From assembly GCA_019635585.1 (NCBI GenBank), contig JAHBZE010000001.1, forward strand, positions 434,001 to 498,000: DNA of 64,000 nucleotides, given 5' to 3'. The translations under genes and the position numbers were made by a program. Source of the stretch: Xanthobacteraceae bacterium (lineage in GTDB: Bacteria > Pseudomonadota > Alphaproteobacteria > Rhizobiales > Xanthobacteraceae). Below are positions 1 to 64,000 of the stretch, one piece after another; positions within the stretch are counted from its first letter, which is position 1, and each line of letters starts with the position of its first letter. The notes beneath the pieces are model-generated. The model was not told the origin of the DNA. It saw only the letters and a list, made by a program, of their open reading frames with translations, and did no database searches.

Positions 1-79
1 TGACCGCATTGAACGGCTCCGCCCACAAGCCCTCGTGTAGACGCTCGCAATAAAGATCGAGCGGATCGTTCCAGGCCAT
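1..79 (-). CDS. Ceramidase-like membrane protein, N-terminal fragment
   Basis: Only the first 26 codons lie in the window; the gene runs off the left edge. The peptide reads MAWNDPLDLYCERLHEGLWA and continues EPFNAV. The pattern of Asp, Tyr-Cys-Glu-Arg, then (L/F)WAEP(F/L)NA before the first membrane helix is what I know from bacterial members of the ceramidase superfamily (CREST-type membrane hydrolases), where Glu and Asn lie near the active site. The ATG at 79 fits the motif spacing; the ATG at 84 is in another frame with no such motif. The call rests on a short motif and is tentative. The 190 bases to the next gene hold nothing I recognise. Confidence 0.55.
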   Translation of the reverse strand, partial: MAWNDPLDLYCERLHEGLWAEPFNAV

Positions 80-269
80 TGCATTCTTCCCGTTATCGCC
101 ACCGAACGGGCATATTGCCCGCCGCCATCCCGGTTTGCGAGTCCGGTCAGTGGCTTATCCCGTCTGGCTTAGGTGGCGATTCCGCGCGCTGAGGCAGCGA
201 TTCAAGAAACCGGAAATTATCGAGTCGGAAGAATCGGATAGCGCGGTCTTTAAGAGTGCCGTCTCAGCA

Positions 270-1862
270 CTAGGCGGCCGCGGCCGCTTCCGGCACGGCG
301 CTGGCCGCCGTTGCATCGGTCGCCTCGATCAGGGCGACATAGGACGAGGCTGGCAGCGGCGGCGCGAAGACATAACCTTGCGCCTGATGCACGCCCTTGC
401 GCTGCAGATATTCGACCTGGTCGAAGCTCTCCACGCCTTCGGCGATTACTTCCATCTTCATGGTGCGCGCAAGCTCGAGCAGCGTTTCGATGATCGTCTG
501 CGAATAGCGCTCGGTATTGATCGCGTCGATGAACAACTTGTCGATCTTGATCGCATCGACGCCAAGCTTCATCAGATAGGAAAGACCGCCGTGACCGGTT
601 CCTACGTCGTCGATGGCGACGCGAATACCGAGCTTCTGCAAACGCTCGATGATCTCGCGTGCAAGATCGAGGTTAGGCAGCGGTTCGCGCTCGGTCACTT
701 CGAGCACGATCTGATTCAGCCGGATTTTCGAGGAGCCAAAGATCGATTGGATCTCTTGAATGATGGAATCGTTCGCAAAGTGACCGGCGTAAAGGTTGAA
801 CGCGATGTTCAATTTCTGGTGTTTGTGATGCGCCTCGCCTACCTCGAGGACCGTGCGTCGCATCAGCGCCTGCGTCATCGGATAGATCAGGCCCGAACGC
901 TCCGCGAGCGGAATGAAATTCGCGGGCGATACCATGGTGCCGTCCGGCTTTCGCCAACGCGCAAGCACCTCGGCACCGATCAGCTTGCCGCTCTTGATAT
1001 CGATGGTCGGCTGGAAGAACGGCACGATCTCGCCGTTCTTGATCGCTTCGCGGAACTGCACCAGCGGGTCGCTGCGGTTACGGCGGAAATAGAGCGCGCC
1101 GAATGCAAAGGTGAGAATCGTGATCAGCGCCGAACAGAGGCGCCCAAACGTGAGAACATCGCGGTACTCTTCACCCAGCGTCGCACGGGTCCGCTCGACC
1201 ACGACCGAAATCGGGAAGCGCTCGGATTTCAAGAGTACGCCGAGCGTGCGCATGTGATCGATGCTCAGGCCCTCGTCGCCGACCGGCCGCGCGGCAACGA
1301 TTTCCGAATCCAGCGCGAGGCGAAGACTGCGGCCGTCCTGAAAATCTCCGCCGAGCGTATCGGGCACCAGAAAGTCGGCGGGCACGAGCGCGCCCAGCGG
1401 CTTCGTATTCCTCCGATCGAGGCGCAGCCGCAGCGCACGATCGTTGCGGTCGCGGAAACGAACCAGCGCAAGTTCGAAACGGCTGTCGGCAAGCGGCAGT
1501 TCGCGGGAGATCGCGCGCGGCTCGCCGCCGTCGCCGAAATTGGTGCAGAGCGTTTCGCCGCTGTCGTCGAGAACCGCGATCTCCTTGATCGGGATCGACA
1601 CGGTTGCCGCGCGGCGCATGATTTCCATCGAACGCTGATCGCAGCCTTCGACCACGGCCGAAAGATCGACCAGTGCCGCCATCGCGCCTTCGAGTCGCAC
1701 TTCCGCGAGACCGAGCGCACTATGCGCGAGGACTTCGAGTTTCGCCCGCGCGCTGCGCTCGACGTAGGCGTTGAGCGTGTACTCGACGAGTAGAATCGGC
1801 ACGCAGGCGACCGCGACGCCGCCAAGCACCACTCCAACCCACCATGCCTTCGATTTGCGCAC
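270..1862 (-). CDS. CSS-motif/EAL cyclic-di-GMP phosphodiesterase
   Basis: 530 aa. One membrane helix at about residues 9-28 and a second at about 240-260 bracket a periplasmic sensor region with two cysteines (about 74 in GCDQ and 106 in LCTN), as in the CSS-motif sensor of redox-sensitive phosphodiesterases. Residues about 270-505 form an EAL domain. The signature reads EVL (298-300) followed by ARW. LEVTER (387-392), AIDDVGTG (416-423), IKIDKL (439-444) and IAEGVES (473-479) carry the metal ligands and catalytic Lys/Glu, so the enzyme looks active for c-di-GMP hydrolysis to pGpG. Val for Ala in EAL is tolerated in the family. There is no GGDEF domain. The C-terminus is Ala-rich. A CtrA-type box lies 50-64 bp upstream of the start. 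Confidence 0.9.
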   Translation of the reverse strand: MRKSKAWWVGVVLGGVAVACVPILLVEYTLNAYVERSARAKLEVLAHSALGLAEVRLEGAMAALVDLSAVVEGCDQRSMEIMRRAATVSIPIKEIAVLDDSGETLCTNFGDGGEPRAISRELPLADSRFELALVRFRDRNDRALRLRLDRRNTKPLGALVPADFLVPDTLGGDFQDGRSLRLALDSEIVAARPVGDEGLSIDHMRTLGVLLKSERFPISVVVERTRATLGEEYRDVLTFGRLCSALITILTFAFGALYFRRNRSDPLVQFREAIKNGEIVPFFQPTIDIKSGKLIGAEVLARWRKPDGTMVSPANFIPLAERSGLIYPMTQALMRRTVLEVGEAHHKHQKLNIAFNLYAGHFANDSIIQEIQSIFGSSKIRLNQIVLEVTEREPLPNLDLAREIIERLQKLGIRVAIDDVGTGHGGLSYLMKLGVDAIKIDKLFIDAINTERYSQTIIETLLELARTMKMEVIAEGVESFDQVEYLQRKGVHQAQGYVFAPPLPASSYVALIEATDATAASAVPEAAAAA

Positions 1863-1911
1863 GCAATACGCCCTTGGCCCGCCCGGTTACCGACATAAGA
1901 GCGGCTGCGGA

Positions 1912-1926
1912 TTAAGGTTGCGTTAA
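1912..1926. promoter_or_regulatory. CtrA-type box (TTAA-N7-TTAA)
   Basis: The sequence TTAAGGTTGCGTTAA exactly matches the alphaproteobacterial CtrA consensus TTAA-N7-TTAA. It ends 50 bp upstream of the phosphodiesterase start at 1862; its second half-site supplies the stop codon of the upstream glycosyltransferase gene. Binding is inferred from the consensus only. Confidence 0.6.
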
Positions 1927-2699
1927 CGATCAAAAATCGCGCGGCGCTGGGATTTCCGGCGGGCTGCCGTCAACGCCCACTTTTTATATGTGTAGCGCGA
2001 CTGATAGCTCGCCACGCGAAGGCCGGTGCGGCCGTCGAGAAAGCCGAGCTGCAACACGAAGCTCCTGAGCCAGGCCGCCGCGCCGCGGACCAGCGCCAGC
2101 GCGCGGCTCGATCTCCTGCCACGTGCGATGAGTTCATCGGCGGCAATCGCGGCGTAGCGCTCGATCTTGCCGTCGGCGTCTTCGGCGCTGACGATCGTGT
2201 CGTGTTCGATCGGATTTTCCAGCATGCCGAGCGTGCCTTCGAGCACGACGCTTTCGTGCACGAGATTTCCGTTGAAACCGCCACGCTCGCGGCGATAGAG
2301 CCGCAATACGTAATCCGGCCACCAGCCGCCGTGGCGGACGATCTTGCCGATGAAGCGGTTGCGCCGGGGCATGCGATAGCCGTCCGCGGCGGAGGGATTC
2401 CGCAGCACGGCTTCGATCTCGCGAACCAGACCGTCCTCGATCCATTCGTCGGAGTCGAGCGAAAGAATCCAGTCGCCACTCGCCGCGGCCTGCGCGCGCT
2501 GTTTCTGCGGACCGAAGCCGGGCCAATCCTTTGGCTCCAGCACGTTGGCGCCGAGCGAGCGAGCGATCTCGACCGTGCGGTCCGTGCTGCCGCTATCGAC
2601 CACGACGATCTCGTCCGCGATCCCGGCAGCCGAGCGAAGGCAACGCCCGATCGCGCCTTCCTCGTTCTTCGTGATTACGATCAGAGAAAGCCGTGGCAT
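1923..2699 (-). CDS. Family 2 glycosyltransferase, WaaE/KdtX-like
   Basis: 258 aa from the ATG at 2699, which begins the canonical MPRLSLIVITKNEE N-terminus; an ATG 42 bp upstream in frame is less likely. GT-A fold signatures are DSGSTD (about 35-40) for nucleotide binding, DSDEW (about 82-86) as the DXD-type metal site, WWPDYVLRL (about 126-134) and an HE pair near 148. These are typical of WaaE/KdtX-type LPS-core glucosyltransferases that act at the inner leaflet on lipid-linked core. It is divergent from the GT4/GT4/methyltransferase cluster across a 126-bp gap, so a shared divergent promoter is likely. Sugar and acceptor cannot be read from sequence. Confidence 0.85.
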   Translation of the reverse strand: MPRLSLIVITKNEEGAIGRCLRSAAGIADEIVVVDSGSTDRTVEIARSLGANVLEPKDWPGFGPQKQRAQAAASGDWILSLDSDEWIEDGLVREIEAVLRNPSAADGYRMPRRNRFIGKIVRHGGWWPDYVLRLYRRERGGFNGNLVHESVVLEGTLGMLENPIEHDTIVSAEDADGKIERYAAIAADELIARGRRSSRALALVRGAAAWLRSFVLQLGFLDGRTGLRVASYQSRYTYKKWALTAARRKSQRRAIFDR

Positions 2700-2825
2700 A
2701 TCCGGTTCATTGCGCAGGGATGCGTTTCGGGCTAACTGCAAAACGGCCCGTTTCCGAGCTGCGAACGGCTCGCCTGCCCGACCCCATTCGATATGCCGCA
2801 GCCTGCTCCGCCCGTCCAGCCTGTC

Positions 2826-3965
2826 ATGCGCTTTCCGAAAATCGCCTTCGTCCGACAGAAATTTTCACGCTTCGGCGGCGGCGAACTTATTTTAAACCGT
2901 ACCATCGATGCGCTTGCGAAGCGCGGCGCGGAAATTGCGATTATTGCGCGCAAATGGGAACCGCATGAAGGCGTTACGTTTCTCCGCTGCGATCCCGCGC
3001 GCGCTCCGCGCAAGACACGCGACTCTCGCTTTGCAAAAGCCGCCTGCGAAATCATCGGCACGCTACCCGGCATGCTGGTGCAGTCACACGAGCGCCTTTC
3101 CTGCTGCGACATCTATCGCGCAGGCGACGGCGTTCATGCCGCTTATCTCGAACATCGCGCACGCAGCATCGGCCCGGTGCGTCGCTTCTTCCAGAACCTA
3201 AGCGGCTATCATCGCGACGTGCTGCGGCTCGAGCGCGAAATGTTCACAAGTCCGCGTCTGAAGGCTGTGATCGTGAACGCACAGATGGTTGCCGACGAAA
3301 TCGTCGCGCACTTCTCGTATCCGCGAGAGAAAATCCATCTTATTCCGAACGGGATCGATCTTGCGCGCTTCGAGGAGACGACGCTTGCGCGGCTGCGCGC
3401 CGAAACCAGAAGCAGACTCGGCCTCGCCGACGGCAGGAAAATTTTGGTCATCGTCGGCTCGGGCTATGAGCGCAAGGGTGTTGCGCAAGCGATCGAAGCG
3501 CTTGCGCGAAGCAAGACCGGCGCGGCGTTGCTGGTCATCGGTCACGAGAAGCGTGTCTCGCGCTACCGCGCGGCGACGAAGCGTCTCGGCATCGCGAGCG
3601 ACGTTCGATTTCTCGGCAGGCAAGAGAACGTGCTGCCTTATCTCGCAGCCGCCGACGCGATGATCCTGCCTTCGATCTACGATCCCTTTCCCTCGGCAGC
3701 GCTGGAAAGTTTCGCCGCCGGACTTCCGGTGATTACATCGGAAGCCTGTGGCGCGCGCGACAACGCCCGCGAGATCCATCCCGGCCTCGTGCGAGATGCC
3801 AATGACATCGCGGGACTTGGCGGCGCCATCGGAATTGCGCTCGCACTTTCCGAAAAGCCGGAAACGAAACAGCGAGCGCGGGACATTGCCGCACGGTTCG
3901 ACATGGACCGGATGGTGGAACGGATGCTAGCGCTCTACGAAACCGTGAGCGCGCCGAAACCATGA
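2826..3965 (+). CDS. Family 4 glycosyltransferase, WaaG-like
   Basis: 379 aa from the ATG at 2826 (MRFPKIAFVRQKFSRFGGGE); an in-frame ATG at 2793 would add 11 proline-rich residues. GT-B fold: the N-terminal Gly-rich loop FGGGE, HLIPNGID near 180, the second Rossmann half starting VIVGSGYERKG, and DPFPSAALE as a variant of the EX7E motif (Asp for the first Glu). The DIYRAGDGVHAAYLE stretch resembles the matching segment of WaaG (LPS core glucosyltransferase I). It overlaps the next gene by ATGA, giving a coupled three-gene unit for LPS core or another surface glycan. Donor and acceptor are not determinable here. Confidence 0.85.
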   Translation: MRFPKIAFVRQKFSRFGGGELILNRTIDALAKRGAEIAIIARKWEPHEGVTFLRCDPARAPRKTRDSRFAKAACEIIGTLPGMLVQSHERLSCCDIYRAGDGVHAAYLEHRARSIGPVRRFFQNLSGYHRDVLRLEREMFTSPRLKAVIVNAQMVADEIVAHFSYPREKIHLIPNGIDLARFEETTLARLRAETRSRLGLADGRKILVIVGSGYERKGVAQAIEALARSKTGAALLVIGHEKRVSRYRAATKRLGIASDVRFLGRQENVLPYLAAADAMILPSIYDPFPSAALESFAAGLPVITSEACGARDNAREIHPGLVRDANDIAGLGGAIGIALALSEKPETKQRARDIAARFDMDRMVERMLALYETVSAPKP

Positions 3966-5056
3966 AGATTCTTCACACCGAAGCCTCGCCCGGCTGGGGC
4001 GGACAGGAAATCCGCGTGCTCGACGAGGCACAGGGCTGCATTGAGCGCGGACACACGGTCTGGATCGCAGGGCAGTCGCATTCTCAAATCGTTCCGGCTT
4101 CGCGCAAGCGCGGCATCAAAACCTTCGAACTGCCGTTTGGACGGGTGAATTTCAAGACCGTGCGCGCAATGATCGCGCTGCTCAAGCGGCTCGACCCTGA
4201 CATCGTCGTGACCCACAGCCGTAACGATACGTGGATCGCCGCGCTCGCCATCCTGTTTGGCCGCGCGAAAGCGAAGCTCATTCGCCTGCGGCATGTTTCG
4301 ATTCCGGTGAAGCCGGGTCTGCGCAACCGCTGGCTCTATGGCCGCCGCGCCTCGCGCGTAGTGACGACCGGCGAAATGATCCGCGCGCATCTGATCGAAG
4401 TGTTGAAGCTCGACCCCACGCATGTCGTTTCGATTCCGACCGGCACCGATCTCTCGCGCTATTTTCCAGGCGACAAGGCACAAGCACGCGCGAAGCTGCG
4501 ATTGCCCGCCGACAAGAAACTGATCGGCATGGTCGCGACTCTGCGAAGCTGGAAGGGTCACCGCTTCCTGATCGACGCGCTGCTCGATCCGAAGCTTAAA
4601 GATACGGTCGCGGTCCTCGTCGGCGATGGCCCGCAGGAGCCGAACTTGCTAAAGCAAGTCGAGGAGCTTGGCTTGAAAGATCGCGTGATCTTTGCGGGCC
4701 GCCGCGAGGACGTGCAGGACTGGCTCCGCGCGTTCGACATCTTCGCGCTGCCCTCCACCGGCAACGAGGGCATTCCGCAGGCGTTGATGCAGGCATTAGC
4801 GACAGCGCTTCCGGTTGTGACCACGCCGGTCGGCGCAATCCCGGAACTCGTAACACATAATGAGTCCGGCTGGATCGTGAAGCCGGAAGACCCGGAGGCG
4901 CTCGCCGGCGGCATCGACGCTTTACTTAGGGCACCCGAGCTTGCAAAGAAGCTCGGCGAAGCGGGCCGCATGGTGGTCGAAAAGAAGCACACCAAGGCCG
5001 CGATGCTGGATGCCATGGAAGACGTGTTCAAGACAGCGATCGGAGTGAATCAATGA
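3962..5056 (+). CDS. Family 4 glycosyltransferase
   Basis: 364 aa GT-B enzyme. N-terminal glycine motif GWGGQE (residues 11-16), linker VVSIPTGTDLSRY, and C-terminal nucleotide-sugar half with MVATLRSWKGH and LVGDGP. The usual EX7E motif reads EGIPQALMQ, so the second Glu is Gln; I have seen this variant in other alphaproteobacterial GT4 proteins and do not take it as inactivation. Start and stop overlap both neighbours by 4 bp (ATGA), so it is translationally coupled to the WaaG-like gene upstream and the methyltransferase downstream. Probable role: adding a sugar to LPS core or O-chain on the cytoplasmic face. Confidence 0.85.
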   Translation: MKILHTEASPGWGGQEIRVLDEAQGCIERGHTVWIAGQSHSQIVPASRKRGIKTFELPFGRVNFKTVRAMIALLKRLDPDIVVTHSRNDTWIAALAILFGRAKAKLIRLRHVSIPVKPGLRNRWLYGRRASRVVTTGEMIRAHLIEVLKLDPTHVVSIPTGTDLSRYFPGDKAQARAKLRLPADKKLIGMVATLRSWKGHRFLIDALLDPKLKDTVAVLVGDGPQEPNLLKQVEELGLKDRVIFAGRREDVQDWLRAFDIFALPSTGNEGIPQALMQALATALPVVTTPVGAIPELVTHNESGWIVKPEDPEALAGGIDALLRAPELAKKLGEAGRMVVEKKHTKAAMLDAMEDVFKTAIGVNQ

Positions 5057-5742
5057 AAGCGTATGAACCGATCGTCGGCGAAATTCTCCGCGGCAGTGGC
5101 GCCAAGTCCGTGCTCGATCTGCCGAGCGGGACCGGCTGGATGCGCCGTCAGTTGCCCGACACTTCGGTCGCGCTCGACGGCATCGATCTTTATGAAGGCA
5201 AACCGGAAGGCTATCGCAATTTCCTGAACCACGATCTCGATCTTGCATGGCCCGCATCGCTCGGGACGTACGACGCGATCGTAAGCTGCGAGGGGCTCGA
5301 ACATATCGCCAGCCCCGGCCTGTTTCTTTCGAGTGCGCGCGATCATCTGAACCCCGGCGGCACGCTGGTGATTACGACGCCGAACACCTGGCACATGGCC
5401 TCGCGCCTGAAGTATCTCACGCGCGGATTCTTTCCCGGCTTTCCGTCGCTCGCGGGCAGGATCAAAAAAGGCTCGCACATGCACATCATGCCCTGGAGTT
5501 GGCCACATCTTTACCTGCACCTGACGCTCGCCGGCTTCGAGAAGATCGAGCTTCATCCGTGCTTCGGCGACGACCGCACGAACTTTGTCGATAAGATGCT
5601 AGCGGGACTGTTACGCTCCAACCCCAAGCGCAAGGCGCGAAAAGCGAAAGACGCCGAAGAGAAGCGATATTGGGAGACCGCAGCCTCCGATGCCTCGATG
5701 CTTTCGCGGCGTCTTGTCGTGTCGGCGAAGAAACCGGCTTAA
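5053..5742 (+). CDS. Class I SAM-dependent methyltransferase
   Basis: 229 aa. SAM-binding motif I reads VLDLPSGTGW (about residues 20-29), followed by an acidic motif II in DGIDLYEG, CEGLEHI as motif-IV-like, and LNPGGTLVITTPN as the post-motif strand; this is the Methyltransf_11/23 type found in glycan and lipid gene clusters. The C-terminus has a Lys/Arg-rich stretch (PKRKARKAKD). It is last in the GT4-GT4-methyltransferase unit (ATGA overlap), suggesting methylation of a sugar or cap of the glycan made by the two transferases. It ends on a TTAA palindrome shared with the opposing gene. Confidence 0.8.
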   Translation: MKAYEPIVGEILRGSGAKSVLDLPSGTGWMRRQLPDTSVALDGIDLYEGKPEGYRNFLNHDLDLAWPASLGTYDAIVSCEGLEHIASPGLFLSSARDHLNPGGTLVITTPNTWHMASRLKYLTRGFFPGFPSLAGRIKKGSHMHIMPWSWPHLYLHLTLAGFEKIELHPCFGDDRTNFVDKMLAGLLRSNPKRKARKAKDAEEKRYWETAASDASMLSRRLVVSAKKPA

Positions 5743-6530
5743 GGCTTCCGCGCGACGAATACCAGACTGCGCGAGGTCAGCGCGGTCCACGAATTCGCTT
5801 CACGCGCGATTGCATCGGTTTCTGCAGCCAACTCCGGCTCGCGGCGCGCGATGCGGCCGGTGTGCAGAGCTGTACCGAGCTTGTTTCCCGGCCACAAAAG
5901 CCCCGCGAAAAGCGACGCGCTGCGCTTTGCGCGATCCGGCGAGAGCGAAATATTCTTGAATCCCGCGCGGCGCAGGCCGTAGTGCCAGTATTGAAACGGC
6001 AGCGGCGCGATGTGCCCGCAGATGCGCCCGCCGTTTTCCGGCTTGATGCTGGGCGACGGAAACATGTGGTAGTGGCCGCTCAGCAAAAACTTCACGCGCG
6101 ACAGTGCGTGACCGACATTCGGCACCGAAAAGATAAGCAAACCTCCCGGCTTCAGCACGCGATACACGTCCGCGATTACGTCATAGGGAGCACGCGTGTG
6201 CTCGAAGACTTCAATTGCGACGACCGTGTCGAATGCCGCGTCTTCATAGGGCAAACCGAGATTGACGTCGCATTCCTTGAGTGTGACGCCATCGGCCTTG
6301 AAGGTGCTACCGGAAATATCGCAGGCGGAAATTCCCTCGCCCGGCTTTAGACCGAGCGCTTCGCGCTCTTTCGAGATCAGGCGCGTGAAGAAGCCAGAGC
6401 CGGCACCGAGATCGAGAAACGGAAGCCCCAGCTTGCCGCTCTCTTTGATCTTGTTCAGCACGAAATGATTGGTCGTGCCGAGCGACGCAGAACCATGCGC
6501 CGCAACCCCACTCGCGGAGCGCTCGATCAT
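5739..6530 (-). CDS. Class I SAM-dependent methyltransferase
   Basis: 263 aa. Motif [12 protein letters not shown] (about 38-48), VAIEVFEHT, and [14 protein letters not shown] are standard for UbiG/Methyltransf_11-type enzymes. Its start overlaps the aspS stop by 4 bp, so it is probably translated from an aspS transcript. It is convergent with the preceding methyltransferase and shares its last 4 bp. The segment [18 protein letters not shown] parallels GSHMHIMPWSW in the neighbour, hinting that the two belong to one subfamily acting on related glycan or lipid substrates; that is inference. Substrate unknown. Confidence 0.8.
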
Positions 6531-8326
6531 TTGCTGTCCGGCAGCGAGAGCCGGATATGCAGTTCGCGAAGCTGCTTGGGCGTCACTTCCGAAGGCGCGC
6601 CCATCAGCAGGTCTTCTGCGCGCTGGTTCATCGGGAACGGCACGACTTCGCGCAAGTTCTCCTCGCCGCAGAGAAGCATGACGATGCGGTCCACGCCCGG
6701 CGCGATGCCGCCGTGCGGCGGCGCGCCGTAGGAGAGCGCGCGCAGCATGCCACCGAACTTCGCTTCCAAGACATCCTCGCCGTAACCGGCAATCGCAAAC
6801 GCCTTCTTCATGACTTCGGGGCGATGGTTACGGATCGCGCCCGATGACAACTCAATGCCGTTGCAGACGATGTCGTACTGAATCGCCTTCATGCCGAGGA
6901 TCTTGTCGTTATCGTCGTTCTTCAGCGCCAGGAACTCTTCCGGGTCCATGTTCGGCATGGAGAACGGGTTGTGCGAGAAGTCGATCTTCTTCTCTTCCTC
7001 GCTCCACTCGAACATCGGGAAATCGACGATCCAGCAGAAGTCGAAGCGGTCCTTCGCGACAAGATTCAATTCTTCGCCGACCTTGGTGCGCGCGGGGCCG
7101 GCAAACTTCACGAAGTCCTTCGGCTTGCCGGCGATGAAAAATGCAGCGTCGCCAATTCCGAGTTTCAACTGATCGCGGATCGCAGAGGTGCGCTCGACGC
7201 CGATGTTCTTCGCGATCGGGCCCGCGCCGCCCTCTTCGCCTTCGCGCCAGAAGATGTAGCCGAGGCCTTTTTGCCCCTCGCCCTGCGCCCATGAATTCAT
7301 GCGGTCGCAGAAAGCGCGATTGCCGCCGGACTTCGCCGGAATCGCCCAGACTTCAACTTGCGGGTCCTGCTCGATCATGCCTGCGAAAATTTTGAAACCC
7401 GAGCCTTTGAAATGCTCGGTAACGTTCTGCATCTCGATCGGGTTGCGAAGGTCCGGCTTGTCCGAGCCGTATTTGCGCATCGCTTCCGCGTACGGAATCA
7501 TCGGAAACTTTTTCGTCACCGGCTTGCCGTTCGCGAATTCCTCGAACACGCCGCGCATCACGGGCTCGACCGCGTCGAACACGTCCTGCTGCGTGACAAA
7601 GCTCATTTCGATATCGAGCTGATAGAATTCGCCGGGCGAGCGGTCGGCGCGCGCGTCTTCGTCGCGGAAACATGGTGCGATCTGGAAATAGCGGTCGAAG
7701 CCCGAGATCATCAGTAACTGTTTGAACTGCTGCGGCGCCTGCGGCAGCGCGTAGAACTTGCCGGGATGCAGCCGCGACGGCACGAGGAAGTCGCGCGCGC
7801 CTTCGGGCGACGACGCCGTCAGGATCGGCGTCTGAAATTCAAAAAAGCCCTGCTCCTTCATGCGGCGGCGGAGCGAGTCGATGATCTGCCCTCGCTTCAT
7901 GATGTTCGAATGAATTCGGTCGCGGCGCAGGTCGAGGAAGCGATACTTCAAACGAAGTTCTTCCGGATATTCGGCATCACCAAACACCGGCACCGGCAAT
8001 TCGCCGGCCGCACCCAGCACTTCGATCTCGGTCGCGAAGAGCTCCACCTCGCCAGTCGGCAGTTCCTTGTTGTCGGTGCCGTCGGGGCGTTTCCGGAGCT
8101 TGCCGTCCACGCGGATCACCCACTCCGAGCGGAGCTTTTCGGCGGTCTTGAAGGCCGGGCTATCCGGGTCCGCCACCACCTGCGTCACGCCGTAGTGGTC
8201 GCGCAGGTCGATGAACAGCAGGCCGCCGTGGTCGCGGATGCGATGGCACCAGCCCGAGAGCCGGACAGTTTCGCCGATGTCGGACGCGCGGAGCGCGCCG
8301 CAGGTATGGGTACGGTAGCGATGCAT
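6527..8326 (-). CDS. aspS: Aspartyl-tRNA synthetase
   Basis: 599 aa from the ATG at 8326 ([18 protein letters not shown]), the usual bacterial AspRS length. An N-terminal OB-fold anticodon domain ([13 protein letters not shown]) precedes the class II core: motif 2 [10 protein letters not shown] with the [12 protein letters not shown] strand, and motif 3 [15 protein letters not shown]. The bacterial insertion (GAD domain) is present between motifs 2 and 3, around [15 protein letters not shown]. It charges tRNA-Asp; in lineages without AsnRS it may also feed GatCAB, which this window cannot show. The reading frame stays open to 8431, but that upstream part is translated repeat DNA and should not be annotated as protein. 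Confidence 0.97.
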
Positions 8327-8404
8327 TTGGAAAGCCGGATTCGCCTTTGAAATCGGGCGGAAAAGCGCATGGGGGGCCGGTGATGTCAACCCGACCGAAC
8401 CGTA

Positions 8405-8513
8405 GTCGTCCCCGCGAAAGCGGGGATCCATAACCCCAGTGCCGGAAAGTCGAGAGAGGGGTGGTTATGGGTCCCGGCTCACGCTCGGCTTTGCCTCGCT
8501 TGGCCGGGACGAC
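8405..8513. repeat. Palindromic intergenic repeat, copy 1
   Basis: 109-bp element bounded by GTCGTCCC and GGGACGAC. It holds a hairpin CCCCGCGAAAGCGGGG, then ATCCATAACC, a spacer, GGTTATGGGTCCCGGC and GGCCGGGACGAC. Matching elements lie at 52061-52207 (inverted) and 62591-62675. Such short mirrored elements are common between genes in Bradyrhizobium-type genomes. This one sits between the aspS start and the end of the Lrp gene. Confidence 0.8.
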
Positions 8514-8519
8514 GGTGAA

Positions 8520-8990
8520 TTACAGCGGCAGTTTGGTCCCCTGTTTCAGCGTCTCCAGCACCACGTTCGAGCGCACGCGCTCGACGGACTCGTGCGGCAG
8601 CAGCACCTGGTTTACGAGGCGGCCCAACGCGGCGAGGTCCTCGACCACGACCTTCATGAGGTAGTCGGCGTCACCCGTCAGCGCGTGGGCCTCTAGAATT
8701 TCGGGCGTACGAGCGACGAGCTCGCGGAAACGCTTCGCGTTCTGGCCGGAATGGGTCGCGAGCGAGACCTGCACATAGACCGTCACGGTCAGGCCGACGC
8801 GCGTGGGCTCGATCTCCGCGCGGTAGCCCTTGATGACGCCCGCCTCTTCCAGCCGCTGCCTGCGGCGCGAACTCTGCGAAGCGGACAGTCGAACGCGCTC
8901 GGCAAGCTCGGCGTTCGTGAGCGCACCGTTTTCCTGCAACGCCGAGAGGATCGCGAGGTCCTGCGCGTCCAAAGTGATTTTTTCTTGCAT
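8520..8990 (-). CDS. Lrp/AsnC family transcriptional regulator
   Basis: 156 aa, the usual family length. An N-terminal winged helix-turn-helix (about residues 5-60: LDAQDLAILSALQENGALTN, LSASQSSRRRQRLEEAGVI) is followed by a RAM/AsnC ligand-binding domain (about 65-145, with HALTGDADYLMKVVV carrying the conserved G-D-DY pattern). It is divergent from hppD across 125 bp that contain a strong palindrome, so its likely target is hppD, controlling tyrosine/phenylalanine catabolism in response to an aromatic amino acid or keto acid. The ligand is inferred from position only. ATG at 8990. Confidence 0.9.
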   Translation of the reverse strand: MQEKITLDAQDLAILSALQENGALTNAELAERVRLSASQSSRRRQRLEEAGVIKGYRAEIEPTRVGLTVTVYVQVSLATHSGQNAKRFRELVARTPEILEAHALTGDADYLMKVVVEDLAALGRLVNQVLLPHESVERVRSNVVLETLKQGTKLPL

Positions 8991-9055
8991 TGATCTGGCT
9001 CAATCCGCGCGTTTTATGCACAAGTTGCCTGTAGAACGCCTCAAATGACCGCCTT

Positions 9056-9074
9056 TTGCAAGAACTTCCTGCAA
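9056..9074. promoter_or_regulatory. Probable Lrp-type operator of hppD
   Basis: TTGCAAGAACTTCCTGCAA reads as TTGCA-N-GAA-N-TTC-N-TGCAA, a 19-bp palindrome with only the three N positions off symmetry. It lies 41 bp upstream of the hppD ATG and 65 bp from the divergent Lrp start. A weaker match (10 of 16 defined positions) begins at 9016, placing the two centres 40 bp apart. This fits dimers of an Lrp-family protein binding on one DNA face; binding has not been shown. Confidence 0.55.
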
Positions 9075-9115
9075 TTCTGTGCGTTGAATTGAGGGAATCG
9101 CAGGAGGAAACGATC

Positions 9116-10231
9116 ATGGGCCCCTTCCCGCACGACGCCGAACCGGCGCAGATCTCGAAGCACAACCCGATGGGCACCGACGGCTTCGAGTTCGTCGAAT
9201 ACGCCCACCCGCAGCCCGACAAGCTGCATGCGCTATTCAAGCTGATGGGCTTCACTGCCACCGCGCGGCACAGAACGAAAAAGATCACCGTCTATCAGCA
9301 GGGCACGGTCAGCTATCTCGTCAACGAGGAGCCGGGTTCGCACGGCTTCAACTTCGTCGCCAAGCACGGCCCCTGCGCGCCTTCGATGGCGTTCCGCGTG
9401 GTCGATGCGAACCATGCCTTCAAGCGCGCGCTGGAAATGGGTGCGGAAGCCGCCGACCCGAAAGACGGCGCGAAGTCGCTCGACGTGCCCGCCATCAAAG
9501 GCATCGGCGGATCGTTGCTCTACTTCATCGAGCGCTACGGCGAGAAAGGCACCGCCTATGACAACGAGTTTGAGTGGTTGGTTGCGCGCGACCCGAAGCC
9601 GGAAGGCGTCGGGCTCTATTATCTCGACCACCTTACGCATAACGTCATGCGCGGGCGCATGGATGTCTGGGCCGGATTCTACGAGCGGCTCTTCAACTTC
9701 AAGCAGATCCGCTTCTTCGACATCGAGGGCAAGCTCACCGGCCTGTTCTCGAAGGCGCTGACGAGCCCCGACGGAAAAATCCGCATCCCGATCAACGAAA
9801 GCGCTGACGAGAAATCGCAGATCGAGGAATATCTCCACGCCTATAACGGCGAAGGCATCCAGCACATCGCCTGCGGCTCGCGCGACATTTACAAGACCAT
9901 CGAGAAGCTGCGCGCGGACGGACTGAAATTCATGCCGTCGCCGCCGCAAACTTATTACGCGAAGGTCGACGGACGCGTGCCGGGGCACGGCGAAGACTTA
10001 AAGCGGCTCGAGAAGAACGGCATCCTGATCGACGGCGAAGGCGTCGTGGACGGACGCGAGACGAAAGTACTTCTGCAAATCTTCTCGTCGAACGCGATCG
10101 GCCCGATCTTCTTCGAATTCATCGAGCGCAAGGGCGACGATGGTTTCGGCGAAGGCAACTTCCGCGCACTCTTCGAGAGCATCGAAGAGGATCAGATCAG
10201 GCGCGGCGTGTTGAAGGAGGATGCGGCCTAA
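9116..10231 (+). CDS. hppD: 4-hydroxyphenylpyruvate dioxygenase
   Basis: 371 aa from the ATG at 9116, preceded by AGGAGG at 9102-9107; an earlier in-frame ATG at 9056 lies inside the operator palindrome and lacks this site. It converts 4-hydroxyphenylpyruvate and O2 to homogentisate and CO2 (tyrosine breakdown). Two VOC-fold halves are visible. The Fe(II) ligands of the 2-His-1-Glu triad fall at about H172 (LDHLTHNV), H250 (GIQHIACGS) and E334 (FFEFIERKG). The C-terminal helix with GFGEGNF is the usual gate. Divergent from the Lrp gene, its probable regulator. The next gene is convergent, 19 bp away. Confidence 0.96.
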   Translation: MGPFPHDAEPAQISKHNPMGTDGFEFVEYAHPQPDKLHALFKLMGFTATARHRTKKITVYQQGTVSYLVNEEPGSHGFNFVAKHGPCAPSMAFRVVDANHAFKRALEMGAEAADPKDGAKSLDVPAIKGIGGSLLYFIERYGEKGTAYDNEFEWLVARDPKPEGVGLYYLDHLTHNVMRGRMDVWAGFYERLFNFKQIRFFDIEGKLTGLFSKALTSPDGKIRIPINESADEKSQIEEYLHAYNGEGIQHIACGSRDIYKTIEKLRADGLKFMPSPPQTYYAKVDGRVPGHGEDLKRLEKNGILIDGEGVVDGRETKVLLQIFSSNAIGPIFFEFIERKGDDGFGEGNFRALFESIEEDQIRRGVLKEDAA

Positions 10232-10250
10232 ATCGCCGCGTCTTCCTGCT

Positions 10251-10532
10251 TTACCGCCGTCCCCGGAACGGCGGCTTGCGCTGCGCGGCGCCCGGCGCCA
10301 TGGCGGGAGCGTCGCCCTTGTGGCGGAACGAAATGCGGCCACGGCCGAGGTCGTAAGGCGACATCTCCACGGTCACGCGGTCGCCTTCCAGCGTGCGGAT
10401 GCGGTGCTTCTTCATCTTGCCCGCGGCATACGCGAGAATGACGTGATCGTTGTCGAGCTTCACGCGGTAATTGCCGTCCGGAAGCACTTCCGTGACGATG
10501 CCCTCGAATTCGATTAGATCTTCTTTCGCCAT
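10251..10532 (-). CDS. infA: Translation initiation factor IF-1 (C-terminally extended)
   Basis: 93 aa. Residues 1-72 are a complete S1/OB-fold IF-1 ([51 protein letters not shown]). The last 21 residues are a basic, Ala/Pro-rich tail ([15 protein letters not shown]) absent from Escherichia coli IF-1. IF-1 blocks the ribosomal A site during initiation and melts RNA structure. The gene lies 8 bp downstream of the DEAD-box helicase gene and is surely co-transcribed with it, suggesting a joint cold-adaptation or RNA-unfolding role. Whether this is the only infA of the genome cannot be told from the window. Confidence 0.93.
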
Positions 10533-10540
10533 GTAGTCCC

Positions 10541-12109
10541 TTAGTGTTGCGCGGGGCGCGGCTGCTGCCCGCCGCGGCGCTTCGGTTTGCGGTTCATAAA
10601 GGCAACGCCGGTGAGCTGTCCACCATGCGCCGCGTTCGGCTGGGTCTGCTTGTTATTGCTCTGCCGGTGTTCCGGCTTGGAATGCTGGTGCGGACGCTTG
10701 GTGCGATGCTCCGGACGTCCCTCATGCTTACGCTCGCCGTTATGCTGCGGGCGCGGTCCACGGTGGTCCGCGCGCTGCTCGTGCTTGCGCTCGCCCTGAT
10801 GATGGGGACGCTGCGGACGCGCCTCGGCGCGCTGCTCCGGACGCGGTTCCTGCCCGTCGCCCTGCTGCGGACGCTGCCCCCGATATGGATTGCTGCCGCG
10901 GCGATGGCGCTTGCGGCCCTGGCCATCGCGCCCGCCGCGATTTTCGCCGCCGCCTTTGCTTTCTCCGATCGACGGATTCAGGCGGCGATCGGTGGTCGGG
11001 ATCGTGATTTTCGTAAGCCGCTCGATGTCGCGCAGGAAGGGGCGCTCGTCGTTCGCGACGAACGAGATCGCAATGCCCTCGGCCCCGGCACGCGCAGTGC
11101 GGCCGATGCGGTGGACATAGCTCTCCGGAATGTTTGGCAGATCGAAATTGATGACATGGCTCACGCCATCCACGTCGATGCCGCGCGCAGCGATGTCGGT
11201 CGCGACCAGCACCCGCACTTTGCCGGAGCGGAAGGTGCCAAGCGCGCGCTCGCGCTGATTTTGCGACTTGTTGCCATGAATCGCGTCCGAGGCAATACCG
11301 GCATTGTGCAGCGACTTCACGACCTTATCGGCGCCGTGTTTCGTGCGTGTAAACACAAGCGCGCGGTCGATCGGTTCGGCTTTGAGAACCTCAACCAGCA
11401 AACCGGTCTTGCCGTTTTTCTCAATGAGAATAACGCGCTGCTCAACCTTGTCGGCGGTCTTAGCAACCGGCGTCACGGCGACACGCACCGGCTCTTTCAG
11501 GAACTGCGAAACGAGATGCTCGATTTCGCTCGGCATGGTCGCCGAGAAGAACAGCGTCTGCCTTTGCTCGGGTAGCATCTTCGCAATTTTGCGAATATCA
11601 CCGATGAAGCCCATGTCGAGCATACGGTCGGCTTCGTCGAGTACGAAGACTTCGATGCGGTCGAGACGAATTGCGCGCGAGTTCACAAGATCGAGCAAGC
11701 GGCCAGGGGTCGCGACCAGAATGTCCACGCCGTTCGCGAGCGCCTTGATCTGCCGGCCGATGTTCACGCCGCCGATCGCGAGCGCGGTCGAGAGCCTGAG
11801 ATGTCGGCCATAGGTCTTGAAGGCATCTGCGATCTGCCCGGACAGTTCGCGCGTCGGCGAAAGCACCAGAATGCGCGCCGACTTTCGCTCCAGCTTGCCG
11901 CGGTTCTTGGCGAGATGATTGAGAATCGGAAGCGCGAAGGCAGCGGTCTTGCCAGTGCCGGTCTGCGCGATGCCGACAAGATCGCGGCCCGAGATAACCG
12001 GCGGAATAGCTTGCGACTGAATGGGGGTCGGGGTGGTGTAGTTCTCTTCGGCGAGCGCACGCTCAATGGGTGCCGCAAGGCCGAGTTCGGAAAATTGGGT
12101 CAACGTCAT
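10541..12109 (-). CDS. rhlE: DEAD-box RNA helicase, RhlE-type
   Basis: 522 aa from the ATG at 12109 ([20 protein letters not shown], the family Q-motif region); the frame is open to a GTG at 12181. Motifs in order: Q motif with [14 protein letters not shown], Ia PTRELSGQ, Ib [54 protein letters not shown]. After about residue 375 comes a tail of about 150 residues rich in Arg, His, Gln and Pro, including a 19-residue unit repeated in tandem ([19 protein letters not shown] and a diverged copy). This tail probably binds RNA. Role: ATP-dependent unwinding of mRNA or rRNA duplexes. It sits just upstream of infA. Confidence 0.94.
10682..10795. repeat. Tandem 57-bp repeat inside the rhlE tail
   Basis: Two adjacent 57-bp units (10739-10795 and 10682-10738) each encode 19 residues beginning GERKHE. 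The first six codons are nearly identical between units and the rest has diverged. The repeat keeps frame and lies within the disordered basic tail of the helicase. Confidence 0.7.
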
Positions 12110-12219
12110 TCTTTCATGAGCGAAATGCCGGACCCCGCCTTCTGAAGACGGAATCCGCGAATCGCGGGGGTTGATAGACACCCCGCGTGGCCTGGGAAGT
12201 CAGGGAAAATCGCTATGAT

Positions 12220-12273
12220 AAGGACGGGCGGTAAGCCTGCTTTGGCTTCGTCACGCGGCCCGTGTAAGTCCTT
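12220..12273. other. Candidate structured RNA in the rhlE/ThDP-enzyme intergenic region
   Basis: Three nested helices can be drawn: AAGGAC (12220-12225) with GTCCTT (12268-12273), GGGC (12226-12229) with GCCC (12258-12261), and AAGCC (12233-12237) with GGCTT (12244-12248). A 6-nt bulge (GTGTAA) separates the first two. The element lies in a 251-bp gap between divergent genes, so it could be the 5' leader of either gene or a small RNA; both strands give a similar fold. I do not recognise a known riboswitch. Confidence 0.3.
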
Positions 12274-12360
12274 AGATAGGGCCCATGTGGCTTATTCGCG
12301 GCGGTTTTACAAGGCCCTCACGGCATTTATGTTGAACGCCCGCTGAAGGCTTCAAGACCA

Positions 12361-13989
12361 ATGACCGCTACCGCCGCCGATCTGACCGTCGCTTCCCTTC
12401 TCGCCCATGGCGTCGACACGCTCTACGCGCTTCCCGGCGTCCATAACGACCACCTCTTCGATGCCGTGTTCCGCGCGGGCGAAAAAATCCGCACCGTGCA
12501 TTCGCGCCACGAACAGGGTGCGGCCTACATGGCGCTCGGCGCGGCGCTCGCGACCAACAAGCCGCAGCCCTATGCAGTCGTACCTGGACCGGGCCTGCTC
12601 AATACTTCCGCCGCGCTTCTGACCGCGTACTCGATGAATGCGCCGGTGCTCGCACTGATCGGGCAGATACCGGATGGCGACATCGGCAAAGGTCTGTCGC
12701 ATCTGCACGAGATCAAGGATCAGGCCGGCATCATTGCGCGGCTCGTAGATTTCTCTGCGCGCGTGAAGAAGCCGGAGGAAGCGTCGCAACTCGTCGCGCG
12801 GGCGATGCAATCGCTTTATTCGGAGCGCCCCGGCCCCGCCGCGATCGAATGCGCGATCGACATGTGGGGACGAAAGAGCGCTGATGAAAAGATCGCGCCC
12901 GCTCTTACCGTCGAATCTCCAGCGTTCGATGAAGATGCGATCAAGGATGCCGCAAAGCGGCTTGCAAACTCAAAACGCCCACTCATCATCTGCGGCGGCG
13001 GTGCGCAAGGCGCTTCGTCGGAAATCACGCGGATTGCCGATATGTTGCAGGCACCCGTGCTCGGCTATCGGCGCGGGCGCGGCGTACTCTCCTCCAAATC
13101 GCCGTTCAGCGTGACGCTGCCCCTGGGGCGCGAACTCTGGGGCGAAGCCGATGTGGCGCTCGGTGTCGGCACCCACATGCTTTACCCGATGATGCAGTGG
13201 GGCATGGACGAGGACATTCAGGTCATTCGTGTCGATGCCGACAAGGACGAACCCGCACGCATTCACAAGCCTGCAGTATCTTTGATCGGCGACGCACAGC
13301 CGATCCTGAAACGATTGATCGAGGTGTTACCGTCCTTCCTCTCGAAGCGCGAGCCGCGCGAAGACGAAATGCGCGAGCGGCACGCGAAGATGAACCGGCG
13401 CTACGAGAAACTGGCGCCCCAGAAAGCCTTCCTCGACGCGATCCGCGACGAACTTCCCGAAGACGGCATCTTCGTCGACGAGGTGACGCAGATGGGCTTC
13501 GCCGCGCGGCTGATGCTTCCGGTCTACAAGCCGCGCACGTTCCTCTCGCCCGGCTATCAGGACAATCTCGGCTGGGGCTTTGCCACCGCGCTCGGCGCGC
13601 AGGACGCGCGGCGCGATGTCCCGGTCGTCTCGATCAACGGGGACGGCGGCTTTCTATACACCGCGAACGAACTTGCGACCGCGATGCGCCATAAAATACC
13701 GCTCGTCGCAATTGTGTTTTCCGACGGTTCGTTCGGCAATGTGCGCCGCATCCAGGAAGAGCAGTTCGGCAACCGGCTGATCGCGAGCGATCTTGCGAAC
13801 CCCGATTTCGTGAAATTCGCGGAAAGCTTCGGCGCCGCCGCCGAACGCGCGCGCAACGCCGACGAGCTTCGCGGTGCGCTCCGCCGCGCATTCAAACGCC
13901 GCGACGGGCCGACGCTGATCGACGTGCCGGTCGGGCCGATGCCCTCCCCGTGGGAATTCATCCTGATGCCGAAAAACCGCGGCGTGTGA
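12361..13989 (+). CDS. ThDP-dependent enzyme, acetolactate synthase large-subunit-like
   Basis: 542 aa with the three-domain layout of the ThDP decarboxylase/synthase family. The N-terminal Pyr domain has the catalytic Glu at about residue 51 ([11 protein letters not shown]). The middle TPP_enzyme_M domain holds [13 protein letters not shown]. The C-terminal PP domain has [12 protein letters not shown] and, 25-30 residues on, DGSFGN, the Mg/diphosphate motif. It lacks a small-subunit (ilvN) neighbour, so it is probably not the biosynthetic acetolactate synthase. Relatives include oxo-acid decarboxylases and sulfoacetaldehyde or glyoxylate-type enzymes. It stands alone: rhlE is divergent and rnd follows after 46 bp. 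Confidence 0.85.
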
Positions 13990-14035
13990 CGAATGGGCGG
14001 GTTTACGCCGCCGCCGCCCGCCGCTATCAGGTTCC

Positions 14036-15184
14036 ATGGATTTGATTACGACCACCGCCGCGCTGAACGCGGCATGCGAGCGCCTTTCGAAACATCCTTT
14101 CGTTACGGTCGATACGGAATTCCTGCGCGAAACGACCTTCTGGCCGAAACTCTGCGTTGTGCAACTCGCCTCCGCCGATGAGGCAGTGGTGATCGACGCA
14201 ATCGCCGAGGGTCTGGACCTCTCCGCTTTCTTCGCGCTGATGAATGACGAGACGGTCGTGAAGGTTTTTCACGCCGCACGCCAGGACATCGAAATCGTCT
14301 GGCATCGCGCGAAGATCATCCCGCATCCCGTGTTCGACACCCAGATCGCCGCGATGGTGCTCGGCTACGGCGACTCCATTTCCTACGACCAGCTCGTGCA
14401 GCGGACGACCGGCGGGCATATCGACAAGTCGTCGCGCTTTACCGACTGGGCGCGGCGCCCGCTGACGCAACAGCAGATCACCTATGCCGTCGCCGACGTA
14501 ACGCACCTGCGCGACGTCTATCTGAAGCTGAAAGCCGATCTCGAGAAGAAGAATCGCACGAACTGGCTCGACAGCGAGATGCAGATCCTCACATCTCCGT
14601 CGACTTATGAGCAGCACCCGGAGAATGCCTGGATGCGGCTGAAGACCCGCGTGAAGAAGCCGAAAGAAATCGCGGTGCTGATGGAAGTCGCGGCATGGCG
14701 CGAGCGCGAGGCGCAGTCACGGGACGTGCCGCGCGGGCGCATCATCAAGGACGACGTGATCGGGGAAATCGCGATCCAGCAGCCGAAGACGGCCGAAGCG
14801 CTCGGCCAGTTGCGCTCAATTCCGAAAGGCTTCGAACGTTCCCGTTCCGGTGAAGGTATCCTGCAGGCAATCGCGGCGGGGCTCGCGCGCGATCCCGCGA
14901 CGGTGCCGAAGTTCGAACGGTACAAGCCGCTTTCCAACGGCGCGTCCGCGACGGTCGAACTCCTGCGCGTATTGCTTCGCATGACCGCAGAAGAAAATGG
15001 CGTCGCCGCGCGCGTTATTGCGAATGCCGACGATCTGGAAGCGATAGCGCTCGACGACAATGCCGATGTCGAAGCGCTGAAAGGCTGGCGGCGCGAACTA
15101 TTCGGCAACCGCGCGCTTGCGCTCAAGCAGGGCAAGGTATCGCTCGCTATCGAAAACGGGCGCGTAGTGGCGAAGGAAGTCTAG
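14036..15184 (+). CDS. rnd: Ribonuclease D
   Basis: 382 aa. A DEDDy 3'-5' exonuclease domain fills residues about 1-180: DTE (26-28), the [10 protein letters not shown] Asp, and YAVADVTHL carrying the Tyr/Asp of Exo III. An HRDC domain follows (about 210-290, beginning [13 protein letters not shown]), then a second helical HRDC-like part. It trims 3' ends of tRNA precursors and other small structured RNAs. It ends on a CTAG palindrome (15181-15184) shared with the opposing ppx gene. Confidence 0.95.
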
Positions 15185-16752
15185 GCAATCTCGATCTTGT
15201 AATCGCGGCCGATCAGCTTGCCCAACTGGCGCACGCGATTGTTGAGCCGGCCGCTCGCAAGCGCCGCAAGATCGCCGGACAATTTCAATTTCAGCACGCC
15301 CTTCTCGACCACCAGCGGCGAGCGCGGCAGCACGCCCGGCATCGAAGCACTCGCGACGTAAGCGACCCGCATCACCGCGCCGAGAATACGCGCACGGTCC
15401 AAAAGCCGCGTACTCGCGATCTCGCGAATGCGCGGCGAAAGCTCCTCGTCGTTCAGGCCCGCGTAGCGATAGAACACCGCGAGCGCGAGATAAGCGCGGC
15501 CCGGATGATCGATGCCGGAGAAAGCAGCGTTCGAAATGATGTTCAGGCTCTGCTCGCCGCGATAGTCTGGGTGTGCGCGCCAGCCGATGTCGCCGAGCAG
15601 GCAACCGCCGTGGCGCAGACGTAATTCCTCCGGCGTTTCGTCGATGCCGGTGCTCTCCATGAATTTGTCGGTCCACTCGATCAGTTCCTCGCCGTGTTCC
15701 GGCGAGCGCGAGCGGAGATAATTGAACTCCCGCGCCGCTTCGATCAGCGGGTCCTGCGCGCGTTCTTCGTCCGAAAGTTTTTCGTAGAGCAGCCCTTCGC
15801 GCACGCCGAGTGCGGAAATGACGATGGAAGCGGGCTTTCCCGCCCGCACGATCTGTTCGAGCACGAGCGAGCCGTAAGCGAGCAACGGCCGCCGTGCCTC
15901 GGAAATCACTTCGATACGCGACAGCGTTTCCGGATCGACGCGGTGAATGAGGCCGGAAAACTCCATCGCCTCCTTCGCCGGGATCGAATAGCCGTTCATC
16001 ACATGCAGCGGATACCCTTTCTGCATCATGTGGAGCCGCGCGATCGCGCGCCAGGTGCCGCCGACCGCGTAGAAGGTGCGGCCCTTGAGACCTTTGAGCG
16101 TCGGCTCGTCTTCGAGCTTCTCGCGGACGATCTTCTCGGCCTGCTTGATCGAGCGCGCCGAGGCGTCGGCAAGCGAAAGACTTCCGAGCGGCGTCGTGAT
16201 GCCCTCGCCGATCTCGCTGCCGTTCACATCGACGAGTTCAAGTGAGCCGCCGCCGAGATCGCCGATCACGCCGTCGACTTCGTTCGCGCCCGAAAGCACG
16301 CCATAGGCGGCGAGCTTCGCCTCGCGCGAGCCTGAGAGCAGCTCGATATCGCAGCGGCAGATTTTCTTCGCGCGCTCGATGAATTCGGGGCCGTCCTTCG
16401 CGTCGCGCACTGCGGCGGTCGCAATCGCGATCGCTTCGCCGACCTGCATCACATCGCAAAGTGTGCGGAAGCGCGAGAGCGCAGCGAGCGCCTTCTCCAC
16501 CGCGTCGGGCGCGAGCTTGCCTTTAGTCGCGACTTCGCGGCCCAACCCGCAAAGCGCCTTTTCGTTGAACAGCGGTGTGAGGTTGCGGCTCAGCCGCTCG
16601 TAGACGACGAGGCGGACGGAGTTCGAACCGATGTCGAAAACCGCGACGGGCTTGCTCGCAGGCAGGCGCCCGGGCGCGTCACCCGGATTGCTTTGCCCGT
16701 TCCGCCTTACGGACGAGACTACGCGGAGAAGAGTCTTTGAGAGATTTGCCAC
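15181..16752 (-). CDS. ppx: Exopolyphosphatase (Ppx/GppA family)
   Basis: 523 aa. ASKHA-fold phosphatase: [16 protein letters not shown] (phosphate 1 loop, about 36-51), [19 protein letters not shown] (phosphate 2 loop, about 160-169), then a C-terminal HD-like helical domain. It releases phosphate from long polyphosphate or the 5'-phosphate of pppGpp. The only start ahead of the first motif is the GTG at 16752, which lies inside the 3' end of ppk, so the two genes overlap by 74 bp in different frames. Paired with ppk it sets polyphosphate turnover. Confidence 0.95.
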
Positions 16753-18898
16753 GTCCCGAAAGGCTCGGATTCGTCATGAAATACTGATGGGCGTTGAACG
16801 ATTCTTCGCCCTCGCCGATCTTTATGCGTTCCGAACTGCCGTCGGGCAACACCCGCCAACTCTGCTCGTTATCCTTAAGGTTAGCGACCATGATCTGATC
16901 GAGCACCTGCTGGTGCACGGTCGGATTGAGAATCGGAACCAGCGTTTCCACGCGGCGGTCGAGATTGCGCGGCATCAAGTCCGCCGACGCGATATAAACC
17001 GCCGCTTTCCGGTGCGGCAGGCCGAAGCCCATACCGAAACAGAAGATGCGGCTGTGCTCGAGGAAGCGGCCGACGATGGATTTGACGCGGATGTTCTCGG
17101 ACAGCCCCGCGACGCCCGGACGCAGGCAGCAGATGCCGCGCACAACGAGATCAATCTCCACGCCCGCACGGCTCGCGTCATAGAGCGCGTCGATCACCAC
17201 CGGATCGACCAGCGAGTTCATCTTGAGCCAGATCGCGGCCGGCTTGCCCGCGCGCGCATGTGCCATCTCTTGTTGAACGTGATCGAGAATGCGCTGCTTC
17301 AAGCTGATCGGCGACACCGCCATCGCTTCCAGATTCTGCGGTTCGGCATAGCCGGTGATGAAATTGAAAACGCGCGAAACGTCGCGAGCGATCGCTTCGT
17401 CAGAAGTAAAAAAGGAAAGATCGGTGTAAACGCGCGCGGTGACAGGATGATAATTGCCGGTGCCGAGATGGCAGTAGGTCGCGACCGACTTGCCCTCGCG
17501 GCGCACCACCATCGACATCTTGGCGTGCGTCTTCAACTCAATGAAGCCGAACACGACCTGCACACCGGCGCGTTCAAGGTCACGCGCCCAGCGGATGTTC
17601 GCCTCTTCGTCGAAGCGCGCTTTCAATTCCACGAGCGCGGTGACGGACTTGCCGGCTTCGGCGGCTTCTGCGAGCGCCTTCACGATCGGGCTGTCGGACG
17701 AAGTGCGGTAGAGCGTCTGCTTGATCGCGATCACGTTCGGGTCGAGGGCCGCTTGCCGCAAAAACTGCACGACCACGTCGAACGATTCGTAAGGATGATG
17801 GACGATCAGGTCTTTCTGCCGGATCGCAGCGAAGCAATCGCCGCCGGAATCGCGGATGCGCTCGGGGAAGCGCGGATTGTAGGTCTTGAATTTCAGATCG
17901 CGCCGCTCGATCGAAACGAGCTGGTTCAACTCGCTGAGTGCAAGCATGCCGTCGGATACGAAGGTTTCGTATTCGAGCACGTTCAGCGCGGTCGCGACGA
18001 AAGCACGAAGTTCCGGCGGCATCGAGGATTCGATTTCGAGTCGGATCACGGAGCCACGGCGGCGGCGCTTTAGCGCGGTCTCGAACACCCGCACGAGATC
18101 TTCGGCTTCTTCCTCGACTTCGATATCGCTGTCGCGGATGACGCGGAAAGCGCCCTGCCCCTTCACGACATAACCTGGAAACAGCTTTGCGGTGAATAGA
18201 CCGATCACCGCTTCAAGCGCGATAAAGCGCGTCTCTTTGTTCTCGCCTTCCGGCAGGCGTACGAAACGCTCGATCTGCGCCGGCACGCGGATCAGTGCGT
18301 TCATGCCACGCTGGTCACTTACGCGCTGCAATTGCAACGCCAGTGAAAAGCCCAGGTTCGGAATGAACGGGAATGGATGCGAGGGATCGACCGAAAGCGG
18401 CGTCAGCACCGGAAAGATTTCGTGGAGAAAAGTCTGCTCGAGCGTCGTGAGATCGCTCTTCGAAAGATCGGAAGGATCGACGATCACGATGCCGTTCTGT
18501 GCGAGGAGCTTGCGCAACTCGCGCAACTGCTCCTGCTGGGCGGACGCGAGCTTCGCGGTCTCCGCAACAATCTCGATCAACTGCTCGGCGGGCGAAAGGC
18601 CATCGGGGCTCGGCGTCACCACGCCTTCGCGCACCTGGCCCTTGAGACCGGCGACGCGGACCATGAAAAATTCGTCGAGGTTCGCCGCCGAAATGGAAAG
18701 AAATCGCAGCCGTTCGAGTAGCGGATGCTTTTCGTTTTGGGCTTCCTCGAGCACGCGGCGGTTGAACGAGAGCCACGAAATCTCCCGATTGATGAAGCGC
18801 TGGGGACGCGCGCGCAATTCCGCGCTCTCCGGCGATACGGCGGGCGTGCTTGCCTCCGGCAGGGGCAAGTCGGTTTGCGGTTTGATCTCGAGATTCAT
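16679..18898 (-). CDS. ppk: Polyphosphate kinase 1
   Basis: 739 aa, near the usual PPK1 size of about 690-720. N domain with [19 protein letters not shown] (about 33-51), head domain, and two PLD-like C domains. The autophosphorylated His lies in [19 protein letters not shown]; the second His site is nearby in ICCLRPG. It reversibly makes polyphosphate from ATP. The short Pro/Glu-rich N-terminal leader (about 30 residues) is outside the core. ATG at 18898; its 3' end overlaps the ppx start by 74 bp, so the two are one transcript and translation of ppx probably depends on ppk. Confidence 0.96.
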
Positions 18899-19005
18899 GA
18901 CGCCATTTCACGCGCCTTCAGCCAGCGCTTGGCCATTATCCTAATTGGAATTCACGAAAATAAGATGACTGTAAATTATGCAATCATTACAGACAGATGA
19001 CGGCG

Positions 19006-19677
19006 TTACTCGCGCAAGAGCGCGGAAACGAAGGCCCTTGTAGCCGGTCTTCCGGCGGCCAGTGCCGCCGCGTCGATACGGGCGACCAGTTCGCGGGCGC
19101 TGCCGAGCGAGCGCTCCATGCGCGGCAAGAGGTAGCCGATAAGATCCTGATCGACTGTAACCTGCCGGTCGGCGAACAGCTTGACCAGCACAGCTGCAAT
19201 CAGGGCGTCATCCGGCGCGTCGAGTTTCGCTACCGCGACAGTACGCAGGCGCGAGGCGAGATCGGGAAGCGTGGCGATGCCGGCCTCCAGCGGATGCGCG
19301 GAGGTGAACAGGAGCGACGCGCCCTCTTCCTTTGCCATGTTGAAGAGATGAAACAGCGCGTGCTCATCGAAATTGCGCGGCTCGAGATTTTCGATCACCA
19401 GCGCGCCGGTCGCGAGTGCGCGCGGAACTTCCTCGCGCGCGAGCAGACGCGCAGGCATGGTGCGCGCGCCCGCACGCTCAGCCCAGATCGAGGCAAGATG
19501 GCTCTTTCCGGAACCGTGCGGGCCGACGATCGCCGCGTAATTGTTCGGCCATTCCGGCCAGCGCTCGACCAGCGCAAGCGCTTTTTCGTTTGCGCGGCTT
19601 TCGAGAAAATCGTCGCGGCGGAAGCTCACGACATGCGGAAGTTCTAGCGGCAGCTGCCGCGCCGCGTTCGGACGCAT
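19006..19677 (-). CDS. hdaA: DnaA regulatory inactivator HdaA
   Basis: 223 aa from the ATG at 19677, whose ATGA overlaps the permease stop. The N-terminal QLPLEL (about residues 8-13) is the beta-clamp binding peptide of Hda proteins. The AAA+ core has Walker A GPHGSGKSHLA (about 49-59), a Walker-B-like LVIENLEP with Glu-Asn in place of the usual acidic pair, and a sensor-II helix with GSARELVARID. With the loaded clamp it stimulates ATP hydrolysis on DnaA and prevents re-initiation. The DnaA DNA-binding domain IV is absent, as expected. Last gene of a three-gene unit with overlapping ends. Confidence 0.92.
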   Translation of the reverse strand: MRPNAARQLPLELPHVVSFRRDDFLESRANEKALALVERWPEWPNNYAAIVGPHGSGKSHLASIWAERAGARTMPARLLAREEVPRALATGALVIENLEPRNFDEHALFHLFNMAKEEGASLLFTSAHPLEAGIATLPDLASRLRTVAVAKLDAPDDALIAAVLVKLFADRQVTVDQDLIGYLLPRMERSLGSARELVARIDAAALAAGRPATRAFVSALLRE

Positions 19678-20762
19678 CAGCGGTCTCCGTTGCGCCGCCG
19701 CGGCCGCGAGCCTGTGTAGAGACTGCTTGCCATGTATTGGCGCAAACCAAAACGGATCAACACGCCAATCGCCGCGGCGAGTGGCACCGCGAGCAGGAGG
19801 CCGACGAAACCGAACAGATAGCCGAAGGCGAACAGCGCAAACATCAGCCACACCGGATGCAGGCCGACGCTTTCACCAACGAGTTTCGGTTGCAGGATGT
19901 AGCCTTCGATGAACTGCCCGCTGAAGAAAATCCCGACGATCAGGAGAATCCATTGCCAGTCCGGCCAAAACTGCGCGATCGCGACGACCGCCGCGAGCAG
20001 GAGGCCCGTGAGCGAACCGACATAGGGAATGAAACTGATGAGACCGGAAATCATTCCGATCAGGAAACCGAAATTCAATCCGGCAAAGGTCAACGCGATC
20101 GCGTAATAGGCGCCGAGGACAAGGCCGACGCCCGCCTGCCCGCGCACGAAGCCGGCGACGGCGCGGTCGATTTCGCGCGCAAGTTCGCGCACCGTCTCAC
20201 GGTTGCGAACCGGCACCCAGCTGTCGACCTTCGCGACCATCTTGTGCCAGTCATAGAGCACATAGAACGCGATCACCGGCGCGATCACGAGCAACGTCAC
20301 GATCGAGAACAGTGCCTGTCCGCCCGCCCAGATCGACGCGAGGAAGGTCACGATCCAGCGCGAGCCTTCGGCCACGATTTCGCCGAGCGACTTCGTCAGA
20401 TCGGGCAAGCGGTCGCCCGCGATCTTGGTCAGCCATTCGCGGGTCTCGTCGGTGAGCACGGTTTGCAGCCGCGTCACCGTGCTCGGCAGTCCCTGCACGA
20501 AAGCGGAAATCTGCGTGCCGAGGATCGGCAGGAACAGGAGCGCGAGCAGCACGCAGGCGAGGATCACCGCCGCGACCATGATGAGCGACGCGAACATACG
20601 GCTGACGCCGAGACGCTCAAGCCGGTCGGCAACCGGATTCAGGAAGTACGCGAGCGCCATGCCGGCGACGAAGGGCAACAGCACTTCGCGCAGCACCCAC
20701 ATCGCGAGTACGAGCAGCAAGAGACCGCCGACCCAGAATGCCACCTGGCGCTGAAAGGTCAT
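19677..20762 (-). CDS. AI-2E family transporter (PerM-like permease)
   Basis: 361 aa from the ATG at 20762, which overlaps the stop of the upstream gene by 4 bp; the frame is open further upstream but only into that gene. Seven to eight hydrophobic helices, with the large soluble segment between helices 3 and 4 (DETREWLTKIAGDRLPDLT) and the conserved PYVGSLTG and EGYILQPKLVG motifs of the AI-2E exporter superfamily. Substrate unknown; members export autoinducer-like molecules or act in Na+/H+ exchange. Placement just upstream of hdaA is common in alphaproteobacteria and is probably structural rather than functional. Confidence 0.9.
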   Translation of the reverse strand: MTFQRQVAFWVGGLLLLVLAMWVLREVLLPFVAGMALAYFLNPVADRLERLGVSRMFASLIMVAAVILACVLLALLFLPILGTQISAFVQGLPSTVTRLQTVLTDETREWLTKIAGDRLPDLTKSLGEIVAEGSRWIVTFLASIWAGGQALFSIVTLLVIAPVIAFYVLYDWHKMVAKVDSWVPVRNRETVRELAREIDRAVAGFVRGQAGVGLVLGAYYAIALTFAGLNFGFLIGMISGLISFIPYVGSLTGLLLAAVVAIAQFWPDWQWILLIVGIFFSGQFIEGYILQPKLVGESVGLHPVWLMFALFAFGYLFGFVGLLLAVPLAAAIGVLIRFGLRQYMASSLYTGSRPRRRNGDR

Positions 20763-21331
20763 CTGCCGGCCTCCGGCGCATCCGCCGCCATGTGTTTCAT
20801 CCACTCGATCAGGTAGGCGGCAGCGGAGACGAAAGTGAGACCGCCGGCCACGATCAGCAGGATACTGGTAGCGTGTCCCGCATCGAATTTGAATCCCGTC
20901 GAGGCCAGCACCAGAGCGGCAAGTGCGATCTGCGCCGCGGTGTTCAGCTTCGAGACGATCAGTGGCTTGATCGCGACCGGCCTGTTCAGGAGCCACGACA
21001 GCACGACCGCGCCCATGATCATGATGTCGCGCGAAACCACCGCGATCACAATCCAGCGCGGCAAGAGCATCTCGATCGACAGTGTGACGTAGATCGACAT
21101 CAGGAGCGCCTTGTCAGCCAGCGGGTCGAGATAGGCGCCGAACTCGCTCTGGGCGTTGAAGCGCTTGGCGATGAAGCCGTCGATGGCGTCAGACACGCCG
21201 GCCGCCACGAACAGCCAGAATGCCAGCAGCATGTTGCCCGAGGCGATCGACCAGATCACCACCGGGACCAATATGATCCGCCCGACCGTTATCAGGTTCG
21301 GCAAGCTTTGAAGCACGCGGGTCCGCTCCAC
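20759..21331 (-). CDS. CDP-alcohol phosphatidyltransferase
   Basis: 190 aa membrane enzyme with about five helices. The CDP-AP motif D-X2-DG-X2-A-R-X8-G-X3-D-X3-D reads [20 protein letters not shown] continuing LDPLAD: all four Asp and both Gly are present, but the Arg is Lys. It joins a CDP-diacylglycerol lipid to an alcohol acceptor (glycerol-3-phosphate for PgsA-type, phosphatidylglycerol for cardiolipin-type). The length and [11 protein letters not shown]-terminus resemble PgsA, but the exact product is open. Divergent from purM. Confidence 0.88.
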
Positions 21332-21477
21332 CCATTTCCCGCGTCTTGGCTACCGCCTCTCGGCCCGTGAGCCAACCGCAGCCCCCAGATTTCCGGGCGC
21401 AGCGCGACAATTCGGCTAGGAAAGCGGGCGTTCCACGCGCTATTCACACCACGCGGGCAGTACGGAGCGGTACCGGA

Positions 21478-22548
21478 ATGGCAGGCGAAAAAGGCGGCAT
21501 GAGCTACCGGCAGGCGGGCGTGGACATCGACGCCGGCAACCGGCTCGTGGACCTCATCAAGCCCTTCGTGCGCGCCACCCGGCGGCCCGGCGCGGACGCC
21601 GAAATCGGCGGCTTCGGTGGCGTTTTCGACCTCAAGGCGCTGGGGATGCGCGACCCGCTGCTGGTCGCTTCCAACGACGGCGTCGGCACCAAGGTAAAGC
21701 TCGCCATCGACGCGAAGCGCCACGAAAACATTGGCATCGATCTGGTGGCGATGTGCGTGAACGATCTTGTCGTGCAGGGCGCGGAGCCGCTCTTTTTCCT
21801 CGACTACTTCGCGACCGGAAAGCTCGTCCCGGAACACGCGGCACAAGTCGTGAAGGGAATCGCCAAAGGCTGCGAGGAAGCGGGCTGCGCGCTGATCGGC
21901 GGCGAGACCGCGGAAATGCCGGGGCTTTATGCGGGCGACGACTACGACCTTGCCGGATTTTCGGTCGGCGCAGTCGAGCGCGAGAACCTGCTGCCGCGCG
22001 CCGACGTGAAGGCGGGCGACGTGCTTTTGGGCCTGCCCTCCTCGGGCGTCCATTCGAATGGCTATTCGCTGGTGCGCAGGATCGTGGAGCGGAGCGGAGT
22101 CGCGCTCGATGCCAAGGCGCCGTTCGACGCTTCGCGCACGCTCGGCGAAGCGCTGCTCACGCCGACGCGGATTTACGTGAAATCCGTGCTCGCCGCGATC
22201 AAAGCCAGCGCCGGCATCAAGGCGCTCGCGCATATCACCGGCGGCGGCTTCGTCGATAACATTCCGCGTGTGCTGCCGGAAAAAACCGCCGCGAAAATCG
22301 ACCTCTCGAAAATTCCGGTGCTGCCCGTGTTCAAGTGGCTCGCACAGCAAGGCAATGTCGCCGAACTCGAAATGCTCCGTACCTTTAACTGCGGCATCGG
22401 CCTCATCATCGCGGTCGACGCAGGCAAAATTTCCGCGGTTGAAACCGCGCTCAGGAATGCAGGCGAGAAGCCGGTGCATCTTGGCGAGATCGTCGCGCAC
22501 AAAGGCGAGCCGGTGACGCTGTTCGACAACAAGCTCGCGGTCGCATGA
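21478..22548 (+). CDS. purM: Phosphoribosylformylglycinamidine cyclo-ligase (AIR synthetase)
   Basis: 356 aa from the ATG at 21478; a second in-frame ATG at 21499 directly precedes the conserved [13 protein letters not shown] and is equally possible, and no clear Shine-Dalgarno site decides. Signatures: [23 protein letters not shown] (metal/phosphate loop), [20 protein letters not shown] and FNCGIGL. It closes the imidazole ring of AIR from FGAM with ATP, step five of purine synthesis. It overlaps purN by ATGA, so both enzymes come from one message. Confidence 0.96.
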
Positions 22549-23126
22549 AGAAGCGTGTCGCGATCCTGATTTCCGGGCGCGGTTCGAACATGCGGGCGCT
22601 GATCGAGGCCGCGAAAGCGAAGGACTACCCGGCGGAAATCGTGCTCGTGATCTCGAACGTCGCCGATGCCGGCGGGCTCGACTTCGCACGCAAGCACAAC
22701 ATTCCCACCGAAGTCGTCGAGCACAAAAGATTTCCGTCGCGGGAGATTTTCGACAACGCGATGGATGTCGCGCTGAACCGCGCGAATGCGGAAATCGTCT
22801 GCCTCGCCGGATTCATGCGTCTTCTCTCGCCGCGCTTCGCCGAGAAATGGCGCGGGCGAATGATCAACATTCATCCCTCGCTGCTGCCCGCTTATAAGGG
22901 ATTGCACACTCATAAGCGCGCGATCGAGGCCGGTGAAAAGTTCGCGGGTTGCACGGTACACTTCGTGACACCCGAGCTCGACGACGGCCCTACCATTTTG
23001 CAAGCGAAGGTGCCGGTGCTGCCCGGCGACACCGAAGAAACACTCGCTGCGCGCGTGCTCGAACAGGAGCACAAGCTCTATCCGCAGGCGCTGCGGCTCG
23101 TCGCGGAAGGCAAAGCGAAAATCTGA
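22545..23126 (+). CDS. purN: Phosphoribosylglycinamide formyltransferase
   Basis: 193 aa. Formyl-transferase Rossmann fold: [14 protein letters not shown] (GAR phosphate loop), the catalytic Asn-X-His in [14 protein letters not shown] (about residues 104-117), and the Asp in [10 protein letters not shown]. It uses 10-formyl-THF to formylate GAR, step three of purine synthesis. Coupled to purM by a 4-bp overlap. A strong hairpin follows the stop and serves both this gene and the opposing terC gene. Confidence 0.96.
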
Positions 23127-23136
23127 GCCGAAAAAG

Positions 23137-23165
23137 AAAATGGCCGGGACAAGCCCGGCCATTTT
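23137..23165. terminator. Bidirectional rho-independent terminator
   Basis: A perfect 12-bp stem (AAAATGGCCGGG / CCCGGCCATTTT) with a 5-nt loop ACAAG lies between the convergent purN and terC genes. It has A-rich and T-rich flanks on both sides (GTTGTTTT after it), so it can end transcripts from either direction. Confidence 0.85.
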
Positions 23166-23180
23166 GTTGTTTTGAGACGC

Positions 23181-23975
23181 TCAGTGTTTCCTCGGCGGAT
23201 CGCCGACATGCCCGGCGCGCGTGATGAACGGCTCTTCCATCGCAGCAAGGTGCCGCGAGCGGCGGATCAGGGCGCCGACCAGGAGCACGAATATCGCGCC
23301 GGCGGCGGCCGCCGGATAATGGAGCTTGTCGAGCAATGCGGGATCAAAGAAGCGCGCGAGCGCGGCGTCCTTGATCATGATGTCGCCCGCGACCCAGCCC
23401 AAGAGCGCAGCACCCGCCCACACTAGAACCGGGAAGCGGTCGAGTAGCGCCATCAGGAGCGCACTGCCCGCGATAATCATCGGCACCGAGGTCACGAGAC
23501 CGAAGCCGATCAGCACCGCCTTGATCGAAGAAGTATGCGCAATGTCCAGCGCGGCGGCCGCGGTTTCCGCTGCCGCGGCAATCGCGATCACGTTGTCGAG
23601 GCTCATCACGATATCGGCGATCGCGACGATGCGAACCGCTTTCCAGAGATTGGAAGCCGCTTCGATCTTTTCCTCGCCTTCGTCTTCCGGAACGAGCAAC
23701 TTGACCGCGACCCAGAGCAGCAGCACGCCGCCGATGAGTTTCAGCCAAGCGTAGCCCATCGCTTCGGCGACCACGAGCGTGAAGATGATACGCAGGAGAA
23801 CCGCGACGCCCGCGCCAAGCACCATGCCCCAGAAGCGTTCCTTGGCAGGCAGCATCCGGCAGGCCAGTGCGATCACGACCGCGTTGTCGCCGGAGAGAAT
23901 GATGTTGATGCCGATGATCTTGAGCGCGGCGATCCAGAACGCCGCCTGGCTCATGTCGTTGACGAGAAAATCCAC
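23181..23975 (-). CDS. TerC/YjbE-family integral membrane protein
   Basis: 264 aa, about seven to eight helices. The two half-repeats each carry the family Asp: SGDNAVVIAL (about 28-37) and SLDNVIAIA (about 120-128). TerC members are Mn(II)-exporter or tellurium-resistance related proteins that also metalate exported enzymes. The start drawn is a GTG giving MDFLVNDMSQ; an internal ATG seven residues in is possible. The upstream 169 bp contain a GAAA-capped hairpin (CCCGCA-GAAA-TGCGGG on the coding strand), but I do not find the yybP-ykoY Mn riboswitch consensus that often precedes these genes. Confidence 0.88.
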   Translation of the reverse strand: MDFLVNDMSQAAFWIAALKIIGINIILSGDNAVVIALACRMLPAKERFWGMVLGAGVAVLLRIIFTLVVAEAMGYAWLKLIGGVLLLWVAVKLLVPEDEGEEKIEAASNLWKAVRIVAIADIVMSLDNVIAIAAAAETAAAALDIAHTSSIKAVLIGFGLVTSVPMIIAGSALLMALLDRFPVLVWAGAALLGWVAGDIMIKDAALARFFDPALLDKLHYPAAAAGAIFVLLVGALIRRSRHLAAMEEPFITRAGHVGDPPRKH

Positions 23976-24144
23976 GGGCTTCCGCTCCAGTTTCGCCGGC
24001 TGATCCGGCTTGTTCCCCGCATTTCTGCGGGAGTAAATTCACTGTGAAACTGGAATAGCCGCGAGGCCCGGTTCTGCCAAGCAAAACCGGACCGACGCAG
24101 CGCAAAAAGCGACGAAATGACCGGGAATAGCGGTCAGCTATCGA

Positions 24145-24567
<423 letters not shown>

Positions 24568-24711
24568 GTTTTCTTCCTGCTTGTTCGGGGATTGCTCGAA
24601 GTTGGCGGGTCTATAGCGGCGCCGCGCGCCCGCTTCAAGGCGGGCTTTTCTTTGCCATAAGTGGCTGGCATGGAAGGCGTTCCAGCAACCGGGCACGTCG
24701 ACCGAACCGCC

Positions 24712-26178
24712 ATGAACGCTGCCGCGCTCCCGCCGCTTCAGATGAAGCGGCGTTTGTTTGTCGCCGCCCTGCTCGCGGCGCTCGTCAATTTCTACGCGCT
24801 GTATCCCGGCCTCTATCATCACGACGCCTGGGCTTACGTTGCGGCGATCCGCAGCGGCGACTGGACCAACTGGCAGCCGCCTTTGCTCGGCGTGCTCTGG
24901 ATTCCACTGCAATGGGTCTGGACCGGACCGCAGCCGATGTTCGCGATCTTTCTCGCCGCCTATTGGAGCGGCTTCGTTCTGATCGCGCTCGCCTTCAAGG
25001 ACGAGGAAAGCAAGACGCTTCCCTATTTCGTATTCTCCACCGCCTTCTTCCCGATGGCGATCAACTACAACGGGCAGCTCGTCAAAGACATTGCGATGTC
25101 GGTGACGATGCTGCTCGCCGCCGGCATCGCGGCACTTCTCTTGCGCGGCTACTTCAAGCGCACGCGCATCGCCGCCGCGCTGATGTGGCTCTTCATCCTG
25201 ATGGCGGGTTTCTTCCGCGCCAATGCCGTGTTCGGCATGCCACCCTTGATCGATCTTGCGATCTCGGCGGTGAGCCCGCGCTGGCGCGCGATGGGATTTA
25301 TCAAGCGCACGATCATCGCCGGGCTGTTGTCGCTGCTTTTCATCCCCGGTCATCTGTTCGCCGACACGCACATCTTCCGCGTGCGCGACATCAAGCCGAT
25401 CTCGCAGCTTCAAATTTTCGATCTCGGCGGCATTACCTATTTCTCGAACAAGGATGCCTATCACGGCTTCTTCGGCCCGGACTTTGTCGAGAAGAACCGC
25501 AACTTCAAGGATCGTCCCGAAAGCGGCCGCGGCTGCTATACGCCGCGCCACTGGGACACTTACGGCTGGGACCCGGATCTCAAGGGCGGCTGCCCGGAGG
25601 TCTATGAAAACCTGAAGCCCAAATTCGGGAGCGAACTGACGAAGCTCTGGTTGGACGCGATCGTGGCCGAGCCGCGCGCTTATCTCACGCACCGCTTCGC
25701 GCATGTGAACCGCTTCTTCCAGTTCCTTTGCAAGGATTGCGTGGAGCCGGTGAAGACCGGCTGGCAATCGAACAACCAGCACGACGTCACCTTCACGCCG
25801 AACCCGGTTTACAACGTAATCGAATGGCTCTCGGTGAACTGGAGCCTGTCGCCGCTCGGCCCGCCTTACGTCTATCTTCTGTTCTGCATCGCCTGGATGT
25901 GGGCTTCGACCGGCATCCGCGAGCGGCTGACGCGCCACCTCACGTTTGCGCTGACCGCGTCGGGCACGCTCTATGCCGTGGCGCTGCTCGTGATCGGCAT
26001 CGCGCACGAATACCGCTACATCTACTGGACGATGCTTTGCGCGCTGATCGCGACACCAGTCGTCGTTGCGCGCGTGATGACACGGAAAGACATTTCCGCG
26101 ATCCTGCGCTTCGGGCCGCTCGCGCTGATCGCAGCAGTGATTACGTTCCGCGAAATCACGGTGCGGTTCTTTCTCTAA
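24712..26178 (+). CDS. Polytopic membrane protein, GT-C glycosyltransferase-like
   Basis: 488 aa from the ATG at 24712; in-frame starts at 24661 (GTG) and 24670 (ATG) would add up to 17 residues and none has a clear ribosome site. About ten hydrophobic segments. An acidic motif HHDAWAYV in the first periplasmic loop (about residues 36-43 from this start) is what GT-C enzymes use, and a large soluble domain (about 235-380) carries Cys in [23 protein letters not shown] and FLCKDCVEP. This suggests a lipid-phosphate-sugar-dependent transferase acting outside the membrane, perhaps on LPS or another glycan. I do not know a named family with confidence. No operon partner except the DinB gene 10 bp downstream. 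Confidence 0.6.
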
Positions 26179-26188
26179 GAGGGTGCGG

Positions 26189-26716
26189 ATGAACCTCGAT
26201 CGTTACAAGATGTTTGCCGGCTACAACGCCTGGGCCAACGAGCGCGTCTATGACGCTACCGCGAAACTTTCCGCCGAAGAATACCGCGCCGACCGCGGCG
26301 CCTTCTTCAAGTCGATGCACGGCACGCTCAATCATATTCTCGTCGCCGACCGCATCTGGATGAAACGCTTCACCGGACAGGGCGAAGCGCCGTCGAAACT
26401 CGACGCGATCCTGCACGAAGATCTCGACTCGCTCCGCGCCGCACGCGACCGAGAGGACGCGCGTATCTCCGCTTACATCGGTCAGCTCACGGATGCAGAA
26501 CTTGCGGCGACCTTCAGCTACATGACGGTGACAAACCCGAAGCAGATCACGCAGCCGCTCTCGCCCGCCCTCGATCATTTCTTCAATCACCAGACCCATC
26601 ACCGGGGACAGGCCCACGCGGTCCTCACCGGCCTCAAAGGCCGGGAGTTCGCTCCCTCGCTCGACCTGATCCTCTTTCAGCGAGAGACCGGCTCGGGCGG
26701 TACGGTAAGCGGGTAG
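26189..26716 (+). CDS. DinB/YfiT-fold protein
   Basis: 175 aa from the ATG at 26189 with GAGG upstream. A four-helix bundle is expected: [18 protein letters not shown] (helix 1), [18 protein letters not shown] with a metal-ligand His (helix 2), and [14 protein letters not shown] with the H-X3-H pair (helix 4). The three-His site matches metal-binding DinB-like proteins, several of which are thiol (bacillithiol, mycothiol or glutathione) transferases; the reaction here is unknown. It starts 10 bp after the GT-C-like gene, so they are probably co-transcribed. Confidence 0.85.
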
Positions 26717-26904
26717 AGTAGCTGGATACCAAGTCCTTGGAATCGATGGAACTTCCAGTTCCCCGACAAGGCAAAATGCGCCCTAACTGATTGATCCGGT
26801 GTTGCAATTTCACCCTAGCGGGCACCCGACATTGCCGTTACGTTATGCGGGTTTTCTGACTTTGAAATTGCTGAGTCGGCTCAAGCCGAAACTCGGGGGG
26901 CATT

Positions 26905-27483
26905 ATGAAGAAATTTGCCGTCATCGGCGCCGTTATCGCGGCGCTCTCTTTCGCTGCGCCTGTTCAGGCTGCGGACGCACCGATCGTCTACAAAGCACCG
27001 CAAGCGTTCAACTGGAACGGCTTCTACGTCGGCGCGCACATCGGCTACGGCTGGGGCGATGCGAGCGGTCTCAACCTCGACGGCTTCGTCGGCGGCGCAC
27101 AGATCGGCTTCAACGCTCATCTGTCCTCGAACATCGTGATTGGTCTCGAGACCGACATCTCCGCGACGAACATCGGCGCCGGCGCCGTCGATCAGCCCTG
27201 GATCTGGAGCGGCCGCGCCCGTCTCGGCTACGCGATGGATCGCACGTTGATTTACGGCACCGTTGGTGTTGCAGCCACGCGCCTGGATGGCGGCGCAGGC
27301 GGCACGGCCGGCTTTATCGGCGCAGTATACGGCGCGGGTGTCGAATGGGCATGGACCCGCAACTGGACAATGCGCGTCGAGTATCTGCACTACGACTTCG
27401 GCGACGAAATTCTTCCGCTATTCGCGGCGCCGGTTAATCTCAATACGGATGTGGTGCGCTTCGGCGTCAACTATCGCTTCTAA
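26905..27483 (+). CDS. Outer-membrane beta-barrel protein (Omp31-type), first of three
   Basis: 192 aa. A signal peptide (MKKFAVIGAVIAALSFAAPV, cleavage near QAAD) is followed by FNWNGFYVGAHIGYGWG, alternating barrel strands, and a C-terminal GVNYRF ending in Phe, the BAM recognition signal. This is the small 8-strand porin-like family seen in multiple copies in Bradyrhizobium-type genomes. First of three tandem paralogs, each with its own hairpin terminator. Substrate, if any, unknown. The 188-bp region upstream holds no motif I recognise. Confidence 0.92.
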   Translation: MKKFAVIGAVIAALSFAAPVQAADAPIVYKAPQAFNWNGFYVGAHIGYGWGDASGLNLDGFVGGAQIGFNAHLSSNIVIGLETDISATNIGAGAVDQPWIWSGRARLGYAMDRTLIYGTVGVAATRLDGGAGGTAGFIGAVYGAGVEWAWTRNWTMRVEYLHYDFGDEILPLFAAPVNLNTDVVRFGVNYRF

Positions 27484-27499
27484 AAGTTAAGTCACGTAC

Positions 27500-27523
27500 A
27501 CCGGGCGGAGCGATCCGCCCGGT
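27500..27523 (+). terminator. Hairpin terminator after the first barrel gene
   Basis: 10-bp perfect stem (ACCGGGCGGA / TCCGCCCGGT) with a GCGA loop, followed by TTAATTT. The short T tract is weak, so some read-through into the second barrel gene is likely. Confidence 0.7.
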
Positions 27524-27544
27524 TTAATTTCGGGGGACTATAAT

Positions 27545-28108
27545 ATGAAAAAAATTGCTATCGCTGCGGCAGCTTTGGCTGCGATTGTTTTCGGCGCGCC
27601 CGCTAAAGCGGCTGACATGCCGATCTACAAAGCAGAGCCGGTGTTCAACTGGAGCGGTTTCTATATCGGCGCGCACGTCGGCTGGGGCCGTGAAAACGGA
27701 TCGGACGCCAGCGGTTTCATTTACGGCGGTCAGCTTGGCTACAATTGGCAGTTCAACCGCAACTGGGTCGTCGGCATCGAAGCCGACATCACCGGCACTG
27801 ACATTAGCGAGCCGACCATTCCGGCCCGCGTTGATTATTTCGCAAGCGTCCGTGGCCGTCTTGGCTACTCGATGGGCCGCACGCTGGTATACGGCACCGG
27901 CGGCTGGGGCACCGCACAGGTCACCGGCGCTGGCGTCAGCGTAACGGGCGACGCCTGGGTTCTCGGCCTGGGTCTCGAATACGCGCTCAACCACAACTGG
28001 TCGGTTCGCGGCGAATACCTGCATTACGAATTCGACGACAACGGTCTGCCGGGCAACGCCTATGCGCAGATCTTCCGCGTCGGTGCGAACTACCGCTTCG
28101 GCTGGTAA
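27545..28108 (+). CDS. Outer-membrane beta-barrel protein (Omp31-type), second of three
   Basis: 187 aa with signal peptide MKKIAIAAAALAAIVFGAP, cleavage near KAAD. Barrel landmarks match the first copy: FNWSGFYIGAHVGWGR, QLGYNWQFNRNWVVGIEADI, RGRLGYSMGRTLVYGTGG, and GANYRFGW at the C-terminus. Here two residues follow the usual terminal Phe. It is more similar in its middle part to the third copy (QLGYNWQFNRN versus QAGYNWQFSRN) than to the first. ATG at 27545 directly after a purine-rich GGGGGACTATAAT stretch. Ends at a strong terminator. Confidence 0.92.
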   Translation: MKKIAIAAAALAAIVFGAPAKAADMPIYKAEPVFNWSGFYIGAHVGWGRENGSDASGFIYGGQLGYNWQFNRNWVVGIEADITGTDISEPTIPARVDYFASVRGRLGYSMGRTLVYGTGGWGTAQVTGAGVSVTGDAWVLGLGLEYALNHNWSVRGEYLHYEFDDNGLPGNAYAQIFRVGANYRFGW

Positions 28109-28125
28109 CCACCCGATCGAATGAG

Positions 28126-28152
28126 AAAAGCCCCGGCCTCGCCGGGGCTTTT
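28126..28152 (+). terminator. Rho-independent terminator after the second barrel gene
   Basis: 12-bp perfect stem (AAAAGCCCCGGC / GCCGGGGCTTTT) with a 3-nt CTC loop, continuing into T and CG. It isolates the third barrel gene, which has its own promoter region. Confidence 0.85.
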
Positions 28153-28192
28153 TCGTTGCCTGTGGGTAACAACGCCGCAAAAGTCTCCGGCG

Positions 28193-28229
28193 TTAACCGC
28201 CGCTTAACCGAGCGCTAAGCGCGCATTAA
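28193..28229. promoter_or_regulatory. Array of CtrA half-sites at 11-bp steps
   Basis: TTAA occurs at 28193, 28204 and 28226, with CTAA at 28215. The first two form a perfect TTAA-N7-TTAA box (28193-28207) and the last two a one-mismatch box (28215-28229); all four half-sites are exactly 11 bp apart. The array ends 58 bp upstream of the third barrel gene start. A GATTC (GANTC, the CcrM methylation site) lies at 28259-28263. Cell-cycle control by CtrA is inferred from the consensus. Confidence 0.65.
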
Positions 28230-28287
28230 CCATAAAAACCTAGCCTGCCCGCGAGTTCGATTCATCCCACTCGTATCGGGGGCTACC

Positions 28288-28860
28288 TTGAAGAAGTTTC
28301 TTGTCCTTTGCGCCGCGCTGACCGCGCTTGCACTCGCGCCGACGGCTAACGCCGCGGATATGCCAACGCGGCCGCTCTACAAATACCAGCCGGAAATCGC
28401 GCCGGTATTTAACTGGAGCGGATTCTATGTCGGCGGCCATGTCGGCTACGGCTTCGGCGACGACATCGACGGCTTCCTCGGCGGCTTGCAAGCCGGCTAC
28501 AATTGGCAGTTCTCGCGCAACATCGTGTTCGGTCTCGAAGCCGATATTTCCGGCACCGACATCAACGGCTCGACGGGCGGCATCAATTCGCACATCGATT
28601 ATCTCGGCACCGCTCGCGCACGCGTCGGCTACGTCTGGGATCGCACGATGATCTACGGCACCGGCGGCTTCGCGTTCTCGCGCGCGGCGGCTGCCGGACT
28701 GCACGACACCGATACCGGTTACGCACTTGGTGCCGGTCTCGAATGGGCCTACTCGAATGCGTGGACGCTCAAGGCCGAATACATGTACCACGATCTCGGC
28801 GCGGGCTTCGACGTTTCGACGGTCAAGTTCGGCGCGAATTACCGCTTCAGCGGCTTCTGA
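28288..28860 (+). CDS. Outer-membrane beta-barrel protein (Omp31-type), third of three
   Basis: 190 aa. The start codon is TTG (28288-28290), with CGGGGGC just upstream; the encoded MKKFLVLCAALTALALAPTA is a clear signal peptide (cleavage near NAAD). FNWSGFYVGGHVGYGFGDD, QAGYNWQFSRN and GANYRFSGF mark the same barrel family as the two genes before it. It alone of the three has CtrA-type boxes upstream, so its expression is probably tied to the cell cycle. It ends at a bidirectional hairpin shared with holC. Conserved motifs start right after the TTG, which supports that start. Confidence 0.9.
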   Translation: MKKFLVLCAALTALALAPTANAADMPTRPLYKYQPEIAPVFNWSGFYVGGHVGYGFGDDIDGFLGGLQAGYNWQFSRNIVFGLEADISGTDINGSTGGINSHIDYLGTARARVGYVWDRTMIYGTGGFAFSRAAAAGLHDTDTGYALGAGLEWAYSNAWTLKAEYMYHDLGAGFDVSTVKFGANYRFSGF

Positions 28861-28880
28861 AACTCGCATACGGCAACAAG

Positions 28881-28911
28881 AAAAACCCCGGACAGAACGT
28901 CCGGGGTTTTT
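28881..28911. terminator. Bidirectional terminator between third barrel gene and holC
   Basis: 13-bp perfect stem (AAAAACCCCGGAC / GTCCGGGGTTTTT) with an AGAAC loop, followed by CTTTTC. It lies between convergent genes, and both strands present a T run. Confidence 0.88.
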
Positions 28912-28922
28912 CTTTTCATGCG

Positions 28923-29372
28923 TCATGCCTTCTGCTGCCAGCGCCCGGCTTCGTCCTGTTGCCAGTACGTAACCGTATGACCGGACGCCTGCGCCGACTT
29001 CCAGTGCGTGCGCGCGCCATCGACCGCGTCCGGATCGTTACCGTCGAAGAGATGGATCGCGCGCTCGTAGCCTTCGAGATTTTCGCTGGATGCGCCTTCA
29101 ACGAAGAAACGCACTTTCGCCTGGTTCGGATTTCCGTCTGTCGTCGTGAGTAGCACCGGCTGTTCGGAAGCATTCGCTTCCCTGTCGGTGCCGTGCGCGA
29201 GAAAGGCGTCGTCGCGAAACGTCCAGAGGTGCTGGTCGAGCGCGGTCACACGCTCGTCCGATTGCGCCTGCACCACGCAGCGCCAGCCGCGCTCGAGGCA
29301 CTTCTCGAGCAGTTGCGGGAGCACTTTCTCCAGCGGCTGGTTCTGCAGATGGTAGAAGTAAACCTCTGACAT
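28923..29372 (-). CDS. holC: DNA polymerase III chi subunit
   Basis: 149 aa, the normal size for alphaproteobacterial HolC. Family features: EVYFYHLQNQPLEKVLPQLL at the N-terminus, DQHLWTFRDDAFLAHG, QPVLLTT and AIHLFDGND. Chi links the clamp loader to single-strand-binding protein on the lagging strand. It follows pepA by 7 bp on the same strand, the pepA-holC order found in many proteobacteria. ATG at 29372. Confidence 0.94.
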   Translation of the reverse strand: MSEVYFYHLQNQPLEKVLPQLLEKCLERGWRCVVQAQSDERVTALDQHLWTFRDDAFLAHGTDREANASEQPVLLTTTDGNPNQAKVRFFVEGASSENLEGYERAIHLFDGNDPDAVDGARTHWKSAQASGHTVTYWQQDEAGRWQQKA

Positions 29373-29379
29373 TATTGGG

Positions 29380-30882
29380 TTATTTCTCGTAGTGCGCGGC
29401 GATGAATTCGTTCAAGAGCCGCACGCCCCAGCCCGGCCCCCAACTGTCGCCGATCTCGGTATTGTGCGCGGCCATGCCGGTGCCCGCGATGTCGAGATGC
29501 GCCCACGGCGTCTTGCCGACATAGCGGTGGAGAAACTGCGCGGCGGTGATCGAGCCCGCGAAGCGGCCACCGGTATTTTTCATGTCGGCGAATTTAGAGT
29601 CGATCATCTTGTCGTACACGGGACCGAGCGGCATGCGCCACACGTGTTCGCCCGTGACCTTGCCGGCTTCGGTCAGACGCTCCGCGAGTTTATCGTCGTT
29701 AGAGAACATGCCGGCGTATTCCTGTCCGAGCGCGACCAAAATCGCGCCGGTCAGCGTCGCAAGGTCGATCATCAGCTTCGGCTTGAAGCGCTCGTTGGTG
29801 TAGGCGAGCGCGTCGCACAGCACGAGACGGCCTTCGGCGTCGGTGTTGATGACCTCGATGGTCTGGCCCGAATAGGATTTCAGAATATCCCCGGGGCGAT
29901 AGGAGTTGCCGTCCGGCATGTTCTCGACGATGCCGATCACGCCGATCACGTTTGCTTCCGCTTTGCGCGCGGCGAGCGCATGCATCAGCCCGGTGACACA
30001 GGCCGCGCCCGCCATATCGCCCTTCATGTCTTCCATGCTGGCAGCCGGCTTGATCGAAATGCCGCCGGTATCGAAGCACACACCTTTGCCGACGATCGCG
30101 ATCGGCGTCTCCGATTTTTTCTTTGCCCCGTTCCAGCGCATCACGACCAGACGGGAGTCGCGCTCCGAACCCTGCCCGACCGCGAGCAGCGCGTTCATGC
30201 CGAGCTTCTTCATCGCCGGTTCGTCGAGCACCTCGACCTGCACACCGAGCTTCTTCAGCTCGGATGCACGGCGAGCAAATTCCACCGGGAACAGCACGTT
30301 CGGCGGCTCGTTGACCAGTTCGCGCGCGAGAATGATCCCGTCGCCGACTCCGTTGGCACGCGACCAGGTCTTCTTCGCCGCGGCGACATCCCCGACGCCA
30401 AGCTTGATCTCGACGGTGTGCGGCTTCTCCTCGTCCTCGGGTTTTTTCTTGGTCTTGTAGCGGTCGAACTTGTAGGCCCGGAGCTTCATCCCGAGCGCGA
30501 CCTGGGCGGCGTCATCGGCGGAGAGTTTTCCACCGGGAAGTTCGGCCAGTACGGTCACATTCCGGCCTGCGGCCGGTAGCCGCCCCATGACGGTCCCGCC
30601 GACCTTCAGCCAGTCCTCGGCCTTCATGTCCTTGGCCTTGCCGACGCCGACCACCAGAACATGTTCCAGTTTGAGACCGGCCGGCGCGGCAAGGTCCAAA
30701 ACCTTGTTCCGTTTGCCCTTGAATTTCTCGATTTTGGCGACCCGCTGGAACAAATCGCCCGAGGGCTTGAGCGCGGCCTTGGCGGCGGGGCCGAAGTCCA
30801 GATCGTCATTGGTAATCACTACTAGAATACCGTTGACGGGGGCCTTCAGGTCGGAGATGACGATCTTGGGCGAAATGGCCAT
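29380..30882 (-). CDS. pepA: Leucyl aminopeptidase (M17)
   Basis: 500 aa. The N-terminal macro-like domain is followed by the M17 catalytic domain: [17 protein letters not shown], the metal-binding [14 protein letters not shown] signature, and [14 protein letters not shown]. Two-metal hexameric aminopeptidase that removes N-terminal residues and may bind DNA. A Lys/Glu-rich insert ([13 protein letters not shown]) sits in the interdomain region. It is upstream of holC and divergent from lptF across 153 bp. ATG at 30882. Confidence 0.95.
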
Positions 30883-31035
30883 GTCGAAGTCCGTTAAGGG
30901 ATTGATGGGACAGTAATAACCGAGGATTTTTTGTGGGGCGAGCGCCCCCTGAAAGCCTCAATTTCCGGCCACTTTCTGCCGGTCAATTCAGTAGGGGGCG
31001 GCCTCGATTCTGGGGTGAGAATCGAAGCCGAGTGT

Positions 31036-32199
31036 ATGACGCGAATGGGGCGGCTCGACCGGTATTTGTTCTCGACTGCTGCTATCGCGTTTGTCGCGGT
31101 ACTGGGAAGCCTTACCACGATGGTGTGGCTCACGCAGGTGCTGCGCCGCTTCGATCTTCTCGCAACGCAGGGCCAGTCGCTGTTCGTTTTCGTCAATGTG
31201 ACGCTGCTCGCATTGCCGATGCTGATGCTCGTGATCGCGCCAATCGCACTCTTCATCGCGATCCTCTTCACGCTGAACCGCCTCTCCGCCGACTCCGAAC
31301 TGATCGTCATGAATGCCGCCGGTGTCAGCCGCTGGCGCGTGTTCCGTCCGCTGTTCGCCCTCACCATGATCGTCGCAACGCTGTCGATCATCGTCAGTGC
31401 GGAAGTCGGCCCATGGACGCTCCGCACGTTGCGCCAGCAGATCGCGAAAGTGAACGCGGACATCGTCTCGAACGTCGCCGTGCCCGGCCGTTTCGTGCAG
31501 ATCGAAAAGGGTCTCACCTTCCACGTCCGCGAGCGCGGTCCGAACGGACTGATGCTTGGCATCTTCGTCTATGACGGACGCAATCCGGAAAACGAGACCA
31601 CCTACCTCGCCGAGCGCGGCCGCATCGCGCAATCGGAGAACGGCGCCTATCTCGTCCTGGATCAGGGTCTCATGCAGCGCCGGCAAGGTGCGAACAAGAC
31701 GCCGAGCTTCGTTGAGTTTCAGCGCTACGCCTTCGACATGTCGCAGCTGACCTCGAACCAGAACGTGGTCTATCGCGCGAGCGACCGCACGCTCTACGAC
31801 CTCGTCACGGCGGACCAAAGCGACGAAACGTACCGGCAGGACCCCGGCCGCTTCCGCGCCGAGTTGCACAAGCGCCTCTCCTCGCCGCTGTTTCCGCTCG
31901 CGGCCTTCATTCTGGCCTTCGCTTTCCTCGGCGAAGCGCGCACCACGCGCCAGAGCCGCGGCCTCGCGATGGCGGGCGCGGCGGGTGCGTTCGCAATCGT
32001 GGAAATTCTCGGCTTCGGCACGCAAGGCTTCGTCGCGAAGAACGCGGCACTGACGCCGATCACCTATCTCGTGCCGCTCGCGGGAATCATCTACGGACTT
32101 CTGCTCATCTCGGGCTTCGCGCAGCTTCGTGTGCCGGCCTTCCTGCAACAGATCGCGGACCTCATTGCCGCGCGGTTTGACCGGTTGAAAACGGCGTAA
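31036..32199 (+). CDS. lptF: LPS export permease LptF
   Basis: 387 aa from the ATG at 31036; the ATG at 31045 (MGRLDRYLF) is also good, and the frame upstream has no family features. YjgP/YjgQ-type: helices at about 15-35, 60-80 and 100-120, the large periplasmic beta-jellyroll (about 130-270), then three C-terminal helices (SSPLFPLAAFILAFAFLGEA). With LptG and LptB2 it extracts LPS from the inner membrane and passes it to LptC/LptA. First gene of the lptF-lptG-lptD-surA run, with 3 bp before lptG. Confidence 0.94.
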   Translation: MTRMGRLDRYLFSTAAIAFVAVLGSLTTMVWLTQVLRRFDLLATQGQSLFVFVNVTLLALPMLMLVIAPIALFIAILFTLNRLSADSELIVMNAAGVSRWRVFRPLFALTMIVATLSIIVSAEVGPWTLRTLRQQIAKVNADIVSNVAVPGRFVQIEKGLTFHVRERGPNGLMLGIFVYDGRNPENETTYLAERGRIAQSENGAYLVLDQGLMQRRQGANKTPSFVEFQRYAFDMSQLTSNQNVVYRASDRTLYDLVTADQSDETYRQDPGRFRAELHKRLSSPLFPLAAFILAFAFLGEARTTRQSRGLAMAGAAGAFAIVEILGFGTQGFVAKNAALTPITYLVPLAGIIYGLLLISGFAQLRVPAFLQQIADLIAARFDRLKTA

Positions 32200-32202
32200 G
32201 TC

Positions 32203-33309
32203 ATGGTCGCGTTCGGTATGTTAGGTCGCTACTTCGGCCGCCGTTTCCTGACGGCGGTTGCGATTGCGTTCCTGACCTGCGTCGCGCTGATCGCAGTCGT
32301 GGACTTCTTCGAACTGACCCGCCGCCTCGGCGACCGGCCGGACAGCTCCGCGCTGCAGGTCGGCTATCTCGTGATGCTGCGGCTGCCTTCGTTCACCGAA
32401 CAGATGCTTCCCTTCGCCACCCTGATCGGCGCGATGTCGGCATTCCTCGCGCTTTCGCGGCGTCTCGAATTCGTGGTCGCGCGGGCCTCGGGCATTTCCG
32501 CTTGGCAATTCATCGGCAGCGCGGTCGCGATCGCGCTCATGATCGGCGTGCTGGCGACGACCGTTTACAACCCGGTTTCGGCCTCGCTCAAGGAAACCGC
32601 CGACAGGATCGAAGCTGAACTCCTCGCCTCGCGCGTGCTGGGCGCCGGCGCGACGCAGGAGAAGGCACCCGGCAATATCTGGGTGCGCCAGCGCAGCGAC
32701 AACGGTCAGGCCATCATCAACGCGCAGACTTCGAGCCGTAAGGGACTGTCACTGTCGGGCGTGCGTATCTTCACCTTCGACGCCAAAGGCGACTTCGCAG
32801 AGCGCATCGAAGCCAAGACCGCGGAGCTCGAAACGGGAGCGTGGCGGCTTACCGATGTCGAAGTCTTCTCGCCGACCGCAAGCCCGAAGAAGCTCGGCGT
32901 CTATCGCATCAGCACCAGCCTCACCGCCGATCAGGTGCGCGGCAATTTCACCAGCGCGGACGCGCTATCGTTCTGGGAATTGCCCGGCGCGATCGAACTC
33001 GTGCGCGCGGCCGGGGTTTCGGCGGCACGTTACGAAATCCAGTACCAGTTGCTGCTCGCGCGGCCGCTCCTGCTTGCAACCATGGTGGTGATCGCGGCAG
33101 CCGTGAGCCTGCGCGTGTTCAGGCTCGGTGGCGTCGGCAAGATGGTCACGATCGGCGTGCTCTCCGGCTTCCTGCTTTACGTCGCGGGCCAGCTTTCCGA
33201 GCAGCTCGGCCAGGGCGGCTTCCTCAATCCGATCGTCGCCGGTTGGCTGCCGATCGTCTGCGCCGCGATGATCGGCTGTTCCGTTCTCCTGCATCAGGAG
33301 GACGGCTAG
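32203..33309 (+). CDS. lptG: LPS export permease LptG
   Basis: 368 aa. Same fold as LptF: FLTAVAIAFLTCVALIAVVD as first helix, ALSRRLEFVVARASGISAWQ as the coupling helix that contacts LptB, a periplasmic jellyroll (about 130-260), and C-terminal helices ending LHQEDG. Forms the LptB2FG ABC transporter with the preceding gene. It begins 3 bp after lptF and ends directly against lptD. An in-frame ATG at 32218 is an alternative start. Confidence 0.95.
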   Translation: MVAFGMLGRYFGRRFLTAVAIAFLTCVALIAVVDFFELTRRLGDRPDSSALQVGYLVMLRLPSFTEQMLPFATLIGAMSAFLALSRRLEFVVARASGISAWQFIGSAVAIALMIGVLATTVYNPVSASLKETADRIEAELLASRVLGAGATQEKAPGNIWVRQRSDNGQAIINAQTSSRKGLSLSGVRIFTFDAKGDFAERIEAKTAELETGAWRLTDVEVFSPTASPKKLGVYRISTSLTADQVRGNFTSADALSFWELPGAIELVRAAGVSAARYEIQYQLLLARPLLLATMVVIAAAVSLRVFRLGGVGKMVTIGVLSGFLLYVAGQLSEQLGQGGFLNPIVAGWLPIVCAAMIGCSVLLHQEDG

Positions 33310-35784
33310 ATGTTCGCGCGTTCCGTCATCTCCGGAGCGTATTCGCTCGGCCAGCTTTTCCGCTGCGCCGGGTTCGCGCTGCTATGCATGGGCTTGTTCG
33401 CGGGCGAAACCTACGCGCAAACGCTGCCGAAACAGATTCCGCAATCGCAGTCCGCCGAGCCTTCGCTCACCAAGCGACTCATGAAGCAGAAAGCTTCGCG
33501 CGACCCGAACGCGAAGATGCTCGTGACCGCGAACGAGATGATCTACGACTACAAGAACAACAAGGTTCATGCAGTCGGCGGCGTGCAGATCTATTACAAC
33601 GGCGGCGTGCTGGAAGCGGACAAGGTCACCTACGACCGCGTGACGAACAAGATGTTCGCCGAGGGCAACGTGCGCTACAAGGCGAGCGACGGCAACGTCA
33701 TCCACGCCAACACACTCGACATGACGCAGGACTTCCGCGAAGCCTTCGTCAACTCGATGCTGGTGGAAACGCCGCAGCGCACGCGCTTCGCCGCGTCGCG
33801 CGCCGACCGCACCGAAGGCAACATCACCGTTTTCCAGAACGGCGTCTATACCGCCTGCGAACCCTGCCGTGACGATCCGAAGAAACCGCCGTTGTGGCAG
33901 GTCAAGGCCGCGCGCATCATTCACAATGAAGGCGAGCGCAAGATTTACTACGAGAACGGCACGCTCGAGATTCTCGGCTATCCAGTCGCCTACCTGCCGT
34001 TCTTCTATCACCCCGACCCGACGGTGAAGCGCCAGTCCGGCTTCCTGCCGCCGCACGTTTACTCGAACAACCGCACCGGCGTCGGCATCGAGGCGCCCTA
34101 CTTCTGGTCGATCGCGCCGAACATGGACGCGACGGTTGCGCTGGTGCCGTTCACGCGGCAGGGCTTGCTGGCGAAAGCCGAGTTCCGTCACCGGCTGGAG
34201 GATGGCGCCTATCTCATTCGCGCGACGGGCATCAATCAAACCGACCCGCAAGCCTTCGGCTTGCTCTCGGGCAATCGCGACTTCCGCGGCACACTGGAAG
34301 CGAGCGGCGAATTCAACATCAACAAGCGCTGGGTCTGGGGCTTCGACGGCGCGCTGCTTTCCGACAAGTCGGTACTGAACGACTACCATCTGGAAAAGCA
34401 GTTGACGCAGGCGACCGAACGCACATCGCAGATTTACCTGATCGGCCAGAAAGACCGCTCATATTTCGACATGCGCGCGATCGGCTTCTACGGCCTGTCC
34501 GAACTCGACGTGAACAGCCAGTTGCCGGTGATCCACCCGGTGATCGATTACTCGTACTTCTTCGGCAATCCGATCTTCGGCGGAGAACTTTCCTACAAGA
34601 TCAACTTCACCAGCATCTCGCGGCAGGACGCCGACTTCGCGCCGATCAGCAAGCTCGCGACGTTTGCGACCAATGCCGCCGGCAACTCGGATACGTCGCG
34701 CTGTCTTGCGACCGCTGCGACACCCGCAACCTGTCTCGTGCGCGGCCTTCCCGGCGATTATTCCCGCTTCTCGGCGCAGCTCGACTGGCGCCGCACGGTC
34801 ACCAGCGACATCACCGGCATCCAGTTCACGCCGTTCGCGCGCATGCGCGCGGATGCGGCGTCGGTCAACATCGACCCGACGACGAATATTTCCAACTTCA
34901 CCACCCCCGGCAGCGACGAATTGATCCGCGCCATGCCGGCGGTTGGCATGGAAGTGCGCTGGCCGTTCATCTCGGTGCACTCGTGGGGCACGCAAACGCT
35001 TGAGCCGATCATCCAGACCATCTTCCGCCCGAACGAAACCAAGATCGGCCTGTTCCCGAACGAAGATGCGCAGAGTCTCGTGTTCGACGACACCAACCTG
35101 TTCGCGATCGACAAATATTCCGGCTACGACCGCGTCGAAGGCGGCTCGCGCGTCAACTACGGTTTGCAATACACCGCGAACGTCCACCGCTACGGCATGG
35201 TCAACGTATTGTTCGGCCAGTCGTACCAGATGTTCGGCCAGAACTCTTATGCGGTCGCCGATCTCGCCAACACCGGCTTGAATTCCGGCCTCGAAGACCG
35301 CGCCTCGGATTACGTCTCGCGCATCTACTTCCAGCCGACCGGCCGCTTCTCGTTCGTCACGCGCTTCCGTTTCGACAAGGACGATCTGTCGATCCGCCGC
35401 TTCGAGGCCGAGACCACCTCTCGCTGGGATCGCCTGACACTATCGACGATCTATGCGCGCTACGAGGCGCAGCCGGAGATCGGCTTCCTCGAACGGCGCC
35501 ACGGCATCTACCAGACCGCGACCTACAAGTTTCACGACTACTGGAGCGTGAACGGCGGCGTCCGCTACGACCTGGAGCGCGGCAAGATCGACTTCGGCAC
35601 GCTCGGCATCACGTATACCGACGAGTGCATTGCGATTTCGGCGGTCTATGTCGCCGACTACACCAACATCATCACCTCTACGGCAGTGCAGAAATTCCTG
35701 GTGCGCATCAACCTGCGGACGCTCGGCGAAACCGGCTTCAAGCAGAATCTGGGCAGCCAGGTGACGAGCACTTCCGGCAACTAA
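33310..35784 (+). CDS. lptD: LPS-assembly protein LptD
   Basis: 824 aa. A signal peptide (about 1-36, ending TYAQ) precedes an OstA-type beta-taco (about 65-220: ANEMIYDYKNNKVHAVGGVQ, VTYDRVTNKMFAEGNV) and a large C-terminal barrel (about 280-810). With LptE it inserts LPS into the outer leaflet. Mature cysteines lie at C183 and C186 (ACEPC), two near 465-480 (SRCLA, ATCLV) and one near 785 (TDECIA), a different layout from the four-Cys Escherichia coli protein, so its disulfides must differ. It starts immediately after the lptG stop. Confidence 0.95.
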   Translation: MFARSVISGAYSLGQLFRCAGFALLCMGLFAGETYAQTLPKQIPQSQSAEPSLTKRLMKQKASRDPNAKMLVTANEMIYDYKNNKVHAVGGVQIYYNGGVLEADKVTYDRVTNKMFAEGNVRYKASDGNVIHANTLDMTQDFREAFVNSMLVETPQRTRFAASRADRTEGNITVFQNGVYTACEPCRDDPKKPPLWQVKAARIIHNEGERKIYYENGTLEILGYPVAYLPFFYHPDPTVKRQSGFLPPHVYSNNRTGVGIEAPYFWSIAPNMDATVALVPFTRQGLLAKAEFRHRLEDGAYLIRATGINQTDPQAFGLLSGNRDFRGTLEASGEFNINKRWVWGFDGALLSDKSVLNDYHLEKQLTQATERTSQIYLIGQKDRSYFDMRAIGFYGLSELDVNSQLPVIHPVIDYSYFFGNPIFGGELSYKINFTSISRQDADFAPISKLATFATNAAGNSDTSRCLATAATPATCLVRGLPGDYSRFSAQLDWRRTVTSDITGIQFTPFARMRADAASVNIDPTTNISNFTTPGSDELIRAMPAVGMEVRWPFISVHSWGTQTLEPIIQTIFRPNETKIGLFPNEDAQSLVFDDTNLFAIDKYSGYDRVEGGSRVNYGLQYTANVHRYGMVNVLFGQSYQMFGQNSYAVADLANTGLNSGLEDRASDYVSRIYFQPTGRFSFVTRFRFDKDDLSIRRFEAETTSRWDRLTLSTIYARYEAQPEIGFLERRHGIYQTATYKFHDYWSVNGGVRYDLERGKIDFGTLGITYTDECIAISAVYVADYTNIITSTAVQKFLVRINLRTLGETGFKQNLGSQVTSTSGN

Positions 35785-35891
35785 CGAGAGCGAATTACCC
35801 CGTCCCATTGCCGCCACAGGCAGCCTGCATAGTCATTTCCGGGCGATGTGCGGTACAGTTTCGGAAACGATAAAGCGCCATTACGCCAGCT

Positions 35892-36827
35892 ATGCCCAGG
35901 ATCAACCCGACCCGCTTTCAGACAATCTTCGCGCTCGCCGCGCTCCTGTTCGTGGCCGCGGCTGCCGTCCCAACGCCGGCCAGAGCCCAGGTCGTCGCCG
36001 TCGTGAACGGCGAGCCGATCACGGTGCTCGATGTCGCCGAACGCCTGAAACTCCACCGCGGCTCGGGCAAGAACACCAGCAAAAAGGAAGTGCTCGAGGA
36101 GCTGATCGAGTACAAGCTGAAGCTGCAGGTCGCCCAGCGCGCAGGCATCACCCTCACCGATTCGGAAGTGGACCGCGCTTACGCCGGCATCGCGGCGCGC
36201 TCCGGCCGCACGCTCGAGCAGTTCGAACAGGCGCTGCGCCAGGGCGGCATCGACCCCAATCGACTGAAGGCGCGCGTCAAGGCCGACCTCGCCTGGCAGA
36301 AATACATTCAGGCTAATCCCGCCAACGTGATCGTGCGCGACGCAGACCTCGTCGCCGCGATGCAGCAGCGCGGCGAAACCCTGAGTATGAGGTCGACCCA
36401 GTATACGATGCAGCAGGTCATCTTCGTCGTGCGGCGCAACGCGCCCGTGAACGTGAAGCAAGCGCGGCTGAAGGAGGCGGAATCGCTTCGCAGCCGGATT
36501 ACATCCTGCAGCCAGGTTCAGGAGTTCGCGCACGAATACAAGGAGGTCGTTGTGAAGCCGCCGTTGCGGCGCTTCTCGAGCGACCTTTCTCCGGCGCTGC
36601 AGAAGCTGCTCGAAACCCTGCCCGACGGGCGCATGACGCCGCCGGAAGTCACGGTGAACGGTATCGAGATCGTCGCGATCTGCGATCGCAAGGAAGTGCC
36701 GGCCGACGTTTCGGCCAACCGCGAGCTTCGTAACGAGCTGCTCGGCCAGCGCGTGCAGAGCTACGAAAAGACGATCCTCGACAAGATGCGGCAGACCTCC
36801 ATCATCCGATACGTCGGCGAACCCTGA
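35892..36827 (+). CDS. surA: SurA-like periplasmic chaperone with degenerate parvulin domain
   Basis: 311 aa. Signal peptide about 1-32 (LLFVAAAAVPTPARAQ). SurA N domain about 33-140 (VVAVVNGEPITVLDVAERLK, ELIEYKLKLQVAQRAGI). The following region (about 165-275, TQYTMQQVIFVV to VAICDRKEV) has the outline of a parvulin domain but lacks its usual GGDLGW-type segment and active-site pattern, so prolyl isomerase activity is doubtful; chaperone activity for barrel proteins such as LptD is the likely role. It lies 107 bp after lptD and 1 bp overlaps pdxA (TGATG). Confidence 0.85.
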   Translation: MPRINPTRFQTIFALAALLFVAAAAVPTPARAQVVAVVNGEPITVLDVAERLKLHRGSGKNTSKKEVLEELIEYKLKLQVAQRAGITLTDSEVDRAYAGIAARSGRTLEQFEQALRQGGIDPNRLKARVKADLAWQKYIQANPANVIVRDADLVAAMQQRGETLSMRSTQYTMQQVIFVVRRNAPVNVKQARLKEAESLRSRITSCSQVQEFAHEYKEVVVKPPLRRFSSDLSPALQKLLETLPDGRMTPPEVTVNGIEIVAICDRKEVPADVSANRELRNELLGQRVQSYEKTILDKMRQTSIIRYVGEP

Positions 36828-37810
36828 TGCTTCCGCTCGCCCTGACGCTCGGCGAGCCCGCCGGTATCGGCCCCGATCTCGCGATTCAATTATGGCTCGA
36901 ACGCAAGGCGCGAAAGTTGCCGCCGTTTGTCCTACTGGCCGACCCGGCCTTCGTCGCTACGCGCGCGAACATGCTCAAGTTCGATATTCCGATCGGCATG
37001 TGCGAGCCGGAAGAAGCGGCGGCGCGTTTTGACGATGCCCTTCTCCTGATTGACCCGGGTTCTGCCGCAACCGCGGCACCCGGCAAACCCGATCAATCGA
37101 GCGCGAACGCCGCGCGTTCATCCATCGACCTTGCCGTCAAGCTCGTACAGCAGAAACGCGCGGCGGCGGTCGTAACCAATCCGATCGCGAAACATGTGAT
37201 GCAGGCGGGCGGCTTCGCCTTCCCCGGCCATACCGAATATCTCGCGCATTTGAGCAATGCACCGCGTCCGGTGATGCTGATCTGGAGCGAAGAACTCGCG
37301 GTCATTCCGATTACGATCCACATGCCGCTGCGCGACGTGCCGGACGCGCTTTCGACCGCGCTGATCGTCGAGAGCGCGCGCATCGCGGCGCGCGACTATC
37401 GCGAGAAATTCGGCATCGAAAATCCGCGCCTCGCGATTTGCGGGCTCAACCCGCATGCGGGCGAAGAAGGCACCATTGGGCGCGAGGACATCGAGATCAT
37501 CGCGCCCGCGATCCGCGCGCTGCGCGACGAAGGTATCGAGGCGAGCGGTCCGCATCCGGCCGATAGTCTATTTCACGAGCACGCACGCAAATATTACGAC
37601 GTGGCGCTCGGCATGTATCACGATCAGGTGCTGGCGCCGGTGAAGGCGCTTGCCTTCGACCGCGCCGTGAACGTGACGCTCGGCCTTCCCTTCGTGCGTA
37701 CTTCGCCAGACCACGGCACCGCGTTCGACCTCGCGGGCAGCGGCACGGCCAATCCGTCTTCGCTCGAAGCAGCACTGAAGCTCGCTGCGCGTCTTGCCGC
37801 GAACACATGA
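36827..37810 (+). CDS. pdxA: 4-hydroxythreonine-4-phosphate dehydrogenase
   Basis: 327 aa. [15 protein letters not shown] at the N-terminus, [12 protein letters not shown] (metal His), [18 protein letters not shown] (second His and substrate loop) and [12 protein letters not shown] (third His). The Zn-dependent NAD enzyme oxidises 4-phosphohydroxythreonine for pyridoxal phosphate synthesis. It overlaps surA by 1 bp and rsmA by 4 bp, the surA-pdxA-rsmA order widely conserved in proteobacteria. Confidence 0.96.
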
Positions 37811-38661
37811 GCCAGATCGACGCGCTGCCGCCGCTCCGCGACGTCATCCGCAAACATGACCTGTGGGCCAAGAAATCGCTCGGCCAGAATTTCCTGCTCG
37901 ATCTCAACCTGACTTCTCGGATCGCGCGCGCGGGCGGACCGCTCGAAGGCGTCACCGTGCTCGAAGTCGGCCCGGGTCCGGGCGGCCTTACGCGCGCGCT
38001 GCTTGCGGAAGGAGCAAACCGCGTAATCGCGATCGAGCGCGACCAGCGTTGCGTCGCTGCGCTGAATGAAATCGCAGCGCATTATCCGGGGCGGCTGGAG
38101 ATCGTCGAAGCCGACGCGCTGACATTCGATCCCAAGCCGCTTTTGAACGGCGCGAAGACACGCATCGTCGCGAACCTGCCTTACAACATCGCGACGGCGC
38201 TCTTGATCGACTGGCTGACGCTCGCGCCGTGGCCGCCTTATTACGACTCGCTGATCCTGATGTTTCAGCGCGAGGTCGCAGAACGCATCGTCGCGGCACC
38301 CGGCGACGACGCTTACGGAAGACTTGGCGTGCTTGCCGGCTGGCGTTCCGCAGCGCGGATTTTATTCGACGTGGCACCGAGCGCTTTCGTGCCGCCGCCG
38401 AAAGTAACGTCTTCCGTCGTGCAGATCGTTCCGCGTGTCGAACCGCTCGTATGTGATGCAAAAATGCTCGGCCGTGTCACGGCCGCCGCTTTCGGCCAGC
38501 GCCGCAAGATGCTACGCCAAAGCCTGCGCTCGCTAGGTGTCGACGCTGCGGCACTTCTTGCCGCAGCGGATATCGAACCGACGAAACGCGCGGAAGAAAT
38601 TCCGGTCGAAGGCTTCGTGCGTCTCGCCAATGTTTTCGCGGCGATGGGGAATAAAGAATGA
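37807..38661 (+). CDS. rsmA: 16S rRNA dimethyladenosine transferase
   Basis: 284 aa. [20 protein letters not shown] begins the family; SAM motif [17 protein letters not shown] (about 57-72); catalytic NLPYNIAT (about 123-130, the N-L-P-Y motif); C-terminal helical domain with [12 protein letters not shown]. It dimethylates two adjacent adenines in helix 45 of 16S rRNA late in 30S assembly. Coupled to pdxA before it and the alcohol dehydrogenase after it by 4-bp ATGA overlaps. Confidence 0.96.
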
Positions 38662-39716
38662 CCAAGATCAGGCGTCAGGTGTTCACCGACTACGGGAAAC
38701 CGCTCTGCGAGGAAATCGTGGATGCGCCTGCCCCGCAAGGCACTGAAGTGCTGGTGCAGGTCGGCCATTGCGGCGTCTGTCATTCCGACATTCATTTGCA
38801 TGACGGCTATTTCGATCTCGGCGGGGGCCGCAAGGCGGAGCTTGCCGGCGGCCGGCCGCTTCCCTTCGCGCTGGGCCACGAGATCGAAGGCGAACTCATC
38901 GCGACCGGACCGGACGCAAGCGGCGTTACCATCGGCAAGCGCTATGTGATCTATCCCTGGATCGGCTGCGGCGCATGTGCGACCTGCAAGAGCGGCGACG
39001 AGCATCTTTGCGCGAAGCCGCGCCAGATCGGCATTCAGACGCAGGGTGGCTACGCAACCCATGTGCTGGTGCCGCATCCGAAATATCTTCTCGAGTATGA
39101 CCCGATCCCGCGCGATCTCGCGGGTACTTATATGTGTTCCGGCGTGACCGCTTATTCCGCGATTGCGAAACTCGGCGCGCTCGCGGAACGCGGGCCTGCG
39201 CTCATCATTGGCCTCGGCGGCGTCGGCATGATGGGATTTTCATTTCTGAGAGCCCGCTCGCCGCATAAGCCGATCGTAGTCGAAATCGACCCGAAGAAGC
39301 GCGAGCACGCACTCGCGAACGGTGCTGCCGCCGCGTTCGATCCGTCCGACAAGGCGACGCGCAAGGAAATCGCGGTTGCCTCCGGCGGCGGCGTGTTGGG
39401 TGCGATCGATTTCGTCGGCTCGGACAAATCCGCGGCACTAGGCTTCGGCGCACTCGCCAAAGGCGGCTCACTCGTGATCGCAGGACTGATCGGCGGCGAG
39501 ATGCCGCTCTCCGTTCCCGTGCTGCCGCTCAAAGGCGTTTCGATCATCGGCAATTACGTCGGCTCGCTCACGGAGGCGAAGGAAATGCTCGCGCTGGTTC
39601 GCGCCGGCAAGGTCGCGCCGATTCCGGTGAAGACACGGCCGCTTGCCGAAGCCGACGCCGCGCTGCGCGACCTGCGCGAAGGCCGGACCATCGGGCGCAC
39701 GGTGCTGGTGCCTTAA
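38658..39716 (+). CDS. Zinc-dependent alcohol dehydrogenase (MDR family)
   Basis: 352 aa. Catalytic zinc ligands: Cys in CGVCHSD (about 38-44) and His-Glu in LGHEIEGEL (about 74). Structural zinc Cys in [16 protein letters not shown] (about 103-118). Rossmann motif [11 protein letters not shown] (about 183-193). It oxidises an alcohol or reduces an aldehyde with NAD(P); substrate unknown. It is translationally coupled to rsmA (ATGA), an uncommon partner for a ribosome-assembly gene. It ends on a TTAA palindrome shared with gmk. Confidence 0.9.
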
Positions 39717-40393
39717 AGCTTCGCCTGCAATTTCTTTGCGAAAGCCTCGACGCCGGTGCGGCGGACGCGCTTCATGCGCTCGGCCTGCAGGATCGAATGA
39801 ATGTCGGCGAACGCCGCATCCAGGTCGTCGTTGATGACGACGTAGTCGTATTCGCCCCAACGCTTCAATTCGTGCTTGGCGGTCTCGAGCCGCTTCTTGA
39901 TCGTCATCTCGTCTTCCGCCGCGCGGCGGCGGATGCGCTTCTTCATCTCCGCGATAGAAGGCGGCAGGATGAAGATGCTGACGACGTCGGAGGCCGCTTT
40001 TTTATAGAGCTGGCGCGTGCCCTGATAGTCGATGTCGAACAGGATATCCTTGCCCTTGGCGATCGCCTTCTCGACCGGCTTCGCGGGCGTGCCGTAATAA
40101 TTGCCGTGCACTTCGGCCCATTCGAGCAATTCGCCGTGGTCGCGCATCCGCTCGAATTCTTCGCGGGTCTTGAAATGATAGTGCACGCCTTCGACCTCGC
40201 TCGGGCGGCGCGGGCGCGTCGTCACCGAAATCGAAAGCTCGATGTTTTCTTCCTTCTGGACCAAGAGCCGCGTCAGCGTGGTCTTGCCCGCGCCGGACGG
40301 CGACGACAGCACGAACATCAGCCCGCGGCGGGCGAGCTTCTCGCGGCGCACGCCGTTCTTTTTCCGGCTGACCGGCTTTTTCTTCTTACTCAA
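39713..40393 (-). CDS. gmk: Guanylate kinase
   Basis: 226 aa as drawn from a TTG at 40393, giving a Lys-rich leader MSKKKKPVSRKKNGVRREK; the conserved region starts at RGLMFVLSSPSGAGKTTLTR. GTG or ATG codons further in (for example at GLMFVL) could be the true start, so the leader is uncertain. P-loop SSPSGAGKT, GMP site SVTTRPRRPSEVEGVHYHF, and DIDYQGTRQL. It phosphorylates GMP to GDP. It overlaps the yicC stop by 8 bp, so coupled translation is likely. Confidence 0.94.
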   Translation of the reverse strand: MSKKKKPVSRKKNGVRREKLARRGLMFVLSSPSGAGKTTLTRLLVQKEENIELSISVTTRPRRPSEVEGVHYHFKTREEFERMRDHGELLEWAEVHGNYYGTPAKPVEKAIAKGKDILFDIDYQGTRQLYKKAASDVVSIFILPPSIAEMKKRIRRRAAEDEMTIKKRLETAKHELKRWGEYDYVVINDDLDAAFADIHSILQAERMKRVRRTGVEAFAKKLQAKL

Positions 40394-41273
40394 TGTTCTG
40401 CACCTGCTCGCGGAACTGATCGACCGCGGTTTTCAACTCAAGCCCGATTGCAGTCAGCGCCACGTCGTTCGACTTGGAACAGAGCGTATTTGCTTCGCGG
40501 TTGAATTCCTGCGCCAGAAAATCGAGCTTGCGCCCGACCGCACCGCCGCCTTTCAGGAGCGCACGCGCCGCACCGACATGCGCTTTCAGGCGGTCGAGCT
40601 CTTCGCGAATATCGGCTTTCGCCGCGATCAACGCCGCCTCCTGATGCAGCCGTTCTGGGTCGAAGGCAGGGCTCGCGCCGAGCAATTCCTTCACCTGCTC
40701 GGCGAGCTTGGCGCGGATCGCTTCGGCCGAACGCGAGGGAGAGGCTTCGGCGCGGTTCGTCAGCTTCTCGATTTCGGTAACGCGATCCGAAAGCACGACA
40801 CCGATCACGCTGCCTTCCTTGCCACGCATCTCGACGAGATCTTTCAGCGCGGTCTCGAAGCCCTGCAAGAGCACACGGTTCGCGGTTTCCCGCTCCGCCT
40901 CGCTTTCTTCGGTTTCGATCACTTCCATCACGCCTTTGAGCGCGAGGATGCCGTCGAGCGTCGGCTTCTGTGCGTCGATCTTTCCGGCGAGCGCGTTCGA
41001 TGCGGCGACCACTGCCGCGAGCACGTCCTCGTTGATGCGGACCTGCGGTGCCGCACCCTCGCGGTTGATCGTCAGATTGATCGTGACGTTGCCGCGGCTG
41101 ATTACTTTCGCAACGGCGGCGCGGATCGCGGGCTCCAACACGTCGCGGCCCGGCGGCAAACGGAAGCGAAGGTCGAGACCCTTCGAGTTGACCGACTTCA
41201 ATTCCCACGCCCAGCGCAACACTCCATGAACGCCGGAGGCGCGGGCAAATCCGGTCATGCTGGCGAGCGTCAT
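40386..41273 (-). CDS. yicC: YicC-family endoribonuclease
   Basis: 295 aa, the family length. MTLASMTGFARASG and WELKSVNSKGLDLRFRLP mark the YicC N domain (about 1-155); DUF1732 is at the C-terminus with KLDFLAQEFNREANTLCSKS. YicC proteins are Mn-dependent endoribonucleases acting on small RNAs and structured RNA. It lies between mltG and gmk on one transcript direction; the gmk start is inside its stop region. ATG at 41273. Confidence 0.93.
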   Translation of the reverse strand: MTLASMTGFARASGVHGVLRWAWELKSVNSKGLDLRFRLPPGRDVLEPAIRAAVAKVISRGNVTINLTINREGAAPQVRINEDVLAAVVAASNALAGKIDAQKPTLDGILALKGVMEVIETEESEAERETANRVLLQGFETALKDLVEMRGKEGSVIGVVLSDRVTEIEKLTNRAEASPSRSAEAIRAKLAEQVKELLGASPAFDPERLHQEAALIAAKADIREELDRLKAHVGAARALLKGGGAVGRKLDFLAQEFNREANTLCSKSNDVALTAIGLELKTAVDQFREQVQNIE

Positions 41274-41362
41274 GGGAAGAAAGGTCCGCGATTCTTTATC
41301 GAAAGCCGCGCGACCTTAACGAGCGAAGGCACGACGAACAAGCTGGCCCAATGCGTTCCGCG

Positions 41363-42631
41363 CTACTCCGCCTTGGCGTCGGACTTCTTCTTCCCGTTTT
41401 TCTTCTCCGCCTTCTCGTCCTTCTTCTTATGCGGCGCGGACTTCTCGTCTTTCTTCTTCGGGTCGCCCTGAAAGGTCGGAGACTGCGGCTGTGGCGGCGT
41501 TTGCGGCGCGGCGGCGGGCTGCGGCGCGTTATCCTGTTTGTCCTTCTGGAAATCGCGCCAGCGCGCCACGTTTTTCAGATGCTGTTCGTAGGTTTCGGCA
41601 AAGACATGCCCGCCGGTGCCGTCGGCGACGAAATAAAGCTCTTTCGTCCGAGACGGATTCGCGACGGCCTCGAGCGAAGCGCGGCCCGGATTCGCGATGG
41701 GTCCGGGCGGCAGGCCGATGATGCTGTACGTATTATAAGGTGTCGCCTGCTCGACGTCGGCGCGCGTCAGCGAGCGGCCGAGCGAACCCTTGCCGCCGAC
41801 GAGGCCGTAAATGATCGTCGGGTCGGATTGCAGCCGCATCTTCTTCTGCAGGCGATTATAGAACACCGCCGCGACCCGCGTGCGTTCGCTCGCGACCGCG
41901 GTTTCCTTTTCCACGATGGAAGCCAGCGTGATGAATTCGTTGATATTCGAGATCGGCAGGTCGGGCGCGCGGCGCGCCCAGATTTCCTCCACCAGCCGCT
42001 TGTGCGCCGCGGCCATGCGCTGCAAAAGCTGCTCTCGCGTGGTGCCGCGCGTGACACGGTAAGTTTCGGGAAGCAGCGAACCTTCAGGCGGAATTTTCTG
42101 GATCGGCCCGCTCAAGACTTCAGCGTCGTTCAGGCGCTGGATGATCTGTTGCGTCGTCAACCCCTCCGGAATCGTGACCGTGTGCTGAATCGACTTACCT
42201 TCGATGATCGTCTCCAGCACATCGCTCATGCTGGCGCCCTTCTCGAAGATATATTCGCCGGCTTTGAGCTTATCGGTCGCGCCCATCAATACCGCGCCGA
42301 CGACGAACAGCGTCGGATTCTCGATCACGCCTTCCTTACGAAGCAACTCGGCCATGTCGCGCAAGCCGGTGCGCGGCGGAATGTTGACCGCACGTTCGCG
42401 GTCGAGCGGACCCGGCGCGCCGAATTTCTGGCTCCCGTAGTAGAGTGCGCCGCCAACCACGACCGACAAGAGCAGCAGGATCGTGAAGATGGCATTGCCG
42501 ATGATCACGATGGGATGGCGCGCGCGGCGCGACGGCGGCGGCGGAAGACGGTCTGGCATCAATGCCTGCTTCGGACTGCGCGGATTGACGATCGGACGAT
42601 CGTCATAATGTTCGTCGTCATTGCCGGCCAT
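41363..42631 (-). CDS. mltG: Endolytic murein transglycosylase MltG
   Basis: 422 aa. Cytoplasmic Pro/Arg-rich start (LPPPPSRRARHP), one membrane helix (about 42-62, IVIIGNAIFTILLLLSVVVG), a LysM-like YceG subdomain, and the YceG catalytic core with Glu in LASIVEKETA (about 222-231) and the LQSDPTIIYGL motif. It cuts nascent glycan strands and sets their length. An unusual tail after about 370 is charged, repeating Lys, Asp and Glu (KKKDEKSAPHKKKDEKAEKK). It lies downstream of fabF and upstream of yicC. Confidence 0.95.
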   Translation of the reverse strand: MAGNDDEHYDDRPIVNPRSPKQALMPDRLPPPPSRRARHPIVIIGNAIFTILLLLSVVVGGALYYGSQKFGAPGPLDRERAVNIPPRTGLRDMAELLRKEGVIENPTLFVVGAVLMGATDKLKAGEYIFEKGASMSDVLETIIEGKSIQHTVTIPEGLTTQQIIQRLNDAEVLSGPIQKIPPEGSLLPETYRVTRGTTREQLLQRMAAAHKRLVEEIWARRAPDLPISNINEFITLASIVEKETAVASERTRVAAVFYNRLQKKMRLQSDPTIIYGLVGGKGSLGRSLTRADVEQATPYNTYSIIGLPPGPIANPGRASLEAVANPSRTKELYFVADGTGGHVFAETYEQHLKNVARWRDFQKDKQDNAPQPAAAPQTPPQPQSPTFQGDPKKKDEKSAPHKKKDEKAEKKNGKKKSDAKAE

Positions 42632-42729
42632 GCGGTCCCGTCCGTCTTATTATCGTTCCGACGGCCCGCCCCCCGAACCGCAGTCATTGAAGCTAAGGCC
42701 AAATGTGGCCAAAGCTGGAAGCACACGAA

Positions 42730-43989
42730 TTAGTGAGCTTTGCGGAAGATCAGCGACGCATTGGTGCCGCCGAAACCGAACGAATTGGAAAGCACGGTAT
42801 TGATTTCGCGCTTTTTCGGCGTGTGCGGAACGAGATCGATCGGCGTCTCGCGCTCCGGATTGTCGAGATTGAGCGTCGCGGGTGCGACCTGATCGCGCAT
42901 CGCGAGCAGGCAGAAAATCGCTTCGACCGAGCCCGCCGCGCCGAGCAGATGGCCGATCGACGATTTCGTGGACGACATCGAAATCTTGGAAGCCGCGTTG
43001 CCAACCAAGCGCTCGACCGCGCCAAGCTCGATGGTGTCAGCCATGGTCGAGGTGCCGTGCGCGTTGATGTAATCGAGATCGGACGCGCCAATGCCCGCGC
43101 GCTTGAGCGCCATGGTCATGCAGCGAAATGCACCGTCGCCGTCTTCGGAGGGCGCCGTGATGTGATAGGCGTCGCCCGAGAGACCGTAGCCGACGATTTC
43201 GCCGTAGATTTTCGCGCCGCGCGCTTTCGCGTGCTCGTATTCCTCGAGCACGACTACACCCGCGCCCTCGCCCATCACGAAGCCGTCGCGGTCCTTGTCG
43301 TAGGGGCGCGACGCCTGCGTCGGGCGGTCATTATAAGAAGCACACAGCGCGTGCATCGCGGAGAAACCGGCGAGCGCCATGCGGCCGACTGGAGATTCCG
43401 TGCCACCGGCGACCATCACGTCGGCATCACCCCACTGAATCAATCGCGCGGCGTCGCCGATCGCATGCGCGCCGGTCGAACACGCGGTCACCACCGAATG
43501 GTTCGGGCCTTTCAGGCCGTGCTGGATCGAAACGTAACCGGACGCGAGATTGATCAGGCGGCCGGGAATGAAGAACGGCGAAACGCGGCGCGGGCCTTTT
43601 TCTTTCAGCGTGATCGCGGTGTCGGCGATGCCTTCGATGCCGCCGATGCCTGAGCCGATCAGGACGCCGGTGCGTTCCTGATCTTCCTTGGCTGTCGGCT
43701 TCCAGCCCGCATCGTCGAGCGCCTGGGTCGAGGCCGCGACGCCATATAGAATAAAGTCATCGACCTTGCGGCTTTCCTTCGCTTCCATCCATTGGTCGCG
43801 ATTGAAGGTGCCATCGGAGCCGTCGCCTTTCGGGATGACGTGCGCGATCTGGCAGCGAAGATCGGAAACTTCGAATTCGTCGATCTTCTTGGCGCCGCTC
43901 TTGCCTTCGAGCAGACGCTTCCACGTCGTTTCGACGCCGCAACCGAGCGGCGATACCATCCCCAGCCCGGTGACGACGACGCGACGCAT
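42730..43989 (-). CDS. fabF: Beta-ketoacyl-ACP synthase II
   Basis: 419 aa thiolase-fold enzyme. The nucleophile Cys is in VVTACSTGAH (about residue 165), the two catalytic His are in NAHGTSTMADT and SSIGHLLGAAGS, and C-terminal SNSFGFGGTNASLIF is present. It condenses malonyl-ACP with acyl-ACP to elongate fatty acids. It is 65 bp after acpP on the same strand, followed by mltG. The region between fabF and mltG contains a short imperfect hairpin (GGCCA-AATG-TGGCC) without a T tract. Confidence 0.95.
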   Translation of the reverse strand: MRRVVVTGLGMVSPLGCGVETTWKRLLEGKSGAKKIDEFEVSDLRCQIAHVIPKGDGSDGTFNRDQWMEAKESRKVDDFILYGVAASTQALDDAGWKPTAKEDQERTGVLIGSGIGGIEGIADTAITLKEKGPRRVSPFFIPGRLINLASGYVSIQHGLKGPNHSVVTACSTGAHAIGDAARLIQWGDADVMVAGGTESPVGRMALAGFSAMHALCASYNDRPTQASRPYDKDRDGFVMGEGAGVVVLEEYEHAKARGAKIYGEIVGYGLSGDAYHITAPSEDGDGAFRCMTMALKRAGIGASDLDYINAHGTSTMADTIELGAVERLVGNAASKISMSSTKSSIGHLLGAAGSVEAIFCLLAMRDQVAPATLNLDNPERETPIDLVPHTPKKREINTVLSNSFGFGGTNASLIFRKAH

Positions 43990-44043
43990 CTTTCTGGAAT
44001 CCTGTTTGAGGCGCGGGCCGAAACCGACGCCGCCCGCGCTCTA

Positions 44044-44065
44044 CGAAGTCCCGCTTAGGACTTCG
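44044..44065 (-). promoter_or_regulatory. Hairpin spanning the acpP stop codon
   Basis: 8-bp perfect stem (CGAAGTCC / GGACTTCG on either strand) with a 6-nt loop; the TAA stop of acpP (44055-44057) lies in the loop. There is no T tract, so it is more likely an mRNA stability or attenuation element between acpP and fabF than a full terminator. Confidence 0.5.
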
Positions 44066-44294
44066 CGTTCTTTTCGAGGAACTTAACGGCGTCGCCGACG
44101 GTCAGGATGGTTTCCGCCGCGTCGTCCGGAATCTCGCAGCCGAATTCCTCTTCAAAGGCCATGACCAGCTCGACCGTGTCGAGAGAGTCCGCGCCCAGAT
44201 CGTCGATGAAGCTCGCCTTGTCGTTCACCTTCTCGGCTTCGACACCGAGATGTTCGACAACGATCTTTTTAACCCGTTCGGCAATGTCGGCCAT
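44055..44294 (-). CDS. acpP: Acyl carrier protein
   Basis: 79 aa from the ATG at 44294 ([20 protein letters not shown]). The phosphopantetheine Ser is in [13 protein letters not shown] (about residue 37), and the protein is strongly acidic. It carries growing acyl chains for FabD, FabG, FabF and lipid A synthesis. An open frame upstream of 44294 is not family-like. It sits between fabG (267 bp upstream) and fabF; that 267-bp leader probably holds its own promoter, although the one TTGACA I see there has no properly spaced -10. Confidence 0.97.
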
Positions 44295-44561
44295 TGATAC
44301 ACCTTTGGTCGCCCGCAAGCTTTGTTCGATTGTGCCGCGAGAATTGTCCCCCCGCAGCGGGTCCGGCCTTCTTTGTCCGATTGCGAAGCGCCGCGCCAGC
44401 GAAAAATGCGGGGGTTCCCCGGCACCTTTCCGTTGCGGCCCGCCAGCAAAGCGAGGCCGCAGCGGTCGTAACATACCCATTTGCCCTGTCAAAGCGGGCT
44501 TTCCCAGTCCAATGCCTTGAAGAACATGACTTTTCCGGAGCGTTCGGCGGGCCGGAAGGCT

Positions 44562-45299
44562 TTAGAGCATCGCCATGCCGCCGTTGACGTGAATCGTCGT
44601 GCCGGTGACGTAAGCCGCCTCGTCGGAGGCGAGATAGACCGCCGCCGCCGCAATGTCCTCGGATGTGCCGAGGCGTTTTGCCGGGACCGAATCCAGGATC
44701 GCCTTTTTCTGTGCTTCGTTCAGCGCATCCGTCATCGGTGTCGCGATGAAGCCGGGCGCGATGCAGTTTGCGGTCACGTTGCGGCTGGCCAGTTCAGCCG
44801 CGAGCGACTTGGTCATGCCGACCATTCCGGCCTTGGCGGCGGCGTAGTTACCCTGCCCGGCGTTGCCGGTGAAGCCGACGACCGAAGTAATGCCGATGAT
44901 GCGGCCGAAGCGCTTGCGCATCATGTCTTTGGCAGCCGCGCGCGCGAGCCGAAAGGCGGCGGTGAGGTTCACCGCGATCACCTGATCCCAGTCCTCGTCT
45001 TTCAGGCGGATGAAGATGTTGTCTTTCGTGATGCCGGCGTTGTTCACCAGGATGTCGACGCGCTCCATCTTCTCGTTCGCGGAAGGAATGAGCGCTTCCA
45101 CCGCCGCAGGATCGGAAAGATTGCACGGCAGCACATGCACGCGATCTTTCATTTCGGCGGCAATCGCATCCAACGCATCCTTGCGCGTGCCGGAGATCGC
45201 AACCGTCGCACCCTGCGCATGCAGCGCCTTGGCAATCGCGGTGCCGATGCCGCTGGAAGCGCCGGTAACGAGCGCGGTTTTTCCCGAAAGATCGAACAT
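44562..45299 (-). CDS. fabG: 3-oxoacyl-ACP reductase
   Basis: 245 aa short-chain dehydrogenase. Nucleotide loop TGASSGIGTAIAKAL (about 12-26), NNAG, catalytic Ser in IGITSVVGF, Tyr-X3-Lys in GNYAAAKAGM (about 151-155), and the C-terminal TTIHVNGGMAML typical of FabG. It reduces 3-oxoacyl-ACP with NADPH. It is 11 bp downstream of fabD, so the two are co-transcribed. Confidence 0.96.
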   Translation of the reverse strand: MFDLSGKTALVTGASSGIGTAIAKALHAQGATVAISGTRKDALDAIAAEMKDRVHVLPCNLSDPAAVEALIPSANEKMERVDILVNNAGITKDNIFIRLKDEDWDQVIAVNLTAAFRLARAAAKDMMRKRFGRIIGITSVVGFTGNAGQGNYAAAKAGMVGMTKSLAAELASRNVTANCIAPGFIATPMTDALNEAQKKAILDSVPAKRLGTSEDIAAAAVYLASDEAAYVTGTTIHVNGGMAML

Positions 45300-45310
45300 C
45301 GATTTTATCC

Positions 45311-46252
45311 TTATGCTTTCGCCGCTTTATAGGCCGCGACATCGTCGGGTGTGCCGACGTTTTGCCCGGAAACTTCCTTGGCAATGCGCTTCAAGAGACC
45401 GGTCAGCACCTTGCCCGAACCCGCTTCGACGATCTTGGTGACGCCGTTGTTCGCCAGATACTGCACGCATTCGCGCCAGCGCACCGTGCCGGTCACTTGG
45501 CGAACCAGAAGATCGACAATTTCTTTCGGATCGGAAACCGCGCTCGCGGTGACGTTCGCGACCACCGGCACCACCGGCTTGTTCACCTGAACTTTCGAGA
45601 GCGCGTCGCGCATCGCATCCGCCGCGGGCTGCATCAACGCGCAATGAAACGGCGCGGACACGGGCAGCATCATCGCGCGGATGCTCTTGCCCTTCGCGAG
45701 TTCGGCGGCGCGCTCGACCGCAGCCTTGCTGCCGGAAACCACCACTTGCCCGCCGCCGTTGTCGTTCGCGACGTCGCAGACTTCGCCTTGTGCGGCTTCC
45801 GCGGCCAGTGCCTTCGCGGCATCCAATTCGACGCCGAGGAGTGCCGCCATGGCGCCGGTGCCGACCGGCACCGCCTTCTGCATCGCCTGCCCGCGAATCT
45901 TCAAAAGCTTCGCCGCATCCGTGATCGAGAAGGCACCGGCAGCGGCCAACGCCGAATATTCCCCGAGCGAGTGACCGGCGACGAATTTCGCGTCGCGCGC
46001 GAGATCGAGACCTGCTTCGGACTCCAGCACCTTCATCACCGCGACCGAAACCGCCATCAGCGCGGGCTGGGCGTTCTCGGTGAGCGTCAGCGTCTCCTGC
46101 GGGCCTTCCCACATGACCGCCGAGAGCTTCTGCGCGAGCGCGGCATCGACCTCGTCGAATACGGCCTTTGCCGCAGGAAAGCTGTCGGCCAGCGCCTTGC
46201 CCATGCCGACCGCCTGGCTGCCCTGACCCGGAAAGGTGAATGCGACTGCCAT
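45311..46252 (-). CDS. fabD: Malonyl-CoA:ACP transacylase
   Basis: 313 aa. FPGQGSQAVGMG oxyanion loop near the N-terminus, the catalytic Ser in GHSLGEYSALAAAG (about residue 93), the His in SAPFHCALM (about 201), and the C-terminal GSGKVLTGLLKRI. It loads malonyl groups onto ACP. First gene of the fabD-fabG-acpP-fabF-mltG-yicC-gmk direction; divergent from rpsF across 268 bp. Confidence 0.96.
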   Translation of the reverse strand: MAVAFTFPGQGSQAVGMGKALADSFPAAKAVFDEVDAALAQKLSAVMWEGPQETLTLTENAQPALMAVSVAVMKVLESEAGLDLARDAKFVAGHSLGEYSALAAAGAFSITDAAKLLKIRGQAMQKAVPVGTGAMAALLGVELDAAKALAAEAAQGEVCDVANDNGGGQVVVSGSKAAVERAAELAKGKSIRAMMLPVSAPFHCALMQPAADAMRDALSKVQVNKPVVPVVANVTASAVSDPKEIVDLLVRQVTGTVRWRECVQYLANNGVTKIVEAGSGKVLTGLLKRIAKEVSGQNVGTPDDVAAYKAAKA

Positions 46253-46328
46253 GTCATCCCCGAAAAGTGCTTATTTTCCGGGCCCTTGGACACGGACCGG
46301 ACGGACGAGTCAAGCCAGCCGGAAACCC

Positions 46329-46356
46329 TTGCCTCTGGCCCGGAATCCCCTATAAA
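46329..46356 (+). promoter_or_regulatory. Candidate promoter of the rpsF operon
   Basis: TTGCCT (46329-46334) and TATAAA (46351-46356) are separated by 16 bp, a reasonable -35/-10 pair for the housekeeping sigma factor. It would start transcription about 155 bp upstream of rpsF, giving a long leader. Based on sequence pattern only. Confidence 0.4.
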
Positions 46357-46457
46357 CCGCGCCTTCTGCCGGTTTTAGGCCGGGAGCTGAATGAAGGGTG
46401 GCGCAAGTCATAGGGCCAGTCGGTCCGTCCTTCAGTGTTCCCGCCTCTGAGATGTTT

Positions 46458-46477
46458 CGAGCCTTCACGAAGGCTCG
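46458..46477 (+). promoter_or_regulatory. Leader hairpin of rpsF-rpsR, possible S6:S18 control site
   Basis: CGAGCCTT / AAGGCTCG form a perfect 8-bp stem with a CACG loop, 43 bp upstream of the rpsF start. A second GC-rich foldback (GGCGCC-AGA-CCGGCGC) follows, then GGAAGG as ribosome site. In many bacteria an S6:S18 complex represses its own leader; I do not see the full published motif clearly, so this is a candidate. Confidence 0.35.
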
Positions 46478-46520
46478 GAGGGCTCGGCGCCAGACCGGCG
46501 CAACATAGGAAGGCTAATCC

Positions 46521-46961
46521 ATGCCGCTTTACGAGCATGTCTTTCTCGCGCGTCAGGACGTGACCGCGCAGCAAGTCGAAGAAATGATCTCCCAGTACAA
46601 GGGCGTGATCGAGGCCGGTAAGGGCTCGGTCCCCAAGCAGGAATACTGGGGCGTGAAATCCCTCACCTACCGCATCCGCAAGAACCGCAAGGCGCACATG
46701 GCGCTCATGAACATCGACGCACCGGCCACCGCCGTGCAGGAGATGGAGCGGCAGATGCGGATTTCGGAAGACGTCATCCGTTTCATGACCGTGAAGGTCG
46801 AAGCGCTCGAGGAAGGTCCGTCTGCCATGATGCAGAAGCGCGACCGCGACGAGCGCCGCGACGGCGAGCGCCGTTCGCGCCGCGACCGTGACGGCGAAGA
46901 AGGCGGCGACGACAGCAACGCCGCGTCGTCGTCCGACGACTCGAACGAGGAGGCAAACTAA
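46521..46961 (+). CDS. rpsF: Ribosomal protein S6 (bS6) with charged tail
   Basis: 146 aa; the bS6 fold occupies about residues 1-97 ([40 protein letters not shown]). The remaining part is a low-complexity tail, first Arg/Asp alternating ([18 protein letters not shown]) and then acidic and Ser-rich ([11 protein letters not shown]). Such tails are known in alphaproteobacterial S6. It pairs with S18 on the 30S platform. GGAAGG precedes the ATG. The stop overlaps the rpsR start by 1 bp (TAATG). Confidence 0.96.
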
Positions 46962-47209
46962 TGGCCATGGGTGCACAGGGCGGCCAGCGCCGTCCGTTCT
47001 TCCGCCGCCGCAAGACCTGCCCGTTCTCGGGCGAGAATGCGCCGAAGATCGACTACAAGGACACGAAGCTTTTGCAGCGCTACATCTCCGAGCGCGGCAA
47101 GATCGTTCCGGCCCGCATCAGCGCGGTCTCCACGCTGAAGCAGCGCGAACTCGCGACCGCGATCAAGCGCGCGCGTTTCCTTGGCCTGCTGCCCTACGTT
47201 CTGAAGTAA
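46961..47209 (+). CDS. rpsR: Ribosomal protein S18 (bS18)
   Basis: 82 aa. [20 protein letters not shown] and [20 protein letters not shown] are conserved; RRKTCPF keeps one of the zinc-type Cys. It binds 16S rRNA with S6. ATG at 46961 overlaps the rpsF stop; a second ATG six bases later is an alternative. Followed by 98 bp with a hairpin (GGCGGAA-ATTCC-TTCCGCC, 47257-47275) but no T tract, so transcription probably continues. Confidence 0.97.
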
Positions 47210-47307
47210 GACAAATACACAGCCGTGCGGGGTAACGCCCGCGCGGCGATGGTTGGGGCGGAAATTCCTTCCGCCTCTAACCGCCGGAAAGGGCGGGACA
47301 GCTGACG

Positions 47308-48300
47308 ATGGCAAGGATCATTCTCATTGGCTTGGCGGCAGGCGCGGCTTCGGCGCTCCTGTTCGCGTCCATCGTCTCCGGCAACGTGTTGTCGGTGCTC
47401 CTGTTCTATTTCTCCGCGCTTCCCGTGATGCTCGCGGCCATCGCCTGGACGCATGTGGCGGGCCTCGTCGCGGTCGCCTTCGGCGCGCTCGCGCTCGGCT
47501 TCGCGCTCAATTTCTGGATCGGCCTGATGTACGTCGTGGTCGTCGGCACGCCGGCCTATGTGCTCGCCTATATGGCGATGCTCGGCCGGGAAAGTGCGCC
47601 CGCGAGCCCAGGCAGCGCGCAGCAGATGGAATGGTATCCGGCCGGCCGCCTGCTCGTCTGGGCGGCGCTGATCGCCTTCGGCCTGGCGGCGATTGCGGTG
47701 CTCCAGTTCGGCACGAGCTTCGAAACTTACCAGACGATGATCCGCGCCTCGTTCGAGAAGGTGCTGCGGCTGCAGGCCGGAATTCCCGCCGATCAGCCGC
47801 TGAAGCTGCCCGGCGTGCAGAACCCGGAAGCGTTCCTGAACACGCTGGTTGCGATCATGCCGGCGGCAGCAGCCGTGCTTTCAATGCTCACGAACCTGCT
47901 CAACCTCTGGCTCGCAGGGCGGATCGCACGCGTTTCCGGCAAGCTGCAACGCCCCTGGCCGGATCTGACCACGCTTTCGATGCCGCTCGGCGTGGCGCTG
48001 GCGCTTGCGGTGGCGCTCATGATTTCGTTCTTGAGCGGCATGCCCGGCTTCATCGCTGCGATCGCGATTTCGGTGCTGACCGTCGCTTACGCGCTCGCAG
48101 GCTTTTCGGTGCTGCACGCAATCACGCAGGGCCGCGGCGCGCGGATCTGGATTTTGGCAGGCACCTGGCTCGCCGTGATCCTGTTCGGCTGGCCGCTCAT
48201 TTTCGTCGCGCTGTTCGGAATCGCGGATTCGATTTTCGATTTCCGCTTCCGCGCTTCGCGCAAACCGCCCTTTCCGCCCATTCAAACGAACAGAAGCTAA
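47308..48300 (+). CDS. DUF2232 integral membrane protein
   Basis: 330 aa, eight or so hydrophobic segments with no large soluble domain; the central cytosolic or periplasmic part (about 130-185) includes [22 protein letters not shown]2232 proteins of unknown function sit between rpsR and rplI across alphaproteobacteria, and the fold suggests a small-molecule transporter component. It starts after a 98-bp gap and is followed by rplI 13 bp later, so it belongs to the ribosomal operon. The location is the main clue. Confidence 0.85.
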
Positions 48301-48313
48301 AGGAGTACATCAG

Positions 48314-48925
48314 ATGGAAGTCATTCTACTCGAGCGCGTCGCCAAGCTCGGCCAGATCGGCGACACCGTGAAGGTCAAGGACGGCTTCGCCCGCAATTTC
48401 CTCTTGCCGAACGGCAAGGCGCTGCGCGCTACCGAAGCGAATAAGAAGAAGTTCGAGGGCATGAAGGCGCAGATCGAAGCGCAGAACCTCGAGCGCAAGA
48501 ACGAAGCCGAAGCGGTTGCGAAGAAGCTCGACGGCAAGTCGGTCATCCTCGTCCGTCAGGCCGGCGAAACCGGCCAGCTTTACGGCTCGGTCTCGACCCG
48601 CGACATTGCGGATGCACTCACCAAGGACGGCTTCACCGTCGAGCGCCGCCAGATCGTGCTGAACGCGCCGATCAAGACCATCGGCCTGCACGTGCTCCCG
48701 GTCGCGCTGCATCCGGAAGTCGAGGTGAAGATCACCGCCAACGTCGCCCGTACCCCGGACGAAGCCGAGCGGCAGGCGCGCGGCGAAGACCTCTCCGTCT
48801 CGCGGACCGATCAGGAAGAAGAACAGGCGCAGGCCAAGGTCGACGCCGGAAAGTTCTTCGAACAGACCCCCGACGAGCTCAAGCCCGAAGAAGCAGCGCC
48901 CGCGGAAGAGGCACCCAAGGCGTAA
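48314..48925 (+). CDS. rplI: Ribosomal protein L9 (bL9) with acidic tail
   Basis: 203 aa; standard bL9 is about 148. [20 protein letters not shown] and [20 protein letters not shown] form the N domain, a long connecting helix follows, and the C domain holds [20 protein letters not shown]. About 50 extra C-terminal residues are acidic ([20 protein letters not shown], then [14 protein letters not shown]). GGAG lies upstream. Last gene of rpsF-rpsR-DUF2232-rplI, closed by a strong terminator. Confidence 0.97.
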
Positions 48926-48943
48926 TAGCTGCCTAAAATCTGC

Positions 48944-48980
48944 AAAAACCCCGGAACGGCGCAGCCTTTCCGGGGTTTTT
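48944..48980 (+). terminator. Rho-independent terminator of the rpsF operon
   Basis: 13-bp perfect stem (AAAAACCCCGGAA / TTCCGGGGTTTTT) with an 11-nt loop, the right arm ending in five T, then CG. It follows the rplI stop by 18 bp. Confidence 0.88.
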
Positions 48981-49104
48981 CGTTGCAGGCCTGCGCCGAA
49001 TTTTTAGCAATTGCGTCGCCTTCGCGTTTGCGCTTCAATTTTCGCATCCGCAAGTTGGCGGCTCGACGAGACGGACGCCGGTCGCGGAGACGACGAGGCG
49101 TGCC

Positions 49105-50367
49105 ATGTTCGAGCGTATTGTACGGGGCATTTTCTCTTCCATCGTCAAGCAGGGATCGCTGGAAATCGCGATCGCCGATGGACCCTATTTCGCCGTCGGC
49201 GACGGCACCGGCGAACCGATCCGCATCCGCTTCAAGAGCCGGGTTGCGCTGATCCGCTCGCTCATCAATCCCGAGCTTCGTTTCGGCGAAGCCTTCATGA
49301 ACGAGGGCTTTGTGATCGAGCGCGGCGACATCGCTTCGCTGCTCGATCTCGTTCTCCGCCAAACCGGCACGCATGCGCCGACGCCGACCGCATGGCTTTT
49401 CGATGCCGCGCGTTACCTCACGCGGCGCTTCGAACAGTTCAACCCGCGCGGACGCGCGCGGCAGAATGTGCACCACCACTATGATCTCGACGGGCGGCTC
49501 TATTCGCTCTTCCTCGACGCGGACAAGCAATATTCCTGCGCCTATTTCGAGACGCCAGACCAGTCCCTCGACGACGCGCAGCTTGCAAAGAAGCGCCATC
49601 TCGCGGCGAAGCTGCTTTTCGACAGCCCGGGTTTGTCCACGCTCGACATCGGCTGCGGCTGGGGCGGGCTCGGGCTTTATCTTGCGGAGATGACCGGCGC
49701 CAAGGTCACCGGCGTTACGCTCTCCGACGAGCAGTTCGCGGTCGCGAACCAGCGCGCCGTCGAGAAGCATCTCGAAAAACAGGTCGAGTTCCGGCTACAG
49801 GACTACCGCGACGTGCCGGAAACCTTCGACCGCATCGTTTCGGTCGGGATGTTCGAGCATGTCGGCGTCGATCACTACAACCAGTTCTTCAAGAAAGTGG
49901 CGTCGCTCCTGAAGCCGGATGGCGTCGCGGTGTTGCATTCCATCGGCCGCTCCGACCGGCCGACTTCGACTAGCGCGTGGATCGCGAAATACATCTTCCC
50001 CGGCGGCTATATTCCCTCGCTTTCCGAGGTGATCCCCGCGGTCGAGCGCGCGCATCTGATCGTGACCGACATCGAAATCCTGCGGCTGCATTACGCCGAG
50101 ACGCTGAAAGCGTGGCGCGAGCGTTTCCTGGCACATAGGGAAGAAGTGCTGGCGCTTTACGACGAGCGCTTCTGCAAGATGTGGGAGTTCTACCTCGCCG
50201 CCTCGGAAATGGCGTTCCGCCACCGGCACCTGATGGTTTTTCATATCCAGATGGTGCACCGGCAGGAGGCCGTGCCGCTAACCCGTGGATATATCGGGGA
50301 CGCCGAAGCCCGCCTGCGTATGATTGAGCGCAACGTCAAGCGGCCGCTGCGGCTCGCAGGGGAATAA
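49105..50367 (+). CDS. cfa: Cyclopropane-fatty-acyl-phospholipid synthase family methyltransferase
   Basis: 420 aa. An N-terminal lipid-binding region (about 1-110, with FGEAFMNEGFVIERGDIASL) precedes the SAM domain: HHYDLDGRLYSLFLDADKQY, SAM loop LDIGCGWGGLGLYL (about 178-191), GVTLSDEQ, FEHVGVDHYNQFF and HSIGR. It methylenates cis double bonds of membrane phospholipid acyl chains, or makes the related tuberculostearate-type or lactobacillic product. It stands alone between the rplI terminator and dnaB. Confidence 0.92.
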   Translation: MFERIVRGIFSSIVKQGSLEIAIADGPYFAVGDGTGEPIRIRFKSRVALIRSLINPELRFGEAFMNEGFVIERGDIASLLDLVLRQTGTHAPTPTAWLFDAARYLTRRFEQFNPRGRARQNVHHHYDLDGRLYSLFLDADKQYSCAYFETPDQSLDDAQLAKKRHLAAKLLFDSPGLSTLDIGCGWGGLGLYLAEMTGAKVTGVTLSDEQFAVANQRAVEKHLEKQVEFRLQDYRDVPETFDRIVSVGMFEHVGVDHYNQFFKKVASLLKPDGVAVLHSIGRSDRPTSTSAWIAKYIFPGGYIPSLSEVIPAVERAHLIVTDIEILRLHYAETLKAWRERFLAHREEVLALYDERFCKMWEFYLAASEMAFRHRHLMVFHIQMVHRQEAVPLTRGYIGDAEARLRMIERNVKRPLRLAGE

Positions 50368-50511
50368 TTTTTTCGTCCGCCGCGGCGAAATTTTGCCATC
50401 CTCGACCTGTCAACTTTTTTCCGAATCAATTTTCGGCTTGTGAATATCTGTGAGTCACGGATTCGCGCTTGCGACGGCGCGGCTGCGTGCTAATTCAATT
50501 CTTCTTACGTG

Positions 50512-50551
50512 TCGCGTTTTGACGGCCCGAAGACCCAAACAGAAAACGCGA
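50512..50551 (+). promoter_or_regulatory. Inverted repeat just upstream of the dnaB start
   Basis: TCGCGTTTT (50512-50520) and AAAACGCGA (50543-50551) form a perfect 9-bp stem with a 22-nt loop, ending 4 bp before the dnaB ATG. No Shine-Dalgarno site is visible between the stem and the ATG, so the fold may control ribosome access; this is inference. Confidence 0.4.
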
Positions 50552-50555
50552 GACG

Positions 50556-52052
50556 ATGGCACTCGACAGCGCACTGCGAAAAGCATTCCCGGAACCCGAA
50601 ACGCCGGAGTTCCGGCAGGCGCCGCACAACATCGAAGTCGAACAGGCGCTCCTGGGCGCGATCCTCGTCAACAACGAGGCGTTCTACCGCGTTTCCGACT
50701 TCCTCGAGCCGAAGCACTTCTTCGAACCGATCCACCAGCAGATTTACGAGGTCGCTTCGAGCCTGATCCGTGCGGGCAAGATCGCCTCGCCCGTCACGCT
50801 CAAAACCTTCATCCCTGCCGAGACCGACATCGCCGGCCTGAACCCGGCGCAATATCTCGCCCGCCTCGCCGCGGAAGCGACCACGATTATCAACTCGGAA
50901 GACTATGGCCGCACGATCTACGATCTCGCGACGCGGCGCGATCTCATCCAGATCGGCGAGGACATGGTCAACGTCGCCTATGACGCGCCGGTCGAACTGT
51001 CGCCGCAGGAACAGATCAACGACGCCGAGCGGCGCCTCTATGAGCTTGCGGAAGTCGGCCGCTATGACGGCGGCTTCCTGCGCTTCTCCGAAGCGCTGAA
51101 AGACGCGGTCGACCTCGCCGGCAAAGCCTATCAGCGCGAAGGTGGTCTTTCCGGCGTCGCCACCGGCTTCCTCGATCTCGATCACCTGATGGGCGGCTTG
51201 CAGCGCTCGGACCTCATCATCGTCGCGGGACGCCCGGCCATGGGCAAGACCGCGATCGCGACCAACATCGCCTATGAGATCGCGCAGAACTATCAGGGCG
51301 AACCGCGCCCCGACGGCTCGATCGAAACCGTGTCGGGCGGGATCGTCGGCTTTTTCTCGCTCGAAATGTCGGCGGAGCAGCTCGCTACCCGCATCATCTC
51401 CGAGCAGACGGAAATCCCCTCCTCGAAAATCCGCCGCGGCGAAATATCGGAACAGGATTTCTCCAAGCTCGCTTCCGCCGCGCAGCACATGCAGTCAGTG
51501 CCGCTCTATATCGACGATACCGGCGGCCTCAACATCGCGCAGCTGACCGCGCGCGCGCGGCGGCTGAAGCGCCAGCGCGGGCTCGACCTCATGGTCGTCG
51601 ATTACTTGCAACTGCTCACCGGCTCGAAGCGCGCGGGCGACAACCGGGTGCAGGAAGTGACCGAAATCACAACCGGCCTGAAAGCGCTCGCGAAAGAACT
51701 CGACGTGCCGATCATCGCGCTCTCGCAACTTTCGCGTCAGGTGGAAGCGCGCGACGACAAGCGTCCGCAACTCGCCGACCTTCGCGAATCCGGCTCGATC
51801 GAGCAGGATGCCGACGTCGTGCTCTTCGTCTATCGCGAGGAGTATTATCTCAAGAACCGCGAGCCGAAGCCCGGCTCGGAAGAATGGTTCAAGTGGGAAT
51901 CCGAATTGAAGGCCGCCGAAGGCCGCGCCGAAATCATCATCGGCAAACAGCGCCACGGCCCCACCGGCACGGCGAAGCTTTCGTTCGAGGCGGCTTACAC
52001 GCGCTTCGGCAACCTTGCCCGCGAAGACCACCTGCCGGAGCGGCGGGGCTAA
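50556..52052 (+). CDS. dnaB: Replicative DNA helicase
   Basis: 498 aa. The N-terminal DnaB domain (about 22-125, APHNIEVEQALLGAILVNNE) is followed by a linker and the RecA-like C domain: Walker A GRPAMGKTAIA (about 226-236), Walker B MVVDYLQLLTG, the arginine-finger region, and KQRHGPTGTAKLSFE near the end. The hexamer unwinds DNA at the fork and binds primase. ATG at 50556 sits under a hairpin. A palindromic repeat separates it from alr. Confidence 0.97.
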   Translation: MALDSALRKAFPEPETPEFRQAPHNIEVEQALLGAILVNNEAFYRVSDFLEPKHFFEPIHQQIYEVASSLIRAGKIASPVTLKTFIPAETDIAGLNPAQYLARLAAEATTIINSEDYGRTIYDLATRRDLIQIGEDMVNVAYDAPVELSPQEQINDAERRLYELAEVGRYDGGFLRFSEALKDAVDLAGKAYQREGGLSGVATGFLDLDHLMGGLQRSDLIIVAGRPAMGKTAIATNIAYEIAQNYQGEPRPDGSIETVSGGIVGFFSLEMSAEQLATRIISEQTEIPSSKIRRGEISEQDFSKLASAAQHMQSVPLYIDDTGGLNIAQLTARARRLKRQRGLDLMVVDYLQLLTGSKRAGDNRVQEVTEITTGLKALAKELDVPIIALSQLSRQVEARDDKRPQLADLRESGSIEQDADVVLFVYREEYYLKNREPKPGSEEWFKWESELKAAEGRAEIIIGKQRHGPTGTAKLSFEAAYTRFGNLAREDHLPERRG

Positions 52053-52060
52053 TACTCTTC

Positions 52061-52207
52061 GTCGTCCCGGCCAAGGCTGCGCGGAAGTCGGGTTTACCCG
52101 ACTTCCGCATTTAGGAGTGTTGCAGCCGCGAGCCGGGACCCATAACCACCCGCCTCGCGACTCTTTGAATGCCGGTGGTTATGGGTCCCCGCTTTCGCGG
52201 GAACGAC
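52061..52207. repeat. Palindromic intergenic repeat, copy 2 (inverted)
   Basis: 147-bp element of the same family as 8405-8513 but in opposite orientation: GTCGTCCCGG, CCGGGACCCATAACC, spacer, GGTTATGGGTCCCCGC, TTTCGCGGGAACGAC. It contains a perfect hairpin GCGGAAGTCGGGT-TT-ACCCGACTTCCGC (52081-52108). It lies between dnaB and alr and extends an apparent open frame upstream of alr. Confidence 0.8.
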
Positions 52208-52227
52208 GGCAGGTTATAACCACGGCC

Positions 52228-53349
52228 ATGTCCGACTCTCTTTCCCCCGAAGCGACAGGATTGCTGACCGTCGATCTTGCGGCACTTGTTGCGAACTGGC
52301 AGGCGCTGGCGAAGCGCGCGGGCCGCGCGCAATGCGCCGCAGTCGTAAAAGCCGACGCCTACGGCACCGGTCTCGAACAGGCCGCGCAGGCGCTCGCGAA
52401 AGCCGGCTGCGACACGTTCTTCGTCGCGACCTTCGACGAGGCGCTCAGGCTTCGCACCATCCTGCCGACGGTCACGATCTATTTGCTCAACGGGCTGAAC
52501 CCCGGCACCGCCGAACTCGTCTGCGGGATCGACGTGCGCCCCGTGCTCGGCTCGATGGCCGAATTCGACGAATGGGAAGCGCACGCCGATGAGACCGGCG
52601 AGGAAGCACCCGCCGCCATCCACATCGACACCGGCATGAACCGCCACGGATTTTCGCTTGCCGAAGCCGAAGCGCTCGCGCCACGCCTCGTCAGCGACGA
52701 GATCACGTTCACGCCGACGCTGGTGATGAGCCACCTCGCCTGCGCCGACGATCCGTCGCATGCGATGAACCGCCAGCAGATCGACGCGTTCTCGGCGATC
52801 ATCAAGAAGTTTCCGGGCATCCCGGCGTCGCTCTGCAATTCGGCCGGACTGCTCGCCTTCCCCGACGCGCATTTCGATCTGGTCCGCCCCGGTGTCGCGC
52901 TTTACGGCGGCCGCGCGCTGAGCGCAGGCGAAAACCCGATGCAGCCGGTCGTGAAACTGCAATCGCGGATCGTTACGGTACGCGAGGCAAAGGCCGGTAC
53001 CACGGTCGGCTACGGCGCGCGGCTGACGCTCATACGCGACTCCCGGCTCGCGATCATTTCCGCGGGCTATGCCGACGGCATCTTCCGCGCCGCCGGTTCG
53101 TCCGACAACAAAAAGGGCGCGGAAGCGATCGTCGCGGGCGTCCGCTGCAACATCGCAGGCCGCATCTCGATGGACCTGCTCGCGATCGATGTCACCGACG
53201 TTCCTGCGGATAAAGTGAAGCGCGGCGATCTCGTGACCTTGCTCGGTGGCGGAATTTCGGTCGACGATCTTGCCGGGCACGCGCGCACGATCGGATACGA
53301 AGTGCTGACTTCGCTGGGGCGGCGCTGGAAACGGATTTATTCGGAATAA
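52228..53349 (+). CDS. alr: Alanine racemase
   Basis: 373 aa from the ATG at 52228; the upstream open frame is repeat DNA. The PLP-binding Lys is in AVVKADAYGTG (about 38-48), the catalytic Tyr of the second domain in TVGYGARLTL, and VISAGYADGIFR-type strands complete the barrel and C-terminal beta domain (GRISMDLLAIDVTD). It interconverts L- and D-alanine for peptidoglycan. The dnaB-alr neighbourhood is usual in proteobacteria. Confidence 0.96.
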   Translation: MSDSLSPEATGLLTVDLAALVANWQALAKRAGRAQCAAVVKADAYGTGLEQAAQALAKAGCDTFFVATFDEALRLRTILPTVTIYLLNGLNPGTAELVCGIDVRPVLGSMAEFDEWEAHADETGEEAPAAIHIDTGMNRHGFSLAEAEALAPRLVSDEITFTPTLVMSHLACADDPSHAMNRQQIDAFSAIIKKFPGIPASLCNSAGLLAFPDAHFDLVRPGVALYGGRALSAGENPMQPVVKLQSRIVTVREAKAGTTVGYGARLTLIRDSRLAIISAGYADGIFRAAGSSDNKKGAEAIVAGVRCNIAGRISMDLLAIDVTDVPADKVKRGDLVTLLGGGISVDDLAGHARTIGYEVLTSLGRRWKRIYSE

Positions 53350-53370
53350 TTTTTCAAATTGGGGGCGAAT

Positions 53371-53967
53371 ATGGAAGCCAACGAAGCCGGCGAACTGATG
53401 GACGGCGAGAAATCCGACGACAAGTTCAAGACGCGTGCGGCGATTTTGATCGCGGTGCTTGCGATGATGCTGGCGATCACCGGCCTCGGCGGCGCGAACG
53501 CGCAGAAAGAAGCGACCAACAGCAACATCTTCGCGTCGAACCTTTACGCGTTCTACCAGGCGAAGAATATCCGCCAGACGAACTTTGCGCTTGCTGCTGA
53601 CGCGCTCGAAATCCAGGCGAACGCGCCCGGTATCACGCCGGAAGCGAAAGTCGAGATGCAGAAGAAGATCGACGCTTACCGCAAGAATGTCGCTCGCTAC
53701 GAATCCGAACCGGAAACGAACGAAGGCAAGAAAGAATTGCTGGTGCGCGCCAAGGCTTTCGAGGAAGCGCGGGATCACGCACTCCGGCAGGATCCTTACT
53801 TCGACTACGCGGAAGTGCTGTTGCAGATCGCAATCGTGCTGGTCTCGGTCGCGATCGTGTCGGGCTTAAGCTGGCTCGTACTCGGCGGCGCATTACTCGG
53901 CGCGATCGGCACGCTGCTGATGGTGAACGGCTTTCTGCTGCTGGTTGCGATACCGGGTCTGGGGTGA
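53371..53967 (+). CDS. DUF4337 membrane protein
   Basis: 198 aa from the ATG at 53371. Membrane helix about 25-42 (AAILIAVLAMMLAITGLG), an amphipathic central helix region (NSNIFASNLYAFYQAKNIRQ, then RYESEPETNEGKKELLVRAK), and two C-terminal helices (about 148-195). The FYQAKNIRQ patch is the DUF4337 signature as I know it. Function unknown. It follows alr by 21 bp, perhaps co-transcribed; ycjX is 105 bp downstream. Confidence 0.8.
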   Translation: MEANEAGELMDGEKSDDKFKTRAAILIAVLAMMLAITGLGGANAQKEATNSNIFASNLYAFYQAKNIRQTNFALAADALEIQANAPGITPEAKVEMQKKIDAYRKNVARYESEPETNEGKKELLVRAKAFEEARDHALRQDPYFDYAEVLLQIAIVLVSVAIVSGLSWLVLGGALLGAIGTLLMVNGFLLLVAIPGLG

Positions 53968-54072
53968 GCTAACCGGTCCGCGTCGGGTCTTTTCTAGCCT
54001 GCGCAGCGCGGCGGACTCGCATCCGCCGCAAAAGTCCCCATATTCCGCGCTGACCACAGCGGAAGGCCGGTA

Positions 54073-55533
54073 ATGGCATTCGACGACATTCTGGAGGAAG
54101 CCCGGCTCGCGAGCCGGGCGCTTGCGGATTACGGCAGCGGGCTCGTACGCCCCCAGCTCCGCCTCGGCGTCACCGGGCTGTCGCGCTCTGGCAAGACCAT
54201 CTTCATCACCGCACTCATCCACGCGCTCCTGCACGGCACGCGCCTCCCCGTGTTCGAGGCGCTCACCTCGGGGCGCATCGCGCGTGTGCGGCTTTCGCCG
54301 CAGCCCGACGCCGCGATCCCGCGCTTCGAATACGAAAAGCATCTGCGCGATCTCGCCGGTCTGCGGCAATGGCCGGAGTCGACGCGCGCCATTTCCGAAA
54401 TCCGCATCGAGATCGAATACCAGACCAAGCGCGGGCGCGAACGCACGTTGACGCTCGATATCGTGGATTATCCCGGCGAGTGGCTGCTCGACCTTCTGCT
54501 GCTCGACAACACCTATGAGGAATGGTCGGCGGAAGCGATCGCGCTCTCGCGCCAAGGCCCGCGCGCGGTGCTCGCCAACCAGTGGCATATTCATCTCAAA
54601 TCGCTCGACCCGAAAGCGAAGGCCGACGAGCAGCACGCCATCAACGCCGCGAAACTCTTCACCGAATATCTGATCGCCTGCCGCGACGAGCGCTTCGCGA
54701 TGAACCTCTTGCCGCCCGGGCGCTTCCTGATGCCCGGCGATCTTGCGGGTTCTCCCGCCGTCACCTTCGCGCCGCTCGATTTGCCGCGTGGCGAGAGCGC
54801 GCCTTCCGGTTCGCTCTGGGAGATGATGGCGTCGCGCTACGAAGCCTACCGGGCGCGCGTGGTGCGGCCGTTCTTCCGCGAGCACTTCGCGCGGCTGGAC
54901 CGGCAGATCGTGCTTGCCGACGTATTATCCGCAATCAACTCCGGCCCGGAGGCGCTGTCCGATCTGGAAGCGACGCTCACTTCGATTGCCGCCTGCTTCA
55001 ACACCGGGCGGCGCACGATCCTGTCCTCGATCTTCAAGCCGCGCGCCGACAAAATCCTGTTCGCCGCGACCAAGGCCGATCACCTGCATCATCTCCAGCA
55101 CGACCGGCTGGAAAACATTCTTTCGCGCATGGTGAAGCGCGCGGCTGCGCGCTCGGAGCTCGCAGGCGCGAAGACCGACGCCATCGCAATCGCCGCCGTG
55201 CGCGCGACCCGCGAAGCAGTAGTGACGCGCGGAGCCGAAAAACTACCCGCCATTGTCGGCGCGCCCCTTTCGGGCGAGCGCATCGGCGACGAGACATTCG
55301 ACGGCTCGAAAGAAACCGCCATCTTTCCGGGCGCATTGCCCGAACTGGTCGAGGGCGAAAACATGAGCTGGAAATTTCGCGGTCTTGCGGCCGGCTCGCA
55401 TGACGAAAGCGATTTCCGCTTCCTGAAATTCCGGCCGCCGCTGGTCGATGCGCCCACGGGCGGCGAACCGGCGCTGCCTCACATTCGCCTCGACCGCGCG
55501 TTGCAGTTCCTGATCGGAGACCGCCTCGAATGA
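54073..55533 (+). CDS. ycjX: YcjX-family P-loop protein
   Basis: 486 aa. P-loop GLSRSGKTIFITAL (about 35-48), VDYPGEWLLDLLLL as Walker-B/switch-like element, PLDLPRGE-type linker, and ATKADHLHHLQHDRLE as a base-recognition loop (TKAD), consistent with GTPase-like YcjX (DUF463). It works with its partner gene next door, and in enterobacteria the pair belongs to the phage-shock neighbourhood; cellular role is still unclear. It overlaps the following gene by 4 bp (ATGA). Confidence 0.92.
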   Translation: MAFDDILEEARLASRALADYGSGLVRPQLRLGVTGLSRSGKTIFITALIHALLHGTRLPVFEALTSGRIARVRLSPQPDAAIPRFEYEKHLRDLAGLRQWPESTRAISEIRIEIEYQTKRGRERTLTLDIVDYPGEWLLDLLLLDNTYEEWSAEAIALSRQGPRAVLANQWHIHLKSLDPKAKADEQHAINAAKLFTEYLIACRDERFAMNLLPPGRFLMPGDLAGSPAVTFAPLDLPRGESAPSGSLWEMMASRYEAYRARVVRPFFREHFARLDRQIVLADVLSAINSGPEALSDLEATLTSIAACFNTGRRTILSSIFKPRADKILFAATKADHLHHLQHDRLENILSRMVKRAAARSELAGAKTDAIAIAAVRATREAVVTRGAEKLPAIVGAPLSGERIGDETFDGSKETAIFPGALPELVEGENMSWKFRGLAAGSHDESDFRFLKFRPPLVDAPTGGEPALPHIRLDRALQFLIGDRLE

Positions 55534-56525
55534 CGAGACCTGAATCGTTCCGGCCGGACGACCCGCGCGTCGCAGTGGCAAGCCCCGACGAGCCGTTGCT
55601 CACGCGCGCGGAGTTGCGCGAGATCGAAGCCGCGGAAGCCGCCAACCTCCCCGCCGTGATCGAACCCGCGCAGAAGAAGAGCCGCTTTTGGGGCAAGCTC
55701 TTTTGGTCGGCGGCGGGCGGCCTCGTTTCGCTCGCGCTCGGCCTCGCGGTCGCCAATCTCGTGCAGTCGCTCTTTTCTTATGCGCCGTGGCTCGGCTGGT
55801 TCGCGCTGGCGCTGACCGCGCTCGCCGGACTCGCGCTGTTCGTGATCGCGATGCGCGAACTCTTCGCGATCTTCCGGCTCGAAAAGATCGAGCGCATCCA
55901 GAAGCGCGCGGTCGAGGTACTCGTGTCCGACGACCGCGACGAAGGCAAGGCCGTCGTCTCCGACATGCTTTCTCTCGCGCGCACGATGCCGCGGCTCGCC
56001 AAGGGCCGCGCTGCGATGGAAGGCTACGCGTCCGACATTATCGATGGTGCGGATTACGTGCGGCTGGCGGAACGCGAATTGCTCACGCCGCTGGACGCCG
56101 AAGCGCGGCAACTCGTTTCCTCCGCCGCCAAGCGCGTGTCGCTGGTCACCGCGATCTCGCCGCGCGCCGCGGTCGATCTGCTGTTCGTGCTCTTCAACAC
56201 GCTCTTTCTCATTCGCAAGCTGGCCACGCTATACGGCGGAAGGCCGGGCGTGCTCGGCATGTTCCGGCTTGCGCGTCATGTGATTTCGCATCTCGCGCTC
56301 ACCGGCGGCATGGCGGTCGGCGACAGTATCGTGCAGCAGGTGCTGGGGCATGGGTTAGCTGCAAAACTTTCGGCGCGGCTCGGCGAAGGCGTGCTGAACG
56401 GCTTGCTCACCGCTCGCCTCGGCATCGCTGCGATCGAAGTGACGCGGCCTTTGCCTTTCGCCGCACTCCCGCGCCCGAAGCTTTCGGACCTCGCGGGCAA
56501 TTTGCTGCCCGCGAAGAAGGACTAA
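55530..56525 (+). CDS. YcjF/DUF697 membrane protein, partner of YcjX
   Basis: 331 aa. Acidic N-terminus, two close membrane helices at about 60-115 (GLVSLALGLAVANLVQSLFS, WFALALTALAGLALFVIAMR), a cytoplasmic helical region, and a DUF697 domain with helices near 215 and 250-290 (VDLLFVLFNTLFLIRKLATL). The TIGR01620-type arrangement matches YcjF. It is coupled to ycjX by ATGA, so the two are made together and probably form a complex at the inner membrane. Confidence 0.88.
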   Translation: MTRPESFRPDDPRVAVASPDEPLLTRAELREIEAAEAANLPAVIEPAQKKSRFWGKLFWSAAGGLVSLALGLAVANLVQSLFSYAPWLGWFALALTALAGLALFVIAMRELFAIFRLEKIERIQKRAVEVLVSDDRDEGKAVVSDMLSLARTMPRLAKGRAAMEGYASDIIDGADYVRLAERELLTPLDAEARQLVSSAAKRVSLVTAISPRAAVDLLFVLFNTLFLIRKLATLYGGRPGVLGMFRLARHVISHLALTGGMAVGDSIVQQVLGHGLAAKLSARLGEGVLNGLLTARLGIAAIEVTRPLPFAALPRPKLSDLAGNLLPAKKD

Positions 56526-56527
56526 TT

Positions 56528-56640
56528 CCCTCTCCCCTATGGGGAGAGGGTTAGGGTGAGGGGGTTCTGCGCCAGAGAAGTGACTCAGATCCCCCTCACC
56601 CGCTCGCTTCGCTCGCGACCTCTCCCCGACGGGGAGAGGT
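56528..56640. repeat. CTCTCCCC/GGGGAGAG palindromic repeat
   Basis: Two outer hairpins, CCCTCTCCCC-TAT-GGGGAGAGGG (56528-56550) and ACCTCTCCCC-GAC-GGGGAGAGGT (56618-56640), enclose GGGTGAGGGGG (56554-56564) and CCCCCTCACCC (56591-56601), which pair with each other, so the whole element folds into a cross. A different family from the other three repeats. Lies between convergent genes and may end both transcripts. Confidence 0.8.
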
Positions 56641-56666
56641 TCGCTATTGCGTAGACGATGCTGCGC

Positions 56667-57329
56667 TCAATTCGCCGCGAAGCAGTAAAGCAGTCCCGCG
56701 CCGCCGGTCGTACGCAGATCGGCCTGCGAACAGCCGCCGTCCGGCCCGCGCGAAGGATGCGACGAATTCCACGACAACGCGGGCGGCTCGGTGTTGAGCC
56801 CCATGCGGTCATGATGGCCGAGCATCGCTGCGCCTGTGGTCGAGCTCGTCCAGTTCTTGCAGGTTCGATCCTCGGCGCCTGCAAAAGCGGTACCGTCAGG
56901 CTGCGAGCCGGTGAGAATATCGTGCGTGTTCGGCTGGTCGCCGCGGCCGTTCACGACCTCGCCCTTCTCGGTCAGCGCGGTCTGCTTGTTGAGATTGTTG
57001 TTCGCGCTGTGCAGATCGGCGACGTCTTTTGCGATCGTCACACCTTTTGCGTTCACCCACGGACCCTTGCCGATGCGGTCCTTGGCGTTGACCGCGCCGG
57101 CTCCTTGCGTGCTCAAATAAGCGCGCCAGGTCTTGTTGCCCGCGCCCGCAGTCGCTGCCAGCTTCTGGCAGATCGCATCGGCGCCGGAGAGGCCGCCGAG
57201 GTCGCCGCCGTTACCGGAGCCGGCGCTGGTCACAAAGAAACTCATGCTATTTTGCTGCGCGGGTGCTGCGAAAGAAAACGCAATCAGCGCGGCGGACGAA
57301 ACCATCAGCAATTTAAGACGGACTGGCAT
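56667..57329 (-). CDS. Secreted protein with endostatin/DUF1554-like (C-type-lectin fold) domain
   Basis: 220 aa. Signal peptide about 1-25 (LLMVSSAALIAFSFAAPAQQ). The mature part has FFVTSAGSGNGGDLGGLSGA, DAICQKLA, KTWRAYLST and KGPWVNAKG, a layout I know from bacterial relatives of collagenase NC10/endostatin and DUF1554 proteins (C-type-lectin-like fold), and four Cys (in DAICQ, DRTCKN, GGCSQ and LLYCF) able to form two disulfides. Periplasmic or extracellular. Function unknown; no enzyme motif. A GGGAGGAAT ribosome site lies before the ATG at 57329. Divergent from radA. Confidence 0.65.
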   Translation of the reverse strand: MPVRLKLLMVSSAALIAFSFAAPAQQNSMSFFVTSAGSGNGGDLGGLSGADAICQKLAATAGAGNKTWRAYLSTQGAGAVNAKDRIGKGPWVNAKGVTIAKDVADLHSANNNLNKQTALTEKGEVVNGRGDQPNTHDILTGSQPDGTAFAGAEDRTCKNWTSSTTGAAMLGHHDRMGLNTEPPALSWNSSHPSRGPDGGCSQADLRTTGGAGLLYCFAAN

Positions 57330-57478
57330 TTATTCCTCCCAAAGGGGGTTTGCTGCTCTTGTCGGCAGCCGGGCAATTGTGGCCGCGCTTTATGGCGTTC
57401 GCCAGTCGCGCACGTTTCCGGGCCGCAAACATGCTAGGCTGTTTTGCAAGCAACCGACTCGCAGCTACCTTCCCCTTT

Positions 57479-58885
57479 ATGGCCAAAGCCCGCTCGACCT
57501 TCGTCTGCCAGAACTGCGGCGCGGTAACTCCGCGCTGGCAGGGCAAGTGCGAATCTTGCGGCGAGTGGAACACGATCACCGAGGAGACGGCGGCGCAGGC
57601 ATCGGTTCCCGCAACCCAGCGCACTTCGCGCAAGGGACGGCAGATCGCGCTCGAGCCGCTTTCCGGAAAATCCGAGGAAGCGCCGCGCATCGCCTCGGGG
57701 ATAAAGGAACTCGACCGCGTCACCGGTGGCGGTTTCGTGCGCGGCTCGGCAATTTTGCTCGGCGGCGATCCCGGCATCGGTAAATCCACGCTCCTGATCG
57801 AGGCGGCCGCCGCGCTCGCGCGCAAAGGCCGCCGCATCGTTTACGTCTCCGGCGAAGAAGCCATCGATCAGGTGCGCATGCGCGCGCAACGCCTCGGGCT
57901 GACGGACGCAGCCGTTGAGCTTGCCGCCGAGACCAATGTCGAAGACATCGTCGCGACACTTTCGCAAGGAACCGCGCCCGCGCTTGCGATCATCGACTCG
58001 ATCCAGACCATGTGGACCGAGACGGTCGAAAGCGCGCCGGGAACGGTGACGCAGGTGCGCGGCTCCGCGCAGCAGCTCCTGCGCTTCGCAAAAAAATCCG
58101 GCACCGCGATCGTGCTCGTCGGCCATGTCACCAAAGACGGTCAGATCGCGGGGCCGCGCGTGGTCGAGCACATGGTGGACGCCGTGCTTTCGTTCGAGGG
58201 CGACGGCGCACATCAGTTCCGAATCCTGCGCGCAATGAAAAATCGCTTCGGGCCGACCGACGAAATCGGCGTGTTCGAAATGACCGGCGGCGGTTTGCGC
58301 GAAGTCGAAAATCCGTCCGCGCTGTTTCTCTCCGATCGCGACACCTCCTCGCCCGGCACCGCGGTGTTCGCAGGGCTGGAAGGCACGCGGCCTTTGCTCG
58401 TCGAAATCCAGGCGCTGGTCGCGCCCTCCGCGCTCGGCACGCCGCGCCGTGCTGTTGTCGGCGCGGACCAGAGCCGTCTTTCGATGATCTTGGCTGTGCT
58501 GGAGGCGCGCTGCGGCGTGCGCCTCGGCCAGCAGGATGTTTATCTCAACATCGCAGGCGGCCTTCGCATCACCGAGCCCGCTGCGGATCTCGCGATCGCG
58601 GCGGCACTCATCTCGTCGCTTTATAACGTGCCGCTGCCTGCCGACTGCGTTTACTTCGGCGAGGCCTCGCTCACGGGTGCCGTGCGCGCCGTGCCGCAGG
58701 CGACCGCGCGTATGAAGGAAGCGGCGAAGCTCGGCTTCGCGCGCGCCGTGATTCCCGAAGCGGGGCGCGGCGACTCCTCCGAGGGTCTGAGCGTCCGCAC
58801 GGTGCCCGGTCTCGACGCGCTGGTTGCCGACATCGGCGCGGCGGCGCAGAAAGTCCGCCGCCTGCCGAACCGCGACGCGGGCTAA
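57479..58885 (+). CDS. radA: DNA repair protein RadA
   Basis: 468 aa from the ATG at 57479 (MAKARSTFVCQNCG); the open frame upstream lacks family features. Zinc finger CQNCG-X12-CESCG (about 10-29), RecA-like ATPase with Walker A GGDPGIGKSTLL (about 98-109), the RadA KNRFG motif (about 252-256), and a C-terminal Lon-protease-like domain (IAGGLRITEPAADLAIAAAL). It drives branch migration of recombination intermediates. First gene of radA-cvpA-cvpA-purF, with 5 bp before the next gene. Confidence 0.96.
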   Translation: MAKARSTFVCQNCGAVTPRWQGKCESCGEWNTITEETAAQASVPATQRTSRKGRQIALEPLSGKSEEAPRIASGIKELDRVTGGGFVRGSAILLGGDPGIGKSTLLIEAAAALARKGRRIVYVSGEEAIDQVRMRAQRLGLTDAAVELAAETNVEDIVATLSQGTAPALAIIDSIQTMWTETVESAPGTVTQVRGSAQQLLRFAKKSGTAIVLVGHVTKDGQIAGPRVVEHMVDAVLSFEGDGAHQFRILRAMKNRFGPTDEIGVFEMTGGGLREVENPSALFLSDRDTSSPGTAVFAGLEGTRPLLVEIQALVAPSALGTPRRAVVGADQSRLSMILAVLEARCGVRLGQQDVYLNIAGGLRITEPAADLAIAAALISSLYNVPLPADCVYFGEASLTGAVRAVPQATARMKEAAKLGFARAVIPEAGRGDSSEGLSVRTVPGLDALVADIGAAAQKVRRLPNRDAG

Positions 58886-58890
58886 GCATC

Positions 58891-59469
58891 ATGCAGATCA
58901 CGCTCCTCGACGGCATCTTCGTCGTCATCGTGCTCCTCTCCGCGATCCTCGGCTGGTTGCGCGGACTTACGCGCGAGGCGATCGGCCTCCTCTGCTTCGT
59001 GGTCGCGGCGATGGTGGTTTACGCCTATGCGCTGAACGCCGGCATCGGCCAGTGGCTGCGGCCTTCGTTCCGCTACATGGCGAGCTACGTTTTTCTCGGC
59101 GCGGTCTTCGTGACCTTTCTGGTCGCGGCCTGGGTCTCGCATTTCGGCATGGCGCCATGGATCACGACGCCGGGGCGCGCCGGCGGGCTCCTGTTCGGCG
59201 TCCTGCGCGGCGTCTTTATCTTCGCCACCGCGGTCGTGCTGATCGACCTCTTCGTGCGGCTTAAGGACTTGCCGGTCTGGTTCACGGGCGCGAAATCGCG
59301 GGAACTCGCGGTTCAATACATGCGGCTGTTCTGGCCGAAGGAATGGACCGGGTTACGCCTGCTGACACACCCCTTCGTCATGATGGGGATTGCGGCGCTT
59401 TACCTGAGCGTGGTTACCGACCTGATCGCCGCGGTTACGCGGCCGTTCCGGCTGCGGCTGCGCCGCTAG
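58891..59469 (+). CDS. CvpA-family membrane protein, first paralog
   Basis: 192 aa with four helices: ITLLDGIFVVIVLLSAILGW, then a positive loop RGLTREAIGL, YVFLGAVFVTFLVAAWVSHF, and GGLLFGVLRGVFIFATAVVL. This is the colicin V production protein domain (about 4-160). The C-terminus has a further hydrophobic stretch (THPFVMMGIAALYLSVVTDL) and a basic end. Function of the family is unclear. It starts 5 bp after radA. A second CvpA gene follows 150 bp downstream. Confidence 0.85.
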   Translation: MQITLLDGIFVVIVLLSAILGWLRGLTREAIGLLCFVVAAMVVYAYALNAGIGQWLRPSFRYMASYVFLGAVFVTFLVAAWVSHFGMAPWITTPGRAGGLLFGVLRGVFIFATAVVLIDLFVRLKDLPVWFTGAKSRELAVQYMRLFWPKEWTGLRLLTHPFVMMGIAALYLSVVTDLIAAVTRPFRLRLRR

Positions 59470-59486
59470 AATACTGTTCGGTCACC

Positions 59487-59528
59487 ATGCGCCCCACAAG
59501 GAGGTGCATGGATTGCCGCACCGGGTGA
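59487..59528 (+). other. Short open frame with a perfect Shine-Dalgarno, between cvpA paralogs
   Basis: ATG at 59487 encodes MRPTRRCMDCRTG; an internal ATG at 59508 gives MDCRTG, and AAGGAGG (59498-59504) lies 3 bp before that second ATG. Either the peptide is real (a leader or coupling peptide) or the AAGGAGG is accidental. No homology is claimed. Confidence 0.25.
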
Positions 59529-59619
59529 CGGGAGCCGGATCAGCCGCTATATGCATCCGCGAAACGGCCCTTCCGGGGCGCCCGAATCGTCGTAACTTGC
59601 AGGCGGAGCAGCGTTTTAG

Positions 59620-60324
59620 ATGACCCCCACCGTGCTGGACTTCGGGTTGCTCGCCGTCATGCTGATTTCGGGCGTGCTCGCGATGGTGCGCGGCTTCATG
59701 CGCGAAATCCTCTCCATCGCCTCCTGGGTCATCGCCGCGATCGTCACCCTCTATGGTTATTCGCGCGTTCTTCCCTATGTAAAGCAGTATGTTCATCAGG
59801 ATCTGTTGGCGACCGGCATCGCCGTCGGCGGCCTGTTCCTTCTGACCCTGCTGATCGTGTCGCTGTTCACGGTGAAGATTTCGGACCTCGTGCTCGACAG
59901 CCGCATCGGCGCGCTCGACCGCACGCTCGGCTTCCTGTTCGGGCTGGCGCGCGGGCTCGTGGTAATGGTGGTCGCGTTCCTGTTCTTCACCTGGCTGGTG
60001 CCCGCGAAGACGGAGCCGGACTGGGTGAAAAACGCGCGTTCGCGGCCGATCCTGCAGAGCACCGGCGACTGGATCAAATCGGTGCTGCCGGACGATCCCG
60101 AAAACGCCATTTTGCAGCGCTTAAGAAAACCACGAGGCGACGAACAACAGACGCCCGCGCCTGAGACGCCGAACCCGGCACCGACGCCACAACCGGGTCG
60201 CACCGACCGGGGTAACAACCCCTCGCTCGCGAATACGACGAACCCGGACGAGAAGACCTACAAGCGGAACGACCGGGCCGGCTTTAACCAGTTGATCGAA
60301 AGCACCCGCGCGGCACAGCAGTGA
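59620..60324 (+). CDS. cvpA: CvpA-family membrane protein, second paralog
   Basis: 234 aa. CvpA domain about 4-160: VLDFGLLAVMLISGVLAMVR, FMREILSIASWVIAAIV, LATGIAVGGLFLLTLLIVSL and RTLGFLFGLARGLVVMVV. The last 60-70 residues form a disordered Pro/Thr/Asn-rich tail (TPAPETPNPAPTPQPGRTDR). This copy is the one next to purF, the classical cvpA-purF order, and the family tail probably lies in the cytoplasm. It starts after a 150-bp gap and ends 26 bp before purF. Confidence 0.9.
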   Translation: MTPTVLDFGLLAVMLISGVLAMVRGFMREILSIASWVIAAIVTLYGYSRVLPYVKQYVHQDLLATGIAVGGLFLLTLLIVSLFTVKISDLVLDSRIGALDRTLGFLFGLARGLVVMVVAFLFFTWLVPAKTEPDWVKNARSRPILQSTGDWIKSVLPDDPENAILQRLRKPRGDEQQTPAPETPNPAPTPQPGRTDRGNNPSLANTTNPDEKTYKRNDRAGFNQLIESTRAAQQ

Positions 60325-60350
60325 CGCGCGATCACCAAAGGGGCTTTGGA

Positions 60351-61829
60351 ATGAGCGTGGCGAACGAGACGGGCCTCGAGTTAGACAAGCAAGCGATGGG
60401 CGACACGCTCCGCGAAGAATGCGGCGTGTTCGGCATCTTCGGACATCCCGACGCCGCTGCGCTGACCGCGCTCGGCCTTCACGCGCTCCAGCATCGCGGG
60501 CAGGAAGCGGCCGGTATCGTCACCTACGACGGCAAGCGCTTCCATTCGGAGCGCCGCCTCGGCCTCGTCGGCGACACCTTCTCCAAACGCGAGGTCATCG
60601 AGCGCCTCCCCGGCCATTCCGCCGTGGGCCATGTGCGCTACTCGACGACCGGCGAAACCATCCTTCGCAACGTACAGCCGCTCTTCGCCGAACTCGACGG
60701 GGGCGGCTTCGCCGTTGCGCATAACGGCAACCTGACCAACGCCCATACGCTCCGCCGCCAGCTCGTGCGCGACGGCGCGATCATGCAGTCCACTTCCGAC
60801 ACCGAAGTGATCCTGCATCTTCTCGCCCGCTCCAAGCGCGCACGCTTCATCGAGCGCTTCGTCGATGCGATCCGCGAGATAGAAGGCGCCTATTCCTTTG
60901 TCGGCCTCACCAACAAGAAGCTCGTCGGCGCGCGCGACCCGCTCGGCATCCGTCCGCTGGTACTTGGCGAACTCGACGGCGCGCCGATCCTTACTTCGGA
61001 AACCTGTGCGCTCGACATCATCGGCGCGAAATTCGTCCGCGACGTCGAGAACGGCGAACTGATCGTGGTCGGCGAAAACGGACTGGAATCGCACAAGCCA
61101 TTCCCGCCGATGACGCCGCGCCCCTGCATCTTCGAATACATCTACTTCGCGCGGCCGGATTCGGTCGTGAGCGGCAAGAGCGTCTATCAGGTGCGCCGCA
61201 ATCTCGGCACCGAGCTTGCCCGCGAAGCGCCGGCCATCGCCGATGTCGTGGTGCCGGTGCCGGACTCGGGCGTGCCCGCCGCGATCGGCTTCGCGCAGGC
61301 TTCGAACATTCCCTACGAGCTCGGCATCATCCGCAACCATTATGTCGGCCGCACCTTCATCGAGCCGACGCAGCAGATCCGCGAGCTCGGCGTGCGCATG
61401 AAGCATTCCGCGAACCGCGCGGCTGTGTCCGGCAAGCGCATCGTCCTGATCGACGACTCGCTCGTGCGCGGCACGACCTCCGTAAAGATCGTGCGCATGA
61501 TGCGCGAGGCTGGCGCCAAGGAAGTCCACTTCCGCATCGCGAGCCCGCCGATCACGCATCCCGACTTCTACGGCATCGACACGCCGGATAAGGACAAGTT
61601 GCTCGCCGCGACCCACGATCTCGAAGGCATGCGCAAATATATCGGCGCGGACAGCCTCGCCTTCCTCTCCATCGACGGCCTTTACCGCGCGATGGGTGCC
61701 GGCAAGCGCAATCCCGAGAAGCCGCAATATACCGACCATTGCTTCACCGGCGATTATCCGACGCCGCTCACCGACAAGAACGGCGAAGTCGCACCCCGGC
61801 AATTGTCGTTGCTCGCCGAAGCAAGCTGA
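60351..61829 (+). CDS. purF: Amidophosphoribosyltransferase
   Basis: 492 aa from the ATG at 60351; an in-frame GTG at 60321 is less likely. The first 23 residues are a propeptide, and the catalytic Cys of the mature enzyme is about C24 in REECGVFGIFG. Class II glutaminase domain (HALQHRGQEAAG, HVRYSTTG, AHNGNLTN) and PRT domain with the PRPP loop IVLIDDSLVRGTT. It makes phosphoribosylamine, the first committed purine step. No Fe-S Cys pattern is obvious in the C-terminus. With purM and purN, it is one of three purine genes in this window. Confidence 0.97.
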   Translation: MSVANETGLELDKQAMGDTLREECGVFGIFGHPDAAALTALGLHALQHRGQEAAGIVTYDGKRFHSERRLGLVGDTFSKREVIERLPGHSAVGHVRYSTTGETILRNVQPLFAELDGGGFAVAHNGNLTNAHTLRRQLVRDGAIMQSTSDTEVILHLLARSKRARFIERFVDAIREIEGAYSFVGLTNKKLVGARDPLGIRPLVLGELDGAPILTSETCALDIIGAKFVRDVENGELIVVGENGLESHKPFPPMTPRPCIFEYIYFARPDSVVSGKSVYQVRRNLGTELAREAPAIADVVVPVPDSGVPAAIGFAQASNIPYELGIIRNHYVGRTFIEPTQQIRELGVRMKHSANRAAVSGKRIVLIDDSLVRGTTSVKIVRMMREAGAKEVHFRIASPPITHPDFYGIDTPDKDKLLAATHDLEGMRKYIGADSLAFLSIDGLYRAMGAGKRNPEKPQYTDHCFTGDYPTPLTDKNGEVAPRQLSLLAEAS

Positions 61830-61846
61830 TCTAAACCCTCGGCCGC

Positions 61847-62587
61847 ATGAGTAAGGCGCTGGAAGGAAAAATCGCGCTCGTCACCGGCGCGTCGCGCGGG
61901 ATTGGCGCAGCAGTCGCAAAATCGCTGGCCGCGAAGGGCGCGCATGTGATCGCGCTCGCCCGCACCACCGGGGGCCTCGAAGAACTCGACGACGAAATCC
62001 AGAAGCTCGGCGGTCAGGCGACGCTGGTGCCCGCCGACATCCGCAAGTTCGACGACCTCGACCGCATGGGCCAGGCGCTCTACGAACGCTTCCGCAAGCT
62101 CGACATCCTCGTCGGCAACGCCGGGCAACTCGGCGCGCTCTCGCCGATCCCGCATGTCGATCAGAAGACCTGGGACGAGGTCATGCAGGTCAACGTGACC
62201 GCGAACTACCGCCTGATCCGCTCGCTCGACCTGCTCCTGCGCAACGCCGATGCCGCGCGCGCGGTGTTCATCAGTTCTGGCGCCGCGCACAAATCCACCG
62301 CCTACTGGGGTCCTTACGCGGTGTCGAAGGCCGCGCTCGAGACGCTCGTGCGCACTTACGCGTCCGAAGTGACGACCACGAACATCAAGGTCAACCTCTT
62401 CAACCCCGGCCCGATCCGCACGCGCATGCGCGCGCGCGCCATGCCCGGCGAAGACCCGATTACGCTGACCCCGCCGGAAACGGTCGCGGAAGCGATCGTG
62501 GAATTGTGCCTGCCTTCCGTCAGCCAGAACGGGCAGCTCTACGATTTCCCGAAGAAGAAGTGGCTTAGCTACCAGCCGCCAGCCTAG
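61847..62587 (+). CDS. SDR-family NAD(P)-dependent oxidoreductase
   Basis: 246 aa. TGASRGIGAAVAKSL (about 14-28) for nucleotide binding, GNAG (about 87-90), Ser in FISSGAAHK, and Tyr-X3-Lys in GPYAVSKA (about 155-162); the C-terminal part differs from FabG. Substrate unknown. It lies 17 bp after purF, in the same direction, so it may be co-transcribed. A palindromic repeat follows, between it and the opposing der gene. Confidence 0.9.
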   Translation: MSKALEGKIALVTGASRGIGAAVAKSLAAKGAHVIALARTTGGLEELDDEIQKLGGQATLVPADIRKFDDLDRMGQALYERFRKLDILVGNAGQLGALSPIPHVDQKTWDEVMQVNVTANYRLIRSLDLLLRNADAARAVFISSGAAHKSTAYWGPYAVSKAALETLVRTYASEVTTTNIKVNLFNPGPIRTRMRARAMPGEDPITLTPPETVAEAIVELCLPSVSQNGQLYDFPKKKWLSYQPPA

Positions 62588-62590
62588 TCC

Positions 62591-62675
62591 GTCATTCCCG
62601 CGAAAGCGGGAATCCATGATCCCTGTACTTCATTTTGACTCGGTAGTTATGGGCCCCCGCTTTCGCGGGGACGAC
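62591..62675. repeat. Palindromic intergenic repeat, copy 3
   Basis: 85-bp short form: GTCATTCCCGCGAAAGCGGG, AATCCATGATCC, spacer, AGTTATGGGCCCCCGC, TTTCGCGGGGACGAC. Both ends form hairpins with the CGCGAAAGCG core. Between the convergent SDR and der genes; same family as 8405-8513 and 52061-52207. Confidence 0.8.
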
Positions 62676-62681
62676 AAAGAG

Positions 62682-64000
62682 TTATTTCCTATTTTTCTTC
62701 TTCCGCTTTCCGCGCGCGTCTTTCTTCAGCATTTTTTTCCTGAACGGATTTTCCGGCTCGCGGAACGAGAACCGGATCGGCACGCCCGGCATCTCGAATG
62801 CCTCGCGCACGCCGTTCACGAGATAGCGCATGTAGGATTCCGGCAACGCGTCAGTGCGCGTGCCGAACAAGACGAACGTCGGCGGTCGTGCTTTCGCCTG
62901 CGTCATGTAGCGTAGCTTGATGCGCGCACCGGAGACCGCGGGCGGCGGGTTTTGCGAAAGTGCGCGCTCCAGAAAACGGTTGATGGTCGAAGTGGAAACG
63001 CGCTTGTTCCAGACCTCGTAGGTCTCGACCACCGCCTTCATCAGCTTGTCGAGATTGTCGCCATGCATGCCGGACATCGCAATGATCGGCATGCCCTTGG
63101 CCTGCGGCAGCCAGTGGTCGGCCTCCTCGCGCAGTGTCTTGCCCATGGTCATTTCGGGTGCCGCCAGATCGCGCTTGTTCATGCCGATCACGAGACCGCG
63201 GCCCTCCCGCATCACCAGATCGGCGATGCGTAGATCCTGCTCCTCGAACGGCATGGTCGCATCGAGCAAAAGCACTACGACTTCGGCGAAGCGGATTGCG
63301 CGCAAGGTGTCGCCGACCGAAAGCTTCTCGAGCTTCTCCTGAACTTTCGCGCGCTTCCTCATGCCCGCCGTGTCGAGCATCTCGAACTTGCGGCCGCCGT
63401 ATTCGAACTTCACTTCAATTGAGTCGCGCGTGATCCCCGGCTCCGGCCCCGTAACGAGGCGGTCTTCGCCGATCAGCTTGTTGATGAGCGTGGATTTGCC
63501 CGCATTCGGGCGGCCGACCACGGCGACGCGGATCGTATCGGCGGGCTTTTCGCTAGCCGCATTTTCTTCGCCGTCCTCGTCGCCTTCGTCCGCCTTCTCT
63601 TCTTTTTCCGGAAGCAGCGCAACGAGCGCATCGTAAAGCTCGCTTAATCCCTCGCCGTGCTCGGCGGAGATGTTTACCGGCTCGCCCAAGCCCAGCGCAT
63701 AGGCTTCCAGCGCGCCGGCAGCGCCCGCCTTGCCTTCGCTCTTGTTCGCGATCACGACCGCGGGCTTGCCCGATTTGCGGACGACCTGCGCGAACACCTT
63801 GTCGTCAGGCAGGAGGCCCGCGCGGGCATCGACCAGAAACAGGATCGCGTCGGCGTCCTTGATCGCGCTTTCGGTCTGCGCGCGCATACGGCCAGCGAGC
63901 GACTCCGCTCCCGCCTCCTCGAAGCCCGCGGTGTCGAACACGCGGAATTTCAGATCGCCGAGCTTGCCTTCGCCTTCGCGGCGGTCGCGGGTGACGCCCG
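62682..64000 (-). CDS. der: GTPase Der (EngA), 3' part
   Basis: The gene enters from the right edge; 439 codons are present and the start and first P-loop are outside the window. Visible: the end of G domain 1 ([20 protein letters not shown] with DTAGFEEA, then ANKSEG as its NKxD-type motif), an acidic linker ([18 protein letters not shown]), G domain 2 with P-loop [21 protein letters not shown] and NKRDL, and a KH-like C domain ending in a Lys-rich tail ([14 protein letters not shown]). Ala in GRPNAGKS is normal. Der is needed for 50S ribosome assembly. First-domain NKSE in place of NKxD is worth noting. Confidence 0.96.

Follow-up and report, generated by a model that had tools for sequence, protein, structure and literature searches.

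Three genes for outer-membrane beta-barrel proteins follow one another in the 64-kb stretch of DNA analysed here (the window), and the region before the third raises the question of whether a series of evenly spaced TTAA-like half-sites serves as a promoter controlled by the response regulator CtrA. A preliminary description had placed four half-sites (TTAA, TTAA, CTAA, TTAA) in 11-bp steps 58 bp before a TTG-started gene, and direct reading of the window bears these positions out: the half-site starts lie 11 bp apart each time, and 58 nt (28230-28287) separate half-site 4 from the TTG at 28288. The barrel genes and the array are laid out as follows, with counts that refer to the orthologs in eight genomes of the genus.

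26905-27483, + strand: upstream paralog, barrel 1 (OMP_b-brl), without array
27545-28108, + strand: upstream paralog, barrel 2 (OMP_b-brl), without array
28135-28149, + strand: terminator-like hairpin with a T-rich tail, between barrel 2 and the array
28193-28196, + strand: half-site 1, TTAA; TTAACC in 8/8 orthologs
28204-28207, + strand: half-site 2, TTAA; with half-site 1 a perfect TTAA-N7-TTAA box; TTAA in 7/8, CTAA in G002
28215-28218, + strand: half-site 3, CTAA; CTAA in 6/8, ATAA in G006 and G001, TTAA in 0/8
28226-28229, + strand: half-site 4, TTAA, the first letters of TTAACCAT; TTAA in 8/8; with half-site 3 the putative promoter-proximal box
28288-28860, + strand: array-preceded outer-membrane beta-barrel gene (OMP_b-brl, PF13505, E 1e-14), 190 aa, TTG start

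TTG is the aligned start codon of the third gene in 8/8 orthologs, a weak start kept throughout the genus, and no ATG, GTG or TTG lies between the preceding in-frame stop and this codon in any of the eight; comparison of the protein with solved structures gave no meaningful match. The hairpin between barrel 2 and the array means that the third gene may well have its own promoter, with the reservation that terminator-like hairpins in the region number 4 against a shuffle mean of 4.1 and are weak evidence alone. A CtrA-type box (TTAA-N7-TTAA or a one-base variant) is present in the intergenic region before the third barrel. The two upstream paralogs had been described as having none, and the corresponding gaps in the window (26717-26904 and 27484-27544) indeed hold no YTAA-N7-YTAA on either strand. 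In two relatives (G003:C62 and G004:C170) a single CTAA-N7-CTAA, missing in the window, stands at about -132 of the first-barrel paralog.

The four-part pattern, allowing up to two mismatches, is found at one place in the window, the array itself (where the other strand also matches, with two mismatches), and its maximum count in 100 dinucleotide-preserving shuffles of the window was 0. A search for the barrel covered 41 genomes, including seven same-genus relatives, and the upstream DNA within the genus was then read; together with the organism's own genome (G000, 3.2 Mb in two contigs) the genus set comprises eight genomes. The array precedes the orthologous barrel gene in 8/8 of these, and the 11-bp step is exact in every case. 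Five genomes (G000, G007, G003, G004 and G005) carry the TTAA/TTAA/CTAA/TTAA version, G002 carries TTAA/CTAA/CTAA/TTAA, and G006 and G001 carry TTAA/TTAA/ATAA/TTAA. The earlier wording of one perfect and one near-perfect box thus holds for the window, whereas the perfect first box is variable within the genus, being TTAA-N7-CTAA in G002. The gap between array and start codon ranges from 58 to 65 nt across the eight orthologs, and the 37 bp of the array contain no indels.

Half-sites and spacers have diverged very unequally. Over the 16 half-site columns two of the eight orthologs differ on average by 0.042, and over the 21 spacer columns by 0.485; invariant columns number 14/16 in the half-sites and 4/21 in the spacers. 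None of 100,000 column permutations equalled the observed difference, a figure which, given that the rows share kinship, describes a contrast among columns rather than independent events. The array is also retained despite a differing upstream neighbour: judged by eye, this is a barrel gene in G000, G001, G003, G004 and G005, in G007 and G002 a frame whose end resembles that of the DinB-family gene in the window, and a third frame in G006. Conservation in close relatives had been proposed as the test on which the CtrA reading could fail, and the spaced half-sites were kept in all eight genomes. The array looks, from this pattern of substitution, to be under selection.

Upstream DNA was read for 33 barrel genes from ten genomes, namely G013, G022 and the eight members of the genus; the genes were chosen from a longer list and include five of the ten matches in G000. 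The array stands before the eight orthologs and before 0 of the 25 others, among which is the closest paralog in the same genome (C2:978751, 68% identical). Seven of the eight array genes fall into one clade of the barrel tree (100/98), which makes a single origin likely, with one gene (G001_970222) placed outside at weaker support (84/85). Chance combined with recent common descent would account for an array known from one genus, in which G000/G007 and G003/G004 are close genome pairs; it is scarcely credible in view of spacers that differ by 0.485 per pair beside half-sites that differ by 0.042, and of 25 other barrel genes lacking the array.

The preliminary description had further suggested that CtrA times this barrel only, a restriction that the genome does not support. 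Another OMP_b-brl gene (PF13505, G000:C2:1078608-1079504, minus strand) has five TTAA within 41 bp, TTAA-N7-TTAA included, at about 84-130 bp upstream and in steps of 13, 7, 6 and 11. This cluster is kept in 7/7 genus genomes that have the gene (eight were searched, with none in G005), so exclusivity cannot safely be claimed. The spacers of the cluster are conserved too, and the cluster alone therefore names no regulator; by its letters this barrel is a possible second, differently spaced CtrA target.

What sets the array apart is its phasing rather than the presence of a box. TTAA-N7-TTAA occurs twice in the window against an expectation of 0.03, and 24 times in the 3.2-Mb genome, where the reversed pattern has 14 occurrences; at 1.7 times the control a single box is mildly unusual, and the rarity lies in the four-fold phasing. 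Several of the 24 genomic boxes overlap open frames, one of these standing before a ParA-type gene. Four YTAA at 11-bp steps are found once per genome in 6/8 genus genomes, each time at the array locus (G001 and G006 escape this search because their half-site 3 is ATAA), and elsewhere in the 41 genomes as one match, in a tandem repeat of G026; the reversed control gave 5 matches in 4/41 genomes against 7 forward. Across 397 genomes of the order, a sample in which the organism's own genome is the sole representative of the genus, TTAAC-N6-YTAA-N7-HTAA-N7-TTAAC matched in that genome alone, and the reversed pattern matched in three genomes against one forward, all three outside the genus. Beyond the genus, neither the 41-genome nor the 397-genome search found a four-fold array.

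The regulator that reads these repeats is most readily sought in CtrA itself. A CtrA gene lies around G000:C2:1041588 (NF045991, 412 bits, with 350 as the cut-off), and the genome further encodes a ChpT-family phosphotransferase (PF10090, 101.9 bits, above cut-off) and a RAMA-domain methylase (G000:C1:995136), which we read as CcrM-like. The premise that CtrA binds TTAA-N7-TTAA in alphaproteobacteria likewise stands: the box agrees with published CtrA consensus sites, such as the TTAA-N7-TTAAC of Hyphomonas (PMC7200025), and the sequence starting at half-site 4 is TTAACCAT, the published ungapped CtrA variant (PMC6180460). The likely ancestral role of CtrA has been given as motility and chemotaxis (PMC9437464), and in the present genome the same box stands before genes of these known target classes, flagellar and chemotactic, with TTAA-N7-TTAA preceding the genes for FliX, FlgI, FliO, flagellin and a protoglobin-MCP protein; no Pfam family matched a further box neighbour that we take to be FlgB.

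The longer half-site leads in the same direction. When TTAAC-N(0-16)-TTAAC was sought in the organism's own genome, N6, that is the 11-bp step, accounted for 10/27 rows (17 spacings, binomial P 1.7e-6); the reversed control returned 39 rows against 27, a total summed over all spacings and unsplit. On both strands of the eight genus genomes TTAAC-N6-TTAAC gave 76 matches against 8 reversed. Outside the genus such single-box enrichment is not general, as G011 (3 against 9 reversed), G027 (2 against 12) and G030 (11 against 20) illustrate. Among the individual sites, TTAAGTTGACATTAACSATTGATGTTCTAG, a box with N11-CTAG, recurs near letter-for-letter at G000:C1:1852967-1852996 (minus strand), G007:C1:716088 and G005:C420:26825, and an open frame begins 26 bp from it in G000.

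By eye, the 600 bp before the organism's own ctrA contain no canonical TTAA-N7-TTAA and have TTAACCATTTGCTGGTTAG instead, so that autoregulation, if any, would act through another layout. Directly before the RAMA-domain methylase gene stands CTAA-N6-TTAA, which recalls the TTAA-N6-TTAA described for the P2 promoter of Caulobacter ctrA (PMC11264516).

Other regulators of the same structural class have to be weighed at this point. Trans_reg_C matches number 11 in the genome, and three of these proteins we take, from their sequence and with no family assignment, to be FeuP-like, ChvI-like and CenR-like. The 11-bp direct repeats might be read by an OmpR-family envelope regulator such as CenR, ChvI/BvrR or the FeuP-like protein in place of CtrA, and the 15-mer TTAACCGCCGCTTAA, identical to the first box, indeed lies at G000:C1:667356-667370, 64 bp before the FeuP-like response-regulator gene. 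Direct repeats are likewise the target of CenR, a regulator of envelope genes (PMC9275681). Its motif is described there as TGA-N8-TGA, however, which is unlike the array repeat, and TTAA-N7-TTAA is the CtrA consensus and stands in this genome before flagellar and chemotaxis genes; we hold an OmpR-family regulator other than CtrA to be improbable. CenR in particular was rejected as the array regulator, by eye, on the mismatch between TGA-N8-TGA and the TTAA/CTAA unit. The FeuP-like protein (G000:C1:666645) was in turn considered as a candidate CtrA and rejected, with 189 bits under the NCBIfam CtrA model (cut-off 350); its best NCBIfam score, 235 bits for PmrA, lies under the PmrA cut-off. Binding of CtrA to the array is predicted with considerable confidence.

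Two further elements lie downstream of the array.

28240-28243, + strand: CTAG, probable -10 with a presumed promoter role, 10 nt past half-site 4; CTA in 8/8 and CTAG in 7/8 orthologs
28259-28263, + strand: GATTC, a GANTC site just past the presumed transcription start, with a putative regulatory role

With CTAG at 28240 as the -10, transcription would begin near 28253, and the proximal box would have its 5' nucleotide at about -38. A full CtrA motif lies at -39 in the activated P2 promoter of Caulobacter ctrA (PMC4287350), and the activating position is given as near -35 (PMC6180460); the proximal box would fit a position near -35 if CTAG is the -10. The spacing recurs at other loci. When YTAA-N7-TTAA followed by CTAG was sought in the eight genus genomes with N0 to N30 allowed, N10 made up 17/30 rows. 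These 17 sites form three groups, before the array barrel (5 genomes), before a gene next to a MotE-like gene (8/8) and before an MCP gene (4), so the enrichment amounts to three orthologous groups and not to 17 independent sites; in the latter two the gene was inspected in G000 and the other genomes were assigned by likeness of the site. The reversed control (99 matches against 30) asked for GATC and so offers no fair comparison. The second group consists of CTAA-N7-TTAA-N10-CTAG upstream of the G000:C2:550649 gene in a flagellar region, with the site in 8/8 genomes; the encoded protein (at least 488 aa) had no Pfam match, and the MgtE_N score of the MotE-like neighbour of this 488-aa frame lies slightly below cut-off.

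The same anatomy bears on another explanation, by which the TTAA repeats would belong to a constitutive core promoter rich in AT, or to bent DNA, and be kept for the polymerase and not for a regulator. The stretch that follows the array, CATAAAAACCTAGC, is also largely conserved in the orthologs, as this would predict. The array region, however, yielded no sigma-70-like promoter (shuffles gave a mean of 0.8), and the four-base blocks have stayed in exact 11-bp register as the spacers between them turned over, which makes a constitutive element highly improbable. Further downstream, a GANTC begins 24-33 nt past the array in 6/8 orthologs (the window's and those of G001, G003, G004, G006 and G007), as GATTC, GAGTC or GAATC at neighbouring places; shuffles gave a mean of 1.4 and 0 of 2000 reached 6, with rows that are not independent. 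This points tentatively to methylation by CcrM as an additional input.

We therefore favour, as the probable reading, a promoter under CtrA control for the third barrel gene, with the proximal box at the presumed -35 and the second box in phase with it. Phosphorylated CtrA (CtrA~P), a response regulator of the OmpR/PhoB type that reads 11-bp direct repeats, would occupy the proximal box CTAA-N7-TTAA (28215-28229); this box would replace or overlap the -35 of the promoter and, at about -38, would sit in an activating position from which bound CtrA~P could recruit the polymerase. The second box, TTAA-N7-TTAA (28193-28207), abuts the first in exact phase, so that a second CtrA dimer could share the helix face and touch the first. 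Such a dimer may steepen the response to CtrA~P or shift the time of expression. Net activation appears somewhat more likely than not, and cell-cycle timing of the barrel's expression is slightly favoured; these gradings, like that for binding, are our judgement and were not computed.

CtrA might also act here in the opposite sense, as a repressor or delaying factor, the upstream box and the tight tandem packing lowering or postponing output as at Caulobacter pilA. Upstream CtrA sites at pilA reduce and delay expression, and activity was lowest in an artificial promoter carrying three copies of site 1 at 6-bp spacing (PMC11264516). In the array, moreover, the perfect box is by sequence the more distal of the two and the imperfect one coincides with the presumed -35; at pilA the affinity is lower for the -35 site. 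The closest published counterpart of the two-box layout, a pair of copies spaced 6 bp apart, nevertheless left pilA activity unchanged (PMC11264516), and the presumed place of the proximal box is one suited to activation. With upstream boxes that reduce or delay, a pair that is neutral and a triple that is lowest, the sign of the upstream box's effect is unpredictable here; we regard net repression or delay as possible, if on the unlikely side.

Comparison with described systems helps to place the proposed CtrA promoter. Brucella Omp25, which we take to be a barrel of the same general kind as the one studied here, provides one close counterpart. CtrA is bound upstream of omp25 in Brucella abortus, at -389 to -337, and conditional ctrA mutants have less of selected outer-membrane proteins (PMC10538546; review PMC10787603); both loci thus have a CtrA site, bound there and predicted here, upstream of an alphaproteobacterial outer-membrane protein gene, but here two abutting boxes would lie over and just above the presumed -35. 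The pilA promoter of Caulobacter crescentus resembles the array in having a CtrA box at -35 and more boxes upstream, and differs in having four of them at irregular distances (31, 3 and 78 bp), two of which (sites 2 and 3) have a 6-bp inner spacing, whereas the array has two boxes, gapless and in phase (PMC11264516). A pair of CtrA boxes is also present at the strong hemE promoter of Caulobacter, where TTAA-N7-TTAA and TTAA-N7-CTAA are bound cooperatively; at hemE, however, the second overlaps the -10 and the pair represses (PMC11264516).

Dense intergenic clusters of TTAA-N7-TTAA are further known from alphaproteobacterial phages, among them MMDA13 with four 12-bp direct repeats, but those arrays serve phage genes and the MMDA13 repeat is a 12-bp motif (PMC9437464). 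Tandem boxes of the OmpR/PhoB type, for instance the TGA-N8-TGA of CenR, resemble the array in placing direct repeats roughly a helical turn from each other; their reader is a response regulator of the winged-helix kind, as is proposed here, and the half-site differs (PMC9275681). CtrA sites upstream of an outer-membrane protein gene (omp25) and CtrA promoters with several sites (pilA, hemE) are already known, and the array is very probably a real switch of this known kind. Its distinguishing detail is the gapless, in-phase pair of boxes, shared throughout the genus and seen nowhere else among the genomes searched; the titles and beginnings of abstracts returned by literature searches describe no gapless array of four CtrA half-sites upstream of a barrel gene.

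Going further, we tentatively speculate, while regarding the full picture as doubtful, that in this genus one duplicated barrel gained a four-protomer CtrA platform: gapless and in phase, with a third half-site kept weak over the -35 and, at the start, a CcrM site, it would switch one surface protein steeply at a single CtrA~P threshold, with a reset by methylation, and leave the neighbouring paralogs aside. If true, this platform would be a naturally minimal two-dimer module of CtrA cooperativity. The work on pilA has raised the question of whether adjacent CtrA dimers sharpen or delay a promoter (PMC11264516), and the exact phase of the abutting boxes, together with a third half-site conserved as imperfect in 8/8 orthologs, makes the array a simple natural construct for this question of cooperation between dimers. 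Altogether, an envelope protein joins the list of likely targets of CtrA in this little-known genus, in an unusually clean layout.
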